From positions 62,001-126,000 of the forward strand of contig NZ_QGDD01000010.1 of the NCBI RefSeq assembly GCF_003160695.1: a stretch of DNA of 64,000 nt, given 5' to 3'. Below the pieces are notes generated by a model that was given only the letters and a program-made list of their open reading frames with translations, had not been told where the DNA came from and did no database searches. The stretch comes from Nocardioides silvaticus (GTDB lineage: Bacteria; Actinomycetota; Actinomycetes; Propionibacteriales; Nocardioidaceae). Position 1 is the stretch's first letter. Every line of letters begins with the position of its first letter. Shown piece by piece: positions 1-64,000 of this stretch. Both the position numbers and the translations under genes were made by a program.

Positions 1-850
1 CGCTCGGATCGTCCTCGCCGACCATGGACACCTCGAGCACCTTCTTCTCACCGACGAACCGCTTCTGCACCCAGGTGGCGATCGCCGTCAGGATCAGGTT
101 GAGGATGATGTAGATCGTCCCGACGACGAAGACGGTCGGGATCTGGTTCTGGCCGAACTGCGGGTTGCTGTAGATGAGCCGGGCGACGTAGGTGAGTCCC
201 GGGGCCAGGACGACGTACCCGAGCGCGGTGTCCTTCAGTGCGACGACGCACTGGCTGATCAGCGCCGGGAGCATGATCTTGACCGCCTGCGGCAGCAGGA
301 TCGTGAGCATCACCTGCGTCTTGCGCATGCCGAGCGCGTACGCCGCCTCCGCCTGTCCCTTCGGCACGGCGTTGATCCCGGCCCGGAAAACCTCGGCCAG
401 CACCGCGCCGTTGTAGAGCATCAGCGCGAGCACGACCGCCCAGTAGGGAGAGGAGTCCTTGTCGGTGCCCAGCAGGTTCCAGATGAAGATCATGGCCAGC
501 AGCACCGGCACGGCACGCCAGAACTCCACGACCGCCCAGCACGGCCACCGTGCCCAGGCGTGCTCCGAGAGCTTCCCGATCCCGAAGACGACGCCGAAGC
601 CGACCGCCAGCAGGATCGCGGAGAACGCCATCTTGAGGGTCTCGAGGACGCCGTCCACGAGGATCGCCTCGATGTAGACGGGGCTGACGAACGGCTCCCA
701 CTTCTGGTACTCGAACTGGCCGTTCTGCTCGAGTCGGACCACGACCCAGACGACCGAGGCGACGAGAAGCACGCCCGCGAGCACCGTGTAGATCCGTTGC
801 CGCGCCAGGGCCCGCGGCCCGGGTGCGTCGAAGAGGACGCTGCCGCTCAT
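1..850 (-). CDS. gluD: Glutamate-type ABC transporter permease, GluD-like (partial)
   Basis: Inner-membrane permease of a polar amino-acid importer. About 283 residues are visible before the frame leaves the left edge, so the C-terminus is missing. Hydrophobic segments lie near residues 19-38, 68-92, 108-125, 136-152 and 236-260. The EAA loop that docks on the ATPase (core AEVFRAGINAVPKGQAEAA) is at about 152-170. The ATG at 848-850 overlaps the stop of the upstream permease by 4 nt (ATGA), so translation is probably coupled. It is the fourth gene of a gluABCD-type operon. The substrate is inferred from gene order and family; another polar amino acid is possible. Confidence 0.9.
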   Translation of the reverse strand, partial: MSGSVLFDAPGPRALARQRIYTVLAGVLLVASVVWVVVRLEQNGQFEYQKWEPFVSPVYIEAILVDGVLETLKMAFSAILLAVGFGVVFGIGKLSEHAWARWPCWAVVEFWRAVPVLLAMIFIWNLLGTDKDSSPYWAVVLALMLYNGAVLAEVFRAGINAVPKGQAEAAYALGMRKTQVMLTILLPQAVKIMLPALISQCVVALKDTALGYVVLAPGLTYVARLIYSNPQFGQNQIPTVFVVGTIYIILNLILTAIATWVQKRFVGEKKVLEVSMVGEDDPS

Positions 851-1542
851 GAGACCCGCACCCGTCGCTCGAGCCGGTGCGAGATGAAGGAGAGCACCTC
901 AACCAGGATCACGAAGATCAGTGCGAACCCGATGAAGAGGGTCCAGAGCTCGGCGGGGTTGTTCTTGATGAGGAGCCGCATCCGGACGAAGGCCTCGGCC
1001 ACCCCGAGGGCGCCGGCCACCGTCGTGTTCTTGAGGAGCGCGATCTGCACGTTCGCGAGCGGCGGGATCGTCGCCCGGAACGCCTGGGGCAGGACGACCT
1101 GGGTCATCACTCCCGAGAAGGGGAGACCGATCGCGCGGGCTGCCTCGGCCTGACCCAGCGGGACGGCGTTGACGCCCGAGCGGAGCGCCTCGCAGACGAA
1201 GGCGGCGGTGTAGATCGTGAGGCCGACTACGCAGGCGGTGAAGATGTTGTTGAGCCGGACGTCGCCGACGCCGGTCGGGATCACGACGTCGACGAAGTTG
1301 AACTTGAGGTCGATCTTCGGCGCCGCGATCCGGAAGAAGATGATGACGATGACCAGCGGCGTGTTCCGGACCAGGTGGACGTAGAGCGTGCCCGCCCACC
1401 GCAGCACCGGGATCGGCCCCACCCGCATCGCTGCGAGGACGGTCCCGAGGACCATCGAACCGATCCCGGCGAAGAGGAACAGGAGCACCGTGTAGGCGAA
1501 CGCGAGGGCGATCGCCTCACGGTGCTCCCAGAACAGCTCCAC
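847..1542 (-). CDS. gluC: Glutamate-type ABC transporter permease, GluC-like
   Basis: A 231-residue membrane permease, partner of the GluD-like protein in a heterodimeric polar amino-acid channel. The family sequence RNTPLVIVI is at about residues 59-67 and the EAA loop (EALRSGVNAVPLGQAEAA) at about 118-135. Several hydrophobic helices cover the rest. It starts 13 nt after the binding-protein stop and its own stop overlaps the next permease start. Length and motifs are normal for the HisMQ-type family. Confidence 0.92.
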   Translation of the reverse strand: MELFWEHREAIALAFAYTVLLFLFAGIGSMVLGTVLAAMRVGPIPVLRWAGTLYVHLVRNTPLVIVIIFFRIAAPKIDLKFNFVDVVIPTGVGDVRLNNIFTACVVGLTIYTAAFVCEALRSGVNAVPLGQAEAARAIGLPFSGVMTQVVLPQAFRATIPPLANVQIALLKNTTVAGALGVAEAFVRMRLLIKNNPAELWTLFIGFALIFVILVEVLSFISHRLERRVRVS

Positions 1543-1555
1543 TTGTCGCGATGCC

Positions 1556-2449
1556 TCAGCTAGCCGCGCACTCGTCGAGCGCCGGCGGCTCGGGGGCCTC
1601 CTCGCCCTCGGCGCCGAGGTGGGCGTTGAACGACTCCTCCCAGGTGCCGTCCTCGAACGCCTCGGTGAGCACGTCGTTGATCCACTGGCACATCTCCGGG
1701 TAGTCCTTCGAGTAGCCGATGCCGATGCGCTCCTCGGAGAACTCCGGTCCGACGACCTTCACCTCGCCGTCGTACTGCGCCGCGAGGCCGAGGAGGATCG
1801 AACCGTCGGTCGACATCGCCGGCACGGTGCCGTTGACAACGTCCTCGGCACACTGCGCGTAGCTCGCGGACGGGACACCCACAGCACCCTCGGCCTCGAT
1901 GTTCTCCAGGGACGTCGAGCCCTCCTGGGCGCAGACCTCCTCGCCCTGGAGGTCGGCGATCGACTCGACGTCGGAGTCGGCCGGGACCAGCACCTGCTGG
2001 CCGGTGAGCATGTAGGGCCCGGCCTGACCGACCAGCTCGCGCCGCTCGTCGGTGATCGAGTACGACGCTGCCACCAGGTCGACGACGCCGTCCTGGAGGA
2101 ACGTCTCCCGCTGCTCGGACGTCGCCTCTGTCCACGTCACCGAGTCGGACTCCGGGTCGATGCAGAGGTCCGCGATGAGCAGCTTCGCCATGTCGATGTC
2201 GAAGCCGACCGGGACCGAGTCCGGGGTGTCCTGCTGGCCGAGGCCCGGCTGGTCGACCCGGTTGCCGATCGCGATCTCACCGGCTTCAGCCAGCTCGGCC
2301 ATCCGGGTGCCGTCGTCGAACTTGCCGTCACAGTCGTCCTCGGCAGAGACCTCGGGCGAGTCGTCGTCCTCGCCCGCGTCACCGCACGCCGTGAGTGAAC
2401 ATGCCAGGAGGGCTGCCGCAGCAGTCATCCCGAGCTTCATCCTGCGCAT
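1556..2449 (-). CDS. gluB: Glutamate-type ABC transporter substrate-binding lipoprotein, GluB-like
   Basis: Extracytoplasmic solute-binding protein (SBP_bac_3 family), 297 residues. The N-terminus is a lipoprotein signal: hydrophobic stretch, then lipobox LTAC with the acylated Cys at residue 22, then an acidic linker. The ATG at 2449 has GAGGAG a few nt upstream; an internal ATG at 2440 is the alternative start. The body has typical family segments, such as GFDIDMAKLLIADL and the hinge-like DLQGEEVCAQEGS. It lies between the ATPase and permease genes and should capture the amino acid outside the membrane and deliver it to GluC/GluD. Confidence 0.92.
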   Translation of the reverse strand: MRRMKLGMTAAAALLACSLTACGDAGEDDDSPEVSAEDDCDGKFDDGTRMAELAEAGEIAIGNRVDQPGLGQQDTPDSVPVGFDIDMAKLLIADLCIDPESDSVTWTEATSEQRETFLQDGVVDLVAASYSITDERRELVGQAGPYMLTGQQVLVPADSDVESIADLQGEEVCAQEGSTSLENIEAEGAVGVPSASYAQCAEDVVNGTVPAMSTDGSILLGLAAQYDGEVKVVGPEFSEERIGIGYSKDYPEMCQWINDVLTEAFEDGTWEESFNAHLGAEGEEAPEPPALDECAAS

Positions 2450-2479
2450 TGCTGAATCTCCTCTGTCGTTGCTGATCGG

Positions 2480-3262
2480 TCAGTGCTTGAGGATCTTGCT
2501 GAGGAAGTCCTTGGCCCGGTCGCTCTCCGGATTGGTGAAGAAGGTCTCGGGGTCGGCCTGCTCGACGATCGCCCCGTCGGCCATGAAGACGACCCGGTTG
2601 GCCGCCGTACGTGCGAACCCCATCTCGTGGGTGACGACGATCATCGTCATGCCGCGCTCGGCGAGGTCGACCATGACGTCGAGGACCTCCTTGATCATCT
2701 CCGGGTCCAGCGCGGAGGTCGGCTCGTCGAAGAGCATCACCTTCGGCTCCATCGCGAGCGCGCGGGCGATGGCGACGCGCTGCTGCTGGCCGCCGGAGAG
2801 CTGCGCGGGGTACTTGTCGGCCTGGTGGCCGACACCGACCCGGTCGAGCAGCTCGCGCGCGCGCTTCTCGGCGTCCGCCTTCGACTTCTTGCGGACCTTG
2901 ATCGGGCCGAGGGTGACGTTCTCGAGAATCGTCTTGTGGGCGAACAGATTGAAGCTCTGGAACACCATGCCGACGTCGGCGCGCAGCCGGGCCAGCGCCT
3001 TGCCCTCCTGGGGGAGCGGCTGGCCGTCGATGGCGATCTCACCCTCGTCGATGGTCTCGAGCCGGTTGATCGCCCGGCAGAGCGTCGACTTGCCCGCGCC
3101 GGAGGGGCCGATCACGACGATGACCTCGCCGCGGTCGACCTCGAGATCGATGTCGCGAAGGACGTGCAGGCTGCCGTAGTGCTTCTGCACCCCGGTCAGG
3201 CACACCAGCGCCTCGCCGGGACCTGCCGACGGAGCGGGTGGTGATGCTTCCGAGACCGTCAT
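2480..3262 (-). CDS. gluA: Glutamate-type ABC transporter ATP-binding protein, GluA-like
   Basis: A 260-residue ATPase driving the importer. Walker [10 protein letters not shown] is at residues 52-60, Q-loop near 102, signature LSGGQQQR at 155-162, Walker B VMLFDEP at 175-181, and the H-loop histidine in VTHEMGF. All catalytic positions are present. It is the promoter-proximal gene of the minus-strand operon. About 20 residues precede the conserved domain, so a later start cannot be excluded, but the ATG at 3262 is the most 5' in-frame ATG. No strong ribosome-binding site is seen; CCGAGGC is weak. Confidence 0.93.
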
Positions 3263-3283
3263 GCCTCGGCACGCTAACGGTCA

Positions 3284-3304
3284 CTAGACCATTCGGCTAG
3301 ACCA
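3284..3304 (-). promoter_or_regulatory. Direct repeat upstream of the glu operon
   Basis: Two exact copies of CTAGACCA (3284-3291 and 3297-3304, period 13) lie 22-42 nt upstream of gluA. On the transcribed strand they read TGGTCTAG twice. The position and helical-turn-like spacing suggest a regulator or promoter site; the binding protein is unknown. Confidence 0.35.
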
Positions 3305-3347
3305 CCACTCCGGGCGCGACCAATCTGTGACCCGAGTGCGGCGAGCC

Positions 3348-3826
3348 TCAGAGGTCGCGGACGTAGCGGTGGCACGGTACGGCGATCGGCCCGTCCGGTC
3401 CGTCCGCCTGGTAGTCGAACGCGCCGTCGTCGGTCCACCCGGCGCGCTCGTAGAACCGGCGCGCGCGGGCGTTGCCGGCCGCGACGGCGAGCCAGATGCG
3501 GGGGTGGCCGGCGGCCGCCACCTGACGCTCGGCCTCCTCGAGCAGCAGGCCGGCGACGCCGGAGCCGCGGGCCGCGGGCCGCGGTAGACCTGCTCGGCCT
3601 CGTCGCCGTGGACCACGACGAACCCGACGACCCGGCCCTCGAGGGTCGCGACGGTGGTGAGAGGCAGCCGCTCCGTCGTACGACCGTCGAAGGACTCGTC
3701 GGTCCGTGCCTCCACCAGGACGTCGGGCGTGTGGCCGAGGTGGCCGTCGCGCCAGCCCTCGCGCCAGATCCGTGCGATCGCGGGGGCGTCGTCGGCGGTC
3801 GCGGGGCGGAGCCGGGGGTCGCTCAT
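3348..3826 (-). pseudogene. GNAT-family acetyltransferase, frameshifted
   Basis: The first ~80 codons read as a GNAT N-acetyltransferase (RLRPATADDAPAIARIWREG, then VGFVVVHGDEAEQVY). At the GC-rich repeat near 3563-3582 (GGCCGCGG copies) the frame shifts by one base. The continuation, in a different frame, is clearly GNAT: GSGVAGLLLEEAERQV (acetyl-CoA loop) and NARARRFYERAGW, ending in RYVRDL and a stop at 3348. The span is 479 nt, one short of 160 codons. Either a true pseudogene or a sequencing error in the repeat. Its ATG overlaps the stop of the PLD-like gene (ATGA). Confidence 0.8.
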
Positions 3827-5127
3827 TCCAGGAGGCTAGGCGGACCCGCCGACCGTCGCAGCGACGGCAGCGGGTGGCAGGGGCTGAGCCGGTCCGGCTC
3901 GTGCGCGATCTGCGGAGCGAGCAGCTTGTTGAGCCGGGTGAAGGCCCACTCGTTGTAGAGGCCGATCGTCACCTGGTCCGACTGCGAGCCGCCGCCGCCG
4001 TTGCCCCAGTCGTCGGAGCCGAGCCACGCGGCGTAGTGGGTCTCGCCGTCCTTCACCCAGGTCGCCGTCATCTCCTTGTCGTGGGTGTAGGCGTACGGCC
4101 GCTTGCGATTCCCGGTCTTCCAGCAGCCGTCCTCCATCTTCGCTCCCGCCCGCCGGACGGTGCGGACGACGGACCGGTCGACGTCGGGGCCGACCACGAC
4201 CCGCAGCTTCGAGCCGGCGCGCACCATGGCCGCCAGCTTGCGGGCGATCCAGGCGCCGCGGCGGCCCTGCCAGGAGTACATCGAGACGACCATCCGGGTC
4301 TCGGGGGCGGCCGGGATGGCACGGAGCCGGTCCATGACCGGGTCGTTCTCCTTGGTGATCGGCAGCGACGGCATGAAGTAGAGGTCCCAGCCGTCCCCGG
4401 ACGCGCGTCGCTGCGGGTTGCCCGGCGGCTTGCGGTCCTTCCTCGACTGGAGGAAGACCTTCTGCACCTCGTCGTACACGCGCGGCAGGGCGACCGTCAC
4501 CATCGCGGAGTACGCGCGGGCGTCCGCGGCGTCGCTGTTGTTGTAGGACCCGATCATCGTGACCTTGCGGGTGGTGCCGACCTTCGAGAACTGCCAGACC
4601 TTGGCGTGCATCGTCGTCTTGCCGGCCTTGCCGCGCGCGGCGTTCGTCGTCCACACCACCCACGAGCCCCGGCGCCCGCGTGAGCGTCCCTCGCGGATCA
4701 GCTGGGTGAGCTTGACGCCGCCCGAGGACACACCGGAGAGCGGCTTGCCCTCAGGCCCGCCGTAGAAGATCGCGCGGATGTCGACCCCGCGTTGGTACGC
4801 CGCCTTCAGCGCCGGCCACGTGATCGAGGAGGCCATGTAGAAGGACATGATCGAGATCGTCGCCCCGCGCGGGGTGTGCTTGATCAGCGTCCGCAGCTGG
4901 CGCGCCACCTGCCCCCGGTTGCGGGTCGGGTCGTTCATCGACATCAACCGGTTCACGCTGAACGCGCGCCGCTCACCCACGTCGTCGCCGTCCCGGGCGA
5001 CGGCGGCGGGATCGGCCGCGTCCGCCGGGTCGCCGGAGGCCGACGGCAGCGTCGTACCACCCAGCAGGACGAGGAGTGCCACGACCGTCGCAGCCATGCG
5101 GATCACAGCCCGGAGCCTAGGGCGCAC
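3823..5127 (-). CDS. Secreted phospholipase D-like protein
   Basis: A 434-residue exported protein. A signal-anchor-like stretch spans residues 11-29. Two PLD-type half-sites follow: HAK at about 174-176 with the downstream IGSYNNSDA, and HDK at about 349-351 with the downstream LGSDDWGNGGGG. Both keep the His and Lys of HxK(x4)D, but the Asp position holds Ser or Thr, so catalysis may be altered or absent. An ATG at 5097 is an alternative start. It overlaps the broken acetyltransferase by 4 nt, suggesting co-transcription. Substrate unknown: phosphodiester hydrolysis at the cell surface is the family expectation. Confidence 0.75.
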   Translation of the reverse strand: MRPRLRAVIRMAATVVALLVLLGGTTLPSASGDPADAADPAAVARDGDDVGERRAFSVNRLMSMNDPTRNRGQVARQLRTLIKHTPRGATISIMSFYMASSITWPALKAAYQRGVDIRAIFYGGPEGKPLSGVSSGGVKLTQLIREGRSRGRRGSWVVWTTNAARGKAGKTTMHAKVWQFSKVGTTRKVTMIGSYNNSDAADARAYSAMVTVALPRVYDEVQKVFLQSRKDRKPPGNPQRRASGDGWDLYFMPSLPITKENDPVMDRLRAIPAAPETRMVVSMYSWQGRRGAWIARKLAAMVRAGSKLRVVVGPDVDRSVVRTVRRAGAKMEDGCWKTGNRKRPYAYTHDKEMTATWVKDGETHYAAWLGSDDWGNGGGGSQSDQVTIGLYNEWAFTRLNKLLAPQIAHEPDRLSPCHPLPSLRRSAGPPSLLE

Positions 5128-5158
5128 CGCGGTCCCCGCGGACCGAAATCTGATGTGT

Positions 5159-5293
5159 TGATTCCTCCCCCGTGGCTCGTTGAATCGTCGGTCGTGGTGT
5201 GTTCATTCGTCCCTCGTGGCGCGCGACCTCGCCACGAGGGACGATTCGAGTGACCACGAGGGACGATTCGAGTGACCACGAGGGAGGAATCAA
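5159..5293. repeat. Composite inverted and direct repeats upstream of miaB
   Basis: An outer inverted repeat pairs 5159-5176 (TTGATTCCTCCCCCGTGG) with 5276-5293 with few mismatches. Inside it, 5207-5220 (TCGTCCCTCGTGGC) pairs perfectly with 5231-5244. A 22-bp unit starting CCACGAGGGACGATTCG occurs twice head to tail (5232-5253, 5254-5275), followed by a partial third copy. It sits between two divergently transcribed genes. Confidence 0.8.
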
Positions 5294-5343
5294 CCTCCTT
5301 GGGATTCGGGGAGCCCGGCCGTCCGCCGTACGATTTCGGGGCC

Positions 5344-6888
5344 ATGACTGCGACGCCGCGCACCTACGAGGTCCGCACCTACGGGTGCCAGATGAACGTC
5401 CACGACTCCGAGCGACTCTCGGGGCTGTTGGAGGGTGCTGGCTACACGGCGGCGGCGGACGGCGAGACGGCCGACGTGGTGGTGTTCAACACCTGCGCGG
5501 TGCGGGAGAACGCGGACAACCGGCTCTACGGCAACCTCGGGCACCTGGCGCCGATCAAGGCGGCGCGCCCGGGGATGCAGATCGCGGTGGGTGGCTGCCT
5601 GGCGCAGAAGGATCGCGCGACGATCACGCAGCGGGCGCCGTGGGTGGACGTCGTGTTCGGCACGCACAACATCGGTGCCCTGCCGGTGCTGCTGGAGCGC
5701 GCGCGGGTGCAGGAGGAGGCGCAGGTCGAGATCCTCGAATCGCTCGAGGTGTTCCCGTCGACGCTGCCGACCAAGCGGGAGAGCGCGTACGCCGCCTGGG
5801 TGTCGGTCTCGGTCGGCTGCAACAACACCTGCACGTTCTGCATCGTCCCGAGCCTGCGCGGCAAGGAGAAGGACCGCCGACCGGGGGAGATCCTCGCCGA
5901 GGTCGAGGCGCTGGTCGCCGAGGGCGTCTCAGAGATCACCCTGCTGGGGCAGAACGTCAACAGCTACGGCGTCGAGTTCGGCGACCGGCAGGCGTTCTCC
6001 AAGCTGCTGCGCGCGTGCGGCGACGTCGACGGCCTGGAGCGGGTGCGGTTCACCAGCCCGCACCCGGCGGAGTTCACCGACGACGTCATCGAGGCGATGG
6101 CCGAGACGCCCAACGTGATGCCGCAGCTGCACATGCCGCTGCAGTCGGGGTCGGACCGCATGCTCAGGGCGATGCGCCGGTCCTACCGGCAGTCGAAGTA
6201 CCTCGGCATCATCGAGCGGGTCCGCGCCGCCATGCCCGAGGCCGCGATCACCACCGACATCATCGTGGGGTTCCCGGGCGAGACCGAGGAGGACTTCCAG
6301 GCCACGCTCGACGTGGTGCGGCAGGCGCGGTTTGCGAGCGCGTTCACCTTCCAGTACTCCAAGCGCCCCGGCACTCCCGCCGCGGCCCTCGACGACCAGG
6401 TCCCGCCGGAGGTCGTCCGCGACCGCTACGACCGGCTCGTCGAGCTGGTCAACGAGATCGCCTGGGACGAGAACAAGCGGCTCGTCGGCCGCGAGGTCGA
6501 GTTGATGGTCGCCGAGGGCGAGGGTCGCAAGGACGCCGAGACGCTCCGGCTCTCCGGTCGCGGGCCCGACAACCGGCTGGTGCACTTCGAGGCCGACTAC
6601 TCGCTGGTCTCGACAGGCTCGACCACCGGGGTGGGCTCGACCACCGGGGTGGGCTCGACCACCGAGGGCGGGCCGCGGCCGGGCGACCTGGTCACCGTCG
6701 GCATCACGTACGCCGCCCCGCACCACCTGGTGGCGGACGGACCGGTGCGCGCGCTGCGTCGTACCCGCTCCGGCGACGCGTGGGCCTTGCGGCAGGGTCA
6801 GGGACCGGCCGCGGCCGGTTCGGTCGGGCTCGGGATGCCGAGCGTCGGCGTGCCGGCGCCGCTCCCGGACGCCCCGGTCTGCGGCTGA
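5344..6888 (+). CDS. miaB: tRNA-2-methylthio-N6-dimethylallyladenosine synthase MiaB
   Basis: Radical-SAM methylthiotransferase that adds a 2-methylthio group to i6A37 of tRNAs, after MiaA. 514 residues from the ATG at 5344. The auxiliary-cluster cysteines are C15, C51 and C85; the radical-SAM triad is in GCNNTCTFC (C159, C163, C166). An earlier in-frame ATG at 5272 would add repeat-encoded residues without conservation, so I prefer 5344. A -10-like TACGAT (5329-5334) ends 9 nt before that ATG and no ribosome-binding site is seen, suggesting a nearly leaderless mRNA. The C-terminal TRAM region is interrupted at about residues 421-441 by repeat-encoded GST-TGV units, and a long non-conserved tail follows. 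Confidence 0.95.
6606..6668. repeat. Palindromic-family repeat inside miaB
   Basis: GGTCTCGACAGGCTCGACC matches the intergenic repeat family seen elsewhere in the window (for example 30822-30843). It is followed by an 18-bp unit, GGCTCGACCACCGGGGTG, starting at 6616, 6634 and 6652. It is read in frame as repeated GSTTGV within the TRAM part of MiaB. Confidence 0.85.
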
Positions 6889-6902
6889 CCTAGGATCGCC
6901 GG

Positions 6903-7634
6903 GTGCCTGCCGACGCACCCACCATCCTGGCCACCTCCGGCGGCGTCGTCCCCGCGCCACGCCTCCGCTGGGGTGCCGGTCCGCTGACGGACTACGCGGT
7001 GGAGCTGTCGGGCGTCTCCGGCCGGGCTCCGAAGGTCTGCTTCCTCGGGACCGCCTGCGGTGACAGCCCGGCGCTGATCAAGGAGTTCTACGACGCAGCG
7101 CAGGCGGCCGGCTACGAGCCCAGCCACCTCCAGCTGTTCACGATGCCCAACGTCGACGACATGCGGGAGCTGCTGCTCGGCCAGGACGTCATCTGGGTGT
7201 TCGGCGGGAGCGTCGCCGGCCTGCTCGCGATGTGGCAGCTGCACGGTGTCGACGAGCTGATGCGCGAGGCGTGGCAGGCCGGCGTGGTGCTGACCGGGGT
7301 CTCGGCCGGGTCGATCTGCTGGCACGTCGGCGGCACGACGGACTCGTTCGGGCCGGACCTGCGCCCGATCACCAACGGGTTGGCCCTGGTGCCGTACTCC
7401 AACGGCGTTCACTACGACTCCGAGGAGCAGCGCCGGCCGCTGTTCCAGTCGCTGATCGCCGACGGAACCCTGCCGACGGGCTACGCGACCGACGACGGCG
7501 TGGGCGTGCACTACCGCGGCACCGAGTTCGTCGAGACGCTCACCGAGCGGAAGGGCAAGGCGGCCTACCTGGTCGAGCGCGGGCCCGACGGCGGCGCGGT
7601 CGAGACCCGGCTCGAGACCCGCCTGCTGGGCTGA
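6903..7634 (+). CDS. Peptidase S51 (dipeptidase E-like) family protein
   Basis: A 243-residue cytoplasmic Ser hydrolase of the peptidase E type, which cleaves Asp-X dipeptides in the founding members. The nucleophile elbow GVSAGS (Ser near residue 134), the FGGS turn near 100-103 and a conserved NGVHYDSE segment with His fit the family. It starts with GTG at 6903; a -10-like TAGGAT (6891-6896) ends 6 nt upstream and no Shine-Dalgarno is visible, so the mRNA is probably leaderless. Its TGA overlaps the ATG of the next gene by 1 nt, implying an operon. Exact substrate not deducible. Confidence 0.85.
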   Translation: MPADAPTILATSGGVVPAPRLRWGAGPLTDYAVELSGVSGRAPKVCFLGTACGDSPALIKEFYDAAQAAGYEPSHLQLFTMPNVDDMRELLLGQDVIWVFGGSVAGLLAMWQLHGVDELMREAWQAGVVLTGVSAGSICWHVGGTTDSFGPDLRPITNGLALVPYSNGVHYDSEEQRRPLFQSLIADGTLPTGYATDDGVGVHYRGTEFVETLTERKGKAAYLVERGPDGGAVETRLETRLLG

Positions 7635-8533
7635 TGGACTCCTTCCTCGCGCCGGGCGTCTCCCTGACGCCGCTCGAGGGCGGGTGGTCGGGCGAGACGT
7701 TCCTGGCCGAGGCTGGCGGCGAGCGCACGGTCGTGCGGATCTACGCCGATGGCCGGCACCCCGAGCACGCCGCCGAGATCACGGCGTCGCTGCTGACGCT
7801 GGTGCGCGGGCTGCTGCCGGTGCCGCAGGTCCTCGAACTGCGCAGACGCGCCCCGGACGGGGAGATGCCCGCACTGCTCGTGACCGAGCTGCTGCCCGGC
7901 GTACGCGGCGACCTGCTGCTGCCCACCCTCGACGAGGACGGCCTGCGCCGCGCGGGCGAGGCGATCGGGACGGTGGCTGCCACCCTGGCCGGGATGCCGA
8001 TGCTGAGAGCGGGACTGTTCGCCGACGGCGAGCTGACGGTCGAACCGTTCGACGGCGACCTGCCCGGGTGGGTCGAGCAGCACCGCGAGGAGCTGAAGCG
8101 GCAGGACTGGTCCGCCGGCGAGCTCGCCGACCTGGCGGCTCTCGCCGAGCGCGCGCAGGGACTGCTCGACACCGTCGATCGGGTCAGCCTCGTCCACTCC
8201 GACCTCAACCCGAAGAACCTGCTCCTCGACCCGGAGACCCTGACCGTCACCGGGGTGCTCGACTGGGAGTTCGCACACGCCGGCCACCCCTACACCGACC
8301 TCGGCAACGTGCTGCGGTTCGACCGCGAGCCCGTCTACGACGCGGCCGTGCTGGCGGCCTGGGAGGCACGGCACGGCACGCCGGCCGAGACGGCGCGGAC
8401 CCTCGCCCGATGCGCGGACCTCCCGGCGCTGGTCGACCTCGCGGCCCGCAGCGGCGCCAATCCGGTCGCCACCCGTGCCGAGGGGCGGCTGCGCGCGATC
8501 GTCGCCGACGGCGACTGGCACGCGGCGCCGTAG
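7634..8533 (+). CDS. Phosphotransferase, aminoglycoside/choline kinase-like
   Basis: A 299-residue APH-fold kinase. The catalytic loop LVHSDLNPKNLLL holds the Asp and Asn, and VLDWEFAHAG is the metal-binding DFG-like Asp. The N-lobe carries a GGWSGETF nucleotide loop and VVRIY with Arg where many members have Lys. It is coupled by a TGATG overlap to the S51 peptidase gene. Members phosphorylate antibiotics, sugars or cofactors; nothing here fixes the substrate, so resistance should not be assumed. Confidence 0.8.
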   Translation: MDSFLAPGVSLTPLEGGWSGETFLAEAGGERTVVRIYADGRHPEHAAEITASLLTLVRGLLPVPQVLELRRRAPDGEMPALLVTELLPGVRGDLLLPTLDEDGLRRAGEAIGTVAATLAGMPMLRAGLFADGELTVEPFDGDLPGWVEQHREELKRQDWSAGELADLAALAERAQGLLDTVDRVSLVHSDLNPKNLLLDPETLTVTGVLDWEFAHAGHPYTDLGNVLRFDREPVYDAAVLAAWEARHGTPAETARTLARCADLPALVDLAARSGANPVATRAEGRLRAIVADGDWHAAP

Positions 8534-8534
8534 C

Positions 8535-8584
8535 GAGTCGTCATCGCCAGCGTGGCGCATGGCCCGCGCTCGCAATGACGACTC
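8535..8584. repeat. Imperfect palindrome, GTCATTGC family
   Basis: GAGTCGTCATCGCCAGCG pairs imperfectly with CGCTCGCAATGACGACTC across a short loop. A related element is at 59451-59492. It lies directly after the phosphotransferase stop. Confidence 0.7.
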
Positions 8585-8596
8585 ATCGAAGAAGGA

Positions 8597-8639
8597 CCAC
8601 CCCGCCCGAGCGACCCCCCGATCAGCTCGGACGGGGTGG
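8597..8639. terminator. Hairpin, first of a terminator pair
   Basis: CCACCCCGCCCGAGC (8597-8611) pairs with GCTCGGACGGGGTGG (8625-8639) with one mismatch and a 13-nt loop. It lies between the convergent phosphotransferase and XRE-regulator genes, so it can act in both directions. Confidence 0.7.
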
Positions 8640-8660
8640 CGTCTTCTCCCATCCCCGGAC

Positions 8661-8701
8661 CCGCCCGACCGAGCGACCCCCCAGGACGCTCGGTCAGGCG
8701 G
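8661..8701. terminator. Hairpin, second of a terminator pair
   Basis: CCGCCCGACCGAGCG (8661-8675) pairs with CGCTCGGTCAGGCGG (8687-8701), one G-U-type mismatch, 11-nt loop, followed by TTT. It shares the core CCGAGCGACCCCCC with the preceding hairpin. Confidence 0.7.
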
Positions 8702-8743
8702 TTTCCCGCTCCCTGATATGTGGCTTGTGTCGGTGGCGGTGCG

Positions 8744-9868
8744 CTACACCGCCGAGAGGTGCGACCGCTCCCGGCCGAGCGAGCCCGAAGCTCGCTCGGC
8801 CGGGTCGGCCGCCCCACCGGTCCCCCTGTCCCCGTCGGCCCCCTCGCCGTCGACTGCCGCCCGAGCGGCCCCCCAGCTCTGCTCGGACAGCGTCAACGGG
8901 GCAAGTGGCACGTCTCGCTCTTGGAGCAAGCGGGAGGTCCTGGCCATCCGCAGCATCAGTGACGCCGAAGGAGTGACGGATCCCGAGACGTAGGTGGAGA
9001 GTCGCGACGGCGAGGTGCCGACCCACTTCGCGAACTCCCGTTGCGAGATGCCGCTCGCAGAGATGAGCCGGCGCACCTCTTCGGCGACCTGCTCGCGCTC
9101 GTGCTCCTTGTTGCGGTCACGGCACAGCTCGGTGAACCGCTCGACGACGGCGGCCACCTCGGGCCGCTCGACGCCCGCCGCGAGCTCGACGAGGTGCCGG
9201 GCGTACGGCGACCACGGGCTGGCGACGATCATCGACAGGTGGTGGCGCCACTCGAGCACGCTCCCGCCGTCGACCACGCCGAGCAGCTGGGCCTGCGTCG
9301 TGATGACCGGCAGGAACTCGTCAGGGTCGACGCCCACGTGCAGCAGGGCGACGGCGGCGTCGACGTGCGCGGCAGCCACCATCCGTCGTACGGCGAGGGT
9401 GGTGAGCGGCGAGGTCGGGTCCGGCTCGACGAACCGGGCCGTGCGGTGCTGCACCGCGGCGACCCGCTCGCGGCCGAGCCGGTCGGTGAGGGTGTCCAGC
9501 GCGGCGAAGTCGGCGGCGTCGCCGAACGCGGCGATGCCGACCAGGTTGGCCAGGACGCCGCAGCTGAGCGCGGCCTTCGGGTTGGTGCGGTGGCGCTCGA
9601 GCAACCCCAGCATGCGGTTCCACTCGTGGGTCACGGCGACGTCGATCCGCTCCGCGCGGTCGAGGACGCCGGCGACGACGTGGTGGAAGTCGGCGCCGTG
9701 CGGGTCCTTGTTGGCCGCCGCCGCGTAGAACGCCCGCATGCCGCGGACGGTCGTGGTCGGGCCGGTCACAGCGAGCAGCGCGTCGCTGCGGCTGCGGGCC
9801 CGGTAGTCGGCGATGGACGTCGGACGCTCGGGAACGGCCGCGGGTGTGCGGTGCGTCTTCGTCGTCAT
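8744..9868 (-). CDS. XRE-family helix-turn-helix protein
   Basis: A 374-residue protein of unknown role with a helix-turn-helix near residues 260-310 (ISASGISQREFAKWVGTSPS, then RLSTYVSG), typical of Cro/CI-type DNA binding. The ~250 residues before it are mostly alpha-helical and unassigned; the C-terminal ~50 residues are polar and repetitive. I start at the ATG at 9868, which opens MTTKTHRTP; an earlier frame-open ATG at 9925 adds low-complexity residues. It is divergent from the sigma-factor fusion gene across 211 nt that contain a palindrome, so it may regulate that gene. Direct evidence is lacking. Confidence 0.65.
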   Translation of the reverse strand: MTTKTHRTPAAVPERPTSIADYRARSRSDALLAVTGPTTTVRGMRAFYAAAANKDPHGADFHHVVAGVLDRAERIDVAVTHEWNRMLGLLERHRTNPKAALSCGVLANLVGIAAFGDAADFAALDTLTDRLGRERVAAVQHRTARFVEPDPTSPLTTLAVRRMVAAAHVDAAVALLHVGVDPDEFLPVITTQAQLLGVVDGGSVLEWRHHLSMIVASPWSPYARHLVELAAGVERPEVAAVVERFTELCRDRNKEHEREQVAEEVRRLISASGISQREFAKWVGTSPSRLSTYVSGSVTPSASLMLRMARTSRLLQERDVPLAPLTLSEQSWGAARAAVDGEGADGDRGTGGAADPAERASGSLGRERSHLSAV

Positions 9869-9955
9869 CGTGGCCGTCCTCGTCGGGTTGCGGGAGCTCT
9901 GCTGGCTTCCGCGCTCACCTACCAAGACGGGGGCGGCACGCGAACATCACGCGAT

Positions 9956-9972
9956 TCGGAAAGTTTTTCCGA
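9956..9972. promoter_or_regulatory. Palindrome in divergent promoter region
   Basis: TCGGAAA-GTT-TTTCCGA is a perfect 7-bp inverted repeat in an AT-rich island between the XRE-type gene and the sigma-factor gene. Position and symmetry fit an operator. Confidence 0.45.
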
Positions 9973-10079
9973 GAATATCTTTTGACGGCATGATGTTGGC
10001 CTGCCCGCCTCGTTGGACCGGGTGTGCATCGGGGGGTGCATCGCCGGTTCCCTCCACCATCCGACCGAGGTTGAACCCC

Positions 10080-11636
10080 ATGAGCCAGCTCCCTCCCGAC
10101 CGCGGGGACGACGCGCTGCTGCTCGAGCGCGCCCGGGCGGGGGACAGCGAGGCGTTCGGGGAGATCTACAGCCGCGAGGTCGACTCGGCCACCCGGCTGG
10201 CGCGCGTGCTGGTGGGCAACGACGGCGCCGACGAGCTGGTCTCCGAGTCGTTCGCCAAGGTGCTCACGCAGCTGCAGGCCGGCCGCGGGCCGACCGACGA
10301 CTTCCGGGCCTACCTGCACGTGACGATCCGCAACGGCTTCCGCGACGGGCTGCGGGCCCCTCGGGAGTCACCGTCCTCGGACCAGCCGTGGCTGCTCGAC
10401 GACGTGCTCCCGCCCGTCGAGGAGCTCGTCGACGACCTCGACCGCGACGTCGCGGTCACCGCGCTCGCCACGCTGCCGAAGTCGTGGCAGCAGGTGCTCT
10501 GGCACCTCGAGGTCGAGGGCCGCAAGCCGGCCGAGGTCGCCACCATCCTCGACATGGAGGCCGGTGCGGTCTCCTCGCTCGCCTACCGCGCCCGCGAGGG
10601 CCTCAAGCGCGCCTACCTCGACCAGCAGTTCCGGCCGGCGACCGCGGGCCACTGCGGCTGGGCCCAGAGCCGGATGAGCCAGTACGTCCGCGGCGACCTC
10701 AGCCCGCGAACCCAGCAGAAGGTCGCCGACCACATCGACGGCTGCGCCGACTGCGCGGCCGCGTTCGCCGCGGTCGACCGCGTCAACCGCAAGCTCGCCG
10801 CCTGGCTGTTCCCGGTCGTCCTCTGGGGTGTCGTCGGTGCCAAGAAGGGCGGGCTGCTCTGGTTCGCAGCAGGCGGTGCGGGCGCCGCCGGCGCAGGGAG
10901 TACGACGAGTGGTGGCTCCGGCGGCACCGGCGCCACGGGCGCCACCACCAGCGGGGTGGCGTCCAACCCACTCGTGCTGGGTGCCGCTGCGGCCGTGGTC
11001 GCGGCCGGGGTCGTCGGCGGCATCGCGCTCGCGCTCGCGTCGGACGACGACAAGAGTCGCGACACCGCCACCGCCGAGGGCCCCGCCGACCCGGGCTCGC
11101 CCTCCGGCGACCCGGGTGGCCCGGGCGACGGGAAGGACCCGGACGGCGAGCCCGATCCCACCACGACCTCCGACCTCCCGGTGATCGCACCGACCCAGCC
11201 GACCAGTGACCTCCCGACGAACGAGCCCCCGGCCGTCGTACCGACGGAGCCGACCCAGCCCACCCAACCGACCGAGCCCAGCGGGCCGACCCAGCCGACG
11301 AACCCGCCCACGAATCCGCCCACGAGCCCGCCGACCAGTCCGCCGACAAGCCCGCCGCCCACGTCGGAGCCGCCGGTCGTCGTCGTGCCGCGGCCGCCGC
11401 TGGTCATCTCGATCAACGTGTGCGGCGTGGTCGGCTCGATCAGCATCGGCGGCATCGCGATCAACGCCGGCAACCCGATCATCGAGTTCGGCGGCATCCG
11501 CTACGAGCTGCGCGGGGACGGCCATGAGGGCGTCTTCTCGATCAAGGCGACCGCGCTGCTGGGCTACGTCATCAAGGACGGCGCGCGGACGCTGTTCGCG
11601 GGCAACCTCGGCCTCTACCTCCCGTGCCCCAGGTGA
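10080..11636 (+). CDS. ECF-type sigma factor fused to zinc-finger, membrane and extracytoplasmic region
   Basis: A 518-residue multidomain protein. Residues ~15-95 are sigma region 2 and ~130-190 sigma region 4 (LPKSWQQVLWHLEVEGRKPA, then VATILDMEAGAVSSLAYRAREGL). After them comes a zinc-finger anti-sigma-like motif (HCGWAQSRMSQYVRGDLSP, then HIDGCADC). Hydrophobic stretches follow at about 235-265 and 300-320, then a Pro/Thr-rich linker (PTNPPTSPPTS repeats) and a ~90-residue C-terminal domain. The arrangement puts sigma and anti-sigma in one chain, with a presumed sensor outside the membrane. Release would need proteolysis or a conformational change. ATG at 10080 precedes the first conserved residues; upstream frame is open but unlike protein. 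Confidence 0.85.
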   Translation: MSQLPPDRGDDALLLERARAGDSEAFGEIYSREVDSATRLARVLVGNDGADELVSESFAKVLTQLQAGRGPTDDFRAYLHVTIRNGFRDGLRAPRESPSSDQPWLLDDVLPPVEELVDDLDRDVAVTALATLPKSWQQVLWHLEVEGRKPAEVATILDMEAGAVSSLAYRAREGLKRAYLDQQFRPATAGHCGWAQSRMSQYVRGDLSPRTQQKVADHIDGCADCAAAFAAVDRVNRKLAAWLFPVVLWGVVGAKKGGLLWFAAGGAGAAGAGSTTSGGSGGTGATGATTSGVASNPLVLGAAAAVVAAGVVGGIALALASDDDKSRDTATAEGPADPGSPSGDPGGPGDGKDPDGEPDPTTTSDLPVIAPTQPTSDLPTNEPPAVVPTEPTQPTQPTEPSGPTQPTNPPTNPPTSPPTSPPTSPPPTSEPPVVVVPRPPLVISINVCGVVGSISIGGIAINAGNPIIEFGGIRYELRGDGHEGVFSIKATALLGYVIKDGARTLFAGNLGLYLPCPR

Positions 11637-11648
11637 GCCGGTGACGTC

Positions 11649-12140
11649 CTAGAACCCGAAGTGGGTCAGCGGCGGTACCTCGCCCGAGCGCAGCGCGTCG
11701 AGCACGAGCCGCTCGTGCGGAACCACCGGGTCGGGCAGGGCGTCCAGCGGGAACCACTCCATCGCCGCGCACTTGGTCTGCTCCACGATCCGCGGCTCGC
11801 CGCTCCACGAGCGGGCCGCGAAGAAGAAGTCGATGCGCTCGTCGATCGGCAGGTCGTGCGCCGTACGTTGCATCGCGGTGAGGAACTCCAGGCCGACGTC
11901 GGTGACGTCGACCTCCTCGAGCGCCTCGCGCCGCGCGGCGACCTCGGCGGTCTCTCCGCGCTCGACGTGACCGGCGGCGGCCGCCGCCCAGTGCTCGTCC
12001 ATGTAGCCGGTGCCGCGCCGCAGCTGGAGCAGCACCTCGGTGCCGCCGGTGCTGCCAGGACGCTCGCGCAGGAAGAAGACGTACGACGCCGGGACGACGA
12101 CGAAGCGATCGACGCCCGTCGCCGGGTCCTGCACCGTCAC
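11649..12140 (-). CDS. Nudix hydrolase
   Basis: A 163-residue nucleoside-diphosphate-X hydrolase. The Nudix box is GHVERGETAEVAARREALEE, fitting GX5EX7REUXEE, with Asp where the final Gly is usual. It starts at GTG 12140, overlapping the stop of the upstream small gene (GTGA), and ends convergent to the sigma-fusion gene. Substrate is unknown; the family hydrolyses dNTPs, sugar nucleotides, Ap(n)A and others. Confidence 0.85.
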   Translation of the reverse strand: MTVQDPATGVDRFVVVPASYVFFLRERPGSTGGTEVLLQLRRGTGYMDEHWAAAAAGHVERGETAEVAARREALEEVDVTDVGLEFLTAMQRTAHDLPIDERIDFFFAARSWSGEPRIVEQTKCAAMEWFPLDALPDPVVPHERLVLDALRSGEVPPLTHFGF

Positions 12141-12340
12141 TTGATGTCGTCGTCCTTGCCGTCGAGGGCGTCGAGGGCGTCCTTGGCCTTGTCGGCGCAG
12201 GCGTCGATCTTGTCGCCGAACTTGCCGCCGGTCTTGTCGTCGACGAGGTCCGCGGCCTTGTCGATGCCGTCGGCGATCTTGTCGCCCTGGCTGTCGACCG
12301 CGTCGGTCAGCTTGTCCTTCGCGCTGTCGAAGAAGCCCAC
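12137..12340 (-). CDS. MT0933-like antitoxin-family small protein
   Basis: A 67-residue, highly charged helical protein (DSAKDKLTDAVDSQGDKIAD, then DKTGGKFGDKIDACADKAKD) resembling the Rv0909/MT0933 family, annotated as antitoxin in mycobacteria. No toxin gene lies beside it; the only coupled gene is the Nudix hydrolase. In many actinobacteria similar orphans exist, so an antitoxin role here is doubtful. Confidence 0.75.
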   Translation of the reverse strand: MGFFDSAKDKLTDAVDSQGDKIADGIDKAADLVDDKTGGKFGDKIDACADKAKDALDALDGKDDDIK

Positions 12341-12425
12341 GGGAACCCCCTGTGTCGACTGATGGAAACCGCCGTCCGGCGCGGGCCGGTGGGCACCACC
12401 TTAGTCCTGTTGAGAGACTGCGCCC

Positions 12426-13346
12426 ATGGCGTCCGGCACCCCGATCATCGCGATCGTCGGGCCCACCGCCGCGGGCAAGACCGAGCTGTCGCTCGACCTC
12501 GCGGAGCGGCTCGGCGGCGAGATCGTCAACACCGACGCGATGCAGCTCTACCGCGGCATGGACATCGGTACGGCGAAGCTGCCGGTCGCCGAGCGGCGCG
12601 GCATCCCGCACCACCTGCTCGACCGCCTCACCGTCAGCGAGCCGGCCACGGTGGCGGAGTTCCAGGGGTGGGCGCGGACGGTGATCACGTCCCTGCGGGC
12701 GGCGGGCCGACCGCCGGTGCTGGTGGGCGGGTCGGCGCTCTACACCCGGGCGGTGCTCGACCGGTTCGAGTTCCCCGGCACCGATCCCGCGCTGCGGGCG
12801 AAGTGGGAAGCCGAGCTCGTCGCCCGCGGCCCGGCGGCGCTGCACGCCCTGCTGGCCGAGCGCGACCCCGCCGCGGCCGAGCGGATCGAGCCGGACAACG
12901 GCCGGCGCATCGTCCGCGCTCTGGAGGTCGTCGAGCTCACCGGCCGGCCGTTCTCGGCGACCCTGCCGCAGCTGGAGTACGTCGAGCCCGCCACCGTGCA
13001 GATCGGCGTCCGGATCGACCGCGACCTGCTGGAGCGGCGGATCGAGCAGCGAGTGGACGCGATGTTCGAAACCGGGCTTGTCGACGAGGTGCGCCGCCTG
13101 CTCGACGAGGGTCTGGCCGAGGGCCGCACCGCCTCCCGCGCCATCGGCTACCAGCAGGTGATCGCCCATCTCGCCGGCGACCTCAGCCTCGCCGAGGCCC
13201 GCGAGCGCACCGTCATCGCCACCCGCCAGTTCGCCCGCCGCCAGCTGGCGTGGTGGAAGGACGACCCGCGGATCGCCTGGGTCGAGCACGACGACCCGCG
13301 CCGGGTCGAGCGGGCGCTGGCGGCCGTCGCCTTGGTCGTCGAGTAG
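12426..13346 (+). CDS. miaA: tRNA dimethylallyltransferase MiaA
   Basis: Transfers a dimethylallyl group from DMAPP to N6 of A37 in tRNAs reading UNN codons, giving the substrate for MiaB at 5344. 306 residues, normal length. P-loop GPTAAGKT at residues 11-18, the tRNA-contact segment NTDAMQLYRGMDIGTAK, and the conserved DNGRRIVRALEV and SRAIGYQQ blocks. GAGACT (12414-12419) ends exactly 6 nt before the ATG with no ribosome-binding site, suggesting a leaderless transcript. The last codons (LVVE, stop) come from a dispersed repeat, GGTCGTCGAGTAG. Confidence 0.95.
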   Translation: MASGTPIIAIVGPTAAGKTELSLDLAERLGGEIVNTDAMQLYRGMDIGTAKLPVAERRGIPHHLLDRLTVSEPATVAEFQGWARTVITSLRAAGRPPVLVGGSALYTRAVLDRFEFPGTDPALRAKWEAELVARGPAALHALLAERDPAAAERIEPDNGRRIVRALEVVELTGRPFSATLPQLEYVEPATVQIGVRIDRDLLERRIEQRVDAMFETGLVDEVRRLLDEGLAEGRTASRAIGYQQVIAHLAGDLSLAEARERTVIATRQFARRQLAWWKDDPRIAWVEHDDPRRVERALAAVALVVE

Positions 13347-13601
13347 GCCGAGCGCTCTGCGCGAGGCCGTATCGAGACGCCGTACGCAGGGTTGCGGCGT
13401 CTCGATACGTCGCTCGCTGCGCTCGCTCCTACTCGACGACCTGGGTCGGGCACGACCCGGACCGGGCCGGGCGGGCGCTGGCCGCGGTCGCCTTGGTCGT
13501 CGAGTAGGCCGAGCGCTCTGCGCGAGGCCGTATCGAGACGCCGCACGCAGGGTTGCGGCGTCTCGATACGTCGCTCGCTGCGCTCGCTCCTACTCGACGA
13601 C
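13277..13601. repeat. Tandem duplication of miaA tail plus palindromic repeat
   Basis: Unit 1 (13277-13440, 164 bp) holds the last codons of miaA and a repeat of the GTCGAGTAG/TATCGAGACG family. Unit 2 (13441-13601, 161 bp) is a diverged copy, including a pseudo-tail with the same stop and one 3-bp deletion. A truncated third piece (CGCTGCGCTCGCTCCTGCTCG) follows to about 13640. This fills the 348-bp gap between miaA and the AraC-DinB gene. Confidence 0.85.
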
Positions 13602-13694
13602 CGGATCGGTTCGCTGCGCTCGCTCCTGCTCGACGACCGGAGGGGCGCAAGAACGGTCAGGCGCCGTACGACGGATCCGGGCGAGACTGGTCCC

Positions 13695-14621
13695 ATGACC
13701 GAGACCCCGCGCGACCGGTTGCGTGAGCTCCTCGACGCGGTCCTCGACGAGGACAACCGGACGCTGGACGAGATGGCGGGCGATGCCTACGCGTCGCCGT
13801 ACCACTTCAACCGGCTGCTGGCGAAGAACGCCTACGAGACGCCGGTCGCGATGCGTCGGCGGGTGATGCTGGAGCGGGCGGCGTGGCAGCTCCGGCAGGG
13901 CACGACGGTGACGGACGCGGCGTGGGCGGCGGGGTACGAGTCGGTCGAGGGCTTCAGTCGCGCGTTCAGCCGGGCGTTCGGGCACCCGCCGAGCACGCCG
14001 CCCGCACAGTCCGCCAGCCACTGGCTGCCCGCGAAGAACGGGATCCACTTCCACCCACCGATGTCGCTGTGGGTGCACAGCACGGAGCAACCGATGAACC
14101 CACTGACCGAACAGCTGGTCCAGCACGACCTGGACGACACCCGCGACCTGATCGAGGTCGCGAAGGGCCTGCCCGACGAGGCGTACCGTCGCGAGCACTT
14201 CCCCCAGGACACCGTCCTGCGCTGGGACGGCGAGGACTCCTCGATCGCCAACGTCCTCGAGCACCAGGTCTTCACCAAGGAGGTCTGGCTCGCGGCGATC
14301 GAGGGCAGCGACTTCCCCGACCAGCGCGGCGACGACCCGGCCACGCTCCTCGAGCGGCACGACGCCGCAGCCGCGCGATGGCTCGGGTTCGTGCGCGACA
14401 TCGAGAGCAGAGGGGCCTGGGACGACCGGCTGATCGACGCGCTCTGCGACCCGCCCGAGAGCTTCCAGATGGGCAGCGTGGTCGCGCACGTGCTGACGTT
14501 CGCCGCCCACCGCCGCCAGCTCGTGCGGCAGATGCTGCGCGGCAGCGGCGTCGAGACCGACCACGGTGACCCGATCGAGTGGCTCCGTGACCGACGAGGG
14601 GAAGGACACGCCCACCCATGA
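13695..14621 (+). CDS. AraC-family HTH protein with DinB-like domain
   Basis: A 308-residue fusion. Residues ~5-100 form an AraC/XylS double helix-turn-helix (ASPYHFNRLLAKNAYETPV, then AAWAAGYESVEGFSRAFSRA). From ~140 a DinB/DUF664-like four-helix bundle follows (ANVLEHQVFTKEVWLAAIEG, later HVLTFAAHRRQLVRQML with the metal-type His). Such fusions are known in actinobacteria; role unknown, probably a regulator sensing a small molecule or thiol. GAGACT (13683-13688) lies 6 nt before the ATG. The stop overlaps the next gene (ATGA). Confidence 0.8.
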   Translation: MTETPRDRLRELLDAVLDEDNRTLDEMAGDAYASPYHFNRLLAKNAYETPVAMRRRVMLERAAWQLRQGTTVTDAAWAAGYESVEGFSRAFSRAFGHPPSTPPAQSASHWLPAKNGIHFHPPMSLWVHSTEQPMNPLTEQLVQHDLDDTRDLIEVAKGLPDEAYRREHFPQDTVLRWDGEDSSIANVLEHQVFTKEVWLAAIEGSDFPDQRGDDPATLLERHDAAAARWLGFVRDIESRGAWDDRLIDALCDPPESFQMGSVVAHVLTFAAHRRQLVRQMLRGSGVETDHGDPIEWLRDRRGEGHAHP

Positions 14622-15196
14622 CCCGCCTGATCTACTACACGGCCACCACGCTCGACGGCTTCATCGCGGACCCGGACGACTCGCTCGACTGGCTGCTGCG
14701 ACAGGACATCGACGAGCAAGGGCCGTCGAACTACGACGAGTTCATCAAGAACATCGGGGCGATCGTGATGGGCCGGACGACGTACGACTGGATCCGAGCG
14801 CACGAGCCCGACAAGTGGTACTACGACATGCCGGCCTGGGTGATGACCAGTCGCGACCTCGAGATCCCGAAGGTCGACGGCGTCAAGCCGGACCTGCGGG
14901 TGGCGTCGGGCAGCGTGCGTGAGGTGTACGACGACATGGTGGCCGCTGCCGGCGGCAAGGACCTGTGGGTGGTCGGTGGGGGAGACCTGGTCGGTCAGTT
15001 CGCCGACGAGAGACTGCTCGACGAGGTGATCGCCAGCATCGCTCCGGTCACCCTCGGCGCCGGCCGGCCGATCCTGCCCCGCCGCTACGACCTCGAGCTG
15101 CTCGAGGTTGAGCAGAACAAGGCGTTCGTCACCGCCCGCTACCGGTTCGTCGGCCCGCTCAAGGAGGACCTGCCTGCGGCGGACGCCGCTGGGTAA
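14618..15196 (+). CDS. Dihydrofolate-reductase-like (RibD C-terminal) family protein
   Basis: A 192-residue reductase-fold protein. TATTLDGFIADPDDSLDWLL at the N-terminus, IVMGRTTYDWI and VVGGGDLVGQF are family motifs for NADPH-binding RibD_C/DHFR-like proteins. It is translationally coupled to the AraC-DinB gene (4-nt overlap), so the regulator and the reductase probably act together. Not a housekeeping folA or ribD by length or context; substrate unknown. Confidence 0.8.
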   Translation: MTRLIYYTATTLDGFIADPDDSLDWLLRQDIDEQGPSNYDEFIKNIGAIVMGRTTYDWIRAHEPDKWYYDMPAWVMTSRDLEIPKVDGVKPDLRVASGSVREVYDDMVAAAGGKDLWVVGGGDLVGQFADERLLDEVIASIAPVTLGAGRPILPRRYDLELLEVEQNKAFVTARYRFVGPLKEDLPAADAAG

Positions 15197-15229
15197 CGTG
15201 GCAGCACGGTCTCTATCTCGGGAGCAACC

Positions 15230-17086
15230 ATGTCCACTGCACTCCGTCGTGTCCCCACCCTCCTCGCCGCCGGTGTGCTGGCCGTCGCCCTGACCGGTGC
15301 CCCCACCGGGACCAGCGCCACCGCCGAGGGGAGCGACCAGAGCAGCCCGCTCGCGCAGCGCCCGGCTCCGCCGAAGACCCCGGTCGCTGTCGGTCGCGGC
15401 GGCGCTGTCAGCTCGGTCGACCCCTACGCCTCCCAGATCGGGCTCGACGTGCTCGCCGACGGCGGCAACGCCGTCGACGCGGCGGTCGCCACCGCGGCCG
15501 CGCTCGGTGTCACCGAGCCGTTCAGCGCCGGCATCGGCGGCGGCGGCTACTTCGTCTACTACGACGCGAAGTCCGGCAGGGTGCGCACGATCGACGGCCG
15601 CGAGACCGCTCCCGCCGGCATCGAGCAGGACGCGTTCATCGACCCCGCGACCGGCGAGCCCTACCCGTTCACTCCCGACCTGGTCACCAGCGGCGTCTCG
15701 GTCGGCGTGCCGGGCACCCCCGCCACCTGGGACGAGGCGCTCGACCGGTGGGGCAAGCTCTCCCTGCGCAAGGCGCTCGCGCCTGCGGCCCGACTCGCGC
15801 AGCGCGGGTTCGTCGTCGACGAGACCTTCAACCTGCAGACCAGCGAGAACGAGCAGCGGTTCCGCACGTTCACCCCGACCATCGACCTCTACCTCGAGGA
15901 CGGCGTGCCCGAGGTCGGCAGCACCTTCCGCAACCCCGATCTCGCCCGCACCTACCGGCTGCTGGGCGAGCGCGGCACCGACTGGCTCTACCGGGGCGGT
16001 CTGGCCGAGGAGATCGCCGCGACGGTGCAAGAGCCGCCGGTCAGCGGCGAGACGGACCTGCCGGCCCCGCCGGGAAGCATGACGCCGCGCGACCTCAAGC
16101 GCTACCGCGCGCTGCTGCAGCGCCCGACCCGCCTGTCCTACGAGGGCTACGACGTCTTCGGGATGGCGCCGTCGTCGTCGGGCGGCACGACCGTCGGTGA
16201 GTCGCTCAACATCCTGGAGCAGGCCGGCGTGCACCACATGGAGGAGCCCGACGCGCTGCACCACTACCTCGAGGCGACCGCGCTTGCGTTCGCCGACCGC
16301 GGCGCCTACGTCGGCGACCCCGCGTACGTCGACGTCCCCACCCGCGCGCTCCTCGACGACGACTTCGCGGCCGAGCGGTCCTGCGAGATCGACCCCGACA
16401 CCGCAGCCACCAAGCCGGTGCCGGCGGGCGACGTGACGTCGTACGACGGCGAGTGCGACGCGACCGACGACGAGGGCAGGACCGACCCCGACACCGAGAA
16501 CCTCTCCACCACCCACCTCACGACCGCCGACCGTTGGGGCAACGTGGTGGCCTACACGCTCACGATCGAGCAGACCGGCGGGTCCGGGATCGTGGTGCCC
16601 GGGCGCGGGTTCCTGCTCAACAACGAGCTGACCGACTTCTCGACCGAGTACGACGAGGCCGACCCCAACCGGATCCAGCCGGGCAAGCGGCCGCGGAGCT
16701 CGATGTCCCCGACGATCGTCCTGCGCGACGGCAGGCCCTTCCTGGCGCTGGGTTCGCCGGGCGGCTCGACGATCATCACGACCGTGCTCCAGGTGCTGCT
16801 CAACCGGCTCGACCTCGGGATGAGGCTGCCCGCTGCGGTGGCCGCGCCGCGGGCCTCGCAGCGCAACACCGCCAGCGTCACGGCGGAGCAGGCGTTCATC
16901 GACGCCTGGGGCGCCACGCTGGAGGAGTACGGCCACACCTTCACCGTCGCCGGCCCGCCCGGCAGCAGCGCGTCGCAGATCGGCGCGGTCGCCGCGATCG
17001 AGATCCGGCCGCGCGGTCGGATGATCGCCGCGGCCGAGCCGGTCCGTCGAGGCGGCGGAGCGGCGTACGTCGTCCGCCCCCGCTAG
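15230..17086 (+). CDS. ggt: Gamma-glutamyltransferase, secreted
   Basis: Ntn-hydrolase that cleaves gamma-glutamyl bonds, such as in glutathione or poly-glutamate derivatives. 618 residues. A signal peptide occupies about 1-32 (hydrophobic AAGVLAVALTGAPTG). Hallmarks: GGNAVDAAVATAAALGVTEP, substrate-binding DGRETAPAG with Arg, autocatalytic Thr in LSTTHLTTAD with the downstream oxyanion and lid segment, and SSMSPTIV. Length is typical for an unprocessed precursor. A CGGGAG ribosome site precedes the ATG at 15230. The upstream TAACGT near 15193 could be its -10. Confidence 0.93.
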   Translation: MSTALRRVPTLLAAGVLAVALTGAPTGTSATAEGSDQSSPLAQRPAPPKTPVAVGRGGAVSSVDPYASQIGLDVLADGGNAVDAAVATAAALGVTEPFSAGIGGGGYFVYYDAKSGRVRTIDGRETAPAGIEQDAFIDPATGEPYPFTPDLVTSGVSVGVPGTPATWDEALDRWGKLSLRKALAPAARLAQRGFVVDETFNLQTSENEQRFRTFTPTIDLYLEDGVPEVGSTFRNPDLARTYRLLGERGTDWLYRGGLAEEIAATVQEPPVSGETDLPAPPGSMTPRDLKRYRALLQRPTRLSYEGYDVFGMAPSSSGGTTVGESLNILEQAGVHHMEEPDALHHYLEATALAFADRGAYVGDPAYVDVPTRALLDDDFAAERSCEIDPDTAATKPVPAGDVTSYDGECDATDDEGRTDPDTENLSTTHLTTADRWGNVVAYTLTIEQTGGSGIVVPGRGFLLNNELTDFSTEYDEADPNRIQPGKRPRSSMSPTIVLRDGRPFLALGSPGGSTIITTVLQVLLNRLDLGMRLPAAVAAPRASQRNTASVTAEQAFIDAWGATLEEYGHTFTVAGPPGSSASQIGAVAAIEIRPRGRMIAAAEPVRRGGGAAYVVRPR

Positions 17087-17090
17087 CCGT

Positions 17091-17233
17091 GGTCGTCGAG
17101 TAGGAGCGAGCGCAGCGAGCGACGTATCGAGACGCTTCCGGTCGTCGAGTAGGAGCGAGCGCAGCGAGCGACGTATCGAGACGCTTCCGGTCGTCGAGTA
17201 GGAGCGAGCGCAGCGAGCGACGTATCGAGACGC
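17091..17233. repeat. Three tandem copies of a 49-bp repeat
   Basis: A 49-bp unit, GGTCGTCGAGTAGGAGCGAG ... GTATCGAGACGCTTCC, starts at 17091, 17140 and 17189 (last copy truncated at 45 bp). Each contains the near-palindrome GAGCGAGCGCAGCGAGCG. Copies of the inverse orientation flank miaA. It fills most of the gap between ggt and the PPOX gene. Confidence 0.95.
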
Positions 17234-17265
17234 GGTGAGACGGACGCCCGCCGTACCCTGGGCGA

Positions 17266-17892
17266 GTGACCTGGACCGAGATCGACAACCTCGACGAGCT
17301 CACCACGCTCCTCGGCGAGCCCGCCGCGGCGGCGCGCAGCAAGGAACGCTCGGCGCTGGCCGACGTCGACAAGGACTGGCTCGCGGCGTCGCCGTTCTGC
17401 GTGCTCGCGACCTCCGACGCCGAGGGCAACGTCGACGTGTCGCCGAAGGGCGACCCGGCCGGATCGCTGGCGCATGTCATCGACGACGTGACGATCGCGA
17501 TCGCCGAGCGGCCGGGCAACCGGCGGGCCGACGGCTACCGCAACATCCTGCAGAACCCGCACGTCGGCCTGAACTTCCTCATCCCGGGTCGCGGCGACAC
17601 CCTCCGCGTCAACGGCCGCGCGCGGCTGGTCAGCGACGCTCCGTTCTTCGACGCGATGGTCGTCAAGGGCCACCGGCCGCTGCTCGCGATCGTCGTCGAC
17701 GTCGACACCGTCTTCTTCCACTGCGCGAAGGCGTTCCTGCGCTCGCAGCTGTGGGAGCCGGACACCTGGGACCCGACCGGCGTGGTGCCACGGCGCGCAG
17801 TGATCTCGCACGCGATGGAGAAGAAGGACAAGTCGATCGAGGAGCTCGACGAGTACTACGGGCCGAGCTACGCCGCAGGCCTCTATGCCTGA
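17266..17892 (+). CDS. Pyridoxamine 5'-phosphate oxidase-family flavin-binding protein
   Basis: A 208-residue split-barrel protein of the PPOX class, closest by pattern to the MSMEG_1061-like group that binds FMN or F420. Characteristic segments: FCVLATSDAEGNVDVSPKGD, NRRADGYRNILQNPHVGLNF and LRVNGRARLVSD. GTG start at 17266; TACCCT (17254-17259) is 6 nt upstream and no ribosome site is seen. Function unknown beyond flavin-type redox chemistry; it is not the vitamin B6 enzyme PdxH by length and motifs. Confidence 0.8.
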   Translation: MTWTEIDNLDELTTLLGEPAAAARSKERSALADVDKDWLAASPFCVLATSDAEGNVDVSPKGDPAGSLAHVIDDVTIAIAERPGNRRADGYRNILQNPHVGLNFLIPGRGDTLRVNGRARLVSDAPFFDAMVVKGHRPLLAIVVDVDTVFFHCAKAFLRSQLWEPDTWDPTGVVPRRAVISHAMEKKDKSIEELDEYYGPSYAAGLYA

Positions 17893-17910
17893 GACCTCTA
17901 CCCTGGAGGC

Positions 17911-18753
17911 ATGACCGCGTCCTCGTCGTACCCGTTCCTCAAGGGGCACGGCACCGAGAACGACTTCGTCCTGCTGCCCGACCACGACGGCACGGTGCAC
18001 GGCGACCTGGGTGCCGAGCGGGTGCGGGCCCTGTGCGACCGGCGGGCCGGCATCGGCGGCGACGGCGTGCTCCGCGTGATCCGCACGGCCGCGATCGAGA
18101 CGGGTGCGGGGCAGGACGCGGAGTGGTTCATGGACTACCGCAACGCCGACGGCTCGTTCTCGGAGATGTGCGGCAACGGGATCCGGGTCTTCGGCCGCCA
18201 CCTCGCGCTCGAGGGGCTCGTCGACGCCTCCGGGCCGGTGCTGATCGCGACGCGGGACGGTGTGAAGACGCTGACGTTCGCGGACGGCGCGGCCGACGGC
18301 GAGATCACTGTCGACATGGGCACCCCGCGGGTGCTCGAGGAGACCAAGGTGTCGGTCGGCGACCACACCTGGCCGGCGGTCAACGTCGACATGGGCAACC
18401 CGCACGCGGTGGCGTTCGTCGACGACCTGGCCGACGCGGGACGGCTGCTCGACCCGCCCCTGCACGATGAGGCGACCTACCCGGACGGGGTGAACGTGGA
18501 GTTCGTCGTACGGCGAGGCCCCGGCCACGTCGCGATGCGGGTCCACGAGCGCGGATCGGGCGAGACCCGGTCCTGCGGCACCGGCGCCTGCGCGGTCATG
18601 GTCGCCGCGGCGCTGGCCGACGACGCGGCCCGCGACACCGACTACCTCGTCGACCTGCCCGGCGGCACCCTGCGGATCCGCTGGACCGACGACGACCGGG
18701 TCCTGATGAGCGGCCCAGCCGTGCTCGTGGCCTCCGGCAGCACCTCGCTCTGA
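17911..18753 (+). CDS. dapF: Diaminopimelate epimerase
   Basis: Converts LL- to meso-diaminopimelate for lysine and peptidoglycan synthesis. 280 residues. The two active-site cysteines are in EMCGNGIRVFG and RSCGTGACAV, and the N-terminal GHGTENDFVLL and RAGIGGDGVL motifs are intact. TACCCT (17899-17904) ends 6 nt before the ATG; GGAGG also lies just upstream, so the message may be leaderless or have a very short leader. miaA upstream and hflX downstream are common neighbours in actinobacteria, here separated by other genes. Confidence 0.95.
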   Translation: MTASSSYPFLKGHGTENDFVLLPDHDGTVHGDLGAERVRALCDRRAGIGGDGVLRVIRTAAIETGAGQDAEWFMDYRNADGSFSEMCGNGIRVFGRHLALEGLVDASGPVLIATRDGVKTLTFADGAADGEITVDMGTPRVLEETKVSVGDHTWPAVNVDMGNPHAVAFVDDLADAGRLLDPPLHDEATYPDGVNVEFVVRRGPGHVAMRVHERGSGETRSCGTGACAVMVAAALADDAARDTDYLVDLPGGTLRIRWTDDDRVLMSGPAVLVASGSTSL

Positions 18754-18793
18754 CCTGGCGGGGGCTTCCCGGCGACCAGGGTGGTCCGCACCG

Positions 18794-18823
18794 TTGTCAG
18801 GACAGATAACACTCTGGTATGTG
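18794..18823 (+). promoter_or_regulatory. Predicted promoter of the GGDEF-EAL gene
   Basis: TTGTCA (18794-18799) and TATGTG (18818-18823) with 18-nt spacing resemble -35 and -10 elements. A start near 18830 would exclude the farthest upstream GTG at 18781 as translation start. Confidence 0.4.
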
Positions 18824-18885
18824 ACCATGGGGATGCTCGAGCAGGTGTGGGGGTGACTGCGATGGGTGCCGGAAGAGTCCGCACC

Positions 18886-21006
18886 ATGGGTGATCGGCCG
18901 AGCGCTCGCGCGACGTACGTCGCGGGCGGCATCGGCCTGGCGTTGATCGTGGGTTACGCGCTCGTGGCCGACCGCGACGTCCTCGGGTCGGTGGCCTACT
19001 TGGTCGGCGCGGCGTACGCCACGGTGCTGGGGTGCGTCGGCGCGGCACGCCTGCCGAGCTCGCAACGCCTGGTGTGGTGGGGTTTCGCCGCCTCGCTCCT
19101 GCTGTTCCTGGTGGGAGACGTGCTGTGGATCGTCTCCGACGACGTGTTGCACATCGACCCGTTCCCGTCGGCCGCAGACGTGGCCTACCTCGCGTTCTAC
19201 GTCGTCCTGGCCGTCGCCGTGGGCGCCCTCGTCCGCGCCCGGCGACGCGGTCGCGACCGCGCCGCCTTCCTCGACGCCGCCATCCTCGCCACCGGCGTCG
19301 GTGTGGTGGCAGCGGTCTTCCTGATCGAGCCTGCCGCCGAGGCGGCCGGCACCTCCACGCTGACCCAGGTGGTGGCAGCCGCCTACCCGATCGGTGACCT
19401 GCTGGTCCTGGCGGTCGTCGTGCGCCTCTTCTCGGTCCGGATCGCAGGCAACCTCGCGTTCTGGGCGCTGGTCGGTGGCATCGTGATCCTCCTCGTCGGT
19501 GACCTCGGCTACGTGGCCGCGGAGGTCTACGGAGACGTCTACCCGCAGTGGATCGACATCGGCTACCTGCTGTCGTACCTGCTGCTCGGTCTAGCGGCAC
19601 TGCATCCCTCGGCCCGGGAGCTGTGCGAACCCGCGCCGGAGCGCAGCGGCAGCCGCTTCACCGCTACCCGACTCGTCGTGCTCTGCGGTGCGCTCGTGCT
19701 GGCCCCGGCCACCGACCAGGCTGCCCACCTGGCCGGCGTGCACCACGGGTCGTGGGTGGTCCTGATCGGCGGGTGCCTGTCCGCCGTCCTGGTGGTCCTG
19801 CGGCTCGGCGACCTGCTGGTCGAGTCCCAGCGCACCGCTGTCCAGCTCGCCGCCCTGGCCCGGAAGGACCCCCTGACCGGTGTCCCGAACCGGCGGACCT
19901 GGGACCACGAGCTGTCGAGAGGTTGTGCAATCGCTCGTGCTGACGAGACGCCGCTCTCGGTGGCGATCCTCGACATGGACCACTTCAAGCGCTTCAACCA
20001 GGAAGAAGGCCACCTCAAGGGCGACCTGGTGCTGAAGGAGACCGCGGCCGCCTGGTCCCACCTCCTCCAGGGTGTCGGCATCCTGGCCCGGATTGGTGGG
20101 GAGAGGTTCGCGGTGCTGCTGCCGGACCTGGTGGCCTCGCAGTCGACCGCCGTCCTGGACCCCATGCGGCGAGCGGTCACCCACGACCAGACCTGCTCGA
20201 TCGGCGTGGCCACCTGGGACGGCCGGGAGAGCCCTGCCGAGCTCCTCGCGCGCGCCGACCGGGCCCTGTACCTCGCCAAGCACGCGGGGCGGAACCGCGT
20301 CGCTGTCGACGACGGGGTGGCGCCCGCGGTCGTCGACCGGCTCGAGCCCGGCGACCTGCTGGCCTCGCTGCGCTCGGTCTACCAGCCGATCGTCAAGCTG
20401 CGGTCGGGCGAGGTCGTCGGACACGAGGCGCTGAGCCGGTTCGACGGGGTGGGGGCGCAGGAGGCCTTCGATCGGGCTGCGCGCAACGGCACGTCGGCCC
20501 TGCTCGAGGCCGCGGCGGTCCGGGTCGCGCTCGCCGGGTGGGACCGCGACGGTCTGCTCGCCCTGAACGCGAGCCCCGCAGCGCTGACCAGCCCGCACCT
20601 CCAGGAGGTGCTGCCGGCCGACCTCACCGGCCTGATCATCGAGATCACCGAGCAGGCGCTCGATGGCAACCCCGTCGAGGTCATGATGGTCGTCGACGAC
20701 CTGAGGGACCGGGGCGCCCTGATCGCGATCGACGACTACGGCGCGGGGTTCTCCAACCTGGCGCGGGTGCTCGCCCTTCGTCCGGACATCGTGAAGCTCG
20801 ACATCTCGATCATCCGGGGCGTGCACGCCGACGCCACCCAGCAGGCGCTGGTCGCTGCGGCGGTGCACTACAGCAAGCTGACCGACGGGCGAGTCTTCGC
20901 CGAGGGCATCGAGACCGTGGAGGATCGGGACTGCCTCGTCGACCTGGGAGTCATCTTCGGCCAGGGCAACCTGCTGGGACTGCCGGAGGCGCTGGCAGCG
21001 CACTGA
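18886..21006 (+). CDS. Membrane GGDEF-EAL protein (cyclic-di-GMP turnover)
   Basis: About 706 residues from ATG 18886 (GGAAGAG 8 nt upstream; ATG 18862 is the alternative). Eight to nine hydrophobic segments form the N-terminal half. Next is a GGDEF domain opening DPLTGVPNRRTWD. Its active-site motif reads GGERF instead of GGDEF and the metal Asp in LDMDHFKRFN is kept, so cyclase activity is doubtful. The C-terminal EAL domain keeps its key residues: EAL in GHEALSRF, Asn in LNAS, EITE, DDYGAG, KLD and EGIE. Likely a membrane-sensing c-di-GMP phosphodiesterase whose GGDEF domain may bind GTP as regulator. Confidence 0.88.
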   Translation: MGDRPSARATYVAGGIGLALIVGYALVADRDVLGSVAYLVGAAYATVLGCVGAARLPSSQRLVWWGFAASLLLFLVGDVLWIVSDDVLHIDPFPSAADVAYLAFYVVLAVAVGALVRARRRGRDRAAFLDAAILATGVGVVAAVFLIEPAAEAAGTSTLTQVVAAAYPIGDLLVLAVVVRLFSVRIAGNLAFWALVGGIVILLVGDLGYVAAEVYGDVYPQWIDIGYLLSYLLLGLAALHPSARELCEPAPERSGSRFTATRLVVLCGALVLAPATDQAAHLAGVHHGSWVVLIGGCLSAVLVVLRLGDLLVESQRTAVQLAALARKDPLTGVPNRRTWDHELSRGCAIARADETPLSVAILDMDHFKRFNQEEGHLKGDLVLKETAAAWSHLLQGVGILARIGGERFAVLLPDLVASQSTAVLDPMRRAVTHDQTCSIGVATWDGRESPAELLARADRALYLAKHAGRNRVAVDDGVAPAVVDRLEPGDLLASLRSVYQPIVKLRSGEVVGHEALSRFDGVGAQEAFDRAARNGTSALLEAAAVRVALAGWDRDGLLALNASPAALTSPHLQEVLPADLTGLIIEITEQALDGNPVEVMMVVDDLRDRGALIAIDDYGAGFSNLARVLALRPDIVKLDISIIRGVHADATQQALVAAAVHYSKLTDGRVFAEGIETVEDRDCLVDLGVIFGQGNLLGLPEALAAH

Positions 21007-21053
21007 AACGGCCCGGCGCCGGCGGGAGCGTCGCGCTCGCTAGAGTCCGCGGC

Positions 21054-21830
21054 ATGGAACTCACCGGATCATCCGCCATCGTCACCGGCGGCGCGTCGGG
21101 CATCGGTGCCGCCTGCGCCCGCCAGCTCGCCGCGCGCGGCGCGACCGTGGTCGTCGCCGACCTCCAGGCCGACAAGGGCGAAGCCCTCGCCGAGGAGATC
21201 AAGGGCGTCTTCGCACAGGTCGACGTCACGAACACCGAGCAGATCGGCGCCGCGGTGAAGGCCGCCGCCGAGATCGCCCCGCTCCGCGCCGTGGTCAACT
21301 CCGCCGGCATCGGCTGGGCCCAGCGCACCATCGGCCGCGACGGCACCCTCGAGTCGGCTCACTCGCTGGAGGCCTTCCAGAAGGTGATCGCGATCAACCT
21401 CGTCGGCACTTTCGACATGGTCCGCCAGGCCGCGACCGTGATGAGCCAGAACGAGGGCGACGCCGACGGCTGCCGCGGCGCGATCGTGAACATGGCGAGC
21501 GTGGCTGCGTTCGACGGCCAGATCGGCCAGGCGTCGTACTCCGCCTCCAAGGGTGGTGTCGTCGGCATGACCCTTCCCGTCGCCCGCGACCTGTCGGCGG
21601 CCGGCATCCGCCTCAACACCATCGCCCCCGGCCTGATCGACACCCCGATCTACGGCGAGGGCGAGGCCTCCGAGGCGTTCAAGGCCAACCTCGGCCAGAA
21701 CGTGCTGTTCCCCAAGCGCCTCGGCACCGGCGACGAGCTCGCCTCGATGGTGATCGAGTGCCTCACCAACTCCTACATGAACGGTGAGGTCATTCGGGTC
21801 GACGGCGGCATTCGGATGCCTCCGAAGTAG
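21054..21830 (+). CDS. Short-chain dehydrogenase/reductase, 3-hydroxyacyl-CoA dehydrogenase type II-like
   Basis: A 258-residue NAD-dependent SDR. Cofactor motif TGGASGIG at ~12-19, NSAGIG, catalytic Ser in NMASVAAF and YSASK with Tyr and Lys, then PGLIDTP. The pattern resembles the HSD17B10/FadB2-type enzymes of fatty-acid and isoleucine breakdown, but related SDRs act on many alcohols. ATG at 21054; TAGAGT (21041-21046) lies 7 nt upstream without a ribosome site. It ends before a large palindrome shared with the convergent VWA gene. Confidence 0.88.
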   Translation: MELTGSSAIVTGGASGIGAACARQLAARGATVVVADLQADKGEALAEEIKGVFAQVDVTNTEQIGAAVKAAAEIAPLRAVVNSAGIGWAQRTIGRDGTLESAHSLEAFQKVIAINLVGTFDMVRQAATVMSQNEGDADGCRGAIVNMASVAAFDGQIGQASYSASKGGVVGMTLPVARDLSAAGIRLNTIAPGLIDTPIYGEGEASEAFKANLGQNVLFPKRLGTGDELASMVIECLTNSYMNGEVIRVDGGIRMPPK

Positions 21831-21847
21831 CGGCTCGGCGGGGCGCG

Positions 21848-21935
21848 GGATACCCGGTCGACCGGGTATCCCACGGGTTGTCAGCCTCTGCAATGGCTGA
21901 CAACCCGTGGAACACCCGGCCGACCGGGTATTCCA
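21848..21935. terminator. Composite palindrome between convergent genes
   Basis: A perfect 20-bp palindrome ATACCCGGTCGACCGGGTAT is at 21850-21869. CCACGGGTTGTCAGCC (21871-21886) pairs perfectly with 21895-21910 around an 8-nt loop. A diverged copy of the first palindrome follows at about 21911-21932. Together they can form one long, branched hairpin. Position suggests a bidirectional terminator. Confidence 0.7.
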
Positions 21936-21957
21936 CGGACCCCACCCGCCACCCGCC

Positions 21958-22620
21958 TCAGTCCGCCAGCTCGGCCCGCTCCTCGGCGGTGTAGGCGTCC
22001 ATCATCGGAGCCGGCGCGGCCGAGCCGCCGGCGAAGTGGGCGGCGCGGTCGCGGCGCAGCTTCGCCATCTTCTTCGAACTCACGGCCATCGCCTCCCGGG
22101 CCTTGCCGCGGCCGTAGGTGACCGAGGCGGCGGCGCTGACGCCGAGCGAGGTGCCGACCTCGATGGCGTCCTGGTCGGCGCCCATGTACTGGAACTGCCA
22201 GGCGTAGTCGCGCACCTGCTGCTCGACGAGCGCCTTGATGGCGGGGTGCGTCCACTCCCGGCTGGCGTTCTCGAGACCGTCGGTCATGATCGCGACGATC
22301 ACCGTGCCGGGCCGCTCGTCCTCGGGCAGCGCGGCGAGCTCGTCACCCGCGGAGATGATGAGCCGGCCCATCGCGTCGAGCAGCGCGGTCGTGCCGCGGG
22401 GCTGCAGGTCCAGAGGGGGTACGGCGGACAGGGGCCGGCTGGCGTACACGACGTCATAGGTGTCGTCGAACTGCGCCAGCGTCACCCGGCACTCGCCGGA
22501 CTCCTTGCGCTGCTCCTCGATGAACGCGGCGAAGCCGCCCTCGGTGTCGGTCTTGATCGACTGCATCGACCCGCTGCGGTCGAGCAGGAAGTAGAGGTGG
22601 GTGAGGTCCGCTCGCGTCAT
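21958..22620 (-). CDS. VWA-domain protein
   Basis: A 220-residue von Willebrand factor A-fold protein. The metal-ion site DxSxS is in FLLDRSGSM at the N-terminus, with Thr in RGTTALLDA and Asp in IMTDGLENAS. No signal peptide or membrane segment is seen, so it should be cytosolic. It lies 36 nt after a small helical gene, probably in one operon. Related proteins act as stress-linked or tellurite-type scaffolds; specific role unknown. Confidence 0.85.
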   Translation of the reverse strand: MTRADLTHLYFLLDRSGSMQSIKTDTEGGFAAFIEEQRKESGECRVTLAQFDDTYDVVYASRPLSAVPPLDLQPRGTTALLDAMGRLIISAGDELAALPEDERPGTVIVAIMTDGLENASREWTHPAIKALVEQQVRDYAWQFQYMGADQDAIEVGTSLGVSAAASVTYGRGKAREAMAVSSKKMAKLRRDRAAHFAGGSAAPAPMMDAYTAEERAELAD

Positions 22621-22656
22621 CGTCGCTCCGTCCCGGGAGCGGACACCCGCTCCCTG

Positions 22657-23064
22657 CTAGGTGGACCGACGCGGCTTGAACCGCATCGGTGCCGGTGCCG
22701 CCGCCGGTTGCCGCGGCACCCCTGACTCCAGGTCGTACTTCGCCCGCTCGACTCCCGAGGCGGTCACCCGGCCACGGTCGTCGGCGTAGGCGCCGAGGGC
22801 TCGGGTCCGGGCCAGCCGGGGTCCGACGGCGTTCTCCGTCAGCCCGGCCTGTGCCCCGGCACTCCGGAGCGACGCCTGGCCCGTCAGCACGGCGGCCGCC
22901 ATCGACTCGTCGATCAGCTCGGTCAGCCGGTCGGCCGCTTGCCGAAGGTAGGGGAGGGCTCCGACGGAATCCTTGCGCTCGGCCTCGCTGAGGGCGCGGC
23001 GTACCTCCGCCAGACCCTCCTTGCTCGGCCCCTCGTCCACGTCGACCGGTCGATCCTGGGTCAT
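22657..23064 (-). CDS. Uncharacterised protein with possible HTH
   Basis: 135 residues from the ATG at 23064 (MTQDRPVDV). Not recognised. The middle is helical and acidic (DRLTELIDESMAAAVLTGQA), followed by RSAGAQAGLTENAVGPRLAR, which resembles a helix-turn-helix, and a basic Pro/Ala tail. It is upstream of and co-directional with the VWA gene. Confidence 0.55.
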   Translation of the reverse strand: MTQDRPVDVDEGPSKEGLAEVRRALSEAERKDSVGALPYLRQAADRLTELIDESMAAAVLTGQASLRSAGAQAGLTENAVGPRLARTRALGAYADDRGRVTASGVERAKYDLESGVPRQPAAAPAPMRFKPRRST

Positions 23065-23126
23065 GTCGGCAACGGTACCGCACAAACTGCGGACACGCAA
23101 GAAATGTGGATGCGCACTTCGTGCGG

Positions 23127-24341
23127 TCAGCTGTAGTTCGGGTTGTTCCCCGTCGGCAGCGTGATGTCGATCCGGCGGCCCTCGTTGAGGAAGAACAGCA
23201 CGCCCAGTCGCAGGAACTCGTCGAGCACCCAGTAGAGGTTCGGGACCAACGGCAGGTTGACCAGGCCCTCCTTGAACCGGATGAACGCCGGCCAGCTGTT
23301 CTTGATCATGCGGTCCATCGGGGAGCGCTTGATCTGCAGCCAGTCGGCGATCTGGTCGCCCAGTGTGTAGCGGGTGAAGCCGTTGAGGACCGGCTTGGTC
23401 AGGCCCTTGTCGTACTCCGCCGCCAGATTCAGCAGGATGTCGGCGAGCTTGATGCCCTCGGGGGTCGGCCGCAGGATCGGGTCGAGCACCTGCCGCGACT
23501 GGACGTTCGCCTCGTCCCAGCTCGCGGGGATGTACTCGTCCTTCACGCCGAGGAAGTGCGCGGTGATCTGCCAGAGGTGGAGGAACGCCGCGGAGTCGGC
23601 GGCCGGCATCCGGATCTTCCAGGCGACCAGCTTGTTCCTGCTGAAGGTCGCCAGGCTGTGCCAGGTGACCATGATGTCGGCCTGACTGATCGGCAGCGAC
23701 TCCTCGGCGCCGGACTTCCAGTGGCTCGACCTCGGCAGCAGGTAGCGGACCGCGGAGTGGGTGAGCCGGGTCTTCAGGCAGGTGACGACCATCTGGCCGC
23801 CGGGCCCGAACGCGCGCCGGTTGCCGATGTCGTAGCCGAGCTTCGCGGTCTTGGCGATCCGGTCCTTCATGTCCGCGCCGCCGGCGGAGTAGTAGACCGC
23901 GCGCGCCTCGCGCGGGATGACGCAGCTCATCATCCCGCTGCCGAGGCCGTAGAGGACGCCGAGGTAGGTGCCGCGCCGCTCGTAGAAGTCGAAGGCCTGG
24001 GTCAGCTTGGCCTGGTCGATCCAGCTCGGGAGCTGCCGGTTGCGCTCGAGGAAGGCCGCGAGGTCGGCGGGCAGCCCGGCCGGCAGCGCCTCGTCGTTGT
24101 GGGTCCAGTCGGCCAGCAGCTCGTTGACGAGCTCGACCTCACCGCGCTCGAAGAGCCGCGCGACGAGAGCGTCGCACTCGTCGTCCCAGAGGTAGCGAGG
24201 GTCCATCCCGGTGCCGGCACCCGCGATCGACCCCGCCGGCTGCCATGTCCAAGCCTCGGCCGGCGCCACGAGGCCGAGCGCTCCGACCGCGCCCAGCGCG
24301 GTGCCGCCGAGGACCACTCCACGCCTGCCCACCTGCCCCAT
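23127..24341 (-). CDS. MpaB-type (DUF2236) oxygenase, Tat-exported
   Basis: A 404-residue protein. The N-terminus RRGVVLGGTALGAVGALGLV is a twin-arginine signal. The body matches the DUF2236/MpaB/latex-clearing-protein group of haem oxygenases: RRGTYLGVLYGLGSG and RLTHSAVRYLLP, with His in LTHSAVR, and later AWKIRMPAADSAAFLHLWQ. Candidate substrates in relatives are polyisoprene or other lipids; none can be assigned. ATG at 24341 puts the Tat motif at residues 6-7. Transcribed divergently from a TetR gene over a nested palindromic operator, so probably TetR-repressed. Confidence 0.8.
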   Translation of the reverse strand: MGQVGRRGVVLGGTALGAVGALGLVAPAEAWTWQPAGSIAGAGTGMDPRYLWDDECDALVARLFERGEVELVNELLADWTHNDEALPAGLPADLAAFLERNRQLPSWIDQAKLTQAFDFYERRGTYLGVLYGLGSGMMSCVIPREARAVYYSAGGADMKDRIAKTAKLGYDIGNRRAFGPGGQMVVTCLKTRLTHSAVRYLLPRSSHWKSGAEESLPISQADIMVTWHSLATFSRNKLVAWKIRMPAADSAAFLHLWQITAHFLGVKDEYIPASWDEANVQSRQVLDPILRPTPEGIKLADILLNLAAEYDKGLTKPVLNGFTRYTLGDQIADWLQIKRSPMDRMIKNSWPAFIRFKEGLVNLPLVPNLYWVLDEFLRLGVLFFLNEGRRIDITLPTGNNPNYS

Positions 24342-24354
24342 GGCCGCCTCCGAA

Positions 24355-24387
24355 GATACATTGATACGCAGCACGTATCTTTGTATC
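24355..24387. promoter_or_regulatory. Nested palindromic operator between MpaB-type and TetR genes
   Basis: GATACA-TT-GATACG-CAGCA-CGTATC-TT-TGTATC: both 6-bp arms on the left have exact inverted partners on the right around one centre. This is the typical size and symmetry of a TetR-family operator binding two dimers. It fills the 54-bp divergent gap. Confidence 0.7.
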
Positions 24388-24395
24388 ATCACGTC

Positions 24396-25052
24396 ATGGC
24401 CGCCGCAAGCAGTGACGTCGCAGCAGGGCCGCCCTCGCTCCTCGAGCGCGCGTTCGCCGACGCCCTCGACGGCGCCGAGGTCGAGGACCCCAACAGCGCG
24501 ATCCTCGACGCGGCGTACGACCTGTTCTGCAGGCAGGGCATCCAGCGCACGACGATGGAGGACGTCGCCCGCCGCGCGCGCGTCTCCCGGATCACCGTCT
24601 ACCGCCGGTTGGTGTCCAAGGAGGCGCTGGTCGAAGCGGTGCTGCTCCGCGACTTCCGGCTGTACGTCGACCGCTTCCTCGCCGATCTCGCCGGTGCCCA
24701 GACCGTGGCCGATCGCGTCGTCACGGGCTTCGTCAGCTCCTTGCGCGCAACCCGGAGCAACCCGCTGATGACCGGGCTGATGCAGGCCGAGCCCGGCGCC
24801 GTCGCTCCGACCATCGTCGGCGAGGACGGGCGGGTCCTGGCGGCCGTGGCACGCTTCCTCGCCGGTCAGCTTCGGATCGAGCAGCAAGCCGGCAACGTCG
24901 GCCCCGACGTCGACGTCGGCGTGGTTGCCGAGCTGATGGTCCGGCTCTCGGCGTCGTTCTTCCTCACTCCGAGCGAGGTCGTCGACCTCGACGACGACGA
25001 GCAGGTGGCGGGCATCGCCCGGCGCTACCTGGTGCCGATGCTCCAGGCGTGA
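24396..25052 (+). CDS. TetR-family transcriptional regulator
   Basis: A 218-residue repressor. An N-terminal extension (~35 residues) precedes the TetR helix-turn-helix: AILDAAYDLFCRQGIQRTTM, EDVARRARVSRITVYRRLVS, KEALVEAVLL. The C-terminal ligand-binding domain is variable. Divergent from the MpaB-type oxygenase with a nested palindrome between them, so it probably controls both genes. Ligand unknown, plausibly a lipid or isoprenoid. Confidence 0.9.
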   Translation: MAAASSDVAAGPPSLLERAFADALDGAEVEDPNSAILDAAYDLFCRQGIQRTTMEDVARRARVSRITVYRRLVSKEALVEAVLLRDFRLYVDRFLADLAGAQTVADRVVTGFVSSLRATRSNPLMTGLMQAEPGAVAPTIVGEDGRVLAAVARFLAGQLRIEQQAGNVGPDVDVGVVAELMVRLSASFFLTPSEVVDLDDDEQVAGIARRYLVPMLQA

Positions 25053-25121
25053 GCCCCCGCCCGGTCCGCCGGGTTAATCGGGAAGCCTTCGGCGCGGTCG
25101 GTGGTTACATTGGACGAACCT

Positions 25122-26633
25122 ATGACGAATCCTGCAGAAGACTTCACCCTCGACGCCGAGCTCGCGCAGACCGCTGCGTGGGAGGCCGACGACTCCGACT
25201 CGGACGACACCGGCGACACCGACTGGGAGTCCGGCTACGCCGACTTCGACCCCGACGACCCGGAAGAGGTCACCACCGGTGACCTCGACCTCGCCGCGCG
25301 CCACGAGCTGCGCCGCGTCGCCGGACTGCGCACCGAGCTCGAGGACATCACCGAGGTCGAGTACCGCCAGCTCCGCCTCGAGCGCGTCGTGCTCGTCGGC
25401 GTCTGGACCGAGGGCACCGCGGAGGACGCCGAGAACTCGATGGCCGAGCTCGCCCTGCTCGCCGAGACCGCCGGCTCCGAGGTCCTCGACAACGTCTACC
25501 AGCGGCGACAGAGCCCCGACCCCGCGACGTACGTCGGACGCGGCAAGGTCGACGGCATCCGCGAGATCGTGCAGGCGACCGGTGCCGACACCGTCATCTG
25601 CGACGGCGAGCTCGCGCCCAGCCAGCTGAGGAACCTCGAGGACCGGCTCAAGGTCAAGGTCGTCGACCGCACCGCGCTGATCCTCGACATCTTCGCCCAG
25701 CACGCGAAGTCCAAGGAGGGCAAGGCGCAGGTCGAGCTGGCCCAGCTCAACTACATGATGCAGCGGCTGCGCGGCTGGGGTGGCAACCTCTCCCGTCAGG
25801 CCGGTGGTCGTGCGGCCGGCGGTGTCGGCATCGGTGGCCGTGGCCCCGGTGAGACCAAGATCGAGACCGACCGGCGCCGCATCAACGACCGGATCGCCAA
25901 GCTGCGGCGCCAGCTCAAGGCCAACGCCGGCACCAGAGCCACGATGCGCCAGGAGCGGCAGCGCAACGCCGTACCCTCCGTCGCGATCGCGGGCTACACG
26001 AACGCCGGCAAGTCCTCCCTCCTCAACCGGCTCACCGGCGCGGGCGTGCTCGTCGAGGACGCGCTGTTCGCCACCCTCGACCCCACCACGCGCCGGGCCC
26101 AGGCCTCGGACGGACGGGTCTACACGCTGAGCGACACCGTCGGTTTCGTGCGGCACCTGCCGCACCAGCTGGTCGAGGCGTTCCGCTCGACGCTGGAGGA
26201 GGTCGCCGACGCCGACCTGGTCGTCCACGTCGTCGACGGCTCGCACGCCGATCCCGAGGGCCAGATCAGTGCGGTGCGCGAGGTGCTGGCCGAGATCGGC
26301 GCCGCGTCGATCCCCGAGCTGATCGTCATCAACAAGGCCGACATCGCCGACCCGATGGTCATCACGCGGCTGCGCCAGCGCGAGCCCCACTCGGTCGTCG
26401 TGTCCGCCCGCACCGGCGAGGGCATCGCCGAGGCGCTGGCCGCGATCGAGTCCGAGCTGCCGAAGCCTCAGGTCGAGTTCGACGCGCTGGTGCCCTACGC
26501 CCGCGGCGACCTCGTCGACCAGATCCACCGGCTCGGTGAGATCGACTCGCTCGAGCACACCGCCGACGGCACCCGGATCGCCGGCCGGGCGACCGAGGCG
26601 CTGGCGGGCGAGCTCGCCGACTACGCGGTCTGA
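25122..26633 (+). CDS. hflX: Ribosome-associated GTPase HflX
   Basis: GTPase that splits stalled or stressed 70S ribosomes. 503 residues from ATG 25122, with an acidic N-terminal extension of ~60 residues common in actinobacteria. The HflX N-domain has YVGRGKVDGIREIVQATGAD. The GTPase has G1 GYTNAGKSS, G2 LDPTTRR, G3 DTVGFVRHLP and G4 NKAD. GRGPGETKIETDRR precedes the G-domain. A -10-like TACATT (25106-25111) ends 10 nt before the ATG. The GTG at 25101 is a less likely start since it overlaps that element. Confidence 0.95.
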   Translation: MTNPAEDFTLDAELAQTAAWEADDSDSDDTGDTDWESGYADFDPDDPEEVTTGDLDLAARHELRRVAGLRTELEDITEVEYRQLRLERVVLVGVWTEGTAEDAENSMAELALLAETAGSEVLDNVYQRRQSPDPATYVGRGKVDGIREIVQATGADTVICDGELAPSQLRNLEDRLKVKVVDRTALILDIFAQHAKSKEGKAQVELAQLNYMMQRLRGWGGNLSRQAGGRAAGGVGIGGRGPGETKIETDRRRINDRIAKLRRQLKANAGTRATMRQERQRNAVPSVAIAGYTNAGKSSLLNRLTGAGVLVEDALFATLDPTTRRAQASDGRVYTLSDTVGFVRHLPHQLVEAFRSTLEEVADADLVVHVVDGSHADPEGQISAVREVLAEIGAASIPELIVINKADIADPMVITRLRQREPHSVVVSARTGEGIAEALAAIESELPKPQVEFDALVPYARGDLVDQIHRLGEIDSLEHTADGTRIAGRATEALAGELADYAV

Positions 26634-26643
26634 GCCTGCCGGC

Positions 26644-27543
26644 ATGGCTCGCGCTCGTGCCCGTGTCGCGATCCTCGCTGCCGTGCTGGTCGCTGCCGTC
26701 GTCCCCGCGGTTGGTCCGGCGTCGAGCGTCGCGTCGGCGGTGCGTCCGACCTGCGCCGGCCGCGCCGTCACCATCGACCTGAAAAAAGTGCACCACCCGA
26801 ACCCGCTTCGCAGCTTCCCCGACGTCATCCTCGGGACGCCGGGTGCCGACCGGATCCGGACCGGCGGGGGTGACGACGTCGTGTGCACCGGCGGCGGCAA
26901 CGACCACGTGATCTCCGGGCGCGGGAACGACGTGCTCCGCCTCGGCGCGGGCAACGACGTCGCCATCGGTGGCGGCGGGTACGACGTGATCTACGGCGGC
27001 GCCGGCGACGACCGGCTCGAGGGCCGGGTCGGTGGGAGCCGTCTCTCCGGCGGGCGCGGCGACGACGTGGTCCTCGGTGGCCGGGACGTCGACCTGCTCC
27101 TGGGCGGACCCGGTGCCGACCGGGTCAGCACCGGAGGGGAGCGCGCGCTCAGCGAGCAGGTCCACCTCGGTCCGGGCAACGACCTCGTCGAGGCAACCTG
27201 GGGCGACGAGCTCCTCGACGGCGGGCCGGGGATCGACACGGTCTCCTACAACGGCACCGCGCATCCCCTCGTGCTCGGCCTGACCGTCGACCTGTTCCTG
27301 GGCGGCCCCCAGGACGCCGGCGGGGGCGGGATCGACGAGCTGCGCTCGATCGAGCGCCTCGTGGGTTCGCCGTACGACGACGTCATCCTCGGCTCCGACT
27401 CGGACGACGTCCTCCTCGGCGACCTGGGCGACGACGTCATCGACGGCCGCGGCGGGCACGACCTCTGCTACGGGGGCGGCGGCGCCGACACGTTCACCTC
27501 CTGCGAGCTCGCCGTCGAGGACCGTGAGGTAACGGTTCGGTAA
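26644..27543 (+). CDS. Secreted RTX-repeat calcium-binding protein
   Basis: A 299-residue exported protein. A signal peptide spans about residues 1-33 (AILAAVLVAAVVPAVGPASS). From ~60 onward there are RTX-like nonapeptides of the GGxGxDxhx type, such as GGGDDVVCTGGGNDHVI, GAGDDRLEG, GGRGDDVVLGG and SDDVLLGDLGDDVIDG, which form calcium-bound parallel beta-rolls. Cysteines near the ends (PTCAG, DLCYG, TSCE) could form disulfides. It begins 10 nt after hflX. No catalytic domain is seen; it may be structural or adhesive. Confidence 0.85.
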   Translation: MARARARVAILAAVLVAAVVPAVGPASSVASAVRPTCAGRAVTIDLKKVHHPNPLRSFPDVILGTPGADRIRTGGGDDVVCTGGGNDHVISGRGNDVLRLGAGNDVAIGGGGYDVIYGGAGDDRLEGRVGGSRLSGGRGDDVVLGGRDVDLLLGGPGADRVSTGGERALSEQVHLGPGNDLVEATWGDELLDGGPGIDTVSYNGTAHPLVLGLTVDLFLGGPQDAGGGGIDELRSIERLVGSPYDDVILGSDSDDVLLGDLGDDVIDGRGGHDLCYGGGGADTFTSCELAVEDREVTVR

Positions 27544-27584
27544 TTTGCCGGACAACGGTGGTCTAGACACCGCACTATCTCCCG

Positions 27585-28277
27585 GTGCGCATCCGGGGAG
27601 CATGGCTGGTCGCGGTCGGTCTGACCGTTGCCGTCGTGTCGGCGGGACTCCTCGTGATGACGCACGCAGGGGCGGACACCGACCGGTGCGCCGGGTTCCG
27701 CGCGGCGGCGAGGGAGCGCGCGGAGCTGGTGACCGGGTCGGGGTCCGACGTGCTCGTCATCGGCGACTCCTATTCGGTCGGCCTCGGCGCGCACGCCTGG
27801 CTGAGCTGGCCGACCCGGCTCGACGGTCGGGTGCAGGTCGAGGGTTTCTCGGGGTCCGGGTTCAGCGAGGGCGCGAGCCCGTGCGGTGCGGTGGCCTACG
27901 CCGACCGGGCCCCGGCTGCGCGGGCCTACGACCTCGTCGTCGTCGAGGGCGGGCTCAACGATGTCGACCAGCCGCGGTCCGCCGTACGGCGTGGCTTCGA
28001 GCGGCTGATGGACCGCCTCGCCCACGACCGGGTGCTGGTCGTCGGACCGGCGTCGGCGCCGGCCCGGGCGGGCGGCGCCGTCGCGGTGGACGCGCAGCTG
28101 GCACGGCTCTCGGAGAGGTACGGCGTCGCCTACCTCTCCATGCTCGACGCCGACCTGTCCTACCTGGAGGACGACCTCCACCTCACGCCCGAGGGTCACC
28201 GCCTCTTCGGCGATCGCGTCGCCGAGGCGCTGTCGGACGGCGCCGTTACCGTGACCGGGTGGACGACCTCGCGCTGA
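27585..28277 (+). CDS. SGNH/GDSL-family hydrolase, exported
   Basis: A 230-residue lipase/esterase-fold enzyme. An N-terminal hydrophobic signal/anchor spans ~5-27. Block I is VIGDSYSVG (nucleophile Ser), block III GGLND, and block V DDLHLTPEGH with the catalytic Asp and His. It starts at GTG 27585. Substrate (acyl esters of carbohydrates or lipids) is not deducible. It overlaps the next membrane gene by 19 nt. Confidence 0.85.
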   Translation: MRIRGAWLVAVGLTVAVVSAGLLVMTHAGADTDRCAGFRAAARERAELVTGSGSDVLVIGDSYSVGLGAHAWLSWPTRLDGRVQVEGFSGSGFSEGASPCGAVAYADRAPAARAYDLVVVEGGLNDVDQPRSAVRRGFERLMDRLAHDRVLVVGPASAPARAGGAVAVDAQLARLSERYGVAYLSMLDADLSYLEDDLHLTPEGHRLFGDRVAEALSDGAVTVTGWTTSR

Positions 28278-28753
28278 CCGCGCTGGTGCTCGCGACGGTG
28301 ACGACCGGCCTGGCTGCCGGCGTCTTCCTGCTCTACGCTCACACCGTGATGCCGGGGCTCAGGGCGACCGACGACCGCACGTTCGTGCTGGCCTTCGCCG
28401 CGATCGACCGGGCGATCATCAACCCGCTGTTCATGCTGACCGCCTTCCTCGGCGCGCTGGTCTCCACCGTGGCCGCGGCGGCGCTGCAGTGGGGCGAGGA
28501 CGCGTTCGGCTGGACGGTCGCGGCGCTGGTGCTCTACCTGGTGGTCGTCGGCATCACCCCGACCGTCCACCTTCCCCGCAACGACGCGCTCAAGGCCGCC
28601 GTCGCCGAGGGTGAGCCGGTCGCCCCGGGGGCTGTCCGCGCGGCCTTCGGCGAGGAGACCTGGGTGCGCTGGAACTGGGTCCGCGTCGTCCTCAACCTCG
28701 CCGCGTTCGTCCTGCTCTGCTGCGCGCTCGTCGTCGCCGGCGCCGCCCGCTGA
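28259..28753 (+). CDS. DUF1772-family membrane protein
   Basis: 164 residues with four hydrophobic segments (LALTALVLATVTTGLAAGVF, the FMLTAFLGALVSTVAAAAL region, TVAALVLYLVVVGITP and the C-terminal VLNLAAFVLLCCALVV). The FLLYAHTVMPGL and TPTVHLPRND motifs fit DUF1772, a family that includes anthrone-oxygenase-like proteins. GTG at 28259 overlaps the end of the SGNH gene. Function unknown. Confidence 0.75.
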   Translation: MDDLALTALVLATVTTGLAAGVFLLYAHTVMPGLRATDDRTFVLAFAAIDRAIINPLFMLTAFLGALVSTVAAAALQWGEDAFGWTVAALVLYLVVVGITPTVHLPRNDALKAAVAEGEPVAPGAVRAAFGEETWVRWNWVRVVLNLAAFVLLCCALVVAGAAR

Positions 28754-28809
28754 CCGGGACCTGTGGACCGCGACTTCTCGTGTCGTACCCCCGGTCTAGG
28801 GTTCCGGGC

Positions 28810-30816
28810 ATGTCCGGGGCCGATCACGAAGCGCTGCGCGCGACGCTCGCCGCGGCCGTCGAGGCTCTCGGCGGCAGCGAGCGCACCGGACAGATCGCGA
28901 TGGCCGAGGCGGTCGCCGAGTCGATGGCCGAGCAGCGCCACCTGCTCGTCCAGGCCGGCACCGGCACCGGCAAGTCGCTCGGCTACCTCGTCCCCGCGCT
29001 CCGGCACGACAAGCGGGTGGTCATCGCCACGGCGACCCTCGCGCTCCAGCACCAGCTGGTCGAGCGCGACCTGCCGCGACTGGTGAAGGCGGTCGAGAAC
29101 CGCGCGGGGGTCGACACGTCGTACGCCGTCCTCAAGGGCCGCTCCAACTACGCCTGCCTGCACCGGATCCGCGAGGGCGTGCCGGACGAGCAGGGAGAGC
29201 TGATCCAGGCCGAGGCCGCGCTCGGCGCCATGGGCAAGCAGGTCATGAAGCTGCGCGAGTGGGCCGAGGAGCAAGTCGAGTCCGGTGGCACCGGCGAGAA
29301 GGACACCGCCCCGCGGCACACCGACCGCGAGTGGCGGCAGGTCAGCGTCACCGCGCGCGAGTGCGTCGGCGCTGCGAAGTGCCCGTTCGGCGAGGAGTGC
29401 TTCGCCGAGCGCGCCCGCGAGAAGGCCCACAAGTCGCACCTCGTCGTCACCAACCACAGCGTGCTCGCGATCGACGCGATCGAGGGGGTGCCGCTGATCC
29501 CCGACTACGACGTCGTGGTGATCGACGAGGCCCACGAGCTCACTGCCCGGGTGACCCAGGCGGCCACCGACGAGCTGTGGGCGTCCGAGGTGGAGCGCGC
29601 CGCCCGCCGGGCGGCGCGACACACGAAGACCGACAACGGCGACCCCGCGGGCGACCTCGAGGACGCCGCCGCCGTGCTGCGCGGCGCGATCGGGGAGGCC
29701 CGGCCCGGACGGCTGGAGGCGCTGCCCGACGACCTCGCCGACGCGCTCTCCCTGGTGCGTGACGCGGCCCGAGCGCTGGTGAGCGCGTTCCCGAAGGCGG
29801 ACCCGTCCGACGAGGCGGACGCCGGCCTCACCCAGGCCAAGGGCAACGTCCAGGAGCTGTTCGCCACCGCGGACCGGATGGCCGCCAACGCCGACTCCGA
29901 CGTGCTGTGGCTGACCGAGGGCACCGACCGGCTGCCCCCGCGCCTCTGCGTCGCGCCGCTCCAGGTCTGGGGACCGCTCCGCGACAAGCTGCTCGCCGAC
30001 AAGACCGCGATCATGACGTCGGCGACGCTGATGCTCGGCGGCGACTTCACGACGGTGGCGACCTCCGTCGGACTCAAGCCGAGCGAGCGGGTGCCGCTCG
30101 GGTCGGTCGAGGAGACCGAGCCCGATGCCGAGCCGTGGGTAGGTCTCGACGTGGGCAGCCCGTTCGACTACGGCAAGCAGGCGATCCTCTACGTCGCCCG
30201 GCACCTGCCCCAGCCCGGACGCGACGGCCTGGGCAAGGCCCAGCTCGACGAGATCACCGAGCTGGTCGATGCGGCGGAGGGCCGCACTCTCGGGCTGTTC
30301 TCGAGCCGGCGCGCGGCCGAGACCGCGGCCGACCACGTCCGCGAGAAGCTTCCGCACCTCACCACGCTGGCGCAGGGCGACGCTCAGCTGCCCGAGCTGG
30401 CGCGGCAGTTCGTGGAGGACCCGCACACCTGCCTCTTCGGCACCCTCGGTCTGTGGCAGGGCCTCGACGTCCCCGGCGACACCTGCCAGCTGGTGATCAT
30501 CGACCGGATCCCGTTCCCCCGACCCGACGACCCGCTGATGAGCGCTCGCCAGCGCGCGGCCGACCAGGCCGGCGGCAACGGGTTCATGCAGGTCGCCGCC
30601 ACCCACGCGGCGCTGCTGCTCGCCCAGGGCGCCGGTCGGCTGATCCGCACCCACGCCGACAAGGGCGTGGTCGCCGTCCTCGACCCGCGCCTGGTCACCG
30701 CCCGCTACGGCAGCTTCCTCAAGGCGAGCCTGCCGCCGATGTGGACGACGACCGACCCGGCCGTGGTGCGCAAGTCACTCGCGCGGCTCGCCGCCTCCGC
30801 CTCGGTCGCGGAGTAG
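28810..30816 (+). CDS. DinG/YoaA-type ATP-dependent DNA helicase
   Basis: A 668-residue superfamily-2 (XPD-like) helicase that unwinds DNA 5' to 3' and resolves R-loops or damaged forks in relatives. Walker A QAGTGTGKS, DEAH box VVIDEAHEL, and the C-terminal motif QGAGRLIRTHADKGVVAVLD. The Fe-S cluster cysteines are C in NYACLHRI and the set in ECVGAAKCPFGEECF. ATG 28810 is preceded 7 nt upstream by TAGGGT (28797-28802), suggesting a leaderless mRNA. It lies convergent to lexA, consistent with but not proving SOS involvement; no LexA box is at its own promoter. Confidence 0.92.
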   Translation: MSGADHEALRATLAAAVEALGGSERTGQIAMAEAVAESMAEQRHLLVQAGTGTGKSLGYLVPALRHDKRVVIATATLALQHQLVERDLPRLVKAVENRAGVDTSYAVLKGRSNYACLHRIREGVPDEQGELIQAEAALGAMGKQVMKLREWAEEQVESGGTGEKDTAPRHTDREWRQVSVTARECVGAAKCPFGEECFAERAREKAHKSHLVVTNHSVLAIDAIEGVPLIPDYDVVVIDEAHELTARVTQAATDELWASEVERAARRAARHTKTDNGDPAGDLEDAAAVLRGAIGEARPGRLEALPDDLADALSLVRDAARALVSAFPKADPSDEADAGLTQAKGNVQELFATADRMAANADSDVLWLTEGTDRLPPRLCVAPLQVWGPLRDKLLADKTAIMTSATLMLGGDFTTVATSVGLKPSERVPLGSVEETEPDAEPWVGLDVGSPFDYGKQAILYVARHLPQPGRDGLGKAQLDEITELVDAAEGRTLGLFSSRRAAETAADHVREKLPHLTTLAQGDAQLPELARQFVEDPHTCLFGTLGLWQGLDVPGDTCQLVIIDRIPFPRPDDPLMSARQRAADQAGGNGFMQVAATHAALLLAQGAGRLIRTHADKGVVAVLDPRLVTARYGSFLKASLPPMWTTTDPAVVRKSLARLAASASVAE

Positions 30817-30821
30817 CGCCT

Positions 30822-30843
30822 GGTGGTCGAGCTTGTCGAGACC
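30822..30843. repeat. Single copy of GGTGGTCGAGCTTGTCGAGACC element
   Basis: A 22-bp imperfect palindrome (GGTGGTCGAGC / TTGTCGAGACC) of the dispersed family, between the convergent dinG-type gene and lexA. Confidence 0.7.
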
Positions 30844-30847
30844 CCGC

Positions 30848-31543
30848 CTACACCCGCCGCAGGACCGCGGTGACCTTGCCGAGGATGGTGGCGTTGGTGC
30901 CGTCGATCGGCTCGAACGCGTCGTTGTGGGGAAGCAGCCAGACCTTGCCGCCCTTGCGCTGGAAGGTCTTGACCGTCGCCTCGCCGTCGATCATCGCGGC
31001 GACGATCTCGCCGTTCTCGGCGGTGGGCTGCTGGCGGATGACGACGTAGTCGCCGTGGCAGATGGCCGCGTCGATCATCGACTCGCCAGTGACCTCGAGC
31101 AGGAACAGCTGACCGTCGCCGACGAGCTGCTTGGGCAGCGGGAAGACGTCCTCGACGCGCTCCTCGGCGAGGATCGGACCGCCGGCGGCGATCCGGCCCA
31201 CGACGGGCACGTTCGTCGGGGTGGGGTTGCGGTCGCCGTACCCGGTCGCGCTGTCGGTCTGCTGCATCGACTCCGGCAGCACGACCTGGAGCGCACGGGG
31301 GAGGCTCGGGTCCTTCTTGAGGTAGCCCTTCTCCTCCAGCACCCGCAGCTGGTGGGCGACGCTGGACGTGCTGGTGAGCCCGACGGCGCTGCCGATCTCC
31401 CGCATCGACGGCGGGTAGCCGCGCTGGTCGATGCTGTCCTTGATGTGCTGCAGCACCCGCTGCTGGCGCGGCGTGAGGCCGGTCGCGTCGGCAGGGCCGT
31501 CGGGAAGCTCGCTGACCTTCTTGTCCGCCTGGTGGTTGGGCAT
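30848..31543 (-). CDS. lexA: SOS repressor LexA
   Basis: Represses DNA-damage genes and self-cleaves when RecA is activated. 231 residues. The N-terminal winged helix includes [20 protein letters not shown] and [12 protein letters not shown]. The cleavage site is Ala-Gly in [10 protein letters not shown]; the catalytic Ser is in [10 protein letters not shown] and the Lys in [12 protein letters not shown] 31543 (MPNHQADKK) is chosen because the frame further upstream runs through the operator cluster. Four LexA-box-like sites lie between it and the divergent LysM gene, the nearest 33 nt upstream of the start, giving autoregulation. Confidence 0.95.
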
Positions 31544-31575
31544 GTGTCGACGGTAACGCCGATCACGTCCGGGTT

Positions 31576-31591
31576 TCAAACATCTGTTCGA
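31576..31591. promoter_or_regulatory. LexA box (SOS box) 1
   Basis: TCAAAC-ATCT-GTTCGA matches the actinobacterial TCGAAC-N4-GTTCGA consensus at 11 of 12 positions. It is the site closest to lexA. Confidence 0.75.
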
Positions 31592-31613
31592 ACCGGCGTG
31601 TCGCGACACGCCG

Positions 31614-31629
31614 TCGAACAAAGTTTCGA
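31614..31629. promoter_or_regulatory. LexA box (SOS box) 2
   Basis: TCGAAC-AAAG-TTTCGA, 11 of 12 consensus positions, 38 bp from box 1. Confidence 0.7.
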
Positions 31630-31645
31630 AGGGTCCTTGATCCGT

Positions 31646-31661
31646 TCGAACAGGTGATCTA
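31646..31661. promoter_or_regulatory. LexA box-like site 3 (weak)
   Basis: TCGAAC-AGGT-GATCTA, 10 of 12 consensus positions, 32 bp after box 2. Confidence 0.45.
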
Positions 31662-31680
31662 ACCTCGTACACGTGTTCGA

Positions 31681-31696
31681 TCGAACTGTTGATCGA
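31681..31696. promoter_or_regulatory. LexA box-like site 4
   Basis: TCGAAC-TGTT-GATCGA, 11 of 12 consensus positions, overlapping the perfect palindrome GTTCGATCGAAC (31675-31686). It is the site nearest the LysM gene. Confidence 0.65.
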
Positions 31697-31789
31697 ACGG
31701 TTTCCGTCGGAAGCCCCCGATATACATCGGTCGAACACAGATCGCCAGGGCTTCGAGAGCCGGAGCCACTTCCCCCGGAGGTCACCCAG

Positions 31790-32146
31790 ATGAGCACCAT
31801 GACTTTTGCCCCGCACCAGCTCCCGACGGTCGAGCGCGTCCAGACCCGTTCGGTGCGGCTCACCCGCCGCGGCCGGCTCGTGGTCTTTATGTTCGGGGTG
31901 CTCCTCGCGTTCGCACTCGGCGTCTGGTTTGCGGCCGGCTCGGTCGCCACTCAGGAGGCCGGCGTCGAGCAGGTCGAGGTGGTGACCGTCGCTCCGGGTG
32001 AGACCCTCTGGGACATCGCGGCCGACGCCGCCGCGGTCACCGGCGAGGGCGACGTGGGCGACATGGTCGCCCGCATCCAGGACATGAACAGCCTCGACTC
32101 GAGCATGGTCTACGCGGGCCAGGACCTCCGCGTTCCCGCCGAATAG
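31790..32146 (+). CDS. SOS-linked LysM membrane protein
   Basis: 118 residues: a short basic N-terminus, one transmembrane segment (~34-55, [19 protein letters not shown]), then an extracytoplasmic LysM-like domain ([19 protein letters not shown] ... [15 protein letters not shown]). GGAGG lies 8 nt before the ATG at 31790. The position divergent from lexA matches Rv2719c in mycobacteria and divS in corynebacteria, SOS-induced proteins that delay division at the cell wall. Function is inferred from that synteny plus the LexA sites. The TAG stop and following bases are part of a 25-bp repeat. Confidence 0.85.
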
Positions 32147-32308
32147 CCCGAGCTAGTCGGTCGTCGAGTAGCCCGAGCTCGTCGGTCGTCGAGTAGCCCG
32201 AGCTCGTCGGTCGTCGAGTAGCCCGAGCTCAACGGTCGTCGAGTAGCCCGAGCTCAACGGTCGTCGAGTAGCCCGAGCTCAACGGTCGTCGAGTAGCCCG
32301 AGCCGCTA
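32141..32308. repeat. 25-bp tandem repeat array
   Basis: The unit GGTCGTCGAGTAGCCCGAGC plus five bases (TCGTC or TCAAC) starts at 32159, 32184, 32209, 32234, 32259 and 32284, with a partial copy at 32141-32158 overlapping the LysM stop codon. The array ends in the family signature GTATCGAGACG (to about 32328). Fills half of the 310-bp gap. Confidence 0.95.
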
Positions 32309-32402
32309 GGCGAGGGCGTATCGAGACGTCACAACTGAAGACATTCGTCCGCGGTCGACCCCCGCAGACGAAGGGCCCGCTGCCCGGGCCCACGGGGGAA
32401 GA

Positions 32403-32438
32403 CGAAGGGCGGACCCATGACCCCGGGTCCGCCCTTCG
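32403..32438. terminator. Bidirectional intrinsic terminator
   Basis: CGAAGGGCGGACCC (32403-32416) pairs perfectly with GGGTCCGCCCTTCG (32425-32438), 8-nt loop, followed by CACCTTTT. It separates the LysM gene and repeat array from the convergent PKD-like gene. Confidence 0.8.
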
Positions 32439-32456
32439 CACCTTTTCGGTGGTCGC

Positions 32457-33224
32457 TTAGCTCCCGTAGCCCACCAGCGTCGGCCGCGCCTCGATCGCCC
32501 TCAGCTGTGCTGCCGCGCCTTCGATCGTCACGCTCCCGGGCACCGGCCGCCATGCCCCACCGTTGACCCGGTAGTCCGCCACCCAGGTGGTGTCGAGCGC
32601 CGGGCCGTACCGTCCCGTCTGCAGGTAGTTGTGCGTGATCTGCAGCCGTGGGTACGGCGCACCCGGCTCGCTCGTCGTGATCGTCTCGCCGTCGTCGAAG
32701 TGCCAGGTGTAGGAGTGCGCCTCGATCCGCAGGTCCACCCGCTGCCCGAGGAGCCGGACGGTTCGGTTCAGCGTCTGATCGCTGCGGGTGAAGAAGTTGG
32801 TCTCGAAGTTCACCAGGGTGCGGCCGCCCGGAGGCTGGATCTGAAAGGTGGACGGTGGGAGCGGGATGCGCTGGAACGCTGTGGCGACCAGGCTTTCAGT
32901 GACCTGCGGCGGGGCGGCTTCGGACGGACACCAGTACGCGTTGTTGATAACGTCCCCATTCGGCAGCACGTACCACGAATGAGTCTTGAACGTCCCGTCT
33001 GGGCAGGTCAGCTCTCCCGTGCAGACGCCAACGCAGGCTGGCTGTTGGTGGTACTCGCCGATCGGCTGAGACGTGTCACCAACTCGATCGATCCCTCCAT
33101 CTGTCGCCTCCTCAACCCATACGCCGAACTGGCCCGGGTCGGAGTCGACATCGACCTCGTCGACTACGGCCGTGCCGGTGAGACTGGCCAGCAATGCCAA
33201 GCACAAGGCGTAGAGCCGCCACAT
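32457..33224 (-). CDS. Secreted PKD-like domain protein
   Basis: 255 residues from ATG 33224 (MWRLYALCLALLASLTGTAV is a signal peptide). The middle has paired cysteines (PACVGVCTGELTCPD, AYWCPSE). The C-terminal part reads like a PKD fold: SYTWHFDDGETITTSEPG followed by THNYLQTGRYGPAL. The start ATG overlaps the stop of the upstream lipoprotein by 1 nt (TGATG), so the two are co-translated. Role unknown, probably a surface or secreted interaction module. Confidence 0.75.
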   Translation of the reverse strand: MWRLYALCLALLASLTGTAVVDEVDVDSDPGQFGVWVEEATDGGIDRVGDTSQPIGEYHQQPACVGVCTGELTCPDGTFKTHSWYVLPNGDVINNAYWCPSEAAPPQVTESLVATAFQRIPLPPSTFQIQPPGGRTLVNFETNFFTRSDQTLNRTVRLLGQRVDLRIEAHSYTWHFDDGETITTSEPGAPYPRLQITHNYLQTGRYGPALDTTWVADYRVNGGAWRPVPGSVTIEGAAAQLRAIEARPTLVGYGS

Positions 33225-33814
33225 CACAGAACCTCGAGCGTCGTAACACTCCAATCGCCGCGTACGCGCGCGATCGAAACCAGCCATTTGGCCTTGCCGC
33301 CCTCAAAGGACCTATTCATGTCCCCTGCGCCGATGGTGCGCTGCTCGCCGAGTCGCGTATGGGTCACTACCGCCCAGTGCTCAGAATCCGATCGCGTTGG
33401 TTCGAGTCTCGCGATGGTGTAGTCACTGCCGACGATGCGCCCCCCGCGCCCATATACGCGTTTAATCCCCTCAACTCCGGCCTCGCAACCGGCACACGAC
33501 GGCTGATGCAGTCGAGCGAGCAAGTCGACGTCGCCAGACTTCGTGGCATAGTTGATGACCGAAAAGTAGAACCGCACGAATGCTTCAACCCCAGCCTCCG
33601 ACTCCTTCTTTGCCTCTGCGGGAAGCGTCGGCTCCACGGGTCCAGTCTCGGTCGCCGTCGTCGTCGGCTCGTTCGGCAAGCTCGACTCCGGGACGCTCGG
33701 AGTGTCCGAGGGCGCAGGGCTGGTCGGCCGGTCCTCCTCCTCGCACGCGGCGAGCGCCATGACAACGGCCAACGTCAGCGCAGCGATCGTGGCTCGTGAA
33801 CCAGCCAGTCTCAT
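33224..33814 (-). CDS. DUF6318-type lipoprotein
   Basis: 196 residues from ATG 33814 with GGGAGG upstream. Lipoprotein signal with lipobox LAAC (MALAACEEED), then a Pro/Thr/Ser linker, then a domain with FVRFYFSVINYATKSGDVDL, LLARLHQPSCAGCEAGV and GIKRVYGRGG. This fits the DUF6318 group of actinobacterial lipoproteins, seen next to PKD-like partners. Its partner here is the overlapping downstream gene. Function unknown; surface complex is the likely setting. Confidence 0.75.
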   Translation of the reverse strand: MRLAGSRATIAALTLAVVMALAACEEEDRPTSPAPSDTPSVPESSLPNEPTTTATETGPVEPTLPAEAKKESEAGVEAFVRFYFSVINYATKSGDVDLLARLHQPSCAGCEAGVEGIKRVYGRGGRIVGSDYTIARLEPTRSDSEHWAVVTHTRLGEQRTIGAGDMNRSFEGGKAKWLVSIARVRGDWSVTTLEVL

Positions 33815-33884
33815 GCAGGCCTCCCGAGATCGTGCTCCGCCCAGACCTGGTGGCGGTGGCCCGAACGTACCGCGCACAGCGTCC

Positions 33885-34142
33885 TCACCGCGACCGTCGA
33901 TCGAGGCTGTCACCCGCGAGCTTTGACGCCGACCCCTGCAAGCCACGCTCTCCCTCTCCGGGTGACGCCGGCGCGACCGTGGGGTCGCCCTCGAGCCCAC
34001 CGGCATCCGGCGTGCCCGACGCCGGCCGGTCGACTCCCGGCGCGAACAGGTCTGCGGGCGGCGGCTCCTCGCCGCAACCGGCGAGCAGGACTACGAACAG
34101 CAGCGCGGCGACACCCACCGCCCGAGAACGAGGTGACGACAT
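33885..34142 (-). CDS. Small lipoprotein, probably a truncated relative
   Basis: 85 residues from ATG 34142 with GGGAGG upstream. Signal with lipobox LAGC (VVLLAGCGEEP), then only a short Pro/Gly/Asp-rich tail and no recognisable domain. Its 5' flank resembles that of the next lipoprotein gene (shared GTACGTTCG, GCCGCC, GGGCGG, CTCGGGAGG), so it may be a duplicated promoter and leader that lost the functional domain. Confidence 0.5.
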   Translation of the reverse strand: MSSPRSRAVGVAALLFVVLLAGCGEEPPPADLFAPGVDRPASGTPDAGGLEGDPTVAPASPGEGERGLQGSASKLAGDSLDRRSR

Positions 34143-34250
34143 CGAGACCTCCCGAGAGTTGGAGCCGCCCGAACCCAGGCGGCGTTGCGAACGTACGCCC
34201 GGAACCGCCCGCTCCGGCACCCCTCGATCCGCCGCTGTGGATAACCCGCC

Positions 34251-34294
34251 ACGTCCTACGGACGGGGTCGTCGACGGCCCCGTCCGTAGGACGT
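34251..34294. repeat. Perfect hairpin 5' of DUF559 gene
   Basis: ACGTCCTACGGACGGGG (34251-34267) pairs perfectly with CCCCGTCCGTAGGACGT (34278-34294), 10-nt loop. It lies upstream of both divergent genes, so it is not a terminator. A related hairpin is at 35318-35359. The adjacent TGTGGATAA (34236-34244) is a DnaA-box-like 9-mer. Confidence 0.8.
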
Positions 34295-34370
34295 ACCGAG
34301 CCGACACGCGTCATCCACAGCGCGACCGACGCTCGTTGGCTGTGAGCGCCGAACATCGCATCCTCAACGG

Positions 34371-35309
34371 ATGGTGAGCATTCCGGACCGCCGATTCGCC
34401 GCCGCCCACGCTCTCGCGGCCAAGCAGGGCGGCGTCGTCTCGCGACGCCAGCTGTACCGGCTGGGGGTGACGCGTTACGAAGTGCGCGGTCAGGTGCGGG
34501 CGCACCGGTGGCAGCTGGTCTGCGACCAGGTCGTGGCCCTCCACAACGGCGAGGTCTCGGAGCGGGGGCATCGGTGGGCGGCGGTCATCAGCGCGGGCCC
34601 GCGCGCCCAGCTCGATGGCGTCGCGTGTCTGGTGGAGACAGGGCTCGAGCGGGTGGAGTACGACCGCATCCGTGTGTCGGTGCCGAAGGGCGCTCGGGTT
34701 CGAACGCGCCGGACCCAGCGCTATGACATCCGCGAGACCCGACGGTGGTCGCGGGAGGATCGCCAACCCGGCGGCGGGATTCCGCGGACCCGGCCGGCCG
34801 TGGCGGCAGTTCGAGCCGCGATGTGGGCGCGGACCGATCGTGAGGCGGCGTTCCTGCTGACGGTCGCTGTTCAGCAAGGTGTCACGCTTCCGACCGACAT
34901 CGCTTTCGAGCTGCTGCGGATCAAGCGGCACCGTCGACGGCTCTTCGTGCACAGTGTCGTCAACGACCTCCTCGACGGTGCCCGTGCTCTAGGGGAGCTT
35001 GAAGTCGTACGAGAGCTCAGGCGACGAGGATTGCCGGCGCCGGCCCGCCAAGTGCTCCGCAAGGACCGGCGCGGTCGCTACTTCCTGGACCTCTACTGGC
35101 CCGATCTCAGGTTGGTCGTCGAGATCGACGGCATCCACCACTCGTGGGCCGAGAACGTGGTCGGCGACGCCCTTCGCCAGAACTCCCTGGCGATCTCCGG
35201 CGACACCGTCCTGCGAGTGCCGCTCCTCGGCCTCAGGCTGGCGTCCGACGAGTTCTACGCGCAGATCGGCGAGGCGATCGACGCGGCCCGGCAGCGCACC
35301 GCCGCCTGA
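34371..35309 (+). CDS. AbiEi-type N-domain plus DUF559 nuclease-like protein
   Basis: 312 residues. The N-terminus (GGVVSRRQLYRLGVTRYEVR) looks like the winged-helix of AbiEi-type antitoxins; the C-terminus (RYFLDLYWPDLRLVVEIDG, then HH) matches DUF559, a PD-(D/E)XK nuclease-like fold with Asp, Glu and downstream polar residues. Such genes are abundant and unstable in Nocardioides and relatives, often as solitary copies. No AbiEii toxin is adjacent. Flanked on both sides by related palindromes. DNA cleavage is possible but unproven. Confidence 0.75.
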   Translation: MVSIPDRRFAAAHALAAKQGGVVSRRQLYRLGVTRYEVRGQVRAHRWQLVCDQVVALHNGEVSERGHRWAAVISAGPRAQLDGVACLVETGLERVEYDRIRVSVPKGARVRTRRTQRYDIRETRRWSREDRQPGGGIPRTRPAVAAVRAAMWARTDREAAFLLTVAVQQGVTLPTDIAFELLRIKRHRRRLFVHSVVNDLLDGARALGELEVVRELRRRGLPAPARQVLRKDRRGRYFLDLYWPDLRLVVEIDGIHHSWAENVVGDALRQNSLAISGDTVLRVPLLGLRLASDEFYAQIGEAIDAARQRTAA

Positions 35310-35317
35310 CCCCGAGA

Positions 35318-35359
35318 CGTCCTACGGTCGGGGCCACCGGCGGCCCCATCCGTAGGACG
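35318..35359. repeat. Hairpin 3' of DUF559 gene
   Basis: CGTCCTACGGTCGGGGCC (35318-35335) pairs with GGCCCCATCCGTAGGACG (35342-35359) with two adjacent mismatches. It is a diverged copy of the hairpin at 34251-34294. Confidence 0.75.
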
Positions 35360-35373
35360 CAACGCCGCCAACT

Positions 35374-35712
35374 TCAGCGAGCCGCCCGCTTGCCACCCTT
35401 CGGCGCAGCAGGGTCCCGCTTGGGCTTGGGCGCCGGCGCCTGGGTCAACCCCATCGCCCGCGAGAACCGTGCGACGAGCATGAAGCCGAGGAACAGGCAT
35501 GCCACGGCGCCGACGGCTGCGACGCCGAGGTAGGCCCACGCCTGCGAGTCGTTGTCGTGACGGGCCTCGGAGCCGAAGTCGATGGCGGCGTAGACGAGGT
35601 AGCCCCAGGCCACGACACAGAGCGTGATGCCGAGGGCGAGGAGCAGCAGCACGGGACGAAATCCCTGCTTCTGCCGCGCTCCTGCGCGCTTGCCGCCGCT
35701 CACGGCGCTCAT
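35374..35712 (-). CDS. Small two-helix membrane protein
   Basis: 112 residues from ATG 35712 (MSAVSGGKRAG); ATG 35748 is an alternative. Two transmembrane helices (~21-43 LLLLALGITLCVVAWGYLVY, and ~60-82 AYLGVAAVGAVACLFLGFML) and a basic, Pro/Lys-rich C-terminal tail. Not recognised beyond being a common actinobacterial small membrane protein. Confidence 0.65.
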   Translation of the reverse strand: MSAVSGGKRAGARQKQGFRPVLLLLALGITLCVVAWGYLVYAAIDFGSEARHDNDSQAWAYLGVAAVGAVACLFLGFMLVARFSRAMGLTQAPAPKPKRDPAAPKGGKRAAR

Positions 35713-35824
35713 TCTGTCCGACGCACCAAGGTCCTGTTGCCAGGACATGCCAACCGGCCGGGGTCCGCTCGATGTCCCCACAACGAAGAGCGGTCCCCGG
35801 CCGGAAGTCTGGCGCTGCTCAGGC

Positions 35825-36331
35825 CTACTTCGGGCTGATGGTGTAGTTGACGACGATGCCGTTGGAGTCGGTGACGGCAAGGATCACGGTGTAGCTCGCC
35901 GAGGTGTACGTGCCGGTGATCGACGTGCCGTTGTCGATCGGCTCCTGCACGACGTCGAGGCCGAGGGTGGCCGCCGCGTCGTCGTACGCCGCCTGCTTGT
36001 CGCCGCCGGCGGGGCCGACCTCGATGGTGGCGTTCCAGGTCGAGGGGTTCTTCGTCGACGTACCGCCCAGGATCTCGCCATCGACGACGGACACCTCGTC
36101 GGTCGGGAAGTCCTTCGGCAGCTTGCCGGTGGTGACGCCGCCGTCGGTGGTGTCGATCTCGATGTTGCCGTTCTCGGCGTCGTCGAGGTTGAGGTCGACG
36201 CCCTCGCTCTTGGCAGCGTCCTCGACCGCGTCCTTGGCAGCGTCCTCGGCCAGGCCGCAGCCGACGAAGGACGTCGCCGCGAGGAGCGCGGCGGGTACGG
36301 CGAGGAGCAGGCGGGTGCGGGTGTGCTTCAT
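35825..36331 (-). CDS. Secreted lipoprotein of unknown function
   Basis: 168 residues from ATG 36331. Lipoprotein signal with lipobox VGC (AATSFVGCGLAEDAAKD). Then an acidic helix and a beta-rich domain containing KLPKDFPTDEVSVVDGEILG, DKQAAYDDAAATLGLD and TSITGTYTSASYTVILAV. The pattern resembles small secreted lipoproteins of Nocardioides, none with a known role. It is the last gene of the block before the nrdR promoter. Confidence 0.7.
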   Translation of the reverse strand: MKHTRTRLLLAVPAALLAATSFVGCGLAEDAAKDAVEDAAKSEGVDLNLDDAENGNIEIDTTDGGVTTGKLPKDFPTDEVSVVDGEILGGTSTKNPSTWNATIEVGPAGGDKQAAYDDAAATLGLDVVQEPIDNGTSITGTYTSASYTVILAVTDSNGIVVNYTISPK

Positions 36332-36587
36332 GAGAGCCTCCGGACTCTGGAGCAGGGGGTGGTTTGACCCTGCGTGTCGTTGATGTCGGTCGGCCCCGAG
36401 GCCTGGTCGAACGTTAGCGACGAGATGCTTCCTTCGAATCGGTCCGACGAACCATTTGGACCCCATCTGAGACGGTCGTGAGACCACGACCGGCCACCGA
36501 CACGCCGTACTCCACGCTCAGAAAATGCCCCTGACCTGCGCAAACGTGACGCAGGCGACACAGTTCGAAACTCATCGACCCCACCAC

Positions 36588-36616
36588 TTGCACCCCTAGT
36601 GGCAGAGGCGTAAGGT
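36588..36616 (+). promoter_or_regulatory. Predicted sigma-A promoter of nrdR-nrdJ
   Basis: TTGCAC (36588-36593), 17-nt spacer, TAAGGT (36611-36616). It is the best housekeeping promoter candidate in the 441-bp gap before nrdR. The rest of that gap (36332-36587) shows no gene, only weak short inverted repeats. Confidence 0.55.
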
Positions 36617-36618
36617 CA

Positions 36619-36652
36619 CCACTACATCTAGTACTTACAACGATGTAGTTCT
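36619..36652. promoter_or_regulatory. NrdR-box-like pair
   Basis: CC-ACTACATCTAGT-AC (36619-36634) is close to the NrdR-box pattern with ACTA/TAGT arms. A weaker match, ACAACGATGTAGTTCT (36637-36652), follows. Centres are 18 bp apart rather than the usual ~31, so only the first is a strong candidate. They would cover the transcription start and allow repression by NrdR. Confidence 0.5.
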
Positions 36653-36657
36653 CCACA
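36649..36657 (+). promoter_or_regulatory. DnaA-box-like 9-mer
   Basis: TTCTCCACA, one mismatch from TTATCCACA, in the nrdR leader. Confidence 0.3.
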
Positions 36658-36702
36658 GGCGATGCACAGTCAGATGGAAGAACTGCACAGCCGGAAGCGT
36701 TG

Positions 36703-36711
36703 TTATCCACA
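36703..36711 (+). promoter_or_regulatory. Consensus DnaA box
   Basis: TTATCCACA, an exact DnaA 9-mer, 62 nt upstream of nrdR. DnaA is known to tune ribonucleotide reductase transcription in other bacteria. Confidence 0.45.
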
Positions 36712-36772
36712 GGGGGAAAGCGGCCCGAACGGGGGTCTGCTTCGCCATGCCCAGGGGAGAGGAGGACCGACG

Positions 36773-37243
36773 ATGCACTGCCCGTACTGCAAGCACAGCG
36801 ACACCAAGGTCCTCGACTCCCGGGTGGCCGACGACGGCTGCTCCATCCGCCGCCGCCGGGTCTGCCAGGACTGCGAGAAGCGGTTCACCACCGTCGAGCT
36901 CATGCAGCTGACCGTGCTCAAGCGCTCCGGCGCCACCGAGCCGTTCAACCGTGACAAGGCGATCTCCGGCGTTCGCAAGGCGTGCAACGGAAGGCCGGTC
37001 AGCGAGGACGCGCTCGCCCTGCTCGGCCAGGAGGTCGAGGACCAGCTGCGGCTGGCCGGCAGCCCCGAGGTCGCCGCGCACGAGGTGGGGCTGGCGATCC
37101 TCGCCCCGCTGCGCCGCCTCGACGAGGTGGCCTACCTCCGTTTCGCGTCGGTCTACCGCGGCTTCGAGTCCGCGGCCGACTTCGAGAACGAGATCGCCCT
37201 CCTCCGCGCCGAACGGGCGCTCACCACAGCCGACAGCGGCTGA
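36773..37243 (+). CDS. nrdR: Transcriptional repressor NrdR
   Basis: Senses (d)ATP and represses ribonucleotide reductase genes. 156 residues, normal length. The N-terminal zinc ribbon is [15 protein letters not shown] ... CQDCEKRF, followed by an ATP-cone ([35 protein letters not shown]). ATG 36773 has GGAGG upstream and starts at the zinc ribbon; the open frame further upstream is not protein-like. Directly upstream of nrdJ, its target. Confidence 0.95.
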
Positions 37244-37252
37244 CCCACAGAC

Positions 37253-37288
37253 GGCCCGGGCAGGCGTGGGGAAGCGCCTGTCCGGGCC
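37253..37288 (+). terminator. Hairpin between nrdR and nrdJ
   Basis: GGCCCGGGCAGGCG (37253-37266) pairs with CGCCTGTCCGGGCC (37275-37288), one G-U pair, 8-nt loop, no T-tract. It may attenuate or process the transcript between the two genes. Confidence 0.55.
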
Positions 37289-37364
37289 CCCAAAGCTCCG
37301 GTGCCGAAGTGTCGGTACCACCAGCAACACTCGAATCCGCTACCAAACCCCGCATGGGAGAGTC

Positions 37365-40319
37365 ATGACTGAGACGGCCGCCAGCTCCGCACCGACCGCA
37401 CGCAAGGGCCGGAAGGGACTGAAGATCAACCGGGTCTTCAGCACCGCCGGCGTGCACCCCTACGACGAGATCACCTGGGAGCGGCGCGACGTCGTCCAGC
37501 AGAACTGGAAGACCGGCGAGACGGTCTTCGAGCAGCGCGGCGTGGAGTTCCCCGACTTCTGGTCGGTCAACGCGAGCACCATCGTCACGACCAAGTACTT
37601 CCGCGGCGCGGTCGGCACTCCCGAGCGCGAGACGGGCCTCAAGCAGCTCGTCGACCGTGTCGTGAAGACCTACACCAAGGCGGGCATCGAGCACGGCTAC
37701 TTCGCGACCCCGGCTGACGCGGAGACCTTCGAGCACGAGCTGACCTGGCTGCTGGTCAACCAGTACTTCTCCTTCAACTCCCCGGTGTGGTTCAACGTCG
37801 GCACCAAGTCGCCGCAGCAGGTCTCGGCCTGCTTCATCCTGTCGGTCGACGACTCGATGGACTCGATCCTCAACTGGTACAAGGAGGAGGGCTTCATCTT
37901 CAAGGGCGGCTCCGGCGCCGGCCTCAACCTCTCCCGGATCCGGTCGTCCAAGGAGCTGCTGTCGTCGGGCGGTACGGCGAGCGGCCCGGTCTCCTTCATG
38001 CGCGGCGCCGACGCCTCGGCCGGCACCATCAAGTCCGGAGGCGCCACCCGCCGCGCGGCGAAGATGGTCGTGCTCGACGTCGACCACCCCGACATCGAGG
38101 AGTTCGTCGAGACGAAGTGGCGCGAGGAGGACAAGATCCGCGCGCTGCGTGACGCCGGCTTCGACATGGACCTGGGCGGCAAGGACATCACCTCCGTGCA
38201 GTACCAGAACGCCAACAACTCCGTCCGTGTCACCGACGAGTTCATGCGCGCGGTCGAGGAGGGCACCGAGTTCGGCCTGCGTGCCCGCAAGACCGGCGAG
38301 GTCATCGAGACCGTCGACGCCCGGGCGCTGTTCCGCAAGATCAGCGAGGCCGCGTGGGCCTGCGCCGACCCCGGCCTGCAGTACGACGACACGATCAACG
38401 ACTGGCACACCAACCCCGAGACGGGGCGCATCACCGCGTCGAACCCCTGCTCGGAGTACATGAGCCTCGACAACAGCTCCTGCAACCTGGCGTCGCTGAA
38501 CCTGCTGAAGTTCCTCAAGGACGACGACACCTTCGACGCCCCGCTGTTCGCGAAGGCGGTCGAGCTGATCATCACCGCGATGGACATCTCGATCTGCTTC
38601 GCCGACTTCCCGACCGAGGCGATCGGCGACACGACCCGCGACTACCGCCAGCTCGGCATCGGCTACGCCAACCTCGGCGCGCTGCTGATGGCGATGGGCC
38701 TGGGCTACGACTCCGACGGCGGTCGCGCGATGGCGGCCACCATCACGAGCCTGATGACCGGCACGTCGTACCGTCGGTCGGCGGAGCTCGCCGGCATCGT
38801 CGGCCCCTACAACGGCTACGCCCGCAACGCCGAGGCGCACCAGCGGGTCATGCGCAAGCACCAGGCGGCCAACGACCTGGTCCGCACGCTGCACATCGCG
38901 GACGCGCAGACCCACAAGCTGGCCACCGAGGAGTGGGCCAAGGTCGTCGAGCTCGGCAAGACCAACGGGTTCCGCAACGCGCAGGCCTCGGTGCTCGCGC
39001 CCACCGGCACCATCGGCTTCATGATGGACTGCGACACGACCGGCATCGAGCCGGACTTCTCGCTGGTCAAGTTCAAGAAGCTGGTCGGCGGCGGCTCGAT
39101 GCAGATCGTCAACCAGACGATCCCGCGGGCGCTGAAGAAGCTGGGCTACGACGAGGAGAAGATCGAGGCGATCGTCGCCTACATCGCCGAGCACGGCCAC
39201 GTGGTCGACGCACCCGGCCTGAAGACCGAGCACTATGAGATCTTCGACACCGCGATGGGCGAGCGGGCCCTCAAGCCGATGGGCCACGTGAAGATGATGG
39301 CGGCGACCCAGCCGTTCCTGTCCGGTGCCATCTCCAAGACGGTCAACCTGCCGGAGTCGGCGACCGTCGAGGAGATCGAGGACATCTACCTGCAGTCGTG
39401 GAAGCTCGGCCTCAAGGCCACCGCCATCTACCGCGACAACTGCAAGGTCGGCCAGCCGCTGTCCGACGGTGGCGGGAAGGCCAAGAAGGACGCCGCCGAC
39501 GCGGCGTCGTCGGTCGAGACCAAGGTCGTGGAGAAGGTCGTCTACGCCCCGACCCGCAAGCGCCTGCCGAAGTCCCGCCAGGCCCGCACGACGTCGTTCA
39601 CTGTCGGGGGTGCCGAGGGCTACATGATCTCCGGCGCTCACGACGACGGGCAGCTCGGCGAGATCTTCCTCAAGCTCGGCAAGCAAGGCTCGACCCTCGC
39701 CGGCGTGATGGACGCGTTCTCGATCGCGGTGTCGATCGGCCTGCAGTACGGCGTGCCCCTGGAGACCTACGTCTCGAAGTTCACCAACCTCCGCTTCGAG
39801 CCCGCCGGCCTCACCGACGACCCCGACGTGCGGATGAGCCAGTCGATCATGGACTACATCTTCCGCCGCCTGGCCCTCGACTACCTGACGTTCGAGGAGC
39901 GGAGCATGCTCGGCATCTACTCCGCCGAGGAGCGCCAGCGCCACCTCGAGACGGGCAGCTACGAGCCCCTCGAGGAGACCGGGAGTGCGTCCGAGCTCAT
40001 CGACGCCGCCCCGGCCGGTGGTCGAGACGCCGCTCCCGGTGGTCGAGACGCCGCCTCCGGTGGTCGAGTAGCGCCGAGCGCTAGCGAGGCGCGTATCGAG
40101 ACCCCGGAAGCCGACAGCGGGCCTGACGCCGAGGAGCCCATCGTCATCACCGACAAGGCCCCCGACGCCCCCCAGGCCCGCACCTCCGCGGAACTCCTCG
40201 AGCAGATCACCGGCCACGCCGTCGACAGCCCGCTCTGCATGACCTGCGGCACCAAGATGCGTCCCGCCGGTTCCTGCTACGTCTGCGAGGGCTGCGGGAG
40301 CACCAGCGGTTGTAGCTGA
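37365..40319 (+). CDS. nrdJ: Vitamin B12-dependent (class II) ribonucleotide reductase
   Basis: Reduces ribonucleotides to deoxyribonucleotides with adenosylcobalamin. 984 residues. Conserved segments: FNSPVWFNVG, the Cys in QVSACFIL, GGSGAGLNLSRIR, NPCSEYMSLDNSSCNLASLN (catalytic radical and redox Cys region) and ASVLAPTGTIGFMMDCDTTG. The C-terminus ends in a zinc-ribbon-like cysteine set (CMTCGTKM, then CYVCEGCGSTSGC), which feeds electrons to the active site. ATG 37365 follows GGGAGAG. An 87-bp dispersed repeat (40017-40103) is read in frame in the linker before that tail, giving GGRDAAPGGRDAASGGR. Confidence 0.95.
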   Translation: MTETAASSAPTARKGRKGLKINRVFSTAGVHPYDEITWERRDVVQQNWKTGETVFEQRGVEFPDFWSVNASTIVTTKYFRGAVGTPERETGLKQLVDRVVKTYTKAGIEHGYFATPADAETFEHELTWLLVNQYFSFNSPVWFNVGTKSPQQVSACFILSVDDSMDSILNWYKEEGFIFKGGSGAGLNLSRIRSSKELLSSGGTASGPVSFMRGADASAGTIKSGGATRRAAKMVVLDVDHPDIEEFVETKWREEDKIRALRDAGFDMDLGGKDITSVQYQNANNSVRVTDEFMRAVEEGTEFGLRARKTGEVIETVDARALFRKISEAAWACADPGLQYDDTINDWHTNPETGRITASNPCSEYMSLDNSSCNLASLNLLKFLKDDDTFDAPLFAKAVELIITAMDISICFADFPTEAIGDTTRDYRQLGIGYANLGALLMAMGLGYDSDGGRAMAATITSLMTGTSYRRSAELAGIVGPYNGYARNAEAHQRVMRKHQAANDLVRTLHIADAQTHKLATEEWAKVVELGKTNGFRNAQASVLAPTGTIGFMMDCDTTGIEPDFSLVKFKKLVGGGSMQIVNQTIPRALKKLGYDEEKIEAIVAYIAEHGHVVDAPGLKTEHYEIFDTAMGERALKPMGHVKMMAATQPFLSGAISKTVNLPESATVEEIEDIYLQSWKLGLKATAIYRDNCKVGQPLSDGGGKAKKDAADAASSVETKVVEKVVYAPTRKRLPKSRQARTTSFTVGGAEGYMISGAHDDGQLGEIFLKLGKQGSTLAGVMDAFSIAVSIGLQYGVPLETYVSKFTNLRFEPAGLTDDPDVRMSQSIMDYIFRRLALDYLTFEERSMLGIYSAEERQRHLETGSYEPLEETGSASELIDAAPAGGRDAAPGGRDAASGGRVAPSASEARIETPEADSGPDAEEPIVITDKAPDAPQARTSAELLEQITGHAVDSPLCMTCGTKMRPAGSCYVCEGCGSTSGCS
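40017..40103. repeat. Palindromic-family repeat inside nrdJ
   Basis: GGTGGTCGAG occurs at 40017, 40039 and 40060. It is followed by the family end TAGCGCCGAGCGCTAGCGAG ... GTATCGAGACC. The repeat TAG is out of frame here, so the protein reads through (about residues 885-913). Confidence 0.85.
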
Positions 40320-40340
40320 GTCAGCGACAACGCAGTACGT

Positions 40341-40377
40341 CGAAGGGCGGTCACCCTGATGGGGCGGCCGCCCTTCG
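40341..40377 (+). terminator. Terminator after nrdJ
   Basis: CGAAGGGCGG (40341-40350) pairs perfectly with CCGCCCTTCG (40368-40377). It shares sequence with the terminator at 32403-32438. It lies between convergent nrdJ and the rtcB remnant. Confidence 0.75.
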
Positions 40378-40391
40378 CGCATGATCCGCGC

Positions 40392-40835
40392 TCAGCTGGC
40401 TAGCATCACGGCGCGGTTGCGGGAGGCGTACTCCTGCGCCCAGTACAGGTCGCTGAGGTAGGCGTCCATCTCCGCGGTGTCGGACAGGAACACCGCCAGG
40501 TCGCGGTCGGGCAGACCCAGGTTGTGCTCCAGACCCTTGGCCTTGTAGATGTGCCGCTCGGCGATCTCCTTGCCGATGTTGCGCGAGCCGGAGTGCAGCA
40601 TCAGCCACACCTGGCCGTCGTCGTCGGACGTCAGCTCGATGAAGTGGTTGCCGCCGCCCAGCGAACCCATCTGCTGCTTGGCCCGCTTCTCCCGGTCCTG
40701 CACGTCGTCGTGCAGCGCGGCGAAGCGCTTCCAGAAGCGGTCCCAGCCGGCGTACTGGCCGTGGTTGAGCTTGAGGCGGCGTACGTCGGGCATCGACTTG
40801 TGCGCCGAGAAGCCCACCGGGATCGCCGCACGCAT
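40392..40835 (-). pseudogene. rtcB internal fragment (copy A)
   Basis: A 147-codon open frame that encodes only the middle of RtcB: it begins in a 149-bp spacer, enters rtcB at GFSAHKSMPDVRR, and stops soon after RNRAVM. It keeps the GGGNHF metal/GMP-site motif and LHSGSRNIG. It lacks the N-terminal Cys region and the whole C-terminal third, so it cannot be a ligase. It is a nearly exact copy of the same region of the gene just upstream. Confidence 0.8.
40404..40827. repeat. 424-bp direct repeat, copy A (rtcB)
   Basis: Identical to 40977-41400 except one base (40647 G versus 41220 T). Offset 573; the 149-bp spacer is 40828-40976. Confidence 0.95.
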
Positions 40836-40976
40836 ACGATGTGCGTGTCATTGCGTCGTGACCAAGGGAGTTCGAGCCCCGAAGGCGCAACGGATGCGAT
40901 CCACTTCGGGGTCGCAGGCCGCACACCTTAGCTTCTAGTTGCCGATGCCTACGAAGTCGAGCGAATGTGGCGCTTT
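40828..40976. other. 149-bp spacer between rtcB repeats
   Basis: Unrelated to rtcB. It has a small hairpin CACGCA...TGCGTG (40829-40848) and another CCCCGAAG...CTTCGGGG around 40877-40911. No gene, no transposase remnant and no known element recognised. Confidence 0.5.
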
Positions 40977-41741
40977 CATCACGGCGCGGTTGCGGGAGGC
41001 GTACTCCTGCGCCCAGTACAGGTCGCTGAGGTAGGCGTCCATCTCCGCGGTGTCGGACAGGAACACCGCCAGGTCGCGGTCGGGCAGACCCAGGTTGTGC
41101 TCCAGACCCTTGGCCTTGTAGATGTGCCGCTCGGCGATCTCCTTGCCGATGTTGCGCGAGCCGGAGTGCAGCATCAGCCACACCTGGCCGTCGTCGTCGG
41201 ACGTCAGCTCGATGAAGTGTTTGCCGCCGCCCAGCGAACCCATCTGCTGCTTGGCCCGCTTCTCCCGGTCCTGCACGTCGTCGTGCAGCGCGGCGAAGCG
41301 CTTCCAGAAGCGGTCCCAGCCGGCGTACTGGCCGTGGTTGAGCTTGAGGCGGCGTACGTCGGGCATCGACTTGTGCGCCGAGAAGCCCACCGGGATCGCC
41401 TCCTCGACGGCCAGCCGCAGGGCGCGCAGGTCGTCGGGAAGGTCCGCGGTCCTCAGCGAGGTGCGCACCGCCTGCATGCCGCAGCCGATGTCGACGCCGA
41501 CCGCCGCCGGCGACACCGCGTTGCGCATCGCCACGACCGAGCCGACCGTCGCGCCCTTGCCGAGGTGGACGTCGGGCATCACCCGGACGCCGTGGACCCA
41601 GGGCAGCCGCGAGATGTTGCGCAGCTGGTCGAGCGCCTGCTGCTCGACGTCCTCGACGCGCGCCCACATCAGCGTCTCCGCGGCAGCGCCGGGCAGACGC
41701 ACGGGCAGGGCGTCGGTCTCGGTCATCTGCAGAGTGTCCAT
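40935..41741 (-). pseudogene. rtcB: Truncated RtcB-like RNA ligase (copy B)
   Basis: RtcB joins 2',3'-cyclic-phosphate (or 3'-P) and 5'-OH RNA ends using GTP and Mn2+. 268 codons from ATG 41741 (AGGAGG 9 nt upstream). The N-terminal two-thirds is intact, including the metal Cys in VGVDIGCGM and HSGSRNIG. The protein ends a few residues after RNRAVM, without the C-terminal part carrying the other metal His and the guanylylated His. GGGNHF is changed to GGGKHF (AAC to AAA). Family length is near 390-400. Probably inactive unless the assembly is wrong here. Confidence 0.75.
40977..41400. repeat. 424-bp direct repeat, copy B (rtcB)
   Basis: Second copy of 40404-40827, in its native place in rtcB. 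The left boundary (after codon RNRAVM) is at exactly the same base in both copies. Confidence 0.95.
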
Positions 41742-41808
41742 CGTTGTCATCCTCCTTGGTCTCGAGACGGTCGCTAGCGCGACCTCCTCGACCACCGGTG
41801 TCAAAGAG

Positions 41809-41882
41809 CACCCCTTGCAGGAGTCGAACCTGCGGCCTCCGCGTTCGTAGCGCGGCGCTCTGTCCCGCTGAGCTAAAGGGGT
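41809..41882 (-). tRNA. tRNA-Arg(ACG)
   Basis: A complete cloverleaf on the minus strand: acceptor ACCCCTT/AAGGGGT, D-stem GCTC/GAGC, anticodon stem CCGCG/CGCGG with loop CTACGAA (anticodon ACG), T-arm GCAGG-TTCGACT-CCTGC, discriminator G. CCA is not encoded. It reads CGU and, with inosine, CGC/CGA. It is 67 nt upstream of rtcB on the same strand; a GTCGAGACC-type repeat lies between them. Confidence 0.95.
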
Positions 41883-41949
41883 CTGGTGGCGAGGAGGGAC
41901 GGTACGGCGAGCGCGCCGGCTCGACCTAGCGACTTTCCTCCGCGGGGAG

Positions 41950-42918
41950 CTACTTCGGCAGGATCTTGTTGCCGGTCCTAAGCGTGTTGCGCTTGATGCG
42001 CTCGGACATGCGGCCGAAGGACGCGGCAAGGGCTTTCTGCTCCGGAGGTGCCTCGAGCTCGACGGAGTCGCCGACCCGCAGCGTGCCGCCCGAAGCGATG
42101 TCGGTGTAGACGCCGAGGCACCGGTCGCCCTCACGGGACACGACCTTCATCACCTGAGGGTCGGCGGGGACGCCGCCGGCGTGCTCGCGAAGAGGAATGG
42201 TGCAGCGGACCGTCGGGATCGCGACCGGCAGGGCCACTCCGCCGGAGCGGAGGGTGCCGCCGAGCCACTCCTGCTCGGCCAGCCCGTCGGCGGGAGTGTC
42301 GATGACGACGTTGGGCCGGAACCGCCGTACGTCGAAGTCCCCACCCTGGGCCGCCATCGTGCGCAGGCTCGCGGTCGTGAGGACGTGGACGGCGTAGGCG
42401 TCGGCGAAGATGCCGACCGGCGTCGCGTAGACCGCCAGCCTCGCCAGCTTGCTGAGCGGGAACATGGACAAGTCCGGCAACGGCTCGTCCTCAGCGATCC
42501 CGAACTGCTGGCGAAGGTCCTTCTTCGACGCGACGACGCCGCGGTAGGCCGCCTTGTCGCGCACCGGCGGAAGCGGGACGAGGGAGACCGGCTTTCCGGC
42601 GAGTTCGCTCAACCGAGCGTTCATCGCCGCGCGGTCCGTGCTCGTGACCTCGGCGCCGTCGGGGAAGGTGACAATCACGTCCGCGACGTCGCCGGGGCCG
42701 ACTCCTGCGGGCGGTTCCTCGACGAAGCGCGCGGTGCAGCGGAGCAGGGCGGGCAGCCGCCGTGCGGTCGTGACGGCGTCGAGCTCGAGGTCCCGCACCG
42801 CCCACATCCGGTCGCCGTGGAGGGCGCGGGTGTCGAGCGTCGACGACGCGACCTGCTCGCCGCCCATCGACTTCACCGGGTACCGCCACAGCGAGGCGAT
42901 GGTGCCGACCTCGATCAT
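41950..42918 (-). CDS. MOSC-domain protein
   Basis: 322 residues from ATG 42918 with AGGAGG upstream. An N-terminal MOSC beta-barrel domain (IASLWRYPVKSMGGEQV) precedes the MOSC core (RFRPNVVIDT and PTVRCTIPLREHAGG), whose conserved Cys normally binds the molybdenum or sulfur carrier. Such proteins resemble YcbX or mARC enzymes that reduce N-hydroxylated compounds, with electrons from a ferredoxin-type partner. No reductase gene is adjacent. Confidence 0.85.
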   Translation of the reverse strand: MIEVGTIASLWRYPVKSMGGEQVASSTLDTRALHGDRMWAVRDLELDAVTTARRLPALLRCTARFVEEPPAGVGPGDVADVIVTFPDGAEVTSTDRAAMNARLSELAGKPVSLVPLPPVRDKAAYRGVVASKKDLRQQFGIAEDEPLPDLSMFPLSKLARLAVYATPVGIFADAYAVHVLTTASLRTMAAQGGDFDVRRFRPNVVIDTPADGLAEQEWLGGTLRSGGVALPVAIPTVRCTIPLREHAGGVPADPQVMKVVSREGDRCLGVYTDIASGGTLRVGDSVELEAPPEQKALAASFGRMSERIKRNTLRTGNKILPK

Positions 42919-43085
42919 CGCTGACACCTCCTGATCGGTGACGGTAGTGGATCCTGCCCTGCGGCTGGCTCGGCCTGCTGTTGGCTGGTCCTGGGACCGT
43001 CCCGATTCAGCCCGATCCCACCCGCAGCCGACCGGACGTCTTTTACCTTCGGTGCAAGGCCACGTCTGGCTTGGGAGGGCGACGG

Positions 43086-43919
43086 ATGGCGGGAGAGTCG
43101 GCGGAGCACGCAGCGCGTCGGATGAGGGAGCGGGCCGAGCGGCTGCACCGCGCTGCGGACCTGTGGGAGCGTGGGGCCGAGGGTGAGCGTCGTACGGCGG
43201 AAGCGCTCGCGGCGCTGCCGGCGCACGAGTGGACGGTGTTCCACGACGTGCCCTGGCCGGGGCGGGCGAGGGCAAACATCGACCACGTGGCGGTGGGGCC
43301 GACCGGCGTGTTCGTCATCGACGCCAAGCACTGGTCGGGGTCGGTCACGGTCCGCGACGGCGTCCTGCGGCAGAACGGGTACCGGCGGGACAAGACCGTG
43401 AGCGGTGCCGTCGACGCCTCGACCGCGGTGCACTCGCTGCTGCCGGCGGTACGACGCGAGGACGTCCGTCCGGTGCTCTGCTTCGCCAGGGACGAGCCGC
43501 TCAAGGAGCTAATCGGCAGTGTCGTCGTGACCTCCACCGCCGCTCTCGCCGACGAACTGCACCGGCGGCCGTTGGTGTTCCCGCCGGAGGGTCGTCAGCG
43601 AGTCGCGTGGGAGCTGGAGCTTCGGCTTCGCGGAGAAGCACGGCGGCCGGCCACTGCCGGTGCGGGGTCGCGGCGAGCAGCGCCACCCTCGCGCACGAAC
43701 CGACGTCGTCGCCGGGGCAGCCAAAGCCTAGTCTCGGCAGTCGTCGGGGGCTCCCTCGCCATCGGCGCAGTCGGCATCGGGTTCTCGCGTCCGGAGGTGT
43801 TCCAAGAGTTCGGGCACGCGTTCGTGAGCCTGATCGGTGACGACGCCGAGCAGCGTGACGACGAGCCGGTGAAGAAGAGGAAGGGCAGCGAACGGAAGAA
43901 GGACCGGCAGGCGAAGTAG
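43086..43919 (+). CDS. NERD-domain protein, paralogue 1
   Basis: 277 residues from ATG 43086 (MAGESAEHAARRM). A helical N-terminus (~1-45) is followed by a NERD nuclease-related domain: HDVPWPGRARANIDHVAVGP, FVIDAKHWSG with the Asp and Lys of a PD-(D/E)XK-like core. A C-terminal transmembrane helix (~225-245, SLVSAVVGGSLAIGAVGIGF) and a basic tail follow. A close paralogue lies at 58142-58996 and shares the opening MAGESAE. Role unknown; a membrane-tethered nuclease is the simplest reading. Confidence 0.8.
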   Translation: MAGESAEHAARRMRERAERLHRAADLWERGAEGERRTAEALAALPAHEWTVFHDVPWPGRARANIDHVAVGPTGVFVIDAKHWSGSVTVRDGVLRQNGYRRDKTVSGAVDASTAVHSLLPAVRREDVRPVLCFARDEPLKELIGSVVVTSTAALADELHRRPLVFPPEGRQRVAWELELRLRGEARRPATAGAGSRRAAPPSRTNRRRRRGSQSLVSAVVGGSLAIGAVGIGFSRPEVFQEFGHAFVSLIGDDAEQRDDEPVKKRKGSERKKDRQAK

Positions 43920-44021
43920 CCGGTATCAGTGCCGACCCAATGCGCGGAAACGCCTGCGGTCCGTCCAGCCCGGGGTTACGGTTCGACGACTCGTTGGGAG
44001 GCGGGTTTCGGAGGGGTTGTC

Positions 44022-44756
44022 GTGGATCACCTGGGTGCTCGACGCGTGCGCGCGATCGCTGGCGTCGTGCTGGCGGCGGTGCTCGTCGGAGGCTGCGGCC
44101 TCGCTGACGCCATCGAGGACGCGCAGGCGAAGGAGCAGGAGCGGCGCGAACGCACGGCCGACGGGCCGACCAAGAAGTACAAGGTGGTTCGCGTCGTGGA
44201 CGGTGACACGGTCGAGCTCGCGAACGGCGAGCACGTCCGCCTGATCGGCATCGACGCACCCGAGGACGGGGTGTGCGGGGCTGTGGCGGCTACCAAGAAG
44301 CTCACCCGGCTGGTCGAGGGCAAGAAGATCGCGCTTGTCCGAGGCACCGACAACCGCGACCGGTACGGGCGCCTCCTGCGGTACGTCGACAGGGGCGCGA
44401 CCGATGTGGGTCTGGTGATGATCCGCAGTGGGCTGGCCATCGCGCGGTACGACTCGCGCGACGGCTACGGGGCGCATCCGCGGGAGCGGAGCTACCTCAA
44501 GGCGGACCGGAAGGCAGCGGAGGTGGGGTGTACGGCGAAGCCGGCCCCTCCCGAGCCGAAGCCACCGGTCTCGCCCAAGCCCAAGCCCAAGACCTTCGTC
44601 GACGCGCCCTCCGGCTGTGCGCCCGGCTACTCGCCGTGCGTCCCGGCCTACCCGCCGGACCTCGACTGCGCCGACACCGGGCCGGTCACGGTGACCGGTC
44701 CCGATCCGCACGGGCTCGACGGCGACGGTGACGGCCTGGCCTGCGGCGGCGACTGA
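44022..44756 (+). CDS. Secreted thermonuclease-type lipoprotein with Excalibur motif
   Basis: 244 residues from GTG 44022 (GGAGGGG upstream). Lipoprotein signal with lipobox VGGC. The staphylococcal-nuclease domain has VVDGDTVELANGEHVRLIGI, DAPE and an RYGRLLRYV segment with the catalytic Arg. A Pro/Lys linker leads to a C-terminal Excalibur calcium-binding motif, DGDGDGLACGG. It should cleave extracellular DNA or RNA at the cell surface, probably for nutrients. Confidence 0.88.
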   Translation: MDHLGARRVRAIAGVVLAAVLVGGCGLADAIEDAQAKEQERRERTADGPTKKYKVVRVVDGDTVELANGEHVRLIGIDAPEDGVCGAVAATKKLTRLVEGKKIALVRGTDNRDRYGRLLRYVDRGATDVGLVMIRSGLAIARYDSRDGYGAHPRERSYLKADRKAAEVGCTAKPAPPEPKPPVSPKPKPKTFVDAPSGCAPGYSPCVPAYPPDLDCADTGPVTVTGPDPHGLDGDGDGLACGGD

Positions 44757-44757
44757 G

Positions 44758-44766
44758 TTATCCACA
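44758..44766 (+). promoter_or_regulatory. DnaA-box-like 9-mer
   Basis: TTATCCACA, immediately after the thermonuclease stop. Isolated; may be chance. Confidence 0.2.
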
Positions 44767-44818
44767 GACTGCGATTGGCGGGTAGCGCACCGGCGGGCTG
44801 CTTGACGAGAGTCGAGGC

Positions 44819-46000
44819 ATGCCCAAGTCTCGGAAACGACGTCCCAAGAAACAGTCGCGTCAACCCGCCCGGCGCGACCTCAGGCCCCCGACCCCGGAAG
44901 AGAAGCTGGGTGGCCTGGCGCCCTACATCGCCCTCACGTTCGACGTCGACGCGGCCGAGCGCCGCGGCGACGCCCGCGGAGCCCTCGACCTGATCGAGCA
45001 ACGGCTGTTCGGGCCGGACGGCGAGCTGTACTGGCGCCCGTGGCGGATCACCCGGCTCTCGCAGATGGCGAACTTCGGTCCGTGGCTGCCGCGCTGGGCG
45101 ACCTCGCGGTGGCTGCTCGAGCAGGCGCTCCAGGACCTCCCCTCCTCGCGCCACCCTGGGGTCGCCACGGCGTTCGCGACGGTGGCCGCCGTGCTGGGCG
45201 GGCTCGACGGGGTGCCCCGGCCGGACGGGGAGGACCCGCACATCAAGGTGATGGACCACGACTGGATGTTCCGACAGTGCCTGCTCTACGAGTACGGCGG
45301 GCTCGCGTCGTACCTCCGTCGCGCTGCGCCAGACCTCGTCGTCGGCGCCGACCACATCCACGACTGGGTGCGCGCGCCGATGGGCGGCTTCCGCTATGAA
45401 GCGCGTTCGCCCTCGACAACCACGTGGGTCGATCTCGCCACGGACGAGCGGGTCGAGATCGCCAACATCGGCAGCGCGGCGATGCTCGTCGAGGGCGAGC
45501 ACGCGATCGGCCGGATGGTGCCGATCGAGAACGGCCGGATGTTCGAGACCATGCCGCTCGGGGTCCCGGAGGCGGTAGCCCGAGCAGTCGCCGCTGCGCC
45601 GACGGACTGGATCGACATCCTGAAGGACGCACGGGCGCGAGGCGAAGAGGTCGAGACCGGCGGCTTCCGGTTCGGCTTCCTCACCGACGTGCGCATGGAG
45701 ATCGCCGCCATCACGCTGTACGACGACCTCGACCTGCTCGACAAGTACGAGCAACGCGTCGACGCCTTCATCGACACCGTGCGCCGCGCCTTCCGCCAAC
45801 AGCCCACCGACGACCCTGAAGTGATCGACGTGTGGGCCTGCATCGCGGCAGAGATCCTGAACTGGAACGTGTTCGCCACGCTCGCCAGGAAGCCGCGGCC
45901 GGGTCAGGAGGAGTTGTTCGCGCAGCTGGGCAAGGTCCTCGCCGAGCCGGCCGCCCGGTTCTGTCGTGACCTCTCTGTTGTGGCAAGAGAAGCGGCGTGA
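44819..46000 (+). CDS. Uncharacterised conserved-type protein
   Basis: 393 residues. The N-terminus is strongly basic (PKSRKRRPKKQSRQPARRDL); the rest is soluble, mixed alpha/beta and rich in Trp and acidic residues (ITRLSQMANFGPWLPRWATS, MVPIENGRMFETMPLGVPE). No signal, membrane segment or catalytic motif recognised. The basic tail suggests nucleic acid contact. Good coding bias and clean boundaries support a real gene. Confidence 0.6.
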   Translation: MPKSRKRRPKKQSRQPARRDLRPPTPEEKLGGLAPYIALTFDVDAAERRGDARGALDLIEQRLFGPDGELYWRPWRITRLSQMANFGPWLPRWATSRWLLEQALQDLPSSRHPGVATAFATVAAVLGGLDGVPRPDGEDPHIKVMDHDWMFRQCLLYEYGGLASYLRRAAPDLVVGADHIHDWVRAPMGGFRYEARSPSTTTWVDLATDERVEIANIGSAAMLVEGEHAIGRMVPIENGRMFETMPLGVPEAVARAVAAAPTDWIDILKDARARGEEVETGGFRFGFLTDVRMEIAAITLYDDLDLLDKYEQRVDAFIDTVRRAFRQQPTDDPEVIDVWACIAAEILNWNVFATLARKPRPGQEELFAQLGKVLAEPAARFCRDLSVVAREAA

Positions 46001-46021
46001 GCGCGGTGCTACCGTGCAGGC

Positions 46022-46274
46022 GTGGGCGTCGTGAAGAGGTCCGTCTCCCTCGACGAGCGTGTCGCCGAGCAGATTGAGGCGGCCGCCCGCGAGGACGGAA
46101 CGTCCTTCTCAGACTGGCTGTCAGCCGCGCTGGAGGAGCAGCTGACCCCTTCGCGAAGGGCGCCGGGCCATGGCGGAGTGGGAAGCGGAGCATCCGATCC
46201 CCGACGACGTTCGTGATTGGGCGCGCGCGGAGCTCGACCGTGCTTTCGGCCACCGGCCGAGCTCTGGTGACTAG
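46022..46274 (+). pseudogene. RHH-type antitoxin, frameshifted
   Basis: GTG start. The frame encodes a ribbon-helix-helix antitoxin (VKRSVSLDERVAEQIEAAAR, SFSDWLSAALEEQL). At the CCCC run near 46146-46149 an extra base shifts the frame. The original continuation is in another frame: REGRRAMAEWEAEHPIPDD, then RDWARAELDRAFGHRPSS, ending at 46274. Removing one C gives CTG ACC CTT CGC GAA and restores an ~83-residue protein. It overlaps the toxin start. Confidence 0.75.
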
Positions 46275-46578
46275 CCCCGGTATCACCTACGACGCCGGTG
46301 CCCCGATCGCTGCAAAACGAGGTGACGGCAGGTTGAGCGGCGGCCCACAACCTGGTCCGTCCCGGGTGCTCAAAGAATGTCGGGTCGAGCCATTGACCGA
46401 GGTGCAGGCGCGCGCGGTCGGCCGCCTTGCCGCCCATGCAGATCACGGCGATGCCGTCGACCTCGCCGTCGTCGAGGGTGCGGCCCGGCGCACCGACGTC
46501 GTCGTCACCTCCGACCCGAGCGACATCGAGCGGACCGCCAGCGTCGTCGGGATCGAGCTGCGCGTCGTCGTCGTGTAG
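46267..46578 (+). pseudogene. PIN-domain (VapC-like) toxin, internally deleted
   Basis: 103 codons from GTG 46267. The N-terminus has the first PIN Asp (ITYDAGAPIAAKRGD) and the C-terminus the later acids (DHGDAVDLAVVEGAARRTD, VTSDPSDI). The middle, with the conserved Glu and roughly 35-40 residues, is missing between RGD and SGGPQPGPSRVL. Normal relatives are ~130-140 residues. With the broken antitoxin this is a decayed type II toxin-antitoxin module. Confidence 0.7.
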
Positions 46579-46603
46579 TCGTCACCGCTGGCAGACTGCC
46601 GCC

Positions 46604-47581
46604 ATGCCCGACGACTTCGTCATCGCGCGCAACCCGGAGGAGGGGTCGACCCTTCCCTACATCCTTCGCATCCCACTGGGCGACGGCGTCCTGCTGAAGT
46701 CCAAGGAGACCTGGCCGCGCACGGCGAAGGTCTACTGCCACCGGTTCGAGGAGTGGCCCGAGGACGCGGAGATCGTCGAGCGGGTGCCGGTCCGGTCCTG
46801 CGTGCGGCGCGGGGCCGCGGTCGACCTCGTGCTCGACCGCGGGCGGGAGAACCGCTCGCAGTTCGTCGCCACCACCATCAAGGGCGGGCGGCAGGTGATC
46901 TTCTGGCAGACGTCGCGCACGGCGAAGCAGGCGCGACCGCGCGTCGACGTCTCGCACGCGCGGGCCCAGGGGATCAGCGGGCTGGAGATCGTGGTCGACA
47001 CCAAGGAGCGGTACGCGTGGTCGTTCGCCGAGCAGCAGGCGGTCGTGCGGCGACAATCCCTGCCGGTCGGCGACTACGCCGTGCTCGTGGACGGCACCGC
47101 GATCGCGGCCGTCGAGCGCAAGAGCCTGCAGGACCTGGTGTCGTCGCTGACGACCGGCAAGCTGAAGTACCAGCTCACCGACCTCGCCGCCGTACCCCGC
47201 GCCGCCGTCGTGGTCGACGAACGCTACAGCCGGGTGCTCGCGCACGAGATGGTGCGCGCGTCGGTCATCGCCGACGCCCTTGCCGAAGCGCAGGTCGCGT
47301 TCCCGACCGTGCCCATCATGTTCTGCGAGACCCGCAAGCTCGCGCAGGAGTGGACCTATCGCTTCCTGGCGGCGGCGCGGGCGGCGTACGACGTCGACCG
47401 GTTCGGCGCCGCTGTCGTCGGCGGCCTGGCCGAGGCTCAACCGCTGCCGCCACGCGAGCCGACCGCGGCGGAGATCCGCACCTGGGCGGCGGCCAACGGG
47501 CACGTCGTGTCGCCGAAGGGGAAGATCCCGGCAGCCGTGCGGGCGGCGTACCTGGAGGCGCTCGCCAGCCACGACCGCTAG
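46604..47581 (+). CDS. ERCC4-domain nuclease fused to Lsr2-type DNA-binding domain
   Basis: 325 residues from ATG 46604. Residues ~128-265 form an XPF/ERCC4 nuclease: VDTKER (131-136), GDY near 156-158 and VERKSLQDLV (170-179), giving the GDXnERKX3D signature. The C-terminal ~30 residues (EIRTWAAANGHVVSPKGKIP) match the Lsr2 C-terminal domain that binds AT-rich DNA in the minor groove. The N-terminal 120 residues are unassigned. CAGACT (46592-46597) is 6 nt before the ATG. It should cleave structured or branched DNA; the Lsr2 module would target it. Confidence 0.85.
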   Translation: MPDDFVIARNPEEGSTLPYILRIPLGDGVLLKSKETWPRTAKVYCHRFEEWPEDAEIVERVPVRSCVRRGAAVDLVLDRGRENRSQFVATTIKGGRQVIFWQTSRTAKQARPRVDVSHARAQGISGLEIVVDTKERYAWSFAEQQAVVRRQSLPVGDYAVLVDGTAIAAVERKSLQDLVSSLTTGKLKYQLTDLAAVPRAAVVVDERYSRVLAHEMVRASVIADALAEAQVAFPTVPIMFCETRKLAQEWTYRFLAAARAAYDVDRFGAAVVGGLAEAQPLPPREPTAAEIRTWAAANGHVVSPKGKIPAAVRAAYLEALASHDR

Positions 47582-47627
47582 GCCGCAACTACTCTCAGGT
47601 CGGGCACCACCCGCCGCAGGTCGTCGA

Positions 47628-47673
47628 GTTGGGTGGGTGAGCGTGGTCCATAGGTCACTCTCACCCGCCCAAC
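47628..47673 (+). terminator. Hairpin after ERCC4-Lsr2 gene
   Basis: GTTGGGTGGGTGAG (47628-47641) pairs with CTCACCCGCCCAAC (47660-47673), one G-U; outer CCGCAG/CTGCGG extends it. Intervening 47582-47738 holds no gene. Confidence 0.6.
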
Positions 47674-47738
47674 TGCGGCGTCAGGTCAACCTCGGCGTAC
47701 CCGTCGGCGTCTGACAGGTGTTCCAGAAGGAGAACACC

Positions 47739-48344
47739 ATGTCGACGATCAACACGCGGGGCCGACGCCTCGCCCTACCGCTCGTTCTCGGGATCGCGCT
47801 CTCCCTCGCCCCGACCGCAACCGCCACCACCGCCGCCGCACCAGCACCGGCCTCGAGCAAGTCCGCGACGACGCCGGAATGTGCGGTGACGTGGGGGTCG
47901 AAGCTCGAGTTTCGCAAGCCGTACTCGCGGCGCCACGTCACCGATGTCCGTGCCGGGAGGCACGCGTGCTTCGACCGGCTCGTGATCGACCTCGACGCGG
48001 CCGGCGACGAGAAGCCGGGCTACGGCGTGCGGTACGTGCGGCGGGTGCGGGCCGACGGGTCGGGGAGGGTGGTGCCGGTCCGTGGCGGCGCCCGGCTGCA
48101 GATCTGGGTCAACGCCTCGACGCTCGATGAGGACCAGAAGTACGTCTACCGGCCGGACGACCGGCGCGAGCTGGTCGACGCCGACGGGTTCGACACGTTC
48201 CGCCAGGTGGCTTTCGCCGGCGACTTCGAGGGGTCGACGATGATCGCTCTCGGCGTGCGGGCGCGGCTCCCGATGCGGGTGTTCCGCCTGTCCGACGGGG
48301 CCGGCGGCTACCGGCTGGTCATCGACGTCGCGCACCGTTGGTAG
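47739..48344 (+). CDS. Secreted AMIN-like domain protein
   Basis: 201 residues from ATG 47739 with AAGGAG upstream. Signal peptide ~1-35 (LALPLVLGIALSLAPTATAT). The mature part reads VRAGRHACFDRLVIDL, GYGVRYVRRV, VRARLPMRVFRL and YRLVIDVAHRW, the AMIN-like beta-sandwich common in actinobacterial secreted proteins. Role unknown, possibly cell-wall association. Confidence 0.8.
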   Translation: MSTINTRGRRLALPLVLGIALSLAPTATATTAAAPAPASSKSATTPECAVTWGSKLEFRKPYSRRHVTDVRAGRHACFDRLVIDLDAAGDEKPGYGVRYVRRVRADGSGRVVPVRGGARLQIWVNASTLDEDQKYVYRPDDRRELVDADGFDTFRQVAFAGDFEGSTMIALGVRARLPMRVFRLSDGAGGYRLVIDVAHRW

Positions 48345-48444
48345 CGACAGCGCTTAGGGGTCTGAGCGGGTTCGTCCGACCGGCCCATTGCGGAGGAGCC
48401 GGCCCGGTCGTAGCGTCGTGACCACTGGCATGGGGACATGAACG

Positions 48445-48492
48445 CGGCGGCAGGCGGGGGTGGGAGCACTCGCTTGCCGCCGGTTCGTTTTT
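48445..48492 (+). terminator. Intrinsic terminator with T-run
   Basis: CGGCGGCAGGCG (48445-48456) pairs with CGCTTGCCGCCG (48471-48482) with one G-U, followed by GTTCGTTTTT. It ends the AMIN-like gene; the MarR gene terminates just beyond on the other strand. Confidence 0.75.
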
Positions 48493-48496
48493 CGCC

Positions 48497-48943
48497 TCAG
48501 CGACGGCCGGGCTCCTCGGCCTCGACGACCTTGCCGAGACCGCGGGAGACCGCCTTCGTCTCGCTGTCGCTGAGGTGGGCCAGGAAGTGGTCGCGCACGG
48601 CGGCCAGGTAGATCGGTGCGGCCGCGCGGAGCCGCTTGCGGCCCTCCGCCGTGATCGCTGCGTACGACGAGCGCTTGTCGTCCGGGTTCGGCTGGCGCTC
48701 GATCAGGCCGGCCTGCTCCAGCTCGGACACGACGCGGCTCACGCGCTCCCGGCTGACCACCGCCTGGCGGCCGAGCTCGGTCATGCGCAGGCGCCGGTCG
48801 GGCGCGGCGTTGGTGACCATCAGCACGTCGTACCAGGTGAGGGGGAGGCCCGTCGGGGCCAGTGCACGCTCGAGCTTCGGCAGCACGGCCGCGTGCGCAC
48901 GCAGGACGCCTGCCCAGGCGGAGACGGGGTCGAAGTCGGCCAT
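48497..48943 (-). CDS. MarR-family transcriptional regulator
   Basis: 148 residues from ATG 48943. Winged-helix core: WYDVLMVTNAAPDRRLRMTE, LGRQAVVSRERVSRVVSELE, QAGLIERQPNPDDKRSSYAA. Divergent from the rhodanese gene with two GTGCG/CGCAC palindromes between them, so it is likely to repress the rhodanese-YceI genes and itself. Ligand unknown; quinones, phenols or oxidants are common. Confidence 0.9.
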   Translation of the reverse strand: MADFDPVSAWAGVLRAHAAVLPKLERALAPTGLPLTWYDVLMVTNAAPDRRLRMTELGRQAVVSRERVSRVVSELEQAGLIERQPNPDDKRSSYAAITAEGRKRLRAAAPIYLAAVRDHFLAHLSDSETKAVSRGLGKVVEAEEPGRR

Positions 48944-48965
48944 GGCGCAACGGTAGTCCAGAAAA

Positions 48966-48979
48966 TGTGCGCACGCACA
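48966..48979. promoter_or_regulatory. MarR operator candidate, near site
   Basis: TGTGCGCACGCACA, containing the perfect palindrome GTGCGCAC (48967-48974), 23 nt upstream of the MarR start. Confidence 0.55.
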
Positions 48980-49009
48980 CTCTTGCGTCCCGTCGCTACC
49001 TGGAATAAT

Positions 49010-49025
49010 GTGCGTGCGCACGCAC
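49010..49025. promoter_or_regulatory. MarR operator candidate, far site
   Basis: GTGCGTGCGCACGCAC, a perfect 16-bp palindrome, 28 nt upstream of the rhodanese start and just downstream of TAATGT-like -10 bases. Confidence 0.65.
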
Positions 49026-49053
49026 TTTAGATAGCCAACTGAAAGGAACCGAC

Positions 49054-49389
49054 ATGACCGAGCTGATCTCCCGCGCCGAACTCCAGCAGCTGATCGAGGA
49101 CCAGGCAGTGGTCGTCGTCGACGCGCTGCCGCGCGCCTACTACGACCGCGACCACCTTCCCGGCGCCATCAACCTCGTCGAGTCCGACGTGGACGCCCTC
49201 GCCGGGGAGCTGCTCCCGGACAAGGACGCGGCGATCGTCACCTACTGCTCGAACGCGGCCTGCGGCAACAGCCAGGCAGTGGCCAACCGGCTCGAGCGCC
49301 TCGGCTACACGAACGTCCGCAAGTACCGCGACGGCATCCAGGACTGGGTCGAGGCGGGCAACCCCACCGAGCGCACCCACGCGGCCTGA
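49054..49389 (+). CDS. Single-domain rhodanese-like protein
   Basis: 111 residues. The catalytic loop is YCSNAACGNS with the Cys that carries persulfide sulfur; DHLPGAINL and RKYRDGIQDW are family features. GAAAGGA is upstream of the ATG. First gene of a co-directional run with YceI, CPBP and SnoaL genes, under the MarR operators. Sulfur transfer or detoxification is likely. Confidence 0.88.
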   Translation: MTELISRAELQQLIEDQAVVVVDALPRAYYDRDHLPGAINLVESDVDALAGELLPDKDAAIVTYCSNAACGNSQAVANRLERLGYTNVRKYRDGIQDWVEAGNPTERTHAA

Positions 49390-49442
49390 CCGCACCCACC
49401 ACCCAACAACCAACTCACCAACCCCACCAAGGAGAAACCGCA

Positions 49443-50021
49443 ATGACCACCACCACCGCCCCCACCCGCACCGTCGACGGAGCCCTCCTCCCCGCTGCCG
49501 GCGCCTGGGAGATCGACCCCGGCCACACCGACCTCGCCTTCACCGGCCGCCACTTCATGGTGACCAAGGTGCGCGGCCGGTTCACCGGCGTGACCGGCGT
49601 CGTCGAGATCGCCGAGGACCTGCGCGACTCGCGCGTGGACGTCACCATCGACATGGCGAGCGTCGAGTCCGGCAACGAGACCCGCGACGAGCACCTGCGC
49701 TCGGCCGAGCTCTTCGACGTCGCGATTTATCCGACCGCCACCTTCCGCAGCGCCGAGGTGGAGTGGCGCGGCACCCGCGGCACCGTCCACGGCGACCTCA
49801 CCATTCACGGCGTCACCAAGCGCGTCCCGCTCGAGGTCGAGTTCGAGGGCTACGTGCGCGACCCGTGGGGCGGCGACCGCGCCATCTTCAGCGCCCGCAC
49901 CAAGGTCAACCGCGAGGACTTCGGCGTGACGTGGAACGTCGCGCTCGAGGCCGGCGGCGTCCTGGTGTCCAAGGAGATCCAGATCGAGATCAACCTCGAG
50001 ACGGTCCTCAACAACGCATGA
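49443..50021 (+). CDS. YceI-family protein
   Basis: 192 residues, a lipocalin-like barrel that binds isoprenoid quinones or other lipids in relatives. DPGHTDLAFTGRHFMVTKVR, HLRSAELFDVAIYPTATF and DLTIHGVTKRVPLEVEFEG are the conserved blocks. No signal peptide, so cytosolic. AAGGAG is 8 nt upstream. Adjacent to rhodanese, suggesting a stress-response pair under MarR. Confidence 0.9.
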   Translation: MTTTTAPTRTVDGALLPAAGAWEIDPGHTDLAFTGRHFMVTKVRGRFTGVTGVVEIAEDLRDSRVDVTIDMASVESGNETRDEHLRSAELFDVAIYPTATFRSAEVEWRGTRGTVHGDLTIHGVTKRVPLEVEFEGYVRDPWGGDRAIFSARTKVNREDFGVTWNVALEAGGVLVSKEIQIEINLETVLNNA

Positions 50022-50086
50022 CCCCATCCAGTGACGAGCGGCGCGGCCGAGCAACGGTCGCGCCGCTCGTCCCCGAAAGGAAGCCG

Positions 50087-50872
50087 ATGCCCACGTCGCC
50101 CGCCACCGCTGCGCGCACGAACCCGCGCGCCGCCGTACCCACACGACCCCTCCTCGCCTTCGCCGCCATCGCGGTCCCAACGGGGTGGGTGCTCCTCAGC
50201 ACCGCCCAGCTGCTCGACGCCCCGGCGGACCCGTTCGTGCTGCTCACCCTGCTGCTCGGGTTGGTGCTGCCTGCTGTCGTGCTCCTCCGTCGCGATCCGC
50301 GTACGACGCTGCGCGCGACCTTGCGCGACCTCGTCCGGCCGACGCGGCCGGCCTGGTTGATGGCGCCCGCCGCGCTCGGGATCCCCCTCGTGGCCTGGCT
50401 GCTGGCCGCGGCACTCGACGGCACCGACGGCGACGCAACAGCGGCAGTCGGCGCCTTCGCCGGCGCCGCCCTCGGCAGCCTCGTCATCGTCAACCTCTGG
50501 GAGGAGCTGGCGTGGACCGGGTTCTTCCAGCGAGGCGCGATGGCTCGCTGGGGCTACCTCGGCGGCAGCCTGGTCACCGCGGTGCTCTTCGCAGCGATCC
50601 ACCTCCCGCTCGCGTTCGACGGCGCCGACGGGCTCAGGGATGTCCTCGTCGGTGTCGCCGCCCTGCTCGGCGCCGGCGTCGGGATGCGCCTGCTCATCGG
50701 CGCCCTGGACCTGTGGGCCGGCAGCAGCCTGCTGGCGGTCGCGATGCTCCACGCGTCCTTCAACGGGGCCGCGGAGATCATCGAGCCGGACGTCGACTGG
50801 GTACGCTACGCCGTCGTACTCGTCGCGGGCGTCCTCGCCGCCGCCCTCCTCGGCCGGAAGGACCGGGCATGA
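50087..50872 (+). CDS. CPBP-family intramembrane protease
   Basis: 261 residues from ATG 50087 (GAAAGGAAG upstream). ATG 50018, which overlaps the YceI stop, is the alternative start. Six or more hydrophobic helices. The family motifs are WEELAWTGFFQRG (Glu-Glu), FAAIHLP (His) and LHASFNG (His), the metal or catalytic residues of CAAX-prenyl-protease-like ABI proteins. Substrate unknown; roles include prenyl processing and bacteriocin immunity. Confidence 0.85.
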   Translation: MPTSPATAARTNPRAAVPTRPLLAFAAIAVPTGWVLLSTAQLLDAPADPFVLLTLLLGLVLPAVVLLRRDPRTTLRATLRDLVRPTRPAWLMAPAALGIPLVAWLLAAALDGTDGDATAAVGAFAGAALGSLVIVNLWEELAWTGFFQRGAMARWGYLGGSLVTAVLFAAIHLPLAFDGADGLRDVLVGVAALLGAGVGMRLLIGALDLWAGSSLLAVAMLHASFNGAAEIIEPDVDWVRYAVVLVAGVLAAALLGRKDRA

Positions 50873-51312
50873 CGCCGTTCGAGGTCCACCCCGGGGACGT
50901 CCCGACCTGGCCGGGCATCACCGATGCCGGCCGGGTCGTCGCCCGCTTCCTCGCCGAGGTCCGGGTGACGGGTGATGAAGCCGCGGCCCACCGTCTGCTC
51001 GCCGCCGAGGTCCCCGCCCACCAGGTCACCTCGGAGGAGCCGACGACGGTCGTCCGCACCCCGGGGGAGTACGCCGCGCACGTGCGCGACATGTTCGCCA
51101 CCTTCGGCCGCTTCCGCTACGTCGTGGAGGAGGTGCTGGCCGACGGCGACCGCGTCTACGTCCGCTGGCGCCAGGAGGGGCGTGGCCTCACCGAGATCGG
51201 TTCGGCGGTCTACCGCGTCCAGGACGGGCGGATCGCGGAGTACTGGATCCAGCTCGACCGTCTTGGCCTCCTCCGACAACGTGAGGCCGCTGACGGCACC
51301 CTGGCAGAGTGA
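50869..51312 (+). CDS. SnoaL-like (ester cyclase) protein
   Basis: 147 residues from ATG 50869, overlapping the CPBP stop (ATGA). NTF2-like cone fold: VARFLAEVRVTGDEAAAHRL, EYAAHVRDMFATFGRFRYVV and RIAEYWIQLDRLGLL. Catalytic or binding role unknown, probably a small-molecule isomerase or cyclase or simple binder. Confidence 0.8.
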   Translation: MTPFEVHPGDVPTWPGITDAGRVVARFLAEVRVTGDEAAAHRLLAAEVPAHQVTSEEPTTVVRTPGEYAAHVRDMFATFGRFRYVVEEVLADGDRVYVRWRQEGRGLTEIGSAVYRVQDGRIAEYWIQLDRLGLLRQREAADGTLAE

Positions 51313-51316
51313 CCGC

Positions 51317-52264
51317 GTGACAGCGCAGACCACCCGCGACGTGCTGATGGTCGGGCTCGGCACCATCGCCACGACCCACCTCCACGTGCTCGACCAGCGC
51401 GCCGACGTACGCGTCGTCGCCGGCGTCGACCCGCAGCCCTCCGAGCAGCCGTTCCCGGTCTTCGCCTCCGTCGAGGCCGCTCTCGCGGAAGCGCCCGAAC
51501 CCGACCTGGTCGTCGTCGCGACGCCCACCGACACCCACCCCGCGCTCGTCCAGGAGGTGCTGCGGTCCACCGGCGCGCTGGTGCTCTCGGAGAAGCCGCT
51601 GGCCCGCGACCTGGCCACCATCCGGGCGCTCGAGCAGGCGGAGCCGGACCTGGCCGACCGGGTCAAGGTCGCCCACCACTTCGCGTTCTCGCCCGAGATC
51701 GAGTGGGCCCGCAGCGTCGCGGCGGCGCACCCGCAGTGGGGGCCGCCGAGCCACATCCTGTCGGTGTTCAACGACGCCTACGGCGGGTTCTCCGCCGAGC
51801 GCCGCGCCAGCTACGTGTCGACCTGGGTCGACTCCGGCCCCAACCAGCTCAGCCTGCTCGGCGCGTTCGTCGGCGGCTGGCGGCTCCTCGACCACGACGA
51901 CCGCGGCGACCGGTCGGTGACCACGCTCGCGCACGACGGCGGCACGACCGTCCTCACGTCAAACTGGCTGGCCGCCGACAGCAGCAAGCAGACGACCATC
52001 GACTACGCCGGCGGCGCGCGCATCCGGATGGACCACACCTCGATGACGGGCGTGGTCCTCGAGGGTGGCCGCGTCGTCGAGCACCACGGCTACACGGGCA
52101 CGGCCGGCCGCAAGGAGGCGCACTACCTCGGCCTCTACGACGTGCTGCTCCGCGACCCCTCCGACAGCCGGCTCGGCGTGCCGCTGGCGACCGACATCGC
52201 CGCGCTGCTCGAAGCAGGGGAGCTCGCGGCCGCGGCGACAACGATTCGCTGGACGGACGCATAG
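51317..52264 (+). CDS. Gfo/Idh/MocA-family oxidoreductase
   Basis: 315 residues from GTG 51317. Rossmann dinucleotide site LMVGLGTIATTHLHVL, then VVATPTDTH and SEKPLARDL with the Lys of the EKP motif, and HHFAFSPEIEWA. Sugar or inositol oxidation/reduction using NAD(P) is typical; substrate not assignable. It begins 5 nt after the SnoaL gene. Confidence 0.85.
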   Translation: MTAQTTRDVLMVGLGTIATTHLHVLDQRADVRVVAGVDPQPSEQPFPVFASVEAALAEAPEPDLVVVATPTDTHPALVQEVLRSTGALVLSEKPLARDLATIRALEQAEPDLADRVKVAHHFAFSPEIEWARSVAAAHPQWGPPSHILSVFNDAYGGFSAERRASYVSTWVDSGPNQLSLLGAFVGGWRLLDHDDRGDRSVTTLAHDGGTTVLTSNWLAADSSKQTTIDYAGGARIRMDHTSMTGVVLEGGRVVEHHGYTGTAGRKEAHYLGLYDVLLRDPSDSRLGVPLATDIAALLEAGELAAAATTIRWTDA

Positions 52265-52293
52265 GCCGTCGCCGGGCCGGGTACCGGCGGGAC

Positions 52294-52545
52294 ATGACCG
52301 ATTCGAACACACGTACGAACCAGTCCGATGCCGACGTGATCGGCGCCGAAGCTCCCGACCCGACCGGCACCGAGAAGGACCCCGACGACTGGGTCACCGG
52401 CGACGAGCCGATGACCGGCGCCCAACGCTCCTACCTCGACACGCTCGCGCGCGAGGCCGGCGAGACGCTGTCGGCCGACCTCACCAAGGCCGAGGCGTCC
52501 GAGCACATCGAGCGGCTCCAGGCACAGACCGGCCGGGGTGCCTGA
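52294..52545 (+). CDS. DUF3072-type small protein
   Basis: 83 residues. Acidic N-terminus, then DDWVTGDEPMTGAQRSYLDT and LTKAEASEHIERLQ. This matches DUF3072, found in actinobacteria and fused or free in other phyla, function unknown. Confidence 0.75.
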   Translation: MTDSNTRTNQSDADVIGAEAPDPTGTEKDPDDWVTGDEPMTGAQRSYLDTLAREAGETLSADLTKAEASEHIERLQAQTGRGA

Positions 52546-52587
52546 CCGCACTGTGGTTAGGGTCGAAGGCCTCGGGGAGGAGTGTCG

Positions 52588-53949
52588 ATGAGCGAGCAAC
52601 CAGGTCCGTTCGGCGTACGACGTGCCGGCGTGCTCCTGCACGTCACCTCGCTGCCGTCCGGTGACCTCGGCGACGACGCGTTCGGGTTCGTCGACTTCCT
52701 GGCCGACGCCGGGTGCTCGGTGTGGCAGGTGCTGCCGCTCGTGCCCACGCACGAGGAGGACCGCTCGCCGTACAACTCACTCTCCTCGATGGCCGGCAAC
52801 CCCGAGCTGATCAGCGACGCCCGGCGCGAGCAGCCCGACAACGCCACGCTGGCGGACTGGTGCGCGCAGCACAGGGACTGGCTCGAGCCGTACGTCGAGT
52901 TCGTCGCGCTACGGGAGCTCCAGGGCGGCACGAAGTGGTGGACCTGGGAGCCCGGCCTCCGCGACCGCGACCCCAACGCCGTGACGCGGGCGCTCGCACC
53001 GGTCGTCGACCGGGTGGTGGAGCTCAAGCGCGAGCAGTGGCAGTTCGCCCGCCAGTGGCAACGACTGCGCGAGCACGCGGCCGAGAAGGGCGTGCTGTTC
53101 TTCGGCGACCTGCCGATCTTCGTGTCCCTCGACAGCGCTGATGTGTGGGCGCACCGCGAGCTGTTCCTCCTCGACGAGCGCGGACAGCCGATCACAGTCA
53201 CCGGGTGCCCTCCCGACTACTTCGCCGAGGACGGGCAGCGCTGGAACAACCCGCACTACGACTGGGACGCGATGGCGGCCGACGGCTACGACTGGTGGCG
53301 GCGGCGGATCGCCCGCCAGCGCGAGCTCTTCGACCTGGTGCGGATCGACCACTTCCGCGGCTTCGAGGCCGCCTGGCACATCCCGGCCGACGCGCCCACC
53401 GCGCGCGACGGGAAGTGGGTCGAGGCGCCCGGTGCCGAGGTGCTCGCTGCGCTGATCGACGAGGCCGGCACCGGGACCCTGGTCGCCGAGGACCTCGGTG
53501 TCATCACGCCCGAGGTCGACGCGCTGCGCACCAGCTTCCGGCTGCCCGGGATGAAGGTGCTGCAGTTCGCCTTCGACGGCGCGCTCGACAACCCCTACCT
53601 GCCGGTCAACCACGACGAGCTCAGCGTCGTCTACACCGGCACCCACGACAACGACACGACCGTCGGCTGGTGGGCGAGCATCGACGAGCGCACCCGCACG
53701 CAGGCGGCCTCCCACCTGATCGACCCGGACGAGGAGATGCCCGGAGCGCTGGTGCGGCTGGCGATGCAGTCGACCGCGCGGCTCGCCGTCGTACCCGCCC
53801 AGGACCTGCTCGCCCTCGGCAGCGAGAGCCGGATGAACACGCCCGGCACCGAGACCGGCAACTGGTCGTGGCAGGCGCCGCCCGACGCTTTCGACGAGGA
53901 GCTGGCGGCGCGGCTGCGTGCGGTCGTGGGGGAGGCCGGGCGGCAGTGA
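52588..53949 (+). CDS. malQ: 4-alpha-glucanotransferase (amylomaltase), short form
   Basis: 453 residues from ATG 52588 (GGGGAGGA upstream with good spacing; GTG 52582 is too close). GH77 disproportionating enzyme moving 1,4-glucan units. Catalytic segments: nucleophile Asp in VRIDHFRGFEAAW, acid/base Glu in LVAEDLGVITPEV, third Asp in YTGTHDNDT. Also LFFGDLPIFVSLDSADVW. About 50 residues shorter than usual, mostly in the N-terminus and C-terminal tail; the core is complete. Confidence 0.93.
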   Translation: MSEQPGPFGVRRAGVLLHVTSLPSGDLGDDAFGFVDFLADAGCSVWQVLPLVPTHEEDRSPYNSLSSMAGNPELISDARREQPDNATLADWCAQHRDWLEPYVEFVALRELQGGTKWWTWEPGLRDRDPNAVTRALAPVVDRVVELKREQWQFARQWQRLREHAAEKGVLFFGDLPIFVSLDSADVWAHRELFLLDERGQPITVTGCPPDYFAEDGQRWNNPHYDWDAMAADGYDWWRRRIARQRELFDLVRIDHFRGFEAAWHIPADAPTARDGKWVEAPGAEVLAALIDEAGTGTLVAEDLGVITPEVDALRTSFRLPGMKVLQFAFDGALDNPYLPVNHDELSVVYTGTHDNDTTVGWWASIDERTRTQAASHLIDPDEEMPGALVRLAMQSTARLAVVPAQDLLALGSESRMNTPGTETGNWSWQAPPDAFDEELAARLRAVVGEAGRQ

Positions 53950-54417
53950 TCAGCCGTCGTCGTGGTGCAGTCGCCACAGGTGGAGCAGCCGCTCGGTGAC
54001 CGAGGGCGGCGTACGACGCCCCGAGCTGTAGACCTTGCGCCACGGGAACTCCGGCGTCGCCATCTCCAGCTCGGTCACCTCGATCGCCTCGGCGAGCGGC
54101 ACCGCCTCCACCAGCTCGAGGTCCACGACCCGGGTCGCCGCGCCGCGGCGTGACCGCTCGGGGTCCCAGTGCGGCGCGGTCCACGGCGTGCTCCGGATGA
54201 CGCCGCGCGCCACGATGCCGCGTCCGTGCGGGCCCTGGCGGTAGAGGAACGCGGTGTCGCCGGGGTCGATGCCGTTGACGTGCCGGCCGACGCCCCAGGT
54301 CGTCGCCACCGGACCGTTCGCCTCGATCGCGTCGACGACCTCGCGCTCCCACGTCTCCGGGCTCCAGACGTAGTCGTCGTCCGGGCCGGGGTTCCAGGTC
54401 AGGAGGACGGCGTGCAT
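53950..54417 (-). CDS. EVE-like (PUA-fold) domain protein
   Basis: 155 residues from ATG 54417 (MHAVLLTWNPGPDDDYVW). GTG 54453, overlapping the HNH gene stop by 8 nt, is an alternative start. Segments TTWGVGRHVNGIDPGDTAFL and GPHGRGIVARGVI resemble EVE domains, which read modified bases in DNA or RNA and often pair with nucleases. Its stop abuts the malQ stop (convergent). Follows a secreted HNH protein, but EVE is cytosolic, so the link is uncertain. Confidence 0.65.
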   Translation of the reverse strand: MHAVLLTWNPGPDDDYVWSPETWEREVVDAIEANGPVATTWGVGRHVNGIDPGDTAFLYRQGPHGRGIVARGVIRSTPWTAPHWDPERSRRGAATRVVDLELVEAVPLAEAIEVTELEMATPEFPWRKVYSSGRRTPPSVTERLLHLWRLHHDDG

Positions 54418-54445
54418 GGCGGTCCAGTGCCCGCGGCTGTCGCGA

Positions 54446-55156
54446 TCAACCACGGGGACTCCGGCAGTACCCGAGCATGTCCTCGAGGGCCGCGACCTCG
54501 CTCGGGTCGGCCGCGAGGTCGTACTCGTGCTTCACCCGGATCCACCGCCGTGCGTAGGCACACTGGTACTCCTTGCGCGGCCGCCACGCCGCCGCGTCGT
54601 CCGACCCCTTGCTCGCGTTGGTCGGTCCGTCGACGGCGAGCAGCACCTCGAGGTCGTTGGCGAACTCCTTGCGCTCCTCGTCCGTCCACCCCGCTGCACC
54701 CGAGACCCACGCCTCGGCCAGCGGCACGACGTGGTCGATCTGGATCGCCTGCGCCTGCGCAGGATCCTTGAGGTCGTCGAAGGTCAGCGTGCCGCCGGTA
54801 TAGGGGTCGACCCACGACCCGGCGAGCACGTCGTGGTCGCACGCGTCCTGCTGGGTGGTCGTGGTGGATCCGGGGACGGCATCGCGCAGGAGCACGTCGT
54901 CGCGCTGGTTGCACCCGTTGCCGTCGATGTCCGCCCAGGCGTAGCCGAACGCGTCGCGGTCGTAGGTGTCGGGCGGCACCCGCTCCGCGATCCTGAGCTC
55001 GGACAGCAGGCGCTTCGCGTTGGTCGGCGCCGGCGGGGACTGTGCGGTCGGGGTCCCCGCCTCATCTGCGGGGGCGCTGTCAGGACGTTCGGTGCTGCAC
55101 CCGAGGAGCAGGACGGTCGTCGCGAGCGCGATGCCCACACGAAGACCGGTCGTCAC
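54446..55156 (-). CDS. Secreted HNH endonuclease (DUF1524) lipoprotein
   Basis: 236 residues from GTG 55156. Lipoprotein signal with lipobox LLGC. The DUF1524/GmrSD C-terminal-type HNH core is IDHVVPLAEAW, NDLEVLLAVDGPTNASKGSD and RRWIRVKHEY, with His-His-Asn/Asp catalytic residues. Extracellular DNA degradation is likely, as in other secreted DUF1524 lipoproteins. AACATT at -6 relative to GTG may be the -10. Confidence 0.85.
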   Translation of the reverse strand: MTTGLRVGIALATTVLLLGCSTERPDSAPADEAGTPTAQSPPAPTNAKRLLSELRIAERVPPDTYDRDAFGYAWADIDGNGCNQRDDVLLRDAVPGSTTTTQQDACDHDVLAGSWVDPYTGGTLTFDDLKDPAQAQAIQIDHVVPLAEAWVSGAAGWTDEERKEFANDLEVLLAVDGPTNASKGSDDAAAWRPRKEYQCAYARRWIRVKHEYDLAADPSEVAALEDMLGYCRSPRG

Positions 55157-55260
55157 GACACGAATGTTGCCGCACGGACGGCCTGTGGATGAGACCCCGC
55201 TTGTCGGAGGTGCGGCTCACGATCGAGCCATGACCGGACGACTCGGAGTGAGGCACCAGG

Positions 55261-55407
55261 GTCGTCGATCCCGATGGCCCGCGCCTGACGGCCTGGGAGC
55301 TGAGCGAAGGGGCGTACGTCGAGGCGGACGTGGTCGGTCCTGGCGAGGAGTGGGCGGCGTCCGCGCCGTTCGAGGTCACCGTGCGGCCGGACTCGTTCGC
55401 CGGCTGA
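55261..55407 (+). pseudogene. Uma2-family endonuclease remnant
   Basis: 49 codons in one frame read VVDPDGPRLTAWELSEGAYV, then GEEWAASAPFEVTVRP and a stop. This is the C-terminal end of a Uma2 (DUF820) PD-(D/E)XK protein. The nuclease core is absent. The surrounding 55157-55480 region otherwise holds no gene. Confidence 0.6.
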
Positions 55408-55480
55408 CCGAAGTGTCGGGGGTGCGGCGCAGAGTGGGCGTGACAGGACTTCACGACTCGGGCCGGCTCAAGGACTTCGG

Positions 55481-55954
55481 ATGGACGCACACTTCGACCC
55501 GGGCGACCGGCGGTTGGTGCTGATCGACATCGAGAACGTCGTCGGCGGGCTGGTGCTGCACGAGCGCGCCGCCGGGCACGCGCGCTGCTCGATCGAGGAA
55601 GCGGTGGGGACGCGCCCGATGGACCAGGTCGTGGTGGCGACCTGCCACAAGGGCTACCCGCACGTCGCGTGGACCTGGCCGAGCGCCCGGCGGCTGGTGC
55701 GGTCGGGGCAGGACGGCGCCGACCTCGAGCTGCTCGACGTCCTCGACGAGGAGGTGGCCGACCACTTCGAGCACGTCGTGCTGGTCTCGGGCGACGGGAT
55801 CTTCACCGACGCCGTCACCGCGCTCGAGCGCAGTGGGGTGCGGGTGACGATCGCCGCCCGGCGCGGGCACCTCAGTGGCCGGCTCCGGCTGGCGGCGTCG
55901 GAGGTGGTCTACCTCAACGGGACCTGGGAGGCGCAGGAGAGGGTGGCGATCTGA
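55481..55954 (+). CDS. NYN-domain (PIN-like) putative RNase
   Basis: 157 residues. PIN/NYN acid residues: LVLIDIENVVGGL, GQDGADLELLDVL and VLVSGDGIFTDAVTALERS, then VRVTIAARRGHLSGRLR. Length is right for the single-domain LabA-like group. Probably a metal-dependent RNase acting on structured RNA. Confidence 0.8.
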   Translation: MDAHFDPGDRRLVLIDIENVVGGLVLHERAAGHARCSIEEAVGTRPMDQVVVATCHKGYPHVAWTWPSARRLVRSGQDGADLELLDVLDEEVADHFEHVVLVSGDGIFTDAVTALERSGVRVTIAARRGHLSGRLRLAASEVVYLNGTWEAQERVAI

Positions 55955-55958
55955 GGTA

Positions 55959-56160
55959 GGGGTCTCGATACGTCCTCGCGCAGGGCGCTCGGACTACTCG
56001 ACCACCGGAGGGGTCACCTTGACCACCGGAGGGGTCTCGATACGTCCTCGCGCAGGGCGCTCGGACTACTCGACCACCGGAGGGGTCTCGATACGTCCTC
56101 GCGCAGAGCGCTCGGACTACTCGACCACCGGAGGGGTCACCTCGACCACCGGAGGGGTCG
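55959..56160. repeat. Tandem GGGGTCTCGATACGTCCTCG repeats
   Basis: Units of ~53 bp start near 55959, 56031 and 56082 (GGGGTCTCGATACGTCCTCG ... GGACTACTCGACCACCGGAG). Short CACCTTGACCACCGGAGG pieces lie between and after them. They fill the 207-bp gap between the convergent NYN and M1 peptidase genes. Confidence 0.9.
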
Positions 56161-56161
56161 G

Positions 56162-57940
56162 CTACCCGAGGATCTTGTCCAGGGTGAGCTGCGCGACCGG
56201 GTGGTAGCCGGGGCGGGCACGGGCGTAGACCTCGCGCGCCCGCCCGAGCCCGCGGTCGGTCGCGGCGAGCTTGAGGTAGACCTTCTTGATGTAGAGCGCC
56301 CGGCCGTGGCGGGTGAGGAAGTCGGCCATGGCGGCGTCGACATCGGGGCGTTCGAAGAGGTAGCCGGCGTCGATGACCTTCTCCAGCCACGCGGTCGCGT
56401 TCTCGATGTTGCCGCTGCGGCTCAGGCCGAACGTGGCGTCGGCGTCGTCGAACCGCTCGAACGGCAGGTCGTCGGGAAGCGCGCGGATGAAGTGCACCCA
56501 CTGCTGGGAGACCCAGTCGCCGGTCGCGAGCTCGGCAGCAGGGCGGCCGGAGAGGAACGCGGTCACCTCGGCGTCCACCCGGTCGAAGGCGTCGGAGGTG
56601 AAGTGCGGCTCGTTGTCCGGCACGCCCGGCCCGCGCACCCAGGCATCGACCTGCAGGTCCTCATCCGTGATGCCGGCCGGCTCCAGCAGCTCGGCACGCA
56701 GGTAGGAGAGGAAGGTCTCGGTGTCCATCGACTCGAAGGCGAACCGCTCGAAGTAGCCGCGCAGGAACGCGTCGAACCTCTCCCGCCCCACGGCGGCTTC
56801 GATGGTGCGGAGGAACAGCGACCCCTTCTCGTAGGGGATCTTCGACGGGCCCTCGTCGGGGTCGGTGAGGTCGAGCTCCAGCCAGGTGTCGCGCGGCTTC
56901 TCGACCGCGAGCCAGTGCTCGAGCTCCTGGCGTCCGAGCCGCAGGATCATGGCGGCGTAGTCGGCGCCGAACAGCTCCTCGTCGATCCGCGTCTCGAAGT
57001 AGACGGTGAAGCCCTCATTGAGCCAGATGTCGTTCCACGTCGAGTTCGTGACCAGGTTGCCCGACCACGAGTGCGCGAGCTCGTGCGCGACCACGGTCAC
57101 CAGCGACCGGTCGCCCGCGAGCAGGGTCGGCGTCGCGAAGGTGAGCCGCGGGTTCTCCATGCCGCCGTACGGGAAGCTCGGCGGCAGCACCAGAAGGTCG
57201 TAACGGCCCCAGCGGTAGGGCCCGTAGAGTCGCTCGGCGGCTTCCATCATCTTCTCGGTGTCGGCGAACTCCCACGCCGCCGCGTCGACCACCGACGGCT
57301 CGGCGTAGACGCCGGCGCGCTCGCCGAGGGCCCGGAACTCGAGGTCACCGACGGCGAGGGCGACGAGGTAGGCCGGCACCCGCGTGTCCATCGCGAACCG
57401 GTAGACCCCGTCGTGGGCGCGCTCGGTCGGGTTGGTCGCGCTCATCACGGCCAGCAGGTCGGACGGCACTCGCAGGACGGCGTCGTACGACGCGCGCACG
57501 CCCGGGCTGTCCTGGCAGGGGATCCAGCTCCGCCCGAGGATCGGCTGGTTCTGGGTGAAGAGGAACTGCTTGCCCGACGCGGTCTGCTCCGGCTCCAGCC
57601 ACTGCAGCGCCCGCGCGTCGTCGGTCGTGGCGTAGTGGACGACGACCCGGCTGACCGATCCCACCTCGATGGTGAGCGGCTGCCCGAGGATCGGGTCGTG
57701 CTCGCCGAGCTCCCACCGCAGGTCGCTGCCGTGCCCGTCGGTGACCGCCGAGATCGCGAGCTGCCAGGTGTCGAGGACGAGCGTGCCCGCGTCCGGGGAG
57801 CTGACGTCGAGGTCGAGGGTGGCCCGTCCCGCCAGCCGGCGCGCATCGAAGTCGGCGGTCAGGTCGAGCGAGAGATGCCGGACCGCGATCTCGTTGGGCC
57901 GGGCGAACGAGTGCGGGTCGGGGGCGAACGAACGAGCCAT
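56162..57940 (-). CDS. M1-family metallopeptidase, leukotriene A4 hydrolase/ColAP type
   Basis: 592 residues from ATG 57940 (MARSFAPDP). Zinc aminopeptidase: GGMEN exopeptidase motif in FPYGGMENPRL, HELAHSW with the zinc His pair and Glu, and NEGFTVYFE with the third zinc ligand. The C-terminal leukotriene-A4-hydrolase-type helical domain (DADATFGLSRSGNIENATAW) is present. Cytosolic; removes N-terminal residues. Not the larger PepN of the E. coli type. Confidence 0.92.
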   Translation of the reverse strand: MARSFAPDPHSFARPNEIAVRHLSLDLTADFDARRLAGRATLDLDVSSPDAGTLVLDTWQLAISAVTDGHGSDLRWELGEHDPILGQPLTIEVGSVSRVVVHYATTDDARALQWLEPEQTASGKQFLFTQNQPILGRSWIPCQDSPGVRASYDAVLRVPSDLLAVMSATNPTERAHDGVYRFAMDTRVPAYLVALAVGDLEFRALGERAGVYAEPSVVDAAAWEFADTEKMMEAAERLYGPYRWGRYDLLVLPPSFPYGGMENPRLTFATPTLLAGDRSLVTVVAHELAHSWSGNLVTNSTWNDIWLNEGFTVYFETRIDEELFGADYAAMILRLGRQELEHWLAVEKPRDTWLELDLTDPDEGPSKIPYEKGSLFLRTIEAAVGRERFDAFLRGYFERFAFESMDTETFLSYLRAELLEPAGITDEDLQVDAWVRGPGVPDNEPHFTSDAFDRVDAEVTAFLSGRPAAELATGDWVSQQWVHFIRALPDDLPFERFDDADATFGLSRSGNIENATAWLEKVIDAGYLFERPDVDAAMADFLTRHGRALYIKKVYLKLAATDRGLGRAREVYARARPGYHPVAQLTLDKILG

Positions 57941-58141
57941 GCCGTCACGGTAGTGGCCGCCCCCACGAGTCACTCCGCCGCGTCCCGAGCGCTTGTTCTC
58001 CTACGCACCCCACGCCTGCTCGCCTCAGCAGTCCCAGCAGCCCCAGCGGTTTCCGGGAATCCCGGACGTGGCCCCGTCGGCTGCCTACGCTCGTCGTGGG
58101 AGAGGGAACTGTCGGACTCGGCCGGCTTGAGGGGGCACTGC

Positions 58142-58996
58142 ATGGCCGGCGAATCGGCAGAGATCTCGGCACGCCCGATGAGGGAGAGGGCGAGGCGGCT
58201 CAGGTTGGTCGCGGCTCGCTACGAGCGGCGCGCCGACGACGAGCGGCGTACGGCGCACGCCCTCGAGTCGCTGCCCACCGAGGAGTGGCAGGTCTTCCAC
58301 GACATAGCCTGGCCCGGCCGGCGCTACGCGAGCATAGATCACGTCGTGATCGGTCCGCCGGGTGTGTTCGTCATCGACTCCCAGCACTGGACCGGCCGGG
58401 TGACGGTCGAGGGCGGCGTGCTCCACCGGAACGGGAGGCCCCGCGACGCGGCCACCCTGGCCGCGGCGGAGGCGGCGGCGAGCATCAAGAAGCTCGTCGT
58501 CGCGGTTCAGGACATCCCGGTGCACGCGGTCCTCTGCTTCGCCGGCGACCTGGAGCTGTTCGGGCTCGCCGACGACGCCGTGCTCTGCTCGACCGACACC
58601 GTGGCGACCGTGCTGCGGACGCGGCAGGGCGTCGTCGCCCGCGGGATCCGCGAGGACGTCGCCCGCCAGCTGGCGGAGAAGCTCGGCGACCGCACCACCG
58701 TGCGCAACGTCGTACCCGCCCAGCGGCTGCGGATCTTCCTCCCGGAACCGTCGCGGTTGCCCACCCCGCCGCCGGGGCGGCCAACGGGACGGCTCCGCAG
58801 GTCCGACATCGCCAGCGTGGCGGTCGGGGTCTCGCTCGCGGTCGGCTCGCTGGCCCTGGTCGCGTCGGGGTCGGAGACCCTCGGCGACCTGGGGCAGGCG
58901 GTGGTCGACCTGGTGTCGAACGACTCCGCGCCGGAGCGCCAGCCGGAGATCCAGATGCCCACCGGCTACGAGCCGCCCGCGCAAGACGACAGGTGA
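58142..58996 (+). CDS. NERD-domain protein, paralogue 2
   Basis: 284 residues (MAGESAEISARPMRE...). Same plan as 43086-43919: helical N-terminus, NERD core (HDIAWPGRRYASIDHVVIGP, FVIDSQHWTG, with Ser replacing Ala and Gln replacing Lys of the DAKH form), CFAGDLELF, then a C-terminal transmembrane helix (~230-252). The Lys-to-Gln change in the DAKH motif may abolish nuclease activity here. Role unknown. Confidence 0.78.
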   Translation: MAGESAEISARPMRERARRLRLVAARYERRADDERRTAHALESLPTEEWQVFHDIAWPGRRYASIDHVVIGPPGVFVIDSQHWTGRVTVEGGVLHRNGRPRDAATLAAAEAAASIKKLVVAVQDIPVHAVLCFAGDLELFGLADDAVLCSTDTVATVLRTRQGVVARGIREDVARQLAEKLGDRTTVRNVVPAQRLRIFLPEPSRLPTPPPGRPTGRLRRSDIASVAVGVSLAVGSLALVASGSETLGDLGQAVVDLVSNDSAPERQPEIQMPTGYEPPAQDDR

Positions 58997-59064
58997 TCCG
59001 GGACCCGGTCCCGATCCCTCGCAAACTCCCTCCGCGAGCCCGAGCGGCCCGGCACAATGCGGCT

Positions 59065-59466
59065 GTGATCAGGTTGGTGCCCGCGGTGGTCGTCTTCGTG
59101 TTCTGGCTCTACTGCCTCATCGAGGTCATCACGACGCCGGCGGGCAACGCCCGCAACCTCAGCAAGAACCTGTGGCTGCTGATCGTGTTCATCTTCCCGC
59201 TGGTCGGCTCGATCGCATGGCTGGTCGCGGGACGTCCCGTCTCCGAACGGCGGCTCACCCGCGAGGAGGGTGCGGCGCCCAGCTTCCCCGAGTACGAGCG
59301 CCGAGGTCGCTTCTCGGCGGCCGATCCGGAGAAGGACGAGGAGTTCCTCAAGCAGGTTCGTGAACGGGCGGAGCAGCAGCGCCGCGAGTACGAGGCACGT
59401 CGCCGCGCCGAGCGGGAAGCCGCCGAGCGCCCGGAGGACGAGGAAGGCTCGTCCTCGCCAGCGTGA
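59065..59466 (+). CDS. PLDc_N-type small membrane protein
   Basis: 133 residues from GTG 59065; CACAAT lies 6 nt upstream. Two transmembrane helices (~5-22 and ~38-58, LWLLIVFIFPLVGSIAWLVA) with VITTPAGNARNLSKNLW between them fit the Phospholipase_D-nuclease N-terminal family. A long charged coiled-coil tail follows. Its stop codon lies inside a palindrome of the GTCATTGC family. Confidence 0.8.
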   Translation: MIRLVPAVVVFVFWLYCLIEVITTPAGNARNLSKNLWLLIVFIFPLVGSIAWLVAGRPVSERRLTREEGAAPSFPEYERRGRFSAADPEKDEEFLKQVRERAEQQRREYEARRRAEREAAERPEDEEGSSSPA

Positions 59467-59492
59467 CCCAGGGGCCGCGCTGGCAATGACGA
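59451..59492. repeat. Imperfect palindrome, GTCATTGC family, second copy
   Basis: GTCCTCGCCAGCGTGACCC pairs with GGGCCGCGCTGGCAATGAC-like bases around a short loop (TCGCCAGCG / CGCTGGCAA). Related to 8535-8584. The PLDc_N stop (TGA 59464-59466) falls within it. Confidence 0.65.
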
Positions 59493-59496
59493 CCGG

Positions 59497-59646
59497 TCAG
59501 GAGCGAGCGGCGACCAGGTCGCGTTTGCGGCGGAGGTCGCGCCGGGCGCGGCGGTACTCCACCTCGAGGATCAGCGCCACCCGGGCAGGCCGCAGCGCGC
59601 GGACCGCAGGGCGGTCGGCGGCGCGGGTGCGCTGGAGGGTGGTCAC
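59497..59646 (-). CDS. Possible small basic protein
   Basis: 49 residues from GTG 59646: TTLQRTRAADRPAVRALRPA then ARVALILEVEYRRARRDLRR. The composition is strongly basic with plausible helices, and the frame is clean. No ribosome site and no homologue recognised, so it may be noncoding. Confidence 0.3.
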   Translation of the reverse strand: MTTLQRTRAADRPAVRALRPARVALILEVEYRRARRDLRRKRDLVAARS

Positions 59647-59788
59647 AGGACGAGGGTAGGCAGTGGCCGGGCCGCGCGGCTACCGACTTAAGGATGATTC
59701 GGGGTCCGACCAGGGGTAGCCCTGAGGCGTGCCCTCCGTCAGTCTGGTTCGTTAGGGACTCGGGGGGTTCCTTGGGAGGGGGACCAGC

Positions 59789-59989
59789 ATGGACTACCTA
59801 GGACTGATCATCTTCGCCGTTGCTGCGGTGGGGTTCGCCTACCTCGTCCACGCCATGAGCGTGGCCGGTAGCTGGGACGAGAAGGATCGGGAGGCGCGGC
59901 GGCAGGCCGAGCTCGACCGTCGCGGCGAGGCGGCGCTGGAGGCGCTGCGCGAGCTCGGTCGCAAGTATCCGCGACCCAAGGACTATTGA
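59789..59989 (+). CDS. Small single-helix membrane protein
   Basis: 66 residues: a transmembrane helix (~4-25, LGLIIFAVAAVGFAYLVHAM), then a charged amphipathic helix (EKDREARRQAELDRRGEAAL). A GGGAGGGGG track precedes the ATG. Next to the kinase-BRCT gene; partner unknown. Confidence 0.6.
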   Translation: MDYLGLIIFAVAAVGFAYLVHAMSVAGSWDEKDREARRQAELDRRGEAALEALRELGRKYPRPKDY

Positions 59990-60022
59990 TCCGCGGGGGA
60001 GGGGCGGGGTGAGACTGCCCTC

Positions 60023-61159
60023 ATGCCCCCACCCACGCTCCGGCTGAACACCGTCCTGGTCACCGACGACGGACCCCGCTACCTGGTCGAGCGCAAGCTC
60101 GGCGCGGGCGGCTTCGGCACGACCTACTTCGGGCACCGGGTCACCAAGAGCGGTCGGGTAATGGAGCTGGCGAAGGTCTGCATCAAGGTGTGCACGAGTC
60201 GGAAGGACTGGCACGGTGAGGCCTTCTTCGGCGAGCTGCTGGCGGACGACCCGCGCGTCGTACGGCTCCGCGACGCCGTCGTGCGGACGACGGGCTCGGG
60301 CACCTCGCAGCGCCGCAAGTACATCTTGATCTTCGACTACATGGAGGGCGGCACCGTCGCCGACGCGATCCGGCGCGGGGAGCTGTGCTGGACCGAAGCG
60401 CGGACCCGGCGCGAGATCAAGGCTCTGCTCCGCCTGCTCGCCCGGTTGCACGATGCCGGCGTCACCCACCGCGACCTCAAGCCCGACAACGTCTACCTCC
60501 GCGACGGCAAGCTGGTCGTCGGCGACTTCGGGATCACCCAGCTCGACCTCGACCCGCGGCACAGCAGCGCCTATGCGATGTCCCCGAGGTTCGCGCCCAA
60601 GGAGGCGGTCGCCTCGTGGCGCTGGGGCCAGGCCGACGACGTCTTCCAGGTCGGGCTGCTCGCGGCGACCCTGGTGTCCGGCGAGACCTGGGGCACCGAG
60701 ACGGTCTCGGTGCCGGCGATCTCGCGGCTGCCGGTGAGCGACGAGTTCAAGAGCTGGATCTGGCACGCCACCGGCGCGAAGGCGAAGCGCTACTGGGACG
60801 CCGGCGACGCCATCGAGGCCCTCGACGCCTTGCGGACGACGAGCATCGCACCCGGCCGGGTGCCGCGCTCCCTGGCGGGGCAGGTGGTCGTGTTCACCGG
60901 CGGCATCGCCGGGATGCCCCGGCGCGAGGCGGCCGAGGCCGCCCGCAGCGCCGGTGCGGTCGTGCAGAGCTCGGTCGGCGACGCGACCACGCTGGTCGTC
61001 GTCGGCAAGGTCAACCGCGGCGCCGGCGCCAACGAGGGACTCAAGCTGTTCGCCACCCGGGAGCGGCTGCGTCGTGGCCAGGACATCCGGGTCATCAGCG
61101 ACGCGCAGTTCAGGCGCGCGGTCCGGTCGCACTCCCGGCGGGCGGTCCTGGCGCCCTAG
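60023..61159 (+). CDS. Ser/Thr protein kinase with C-terminal BRCT domain
   Basis: 378 residues from ATG 60023. The Hanks-type kinase is intact: G-loop LGAGGFGTTYFG (27-32 glycines), Lys55 in VCIKV, HRDLKPDN (149-156) and DFG (168-170). After residue ~280 comes a BRCT-like domain (LAGQVVVFTGGIAGMPRREA, AEAARSAGAVVQSSV, TLVVVG), the fold used by NAD-dependent ligase and RFC for phosphopeptide or DNA-end binding. GAGACT (60011-60016) is 6 nt upstream. Suggests a kinase directed to DNA or phosphoproteins. Confidence 0.88.
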   Translation: MPPPTLRLNTVLVTDDGPRYLVERKLGAGGFGTTYFGHRVTKSGRVMELAKVCIKVCTSRKDWHGEAFFGELLADDPRVVRLRDAVVRTTGSGTSQRRKYILIFDYMEGGTVADAIRRGELCWTEARTRREIKALLRLLARLHDAGVTHRDLKPDNVYLRDGKLVVGDFGITQLDLDPRHSSAYAMSPRFAPKEAVASWRWGQADDVFQVGLLAATLVSGETWGTETVSVPAISRLPVSDEFKSWIWHATGAKAKRYWDAGDAIEALDALRTTSIAPGRVPRSLAGQVVVFTGGIAGMPRREAAEAARSAGAVVQSSVGDATTLVVVGKVNRGAGANEGLKLFATRERLRRGQDIRVISDAQFRRAVRSHSRRAVLAP

Positions 61160-61168
61160 GCTCGCCGG

Positions 61169-62065
61169 ATGGACGTCCTGCGTACCCCCGAGTCGCGCTT
61201 CGCGGACCTGCCGGACTACCCGTTCGCGCCGCACTACCTCGACGTTGCGGCGTCGGACACCGAGCCGGTGCGGATGCACTACCTCGACGAGGGACCGAGC
61301 GACGGCCCGCCGGTGCTGCTCCTCCACGGCGAGCCGACGTGGAGCTATCTCTACCGCACGATGATCCCGCCGCTGGTCGACGCGGGCCACCGGGTGCTGG
61401 CGCCGGACCTGATCGGTTTCGGGAGGTCCGACAAGCCGACCCGGCGGGAGGACTACACCTACCTGCGGCACGTCGAGTGGGTCACCGCGTGGCTCGAGCA
61501 CCTCGACCTCCGCGACGTCACCCTGTTCGGCCAGGACTGGGGATCGTTGATCGGGCTCCGGGTCGCTGCCGAGCAGGAGGAGCGGTTCAGCCGCATCATG
61601 ATCGGCAACGGCTTCCTCCCGACGGCCGACCGCGGCACGCCGGCGGCGTTCAGGATCTGGCGCGCGTTCGCCCGCTACACACCGGTGTTCCCCGCCGGCC
61701 GACTGGTCGCGACGGCCACCGTCACCAAGGTCGGCAGCGCCGTGCGAGCGGCGTACGACGCGCCGTACCCCTCGGCGAAGTACCAGGCCGGCGCCCGCGC
61801 CTTCCCCGCCCTGGTGCCGACCGACCCCGACGACCCGGCGGTCCCGGCCAACCGCGCGGCGTGGGCCCGGCTCGGCCGGTGGGAGAAGCCGTTCCTCTGC
61901 GTCTTCGGCGCCGACGACCCGATCCTCGGCAAAGCGGATTGTCCGCTCATCGCGCACGTGCCGGGGGCCGCCGGACAGCCGCACGCGCGGATCCGCGCCG
62001 GGCACTTCCTCCAGGAGGACGCGGGGCCGGAACTGGCGCAGCGACTGATCGCGTGGGAGGCCTGA
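61169..62065 (+). CDS. Haloalkane dehalogenase-like alpha/beta hydrolase
   Basis: 298 residues from ATG 61169. [11 protein letters not shown] supplies halide-stabilising Trp and oxyanion loop; nucleophile Asp in [11 protein letters not shown]; the C-terminal acid is likely in [11 protein letters not shown]; catalytic His in [10 protein letters not shown]. The DhlA/LinB-type pattern indicates dehalogenation or epoxide-type hydrolysis; the true substrate is unknown. TAGGCT (61157-61162), which includes the kinase stop codon, is 6 nt before the ATG. Confidence 0.85.
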
Positions 62066-62202
62066 CGGGCCACGCCGACTCGTAATCAGATATGAAAACG
62101 GAGTCGCCCCGGCCTCCGGTGGGCCGCTGTTACCGTCGATGCGCTCCGTAACACCAGCTCCGCCGTGGGGATCGGGCCCCAGGCTCCTTGGGGGTGGCCG
62201 TG

Positions 62203-63366
62203 GTGGCCGTCGACAGCCTGTCCTTCCGCGCACGCGTGCGTTCCTGCGCGCTCGCTGCCGCGCTCCTCGCGGCGCTGGTCTCCGGAACGGCCGGACCCGC
62301 GGCACCCGCCGCGGCGGCCGACGTCTCGCCGACGCCGGCTGCCACGGTGGGTGCCACGGGGAAGGCGGTCTACGACATCGTGGTCCTGCCCTCGGGCCGG
62401 ACGATCCTCGGCGGTGACTTCACCGCACTCGGTGGCTTCGCCAGGGCGAATCTGGGGGCTGTCCTGGCCAGTGGCGCCGCCGACCGGACGTTCACCCCGA
62501 GGACCGACGGACCGGTGCACGCCATCGCCGCGTCCGCCGACGGCAGCACGCTGTTCATCGGCGGCCGGTTCACCGAGGTCAACGGCGAGCCCCGGCACAA
62601 CCTGGCTGCCATCGACGCGAGGACCGGCGCGCTGGTCACCGACTGGCGGGCCGACACGACCGGCGGCGTGCCGACCGTGACCGCGCTGGCGGTGCACGGC
62701 GACGACCTGCTCGTGGGCGGTCGGTTCTCCGGGATCGACGGGTCGAGCAAGGAGAAGCTCGCCAAGCTCGACGCGACGACCGGCGACCTCGTCGCCTGGA
62801 ACACGTGGGTCAACGGCGCCGTCCTCGACATGAAGATCGGCCCGGACGGGACGACCCTCTGGGTCGGCGGCGAGTTCAAGCGGATCCGTGGCGTCGACCG
62901 TCCCTACTTCGGGGCGATGGACATCGCGTCCGGGGAGCCCACCGGCTACGCGCCGAACGGCAACAGCAGCCGGGTGCTCGCGCTCGCGGTGAGCGCCGAC
63001 GGCCGGTGGGTCTACACGACGAACAACGGCAACCGGACGCGGGGATACAAGCCGGAGGTGTCACCCGACGCGCGCTGGGTGCGCCGCGCCGACGGCAACA
63101 CGCAGGCGCTGGCGATCTGGCGCAACTCGCTCTACCTCGGCGGCCACTTCAGCAGGCTGACCGACACCAGGACGAGCCGCCCGTTCTTCGCCGCGGTGAA
63201 CCGGTTCGACGGCAAGAACAAGCGGTGGAACCCGAAGGCGCGCGGCGCCAACCGCGGCTGCTGGGCACTCGTGGTCGAGGGCAACCGTCTGCACGCCGGT
63301 GGTGGCTTCACCCACTTCAAGAAGCGCAGCCAGCGTCTGTACGCGAGGTTCGACGCGCGGTCCTAG
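62203..63366 (+). CDS. Secreted beta-propeller protein, copy 1
   Basis: 387 residues from GTG 62203; TTG 62188 and GTG 62194 are alternatives. Signal peptide ~1-40 (ALAAALLAALVSGTAGPAAP). The mature part has repeats such as VLPSGRTILGGDFTALGGFA, GSTLFIGGRFTEVNGEPRHN and LLVGGRFSGIDGSSKEK, of the DUF5122/Kelch-like propeller type. Tandem with a close copy downstream. Confidence 0.8.
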   Translation: MAVDSLSFRARVRSCALAAALLAALVSGTAGPAAPAAAADVSPTPAATVGATGKAVYDIVVLPSGRTILGGDFTALGGFARANLGAVLASGAADRTFTPRTDGPVHAIAASADGSTLFIGGRFTEVNGEPRHNLAAIDARTGALVTDWRADTTGGVPTVTALAVHGDDLLVGGRFSGIDGSSKEKLAKLDATTGDLVAWNTWVNGAVLDMKIGPDGTTLWVGGEFKRIRGVDRPYFGAMDIASGEPTGYAPNGNSSRVLALAVSADGRWVYTTNNGNRTRGYKPEVSPDARWVRRADGNTQALAIWRNSLYLGGHFSRLTDTRTSRPFFAAVNRFDGKNKRWNPKARGANRGCWALVVEGNRLHAGGGFTHFKKRSQRLYARFDARS

Positions 63367-63388
63367 CAGCGATGGAGGAGGTACGCCG

Positions 63389-64000
63389 GTGACGGTCGAC
63401 CGACGTCGGGTCCGGTCCCTCCTCTGCGCGCTCGGCGCGGCGATCGTGGGCGTCGGGCTGGTCCTCGCGCCGGCACCGTCCCGGGCCGACGTCTCCCCGA
63501 CGCCGGTGCCGACGCCCAGCCTCTCCGGTCCCGTCGTCTACGACCTTGCGGTCCTCCCCAGCGGCCGGGTCGTGCTGGGCGGTGACTTCACCGCGATCGG
63601 CAGCCTGGCGCGCACCGATGTCGGTGCGCTGCTCACCAACGGGCAGCCCGACCCGGGGTTCGCCGCGCGCACCAACGGCCAGGTCAACGCCGTCGTCGCC
63701 TCGGAGGACGGCAGCCGGGTCTTCATCGGCGGCACGTTCACCGAGGTGAACGGCGTCCCGCGGCAGAACATCGCCGCGCTGAACGCGACCACCGGCGCCG
63801 TCGTACAGGGCTGGCAGGCAGATGCCACCGGCTCCTCGGTGTCGGTCAAGTCGCTCGCGGTCAGCGGCACCCGGCTCTACGTCGGTGGCCGGTTCGACGG
63901 CATCGACGGCATCCACAAGGAGAAGCTCGCCGCTGTCGACGTGAGCACCGGCAACGTCCTGCACTGGAGCACGTGGGTCAACGGCGCCGTGCACGAGGTG
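63389..64000 (+). CDS. Secreted beta-propeller protein, copy 2 (partial)
   Basis: 204 codons visible from GTG 63389 (GGAGGAGG upstream) to the window end. Signal peptide ~8-30 (LLCALGAAIVGVGLVLAPAP). It aligns throughout with the preceding gene: VLPSGRVVLGGDFTAIGSLA, GSRVFIGGTFTEVNGVPRQN, LYVGGRFDGIDGIHKEK, STWVNGAVHEV. A recent tandem duplication or an operon of related surface proteins. Confidence 0.82.
   Translation, partial: MTVDRRRVRSLLCALGAAIVGVGLVLAPAPSRADVSPTPVPTPSLSGPVVYDLAVLPSGRVVLGGDFTAIGSLARTDVGALLTNGQPDPGFAARTNGQVNAVVASEDGSRVFIGGTFTEVNGVPRQNIAALNATTGAVVQGWQADATGSSVSVKSLAVSGTRLYVGGRFDGIDGIHKEKLAAVDVSTGNVLHWSTWVNGAVHEV

Follow-up and report, generated by a model that had tools for sequence, protein, structure and literature searches.

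Can a bacterial serine/threonine kinase report on the state of the chromosome through a BRCT domain carried on the same polypeptide? The question is raised by a gene near the end of the stretch of DNA analyzed here (64,000 nucleotides, referred to as the window), whose product joins a Hanks-type kinase to a C-terminal BRCT domain. Whether Ser/Thr phosphorylation serves bacteria as a report of DNA breaks is debated, and the case rests largely on YabT and RqkA-like kinases, whose DNA contacts are not well characterized. Here the kinase is covalently attached to a module that is well understood and offers four pocket residues for mutation; such a protein would make the question directly testable, in vitro as well as in an actinobacterium from the environment, and may be a bacterial counterpart of the human kinases that signal DNA breaks. 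The gene is preceded by a ribosome-binding-type sequence, GGGGAGGGG, located 5' of the ATG at 60023, and the features discussed below are as follows:

60023..61159, plus strand: kinase-BRCT gene, ATG to TAG, 378 amino acids (full-length homologues; dN/dS)
60083..60838, plus strand: Hanks-type Ser/Thr kinase domain, residues about 21-272 (PF00069, AlphaFold, structural matches)
60866..61126, plus strand: BRCT domain, residues about 282-368 (PF00533, hhalign, predicted fold)
60896..60901, plus strand: T292-G293, first half of the BRCT phosphate pocket (alignment conservation)
60920..60922, plus strand: R300, pocket arginine, eight residues past T292 as in RFC1 and LigA (invariant)
61043..61045, plus strand: K341, pocket lysine at the start of helix alpha2 (invariant)

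A rare fusion under purifying selection

Is the fusion a genuine protein? Full-length homologues occur in a congener (G054, 84% identity) and in two species belonging to a different genus of this family (G577, 55%; G697, 54%). Compared with the congener, dN/dS is 0.20 for the whole gene, 0.18 for the kinase and 0.25 for the BRCT part, next to 0.27 for the neighboring hydrolase, and purifying selection thus acts on both parts; the deeper comparisons gave values of 0.5-0.8, on which we place no interpretation because third codon positions exceed 90% GC. Full-length relatives and dN/dS together establish a real, selected family and not an artefact of assembly or reading frame.

The survey of kinase-BRCT fusions that the sequence-only reading had called for found them to be rare but real, with carriers in two genera, amounting to two of the 216 genomes of the genus and four of the 342 of the family. 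At the thresholds used, no further fusion was found in 395 genomes of the class, 396 of the phylum and 295 of the order, nor, at 80% coverage, among 72,556 plasmids or 50,697 phages. Searches of viral contigs returned no relative of the fusion, of the BRCT set or of the LigA BRCT, and the kinase signature WHGEAFF had no viral match. When the whole protein was searched against genome contigs, only generic, mostly myxobacterial kinases were recovered, with a BRCT-coding frame in none of the 78 loci. The nearest other relative is a BRCT-less kinase of 267 amino acids (G142, 41% identity). In G142 (L087:8644-11481), a GmrSD-type restriction gene precedes this kinase gene by 57 bp, with both on one strand, and the two may form a restriction-kinase pair.

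Within the 4.5 Mb genome, 21 Pfam kinase matches exceed the cut-off, with the kinase-BRCT protein among the weakest-scoring, and only LigA and the kinase-BRCT gene match BRCT. The usual bacterial BRCT proteins are, according to a review, DNA ligase and a Pol III subunit (PMC10386641). In the literature searched, mostly open-access papers, a bacterial protein joining kinase and BRCT was not described. Both domains are of known kinds; their joining in one bacterial protein is, as far as searched, a new domain architecture with a putative function.

The kinase domain

The N-terminal part is a Hanks-type kinase by profile (PF00069 at residues 21-222, 81 bits, E 1.1e-22, cut-off 31.7) and by predicted structure, with pLDDT values mostly between 80 and 96 and weaker in alphaC and the activation loop. 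Its best structural matches are PknB, PknI and PKMYT1. The catalytic set of Hanks-type Ser/Thr kinases (K, E, HRD, N, DFG) is complete in all four members of the family, in which G29, G32, K55, E66, H149-R150-D151, K153, N156, D168-F169-G170, D206 and R256 are identical, as is S181 in the activation segment; glycine-loop residue G27 is a serine in one member. The initial claim that all kinase motifs are intact therefore holds for the catalytic residues but overstates the case for the P+1/APE stretch, which reads FAPKE, FAPKE, FAPGN and FAPRD across the four members: FAP is kept, N or D replaces the APE glutamate (E194) in G577 and G697, and a GT-type P+1 motif is absent from the alignment. Since the catalytic residues are conserved while the P+1/APE stretch diverges, the enzyme looks active, with an unusual substrate-binding loop. 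This divergence also weighs against the reading as a DNA-end kinase developed below, leaving the type of substrate, and even activity, putative.

The sequence-only reading had also set this protein apart from the usual PknB cell-wall type, and this was borne out. No transmembrane segment was seen in the protein (the 19-residue hydropathy maximum is 1.22), which is accordingly predicted to be soluble and cytosolic, and there is no PASTA match. It does not belong to the PknB family as modeled by NCBIfam, scoring 45 bits against a cut-off of 450. The kinase-BRCT protein shares its kinase fold with PknB-type actinobacterial kinases but differs from them in the missing membrane and PASTA part, in the divergent P+1/APE stretch, and in having no link to the cell wall.

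The C-terminal domain is a BRCT of the exonuclease-BRCT/LigA/RFC1 subclass

PF00533 matches residues 284-330 above its cut-off of 21.3, scoring 26.2 bits when the whole protein is scanned and 29.1 bits when the scan is confined to the C-terminal part. Among the relatives, G577 scores 28.1 bits, G054 lies just below the cut-off with 20.5, and G697 is not listed; despite these Pfam scores, the C-termini of G054 and G697 align with the BRCT throughout. As the Pfam match was limited to the N-terminal portion of the domain, three more tests of its identity were run. In hhalign, a profile of the four C-terminal parts matched 25 LigA BRCTs of the phylum with a probability of 98.6% (E 7.9e-16, 80 columns). 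The fold prediction of residues 274-378, the region for which such a check had been proposed, gave a BRCT and not some other fold, with a mean pLDDT of 85.5 and a pTM of 0.77; its predicted elements (E15-18, H27-36, E40-42, E51-54, H64-77, E83-86, H87-103) follow the BRCT topology beta-alpha-beta-beta-alpha-beta-alpha. The alignment rows for this prediction were 23 BRCTs from phage contigs, drawn from a search of viral contigs for a VSKKTDY-type DNA pattern that yielded 36 phage BRCT loci, with homologues from the genome search left out, and kinase and BRCT were folded separately rather than as one full-length model. In Foldseek against the PDB, the best matches were the BRCTs of LigA, RFC1, Rad4 and TopBP1 (probability 1.00, TM about 0.57-0.61).

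Profile searches also placed the domain within the BRCT superfamily. The best NCBIfam match of the C-terminal part is the exonuclease-BRCT PRK06195 (1.4e-10, whole domain), followed by LigA (2e-8), and the profile of the BRCT set matched E. coli LigA (4.5e-17) and the human RFC1 BRCT (2k6g/2k7f, 5.8e-17) in the PDB. The C-terminal domain, read as a BRCT from the start, is one, and belongs to the exonuclease-BRCT/LigA/RFC1 subclass, a type of module with which repair and replication proteins hold on to broken DNA ends.

A conserved phosphate pocket and a positive charge

What might this domain bind? An alignment of 24 diverse BRCTs has just eight invariant columns (T292, G293, R300, V318, T322, V326, G328, K341), and four of them, T292, G293, R300 and K341, form the pocket. 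All four kinase-BRCT members have T/S, G, R and K at these positions without exception, in the pattern of the RFC1/LigA-type pocket: T/S-G in beta1, R at +8 and K at the start of alpha2. These are the residues that reportedly bind the 5'-phosphate in RFC1 p140 (Kobayashi et al. 2010). For the isolated RFC1 BRCT, PMC9293004 cites an affinity of ~10 nM for DNA with a recessed 5'-phosphate; in intact RFC, the BRCT contacts DNA through another face (PMC9293009). In other BRCTs the same pocket takes phosphopeptides or poly(ADP-ribose), the latter in the equivalent pocket of XRCC1 (PMC6334254). In each of the four members, the C-terminal part carries a charge between +8 and +13, versus -3 for the LigA BRCT of the window's genome. 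Pocket and positive charge favor DNA ends over phosphopeptides, without settling the matter.

Genomic context and regulation

Upstream of the kinase-BRCT gene lie genes for a NERD-domain protein, a PLDc_N protein and a putative membrane protein of 66 amino acids; downstream, an alpha/beta hydrolase follows at 9 bp and then DUF5122-type propeller proteins. The gene order in G054 is kinase, propeller, hydrolase, while the fusion in G577 is flanked by an EamA-like transporter (by eye) and a secreted protein without assignment. No repair gene and no defence gene adjoins the fusion in any of the four genomes, and the neighborhood in the window holds no repair or replication gene. Judging from context, the kinase-BRCT gene works by itself, since no neighbor is common to both genera. 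In G697 (L090:8287-11479), the fusion is oriented divergently from the gene for a GAF-SpoIIE phosphatase of the PP2C type, behind which come STAS-like (by eye) and HATPase_c_2 proteins; the phosphatase is a possible counter-phosphatase in this genome only.

The locus of G221 retains the M1 aminopeptidase, the hydrolase and the HHE-like protein and lacks the kinase, which identifies the kinase-BRCT gene as an accessory element in a variable gap. We also considered a mobile island and dropped the idea, as there is no tRNA nearby and no mobile gene was recognized next to the fusion; the accessory status is unaffected. Regulation by the SOS response was likewise rejected: the promoter of the kinase-BRCT gene contains no LexA box (the best match has 4 mismatches) and no RecA-NDp-type motif, with the cluster of boxes at the lexA promoter in the window serving as positive control for the LexA-box scan. 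Any link to damage would consequently have to be post-translational.

A putative DNA-end kinase and its alternatives

How could the two domains work together? We favor, at a probability of about one half, a cytosolic Hanks-type kinase that is tethered to or activated by DNA ends, with the BRCT as sensor or tether. The BRCT would hold DNA ends by the 5'-phosphate at a nick, gap or break, and end-bound BRCTs would concentrate two or more kinase molecules. Trans-autophosphorylation could follow, with which the HRD arginine and the invariant S181 are compatible, and phosphorylation would then be steered to proteins already present at the break or fork. Candidate substrates, inferred from the examples of YabT and RqkA, are RecA-, SSB- or division-type proteins. 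The earlier proposal of phospho-signaling at breaks or replication sites thus gains from the BRCT subclass and its pocket and finds nothing to lean on in the gene neighborhood or the promoter. More tentative, and in our view doubtful, is a stronger version: a break-reporting kinase in a single polypeptide, switched on by 5'-phosphorylated ends in the BRCT pocket and operating beside the LexA/RecA SOS response, as a counterpart of ATM/DNA-PK or Chk-type kinases.

The pocket could instead read protein. Bacterial kinase pathways of other kinds use FHA domains as phospho-readers, and the BRCT could play a comparable part by recognizing the autophosphorylated kinase or its substrate, for processive or feed-forward phosphorylation in which DNA is not involved. 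Eukaryotic BRCT pockets, including those of some single BRCTs, bind phosphoserine (PMC10386641), T/S292 and K341 are conserved, and with the BRCT covalently attached to a kinase, a phospho-ligand close at hand is plausible. However, the nearest sequence relatives are BRCTs of DNA metabolism, the pocket arginine has the spacing of RFC1 and LigA, and the strong positive charge suits DNA, so that we consider a phosphopeptide reader unlikely. Even less probable is a role for the BRCT as a mere dimerization or scaffold module that pairs kinase domains, with ligand and DNA incidental. Phosphate-free BRCT-BRCT contacts are known, as in XRCC1-LigIII (PMC10386641), and Hanks kinases become active as dimers, but this leaves unexplained why the pocket is conserved while the rest of the BRCT drops to about 54% identity; we see only a slim chance that it is correct.

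A defence function would place the same sensor in another setting: the BRCT would detect the free ends that phage DNA exposes on injection or degradation, and the kinase would stop host processes, like the PD-T4-6 or Stk2-type kinases. The best PADLOC matches are indeed the mad6 and PD-T4-6 kinases, the nearest named profiles for this kinase domain, the distribution is patchy and accessory, in a variable gap between conserved genes, and the G142 relative follows a restriction gene. Yet these matches reflect a generic kinase domain, with 66.8 bits against a cut-off of 460 for MADS6 (PD-T4-6 has no cut-off in PADLOC); neither system has a counterpart of the BRCT; the fusions lack defence neighbors; and phages, plasmids and viral contigs held no relative at useful coverage. 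We therefore regard an anti-phage kinase as quite improbable.

Finally, we would like to place the putative DNA-end kinase among known systems. YabT of Bacillus subtilis, which is activated by DNA and phosphorylates RecA and SsbA (PMC6333020), is likewise a bacterial Hanks kinase without extracellular sensor, but contacts DNA through a disordered basic juxtamembrane stretch, has a transmembrane helix and lacks a BRCT. In Deinococcus radiodurans, RqkA (DR2518) is a damage-responsive Ser/Thr kinase whose activity is stimulated by DNA ends (PMC11007091, PMC6052341); its sensor, in contrast, is a PQQ-binding/WD40-type repeat region. If our inference holds, the kinase-BRCT protein would work like these kinases while belonging with neither, as its sensor differs. 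With LigA, RFC1 and the exonuclease-BRCT protein (PRK06195), it has the BRCT subclass and the T-G ... R (+8) ... K pocket in common, whereas in those proteins the BRCT is paired with a ligase, clamp loader or exonuclease and here with a kinase.

Other features of the window

Some 350-530 bp upstream of the kinase gene, the interval 59490-59690 looks conserved in G054 (L086:10359-10568); no convincing gene could be assigned to it, although it may hold a small minus-strand gene. Just 3' of the M1 aminopeptidase gene, GC-rich direct repeats at 55914-56207 would encode RDPSGG-type or GGVSIRPRAGRSDYSTT-type peptides. Farther upstream, five LexA-box-like sites lie within ~120 bp (31577-31695), between lexA (minus strand, Peptidase_S24 and LexA_DNA_bind, end at 30848) and a divergent small LysM gene (plus strand, from about 31790), with a DinG-like helicase nearby at 28780-30816. 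The interval forms the promoter region of lexA, and the whole is a standard SOS locus of actinobacteria in which the operators are densely clustered.
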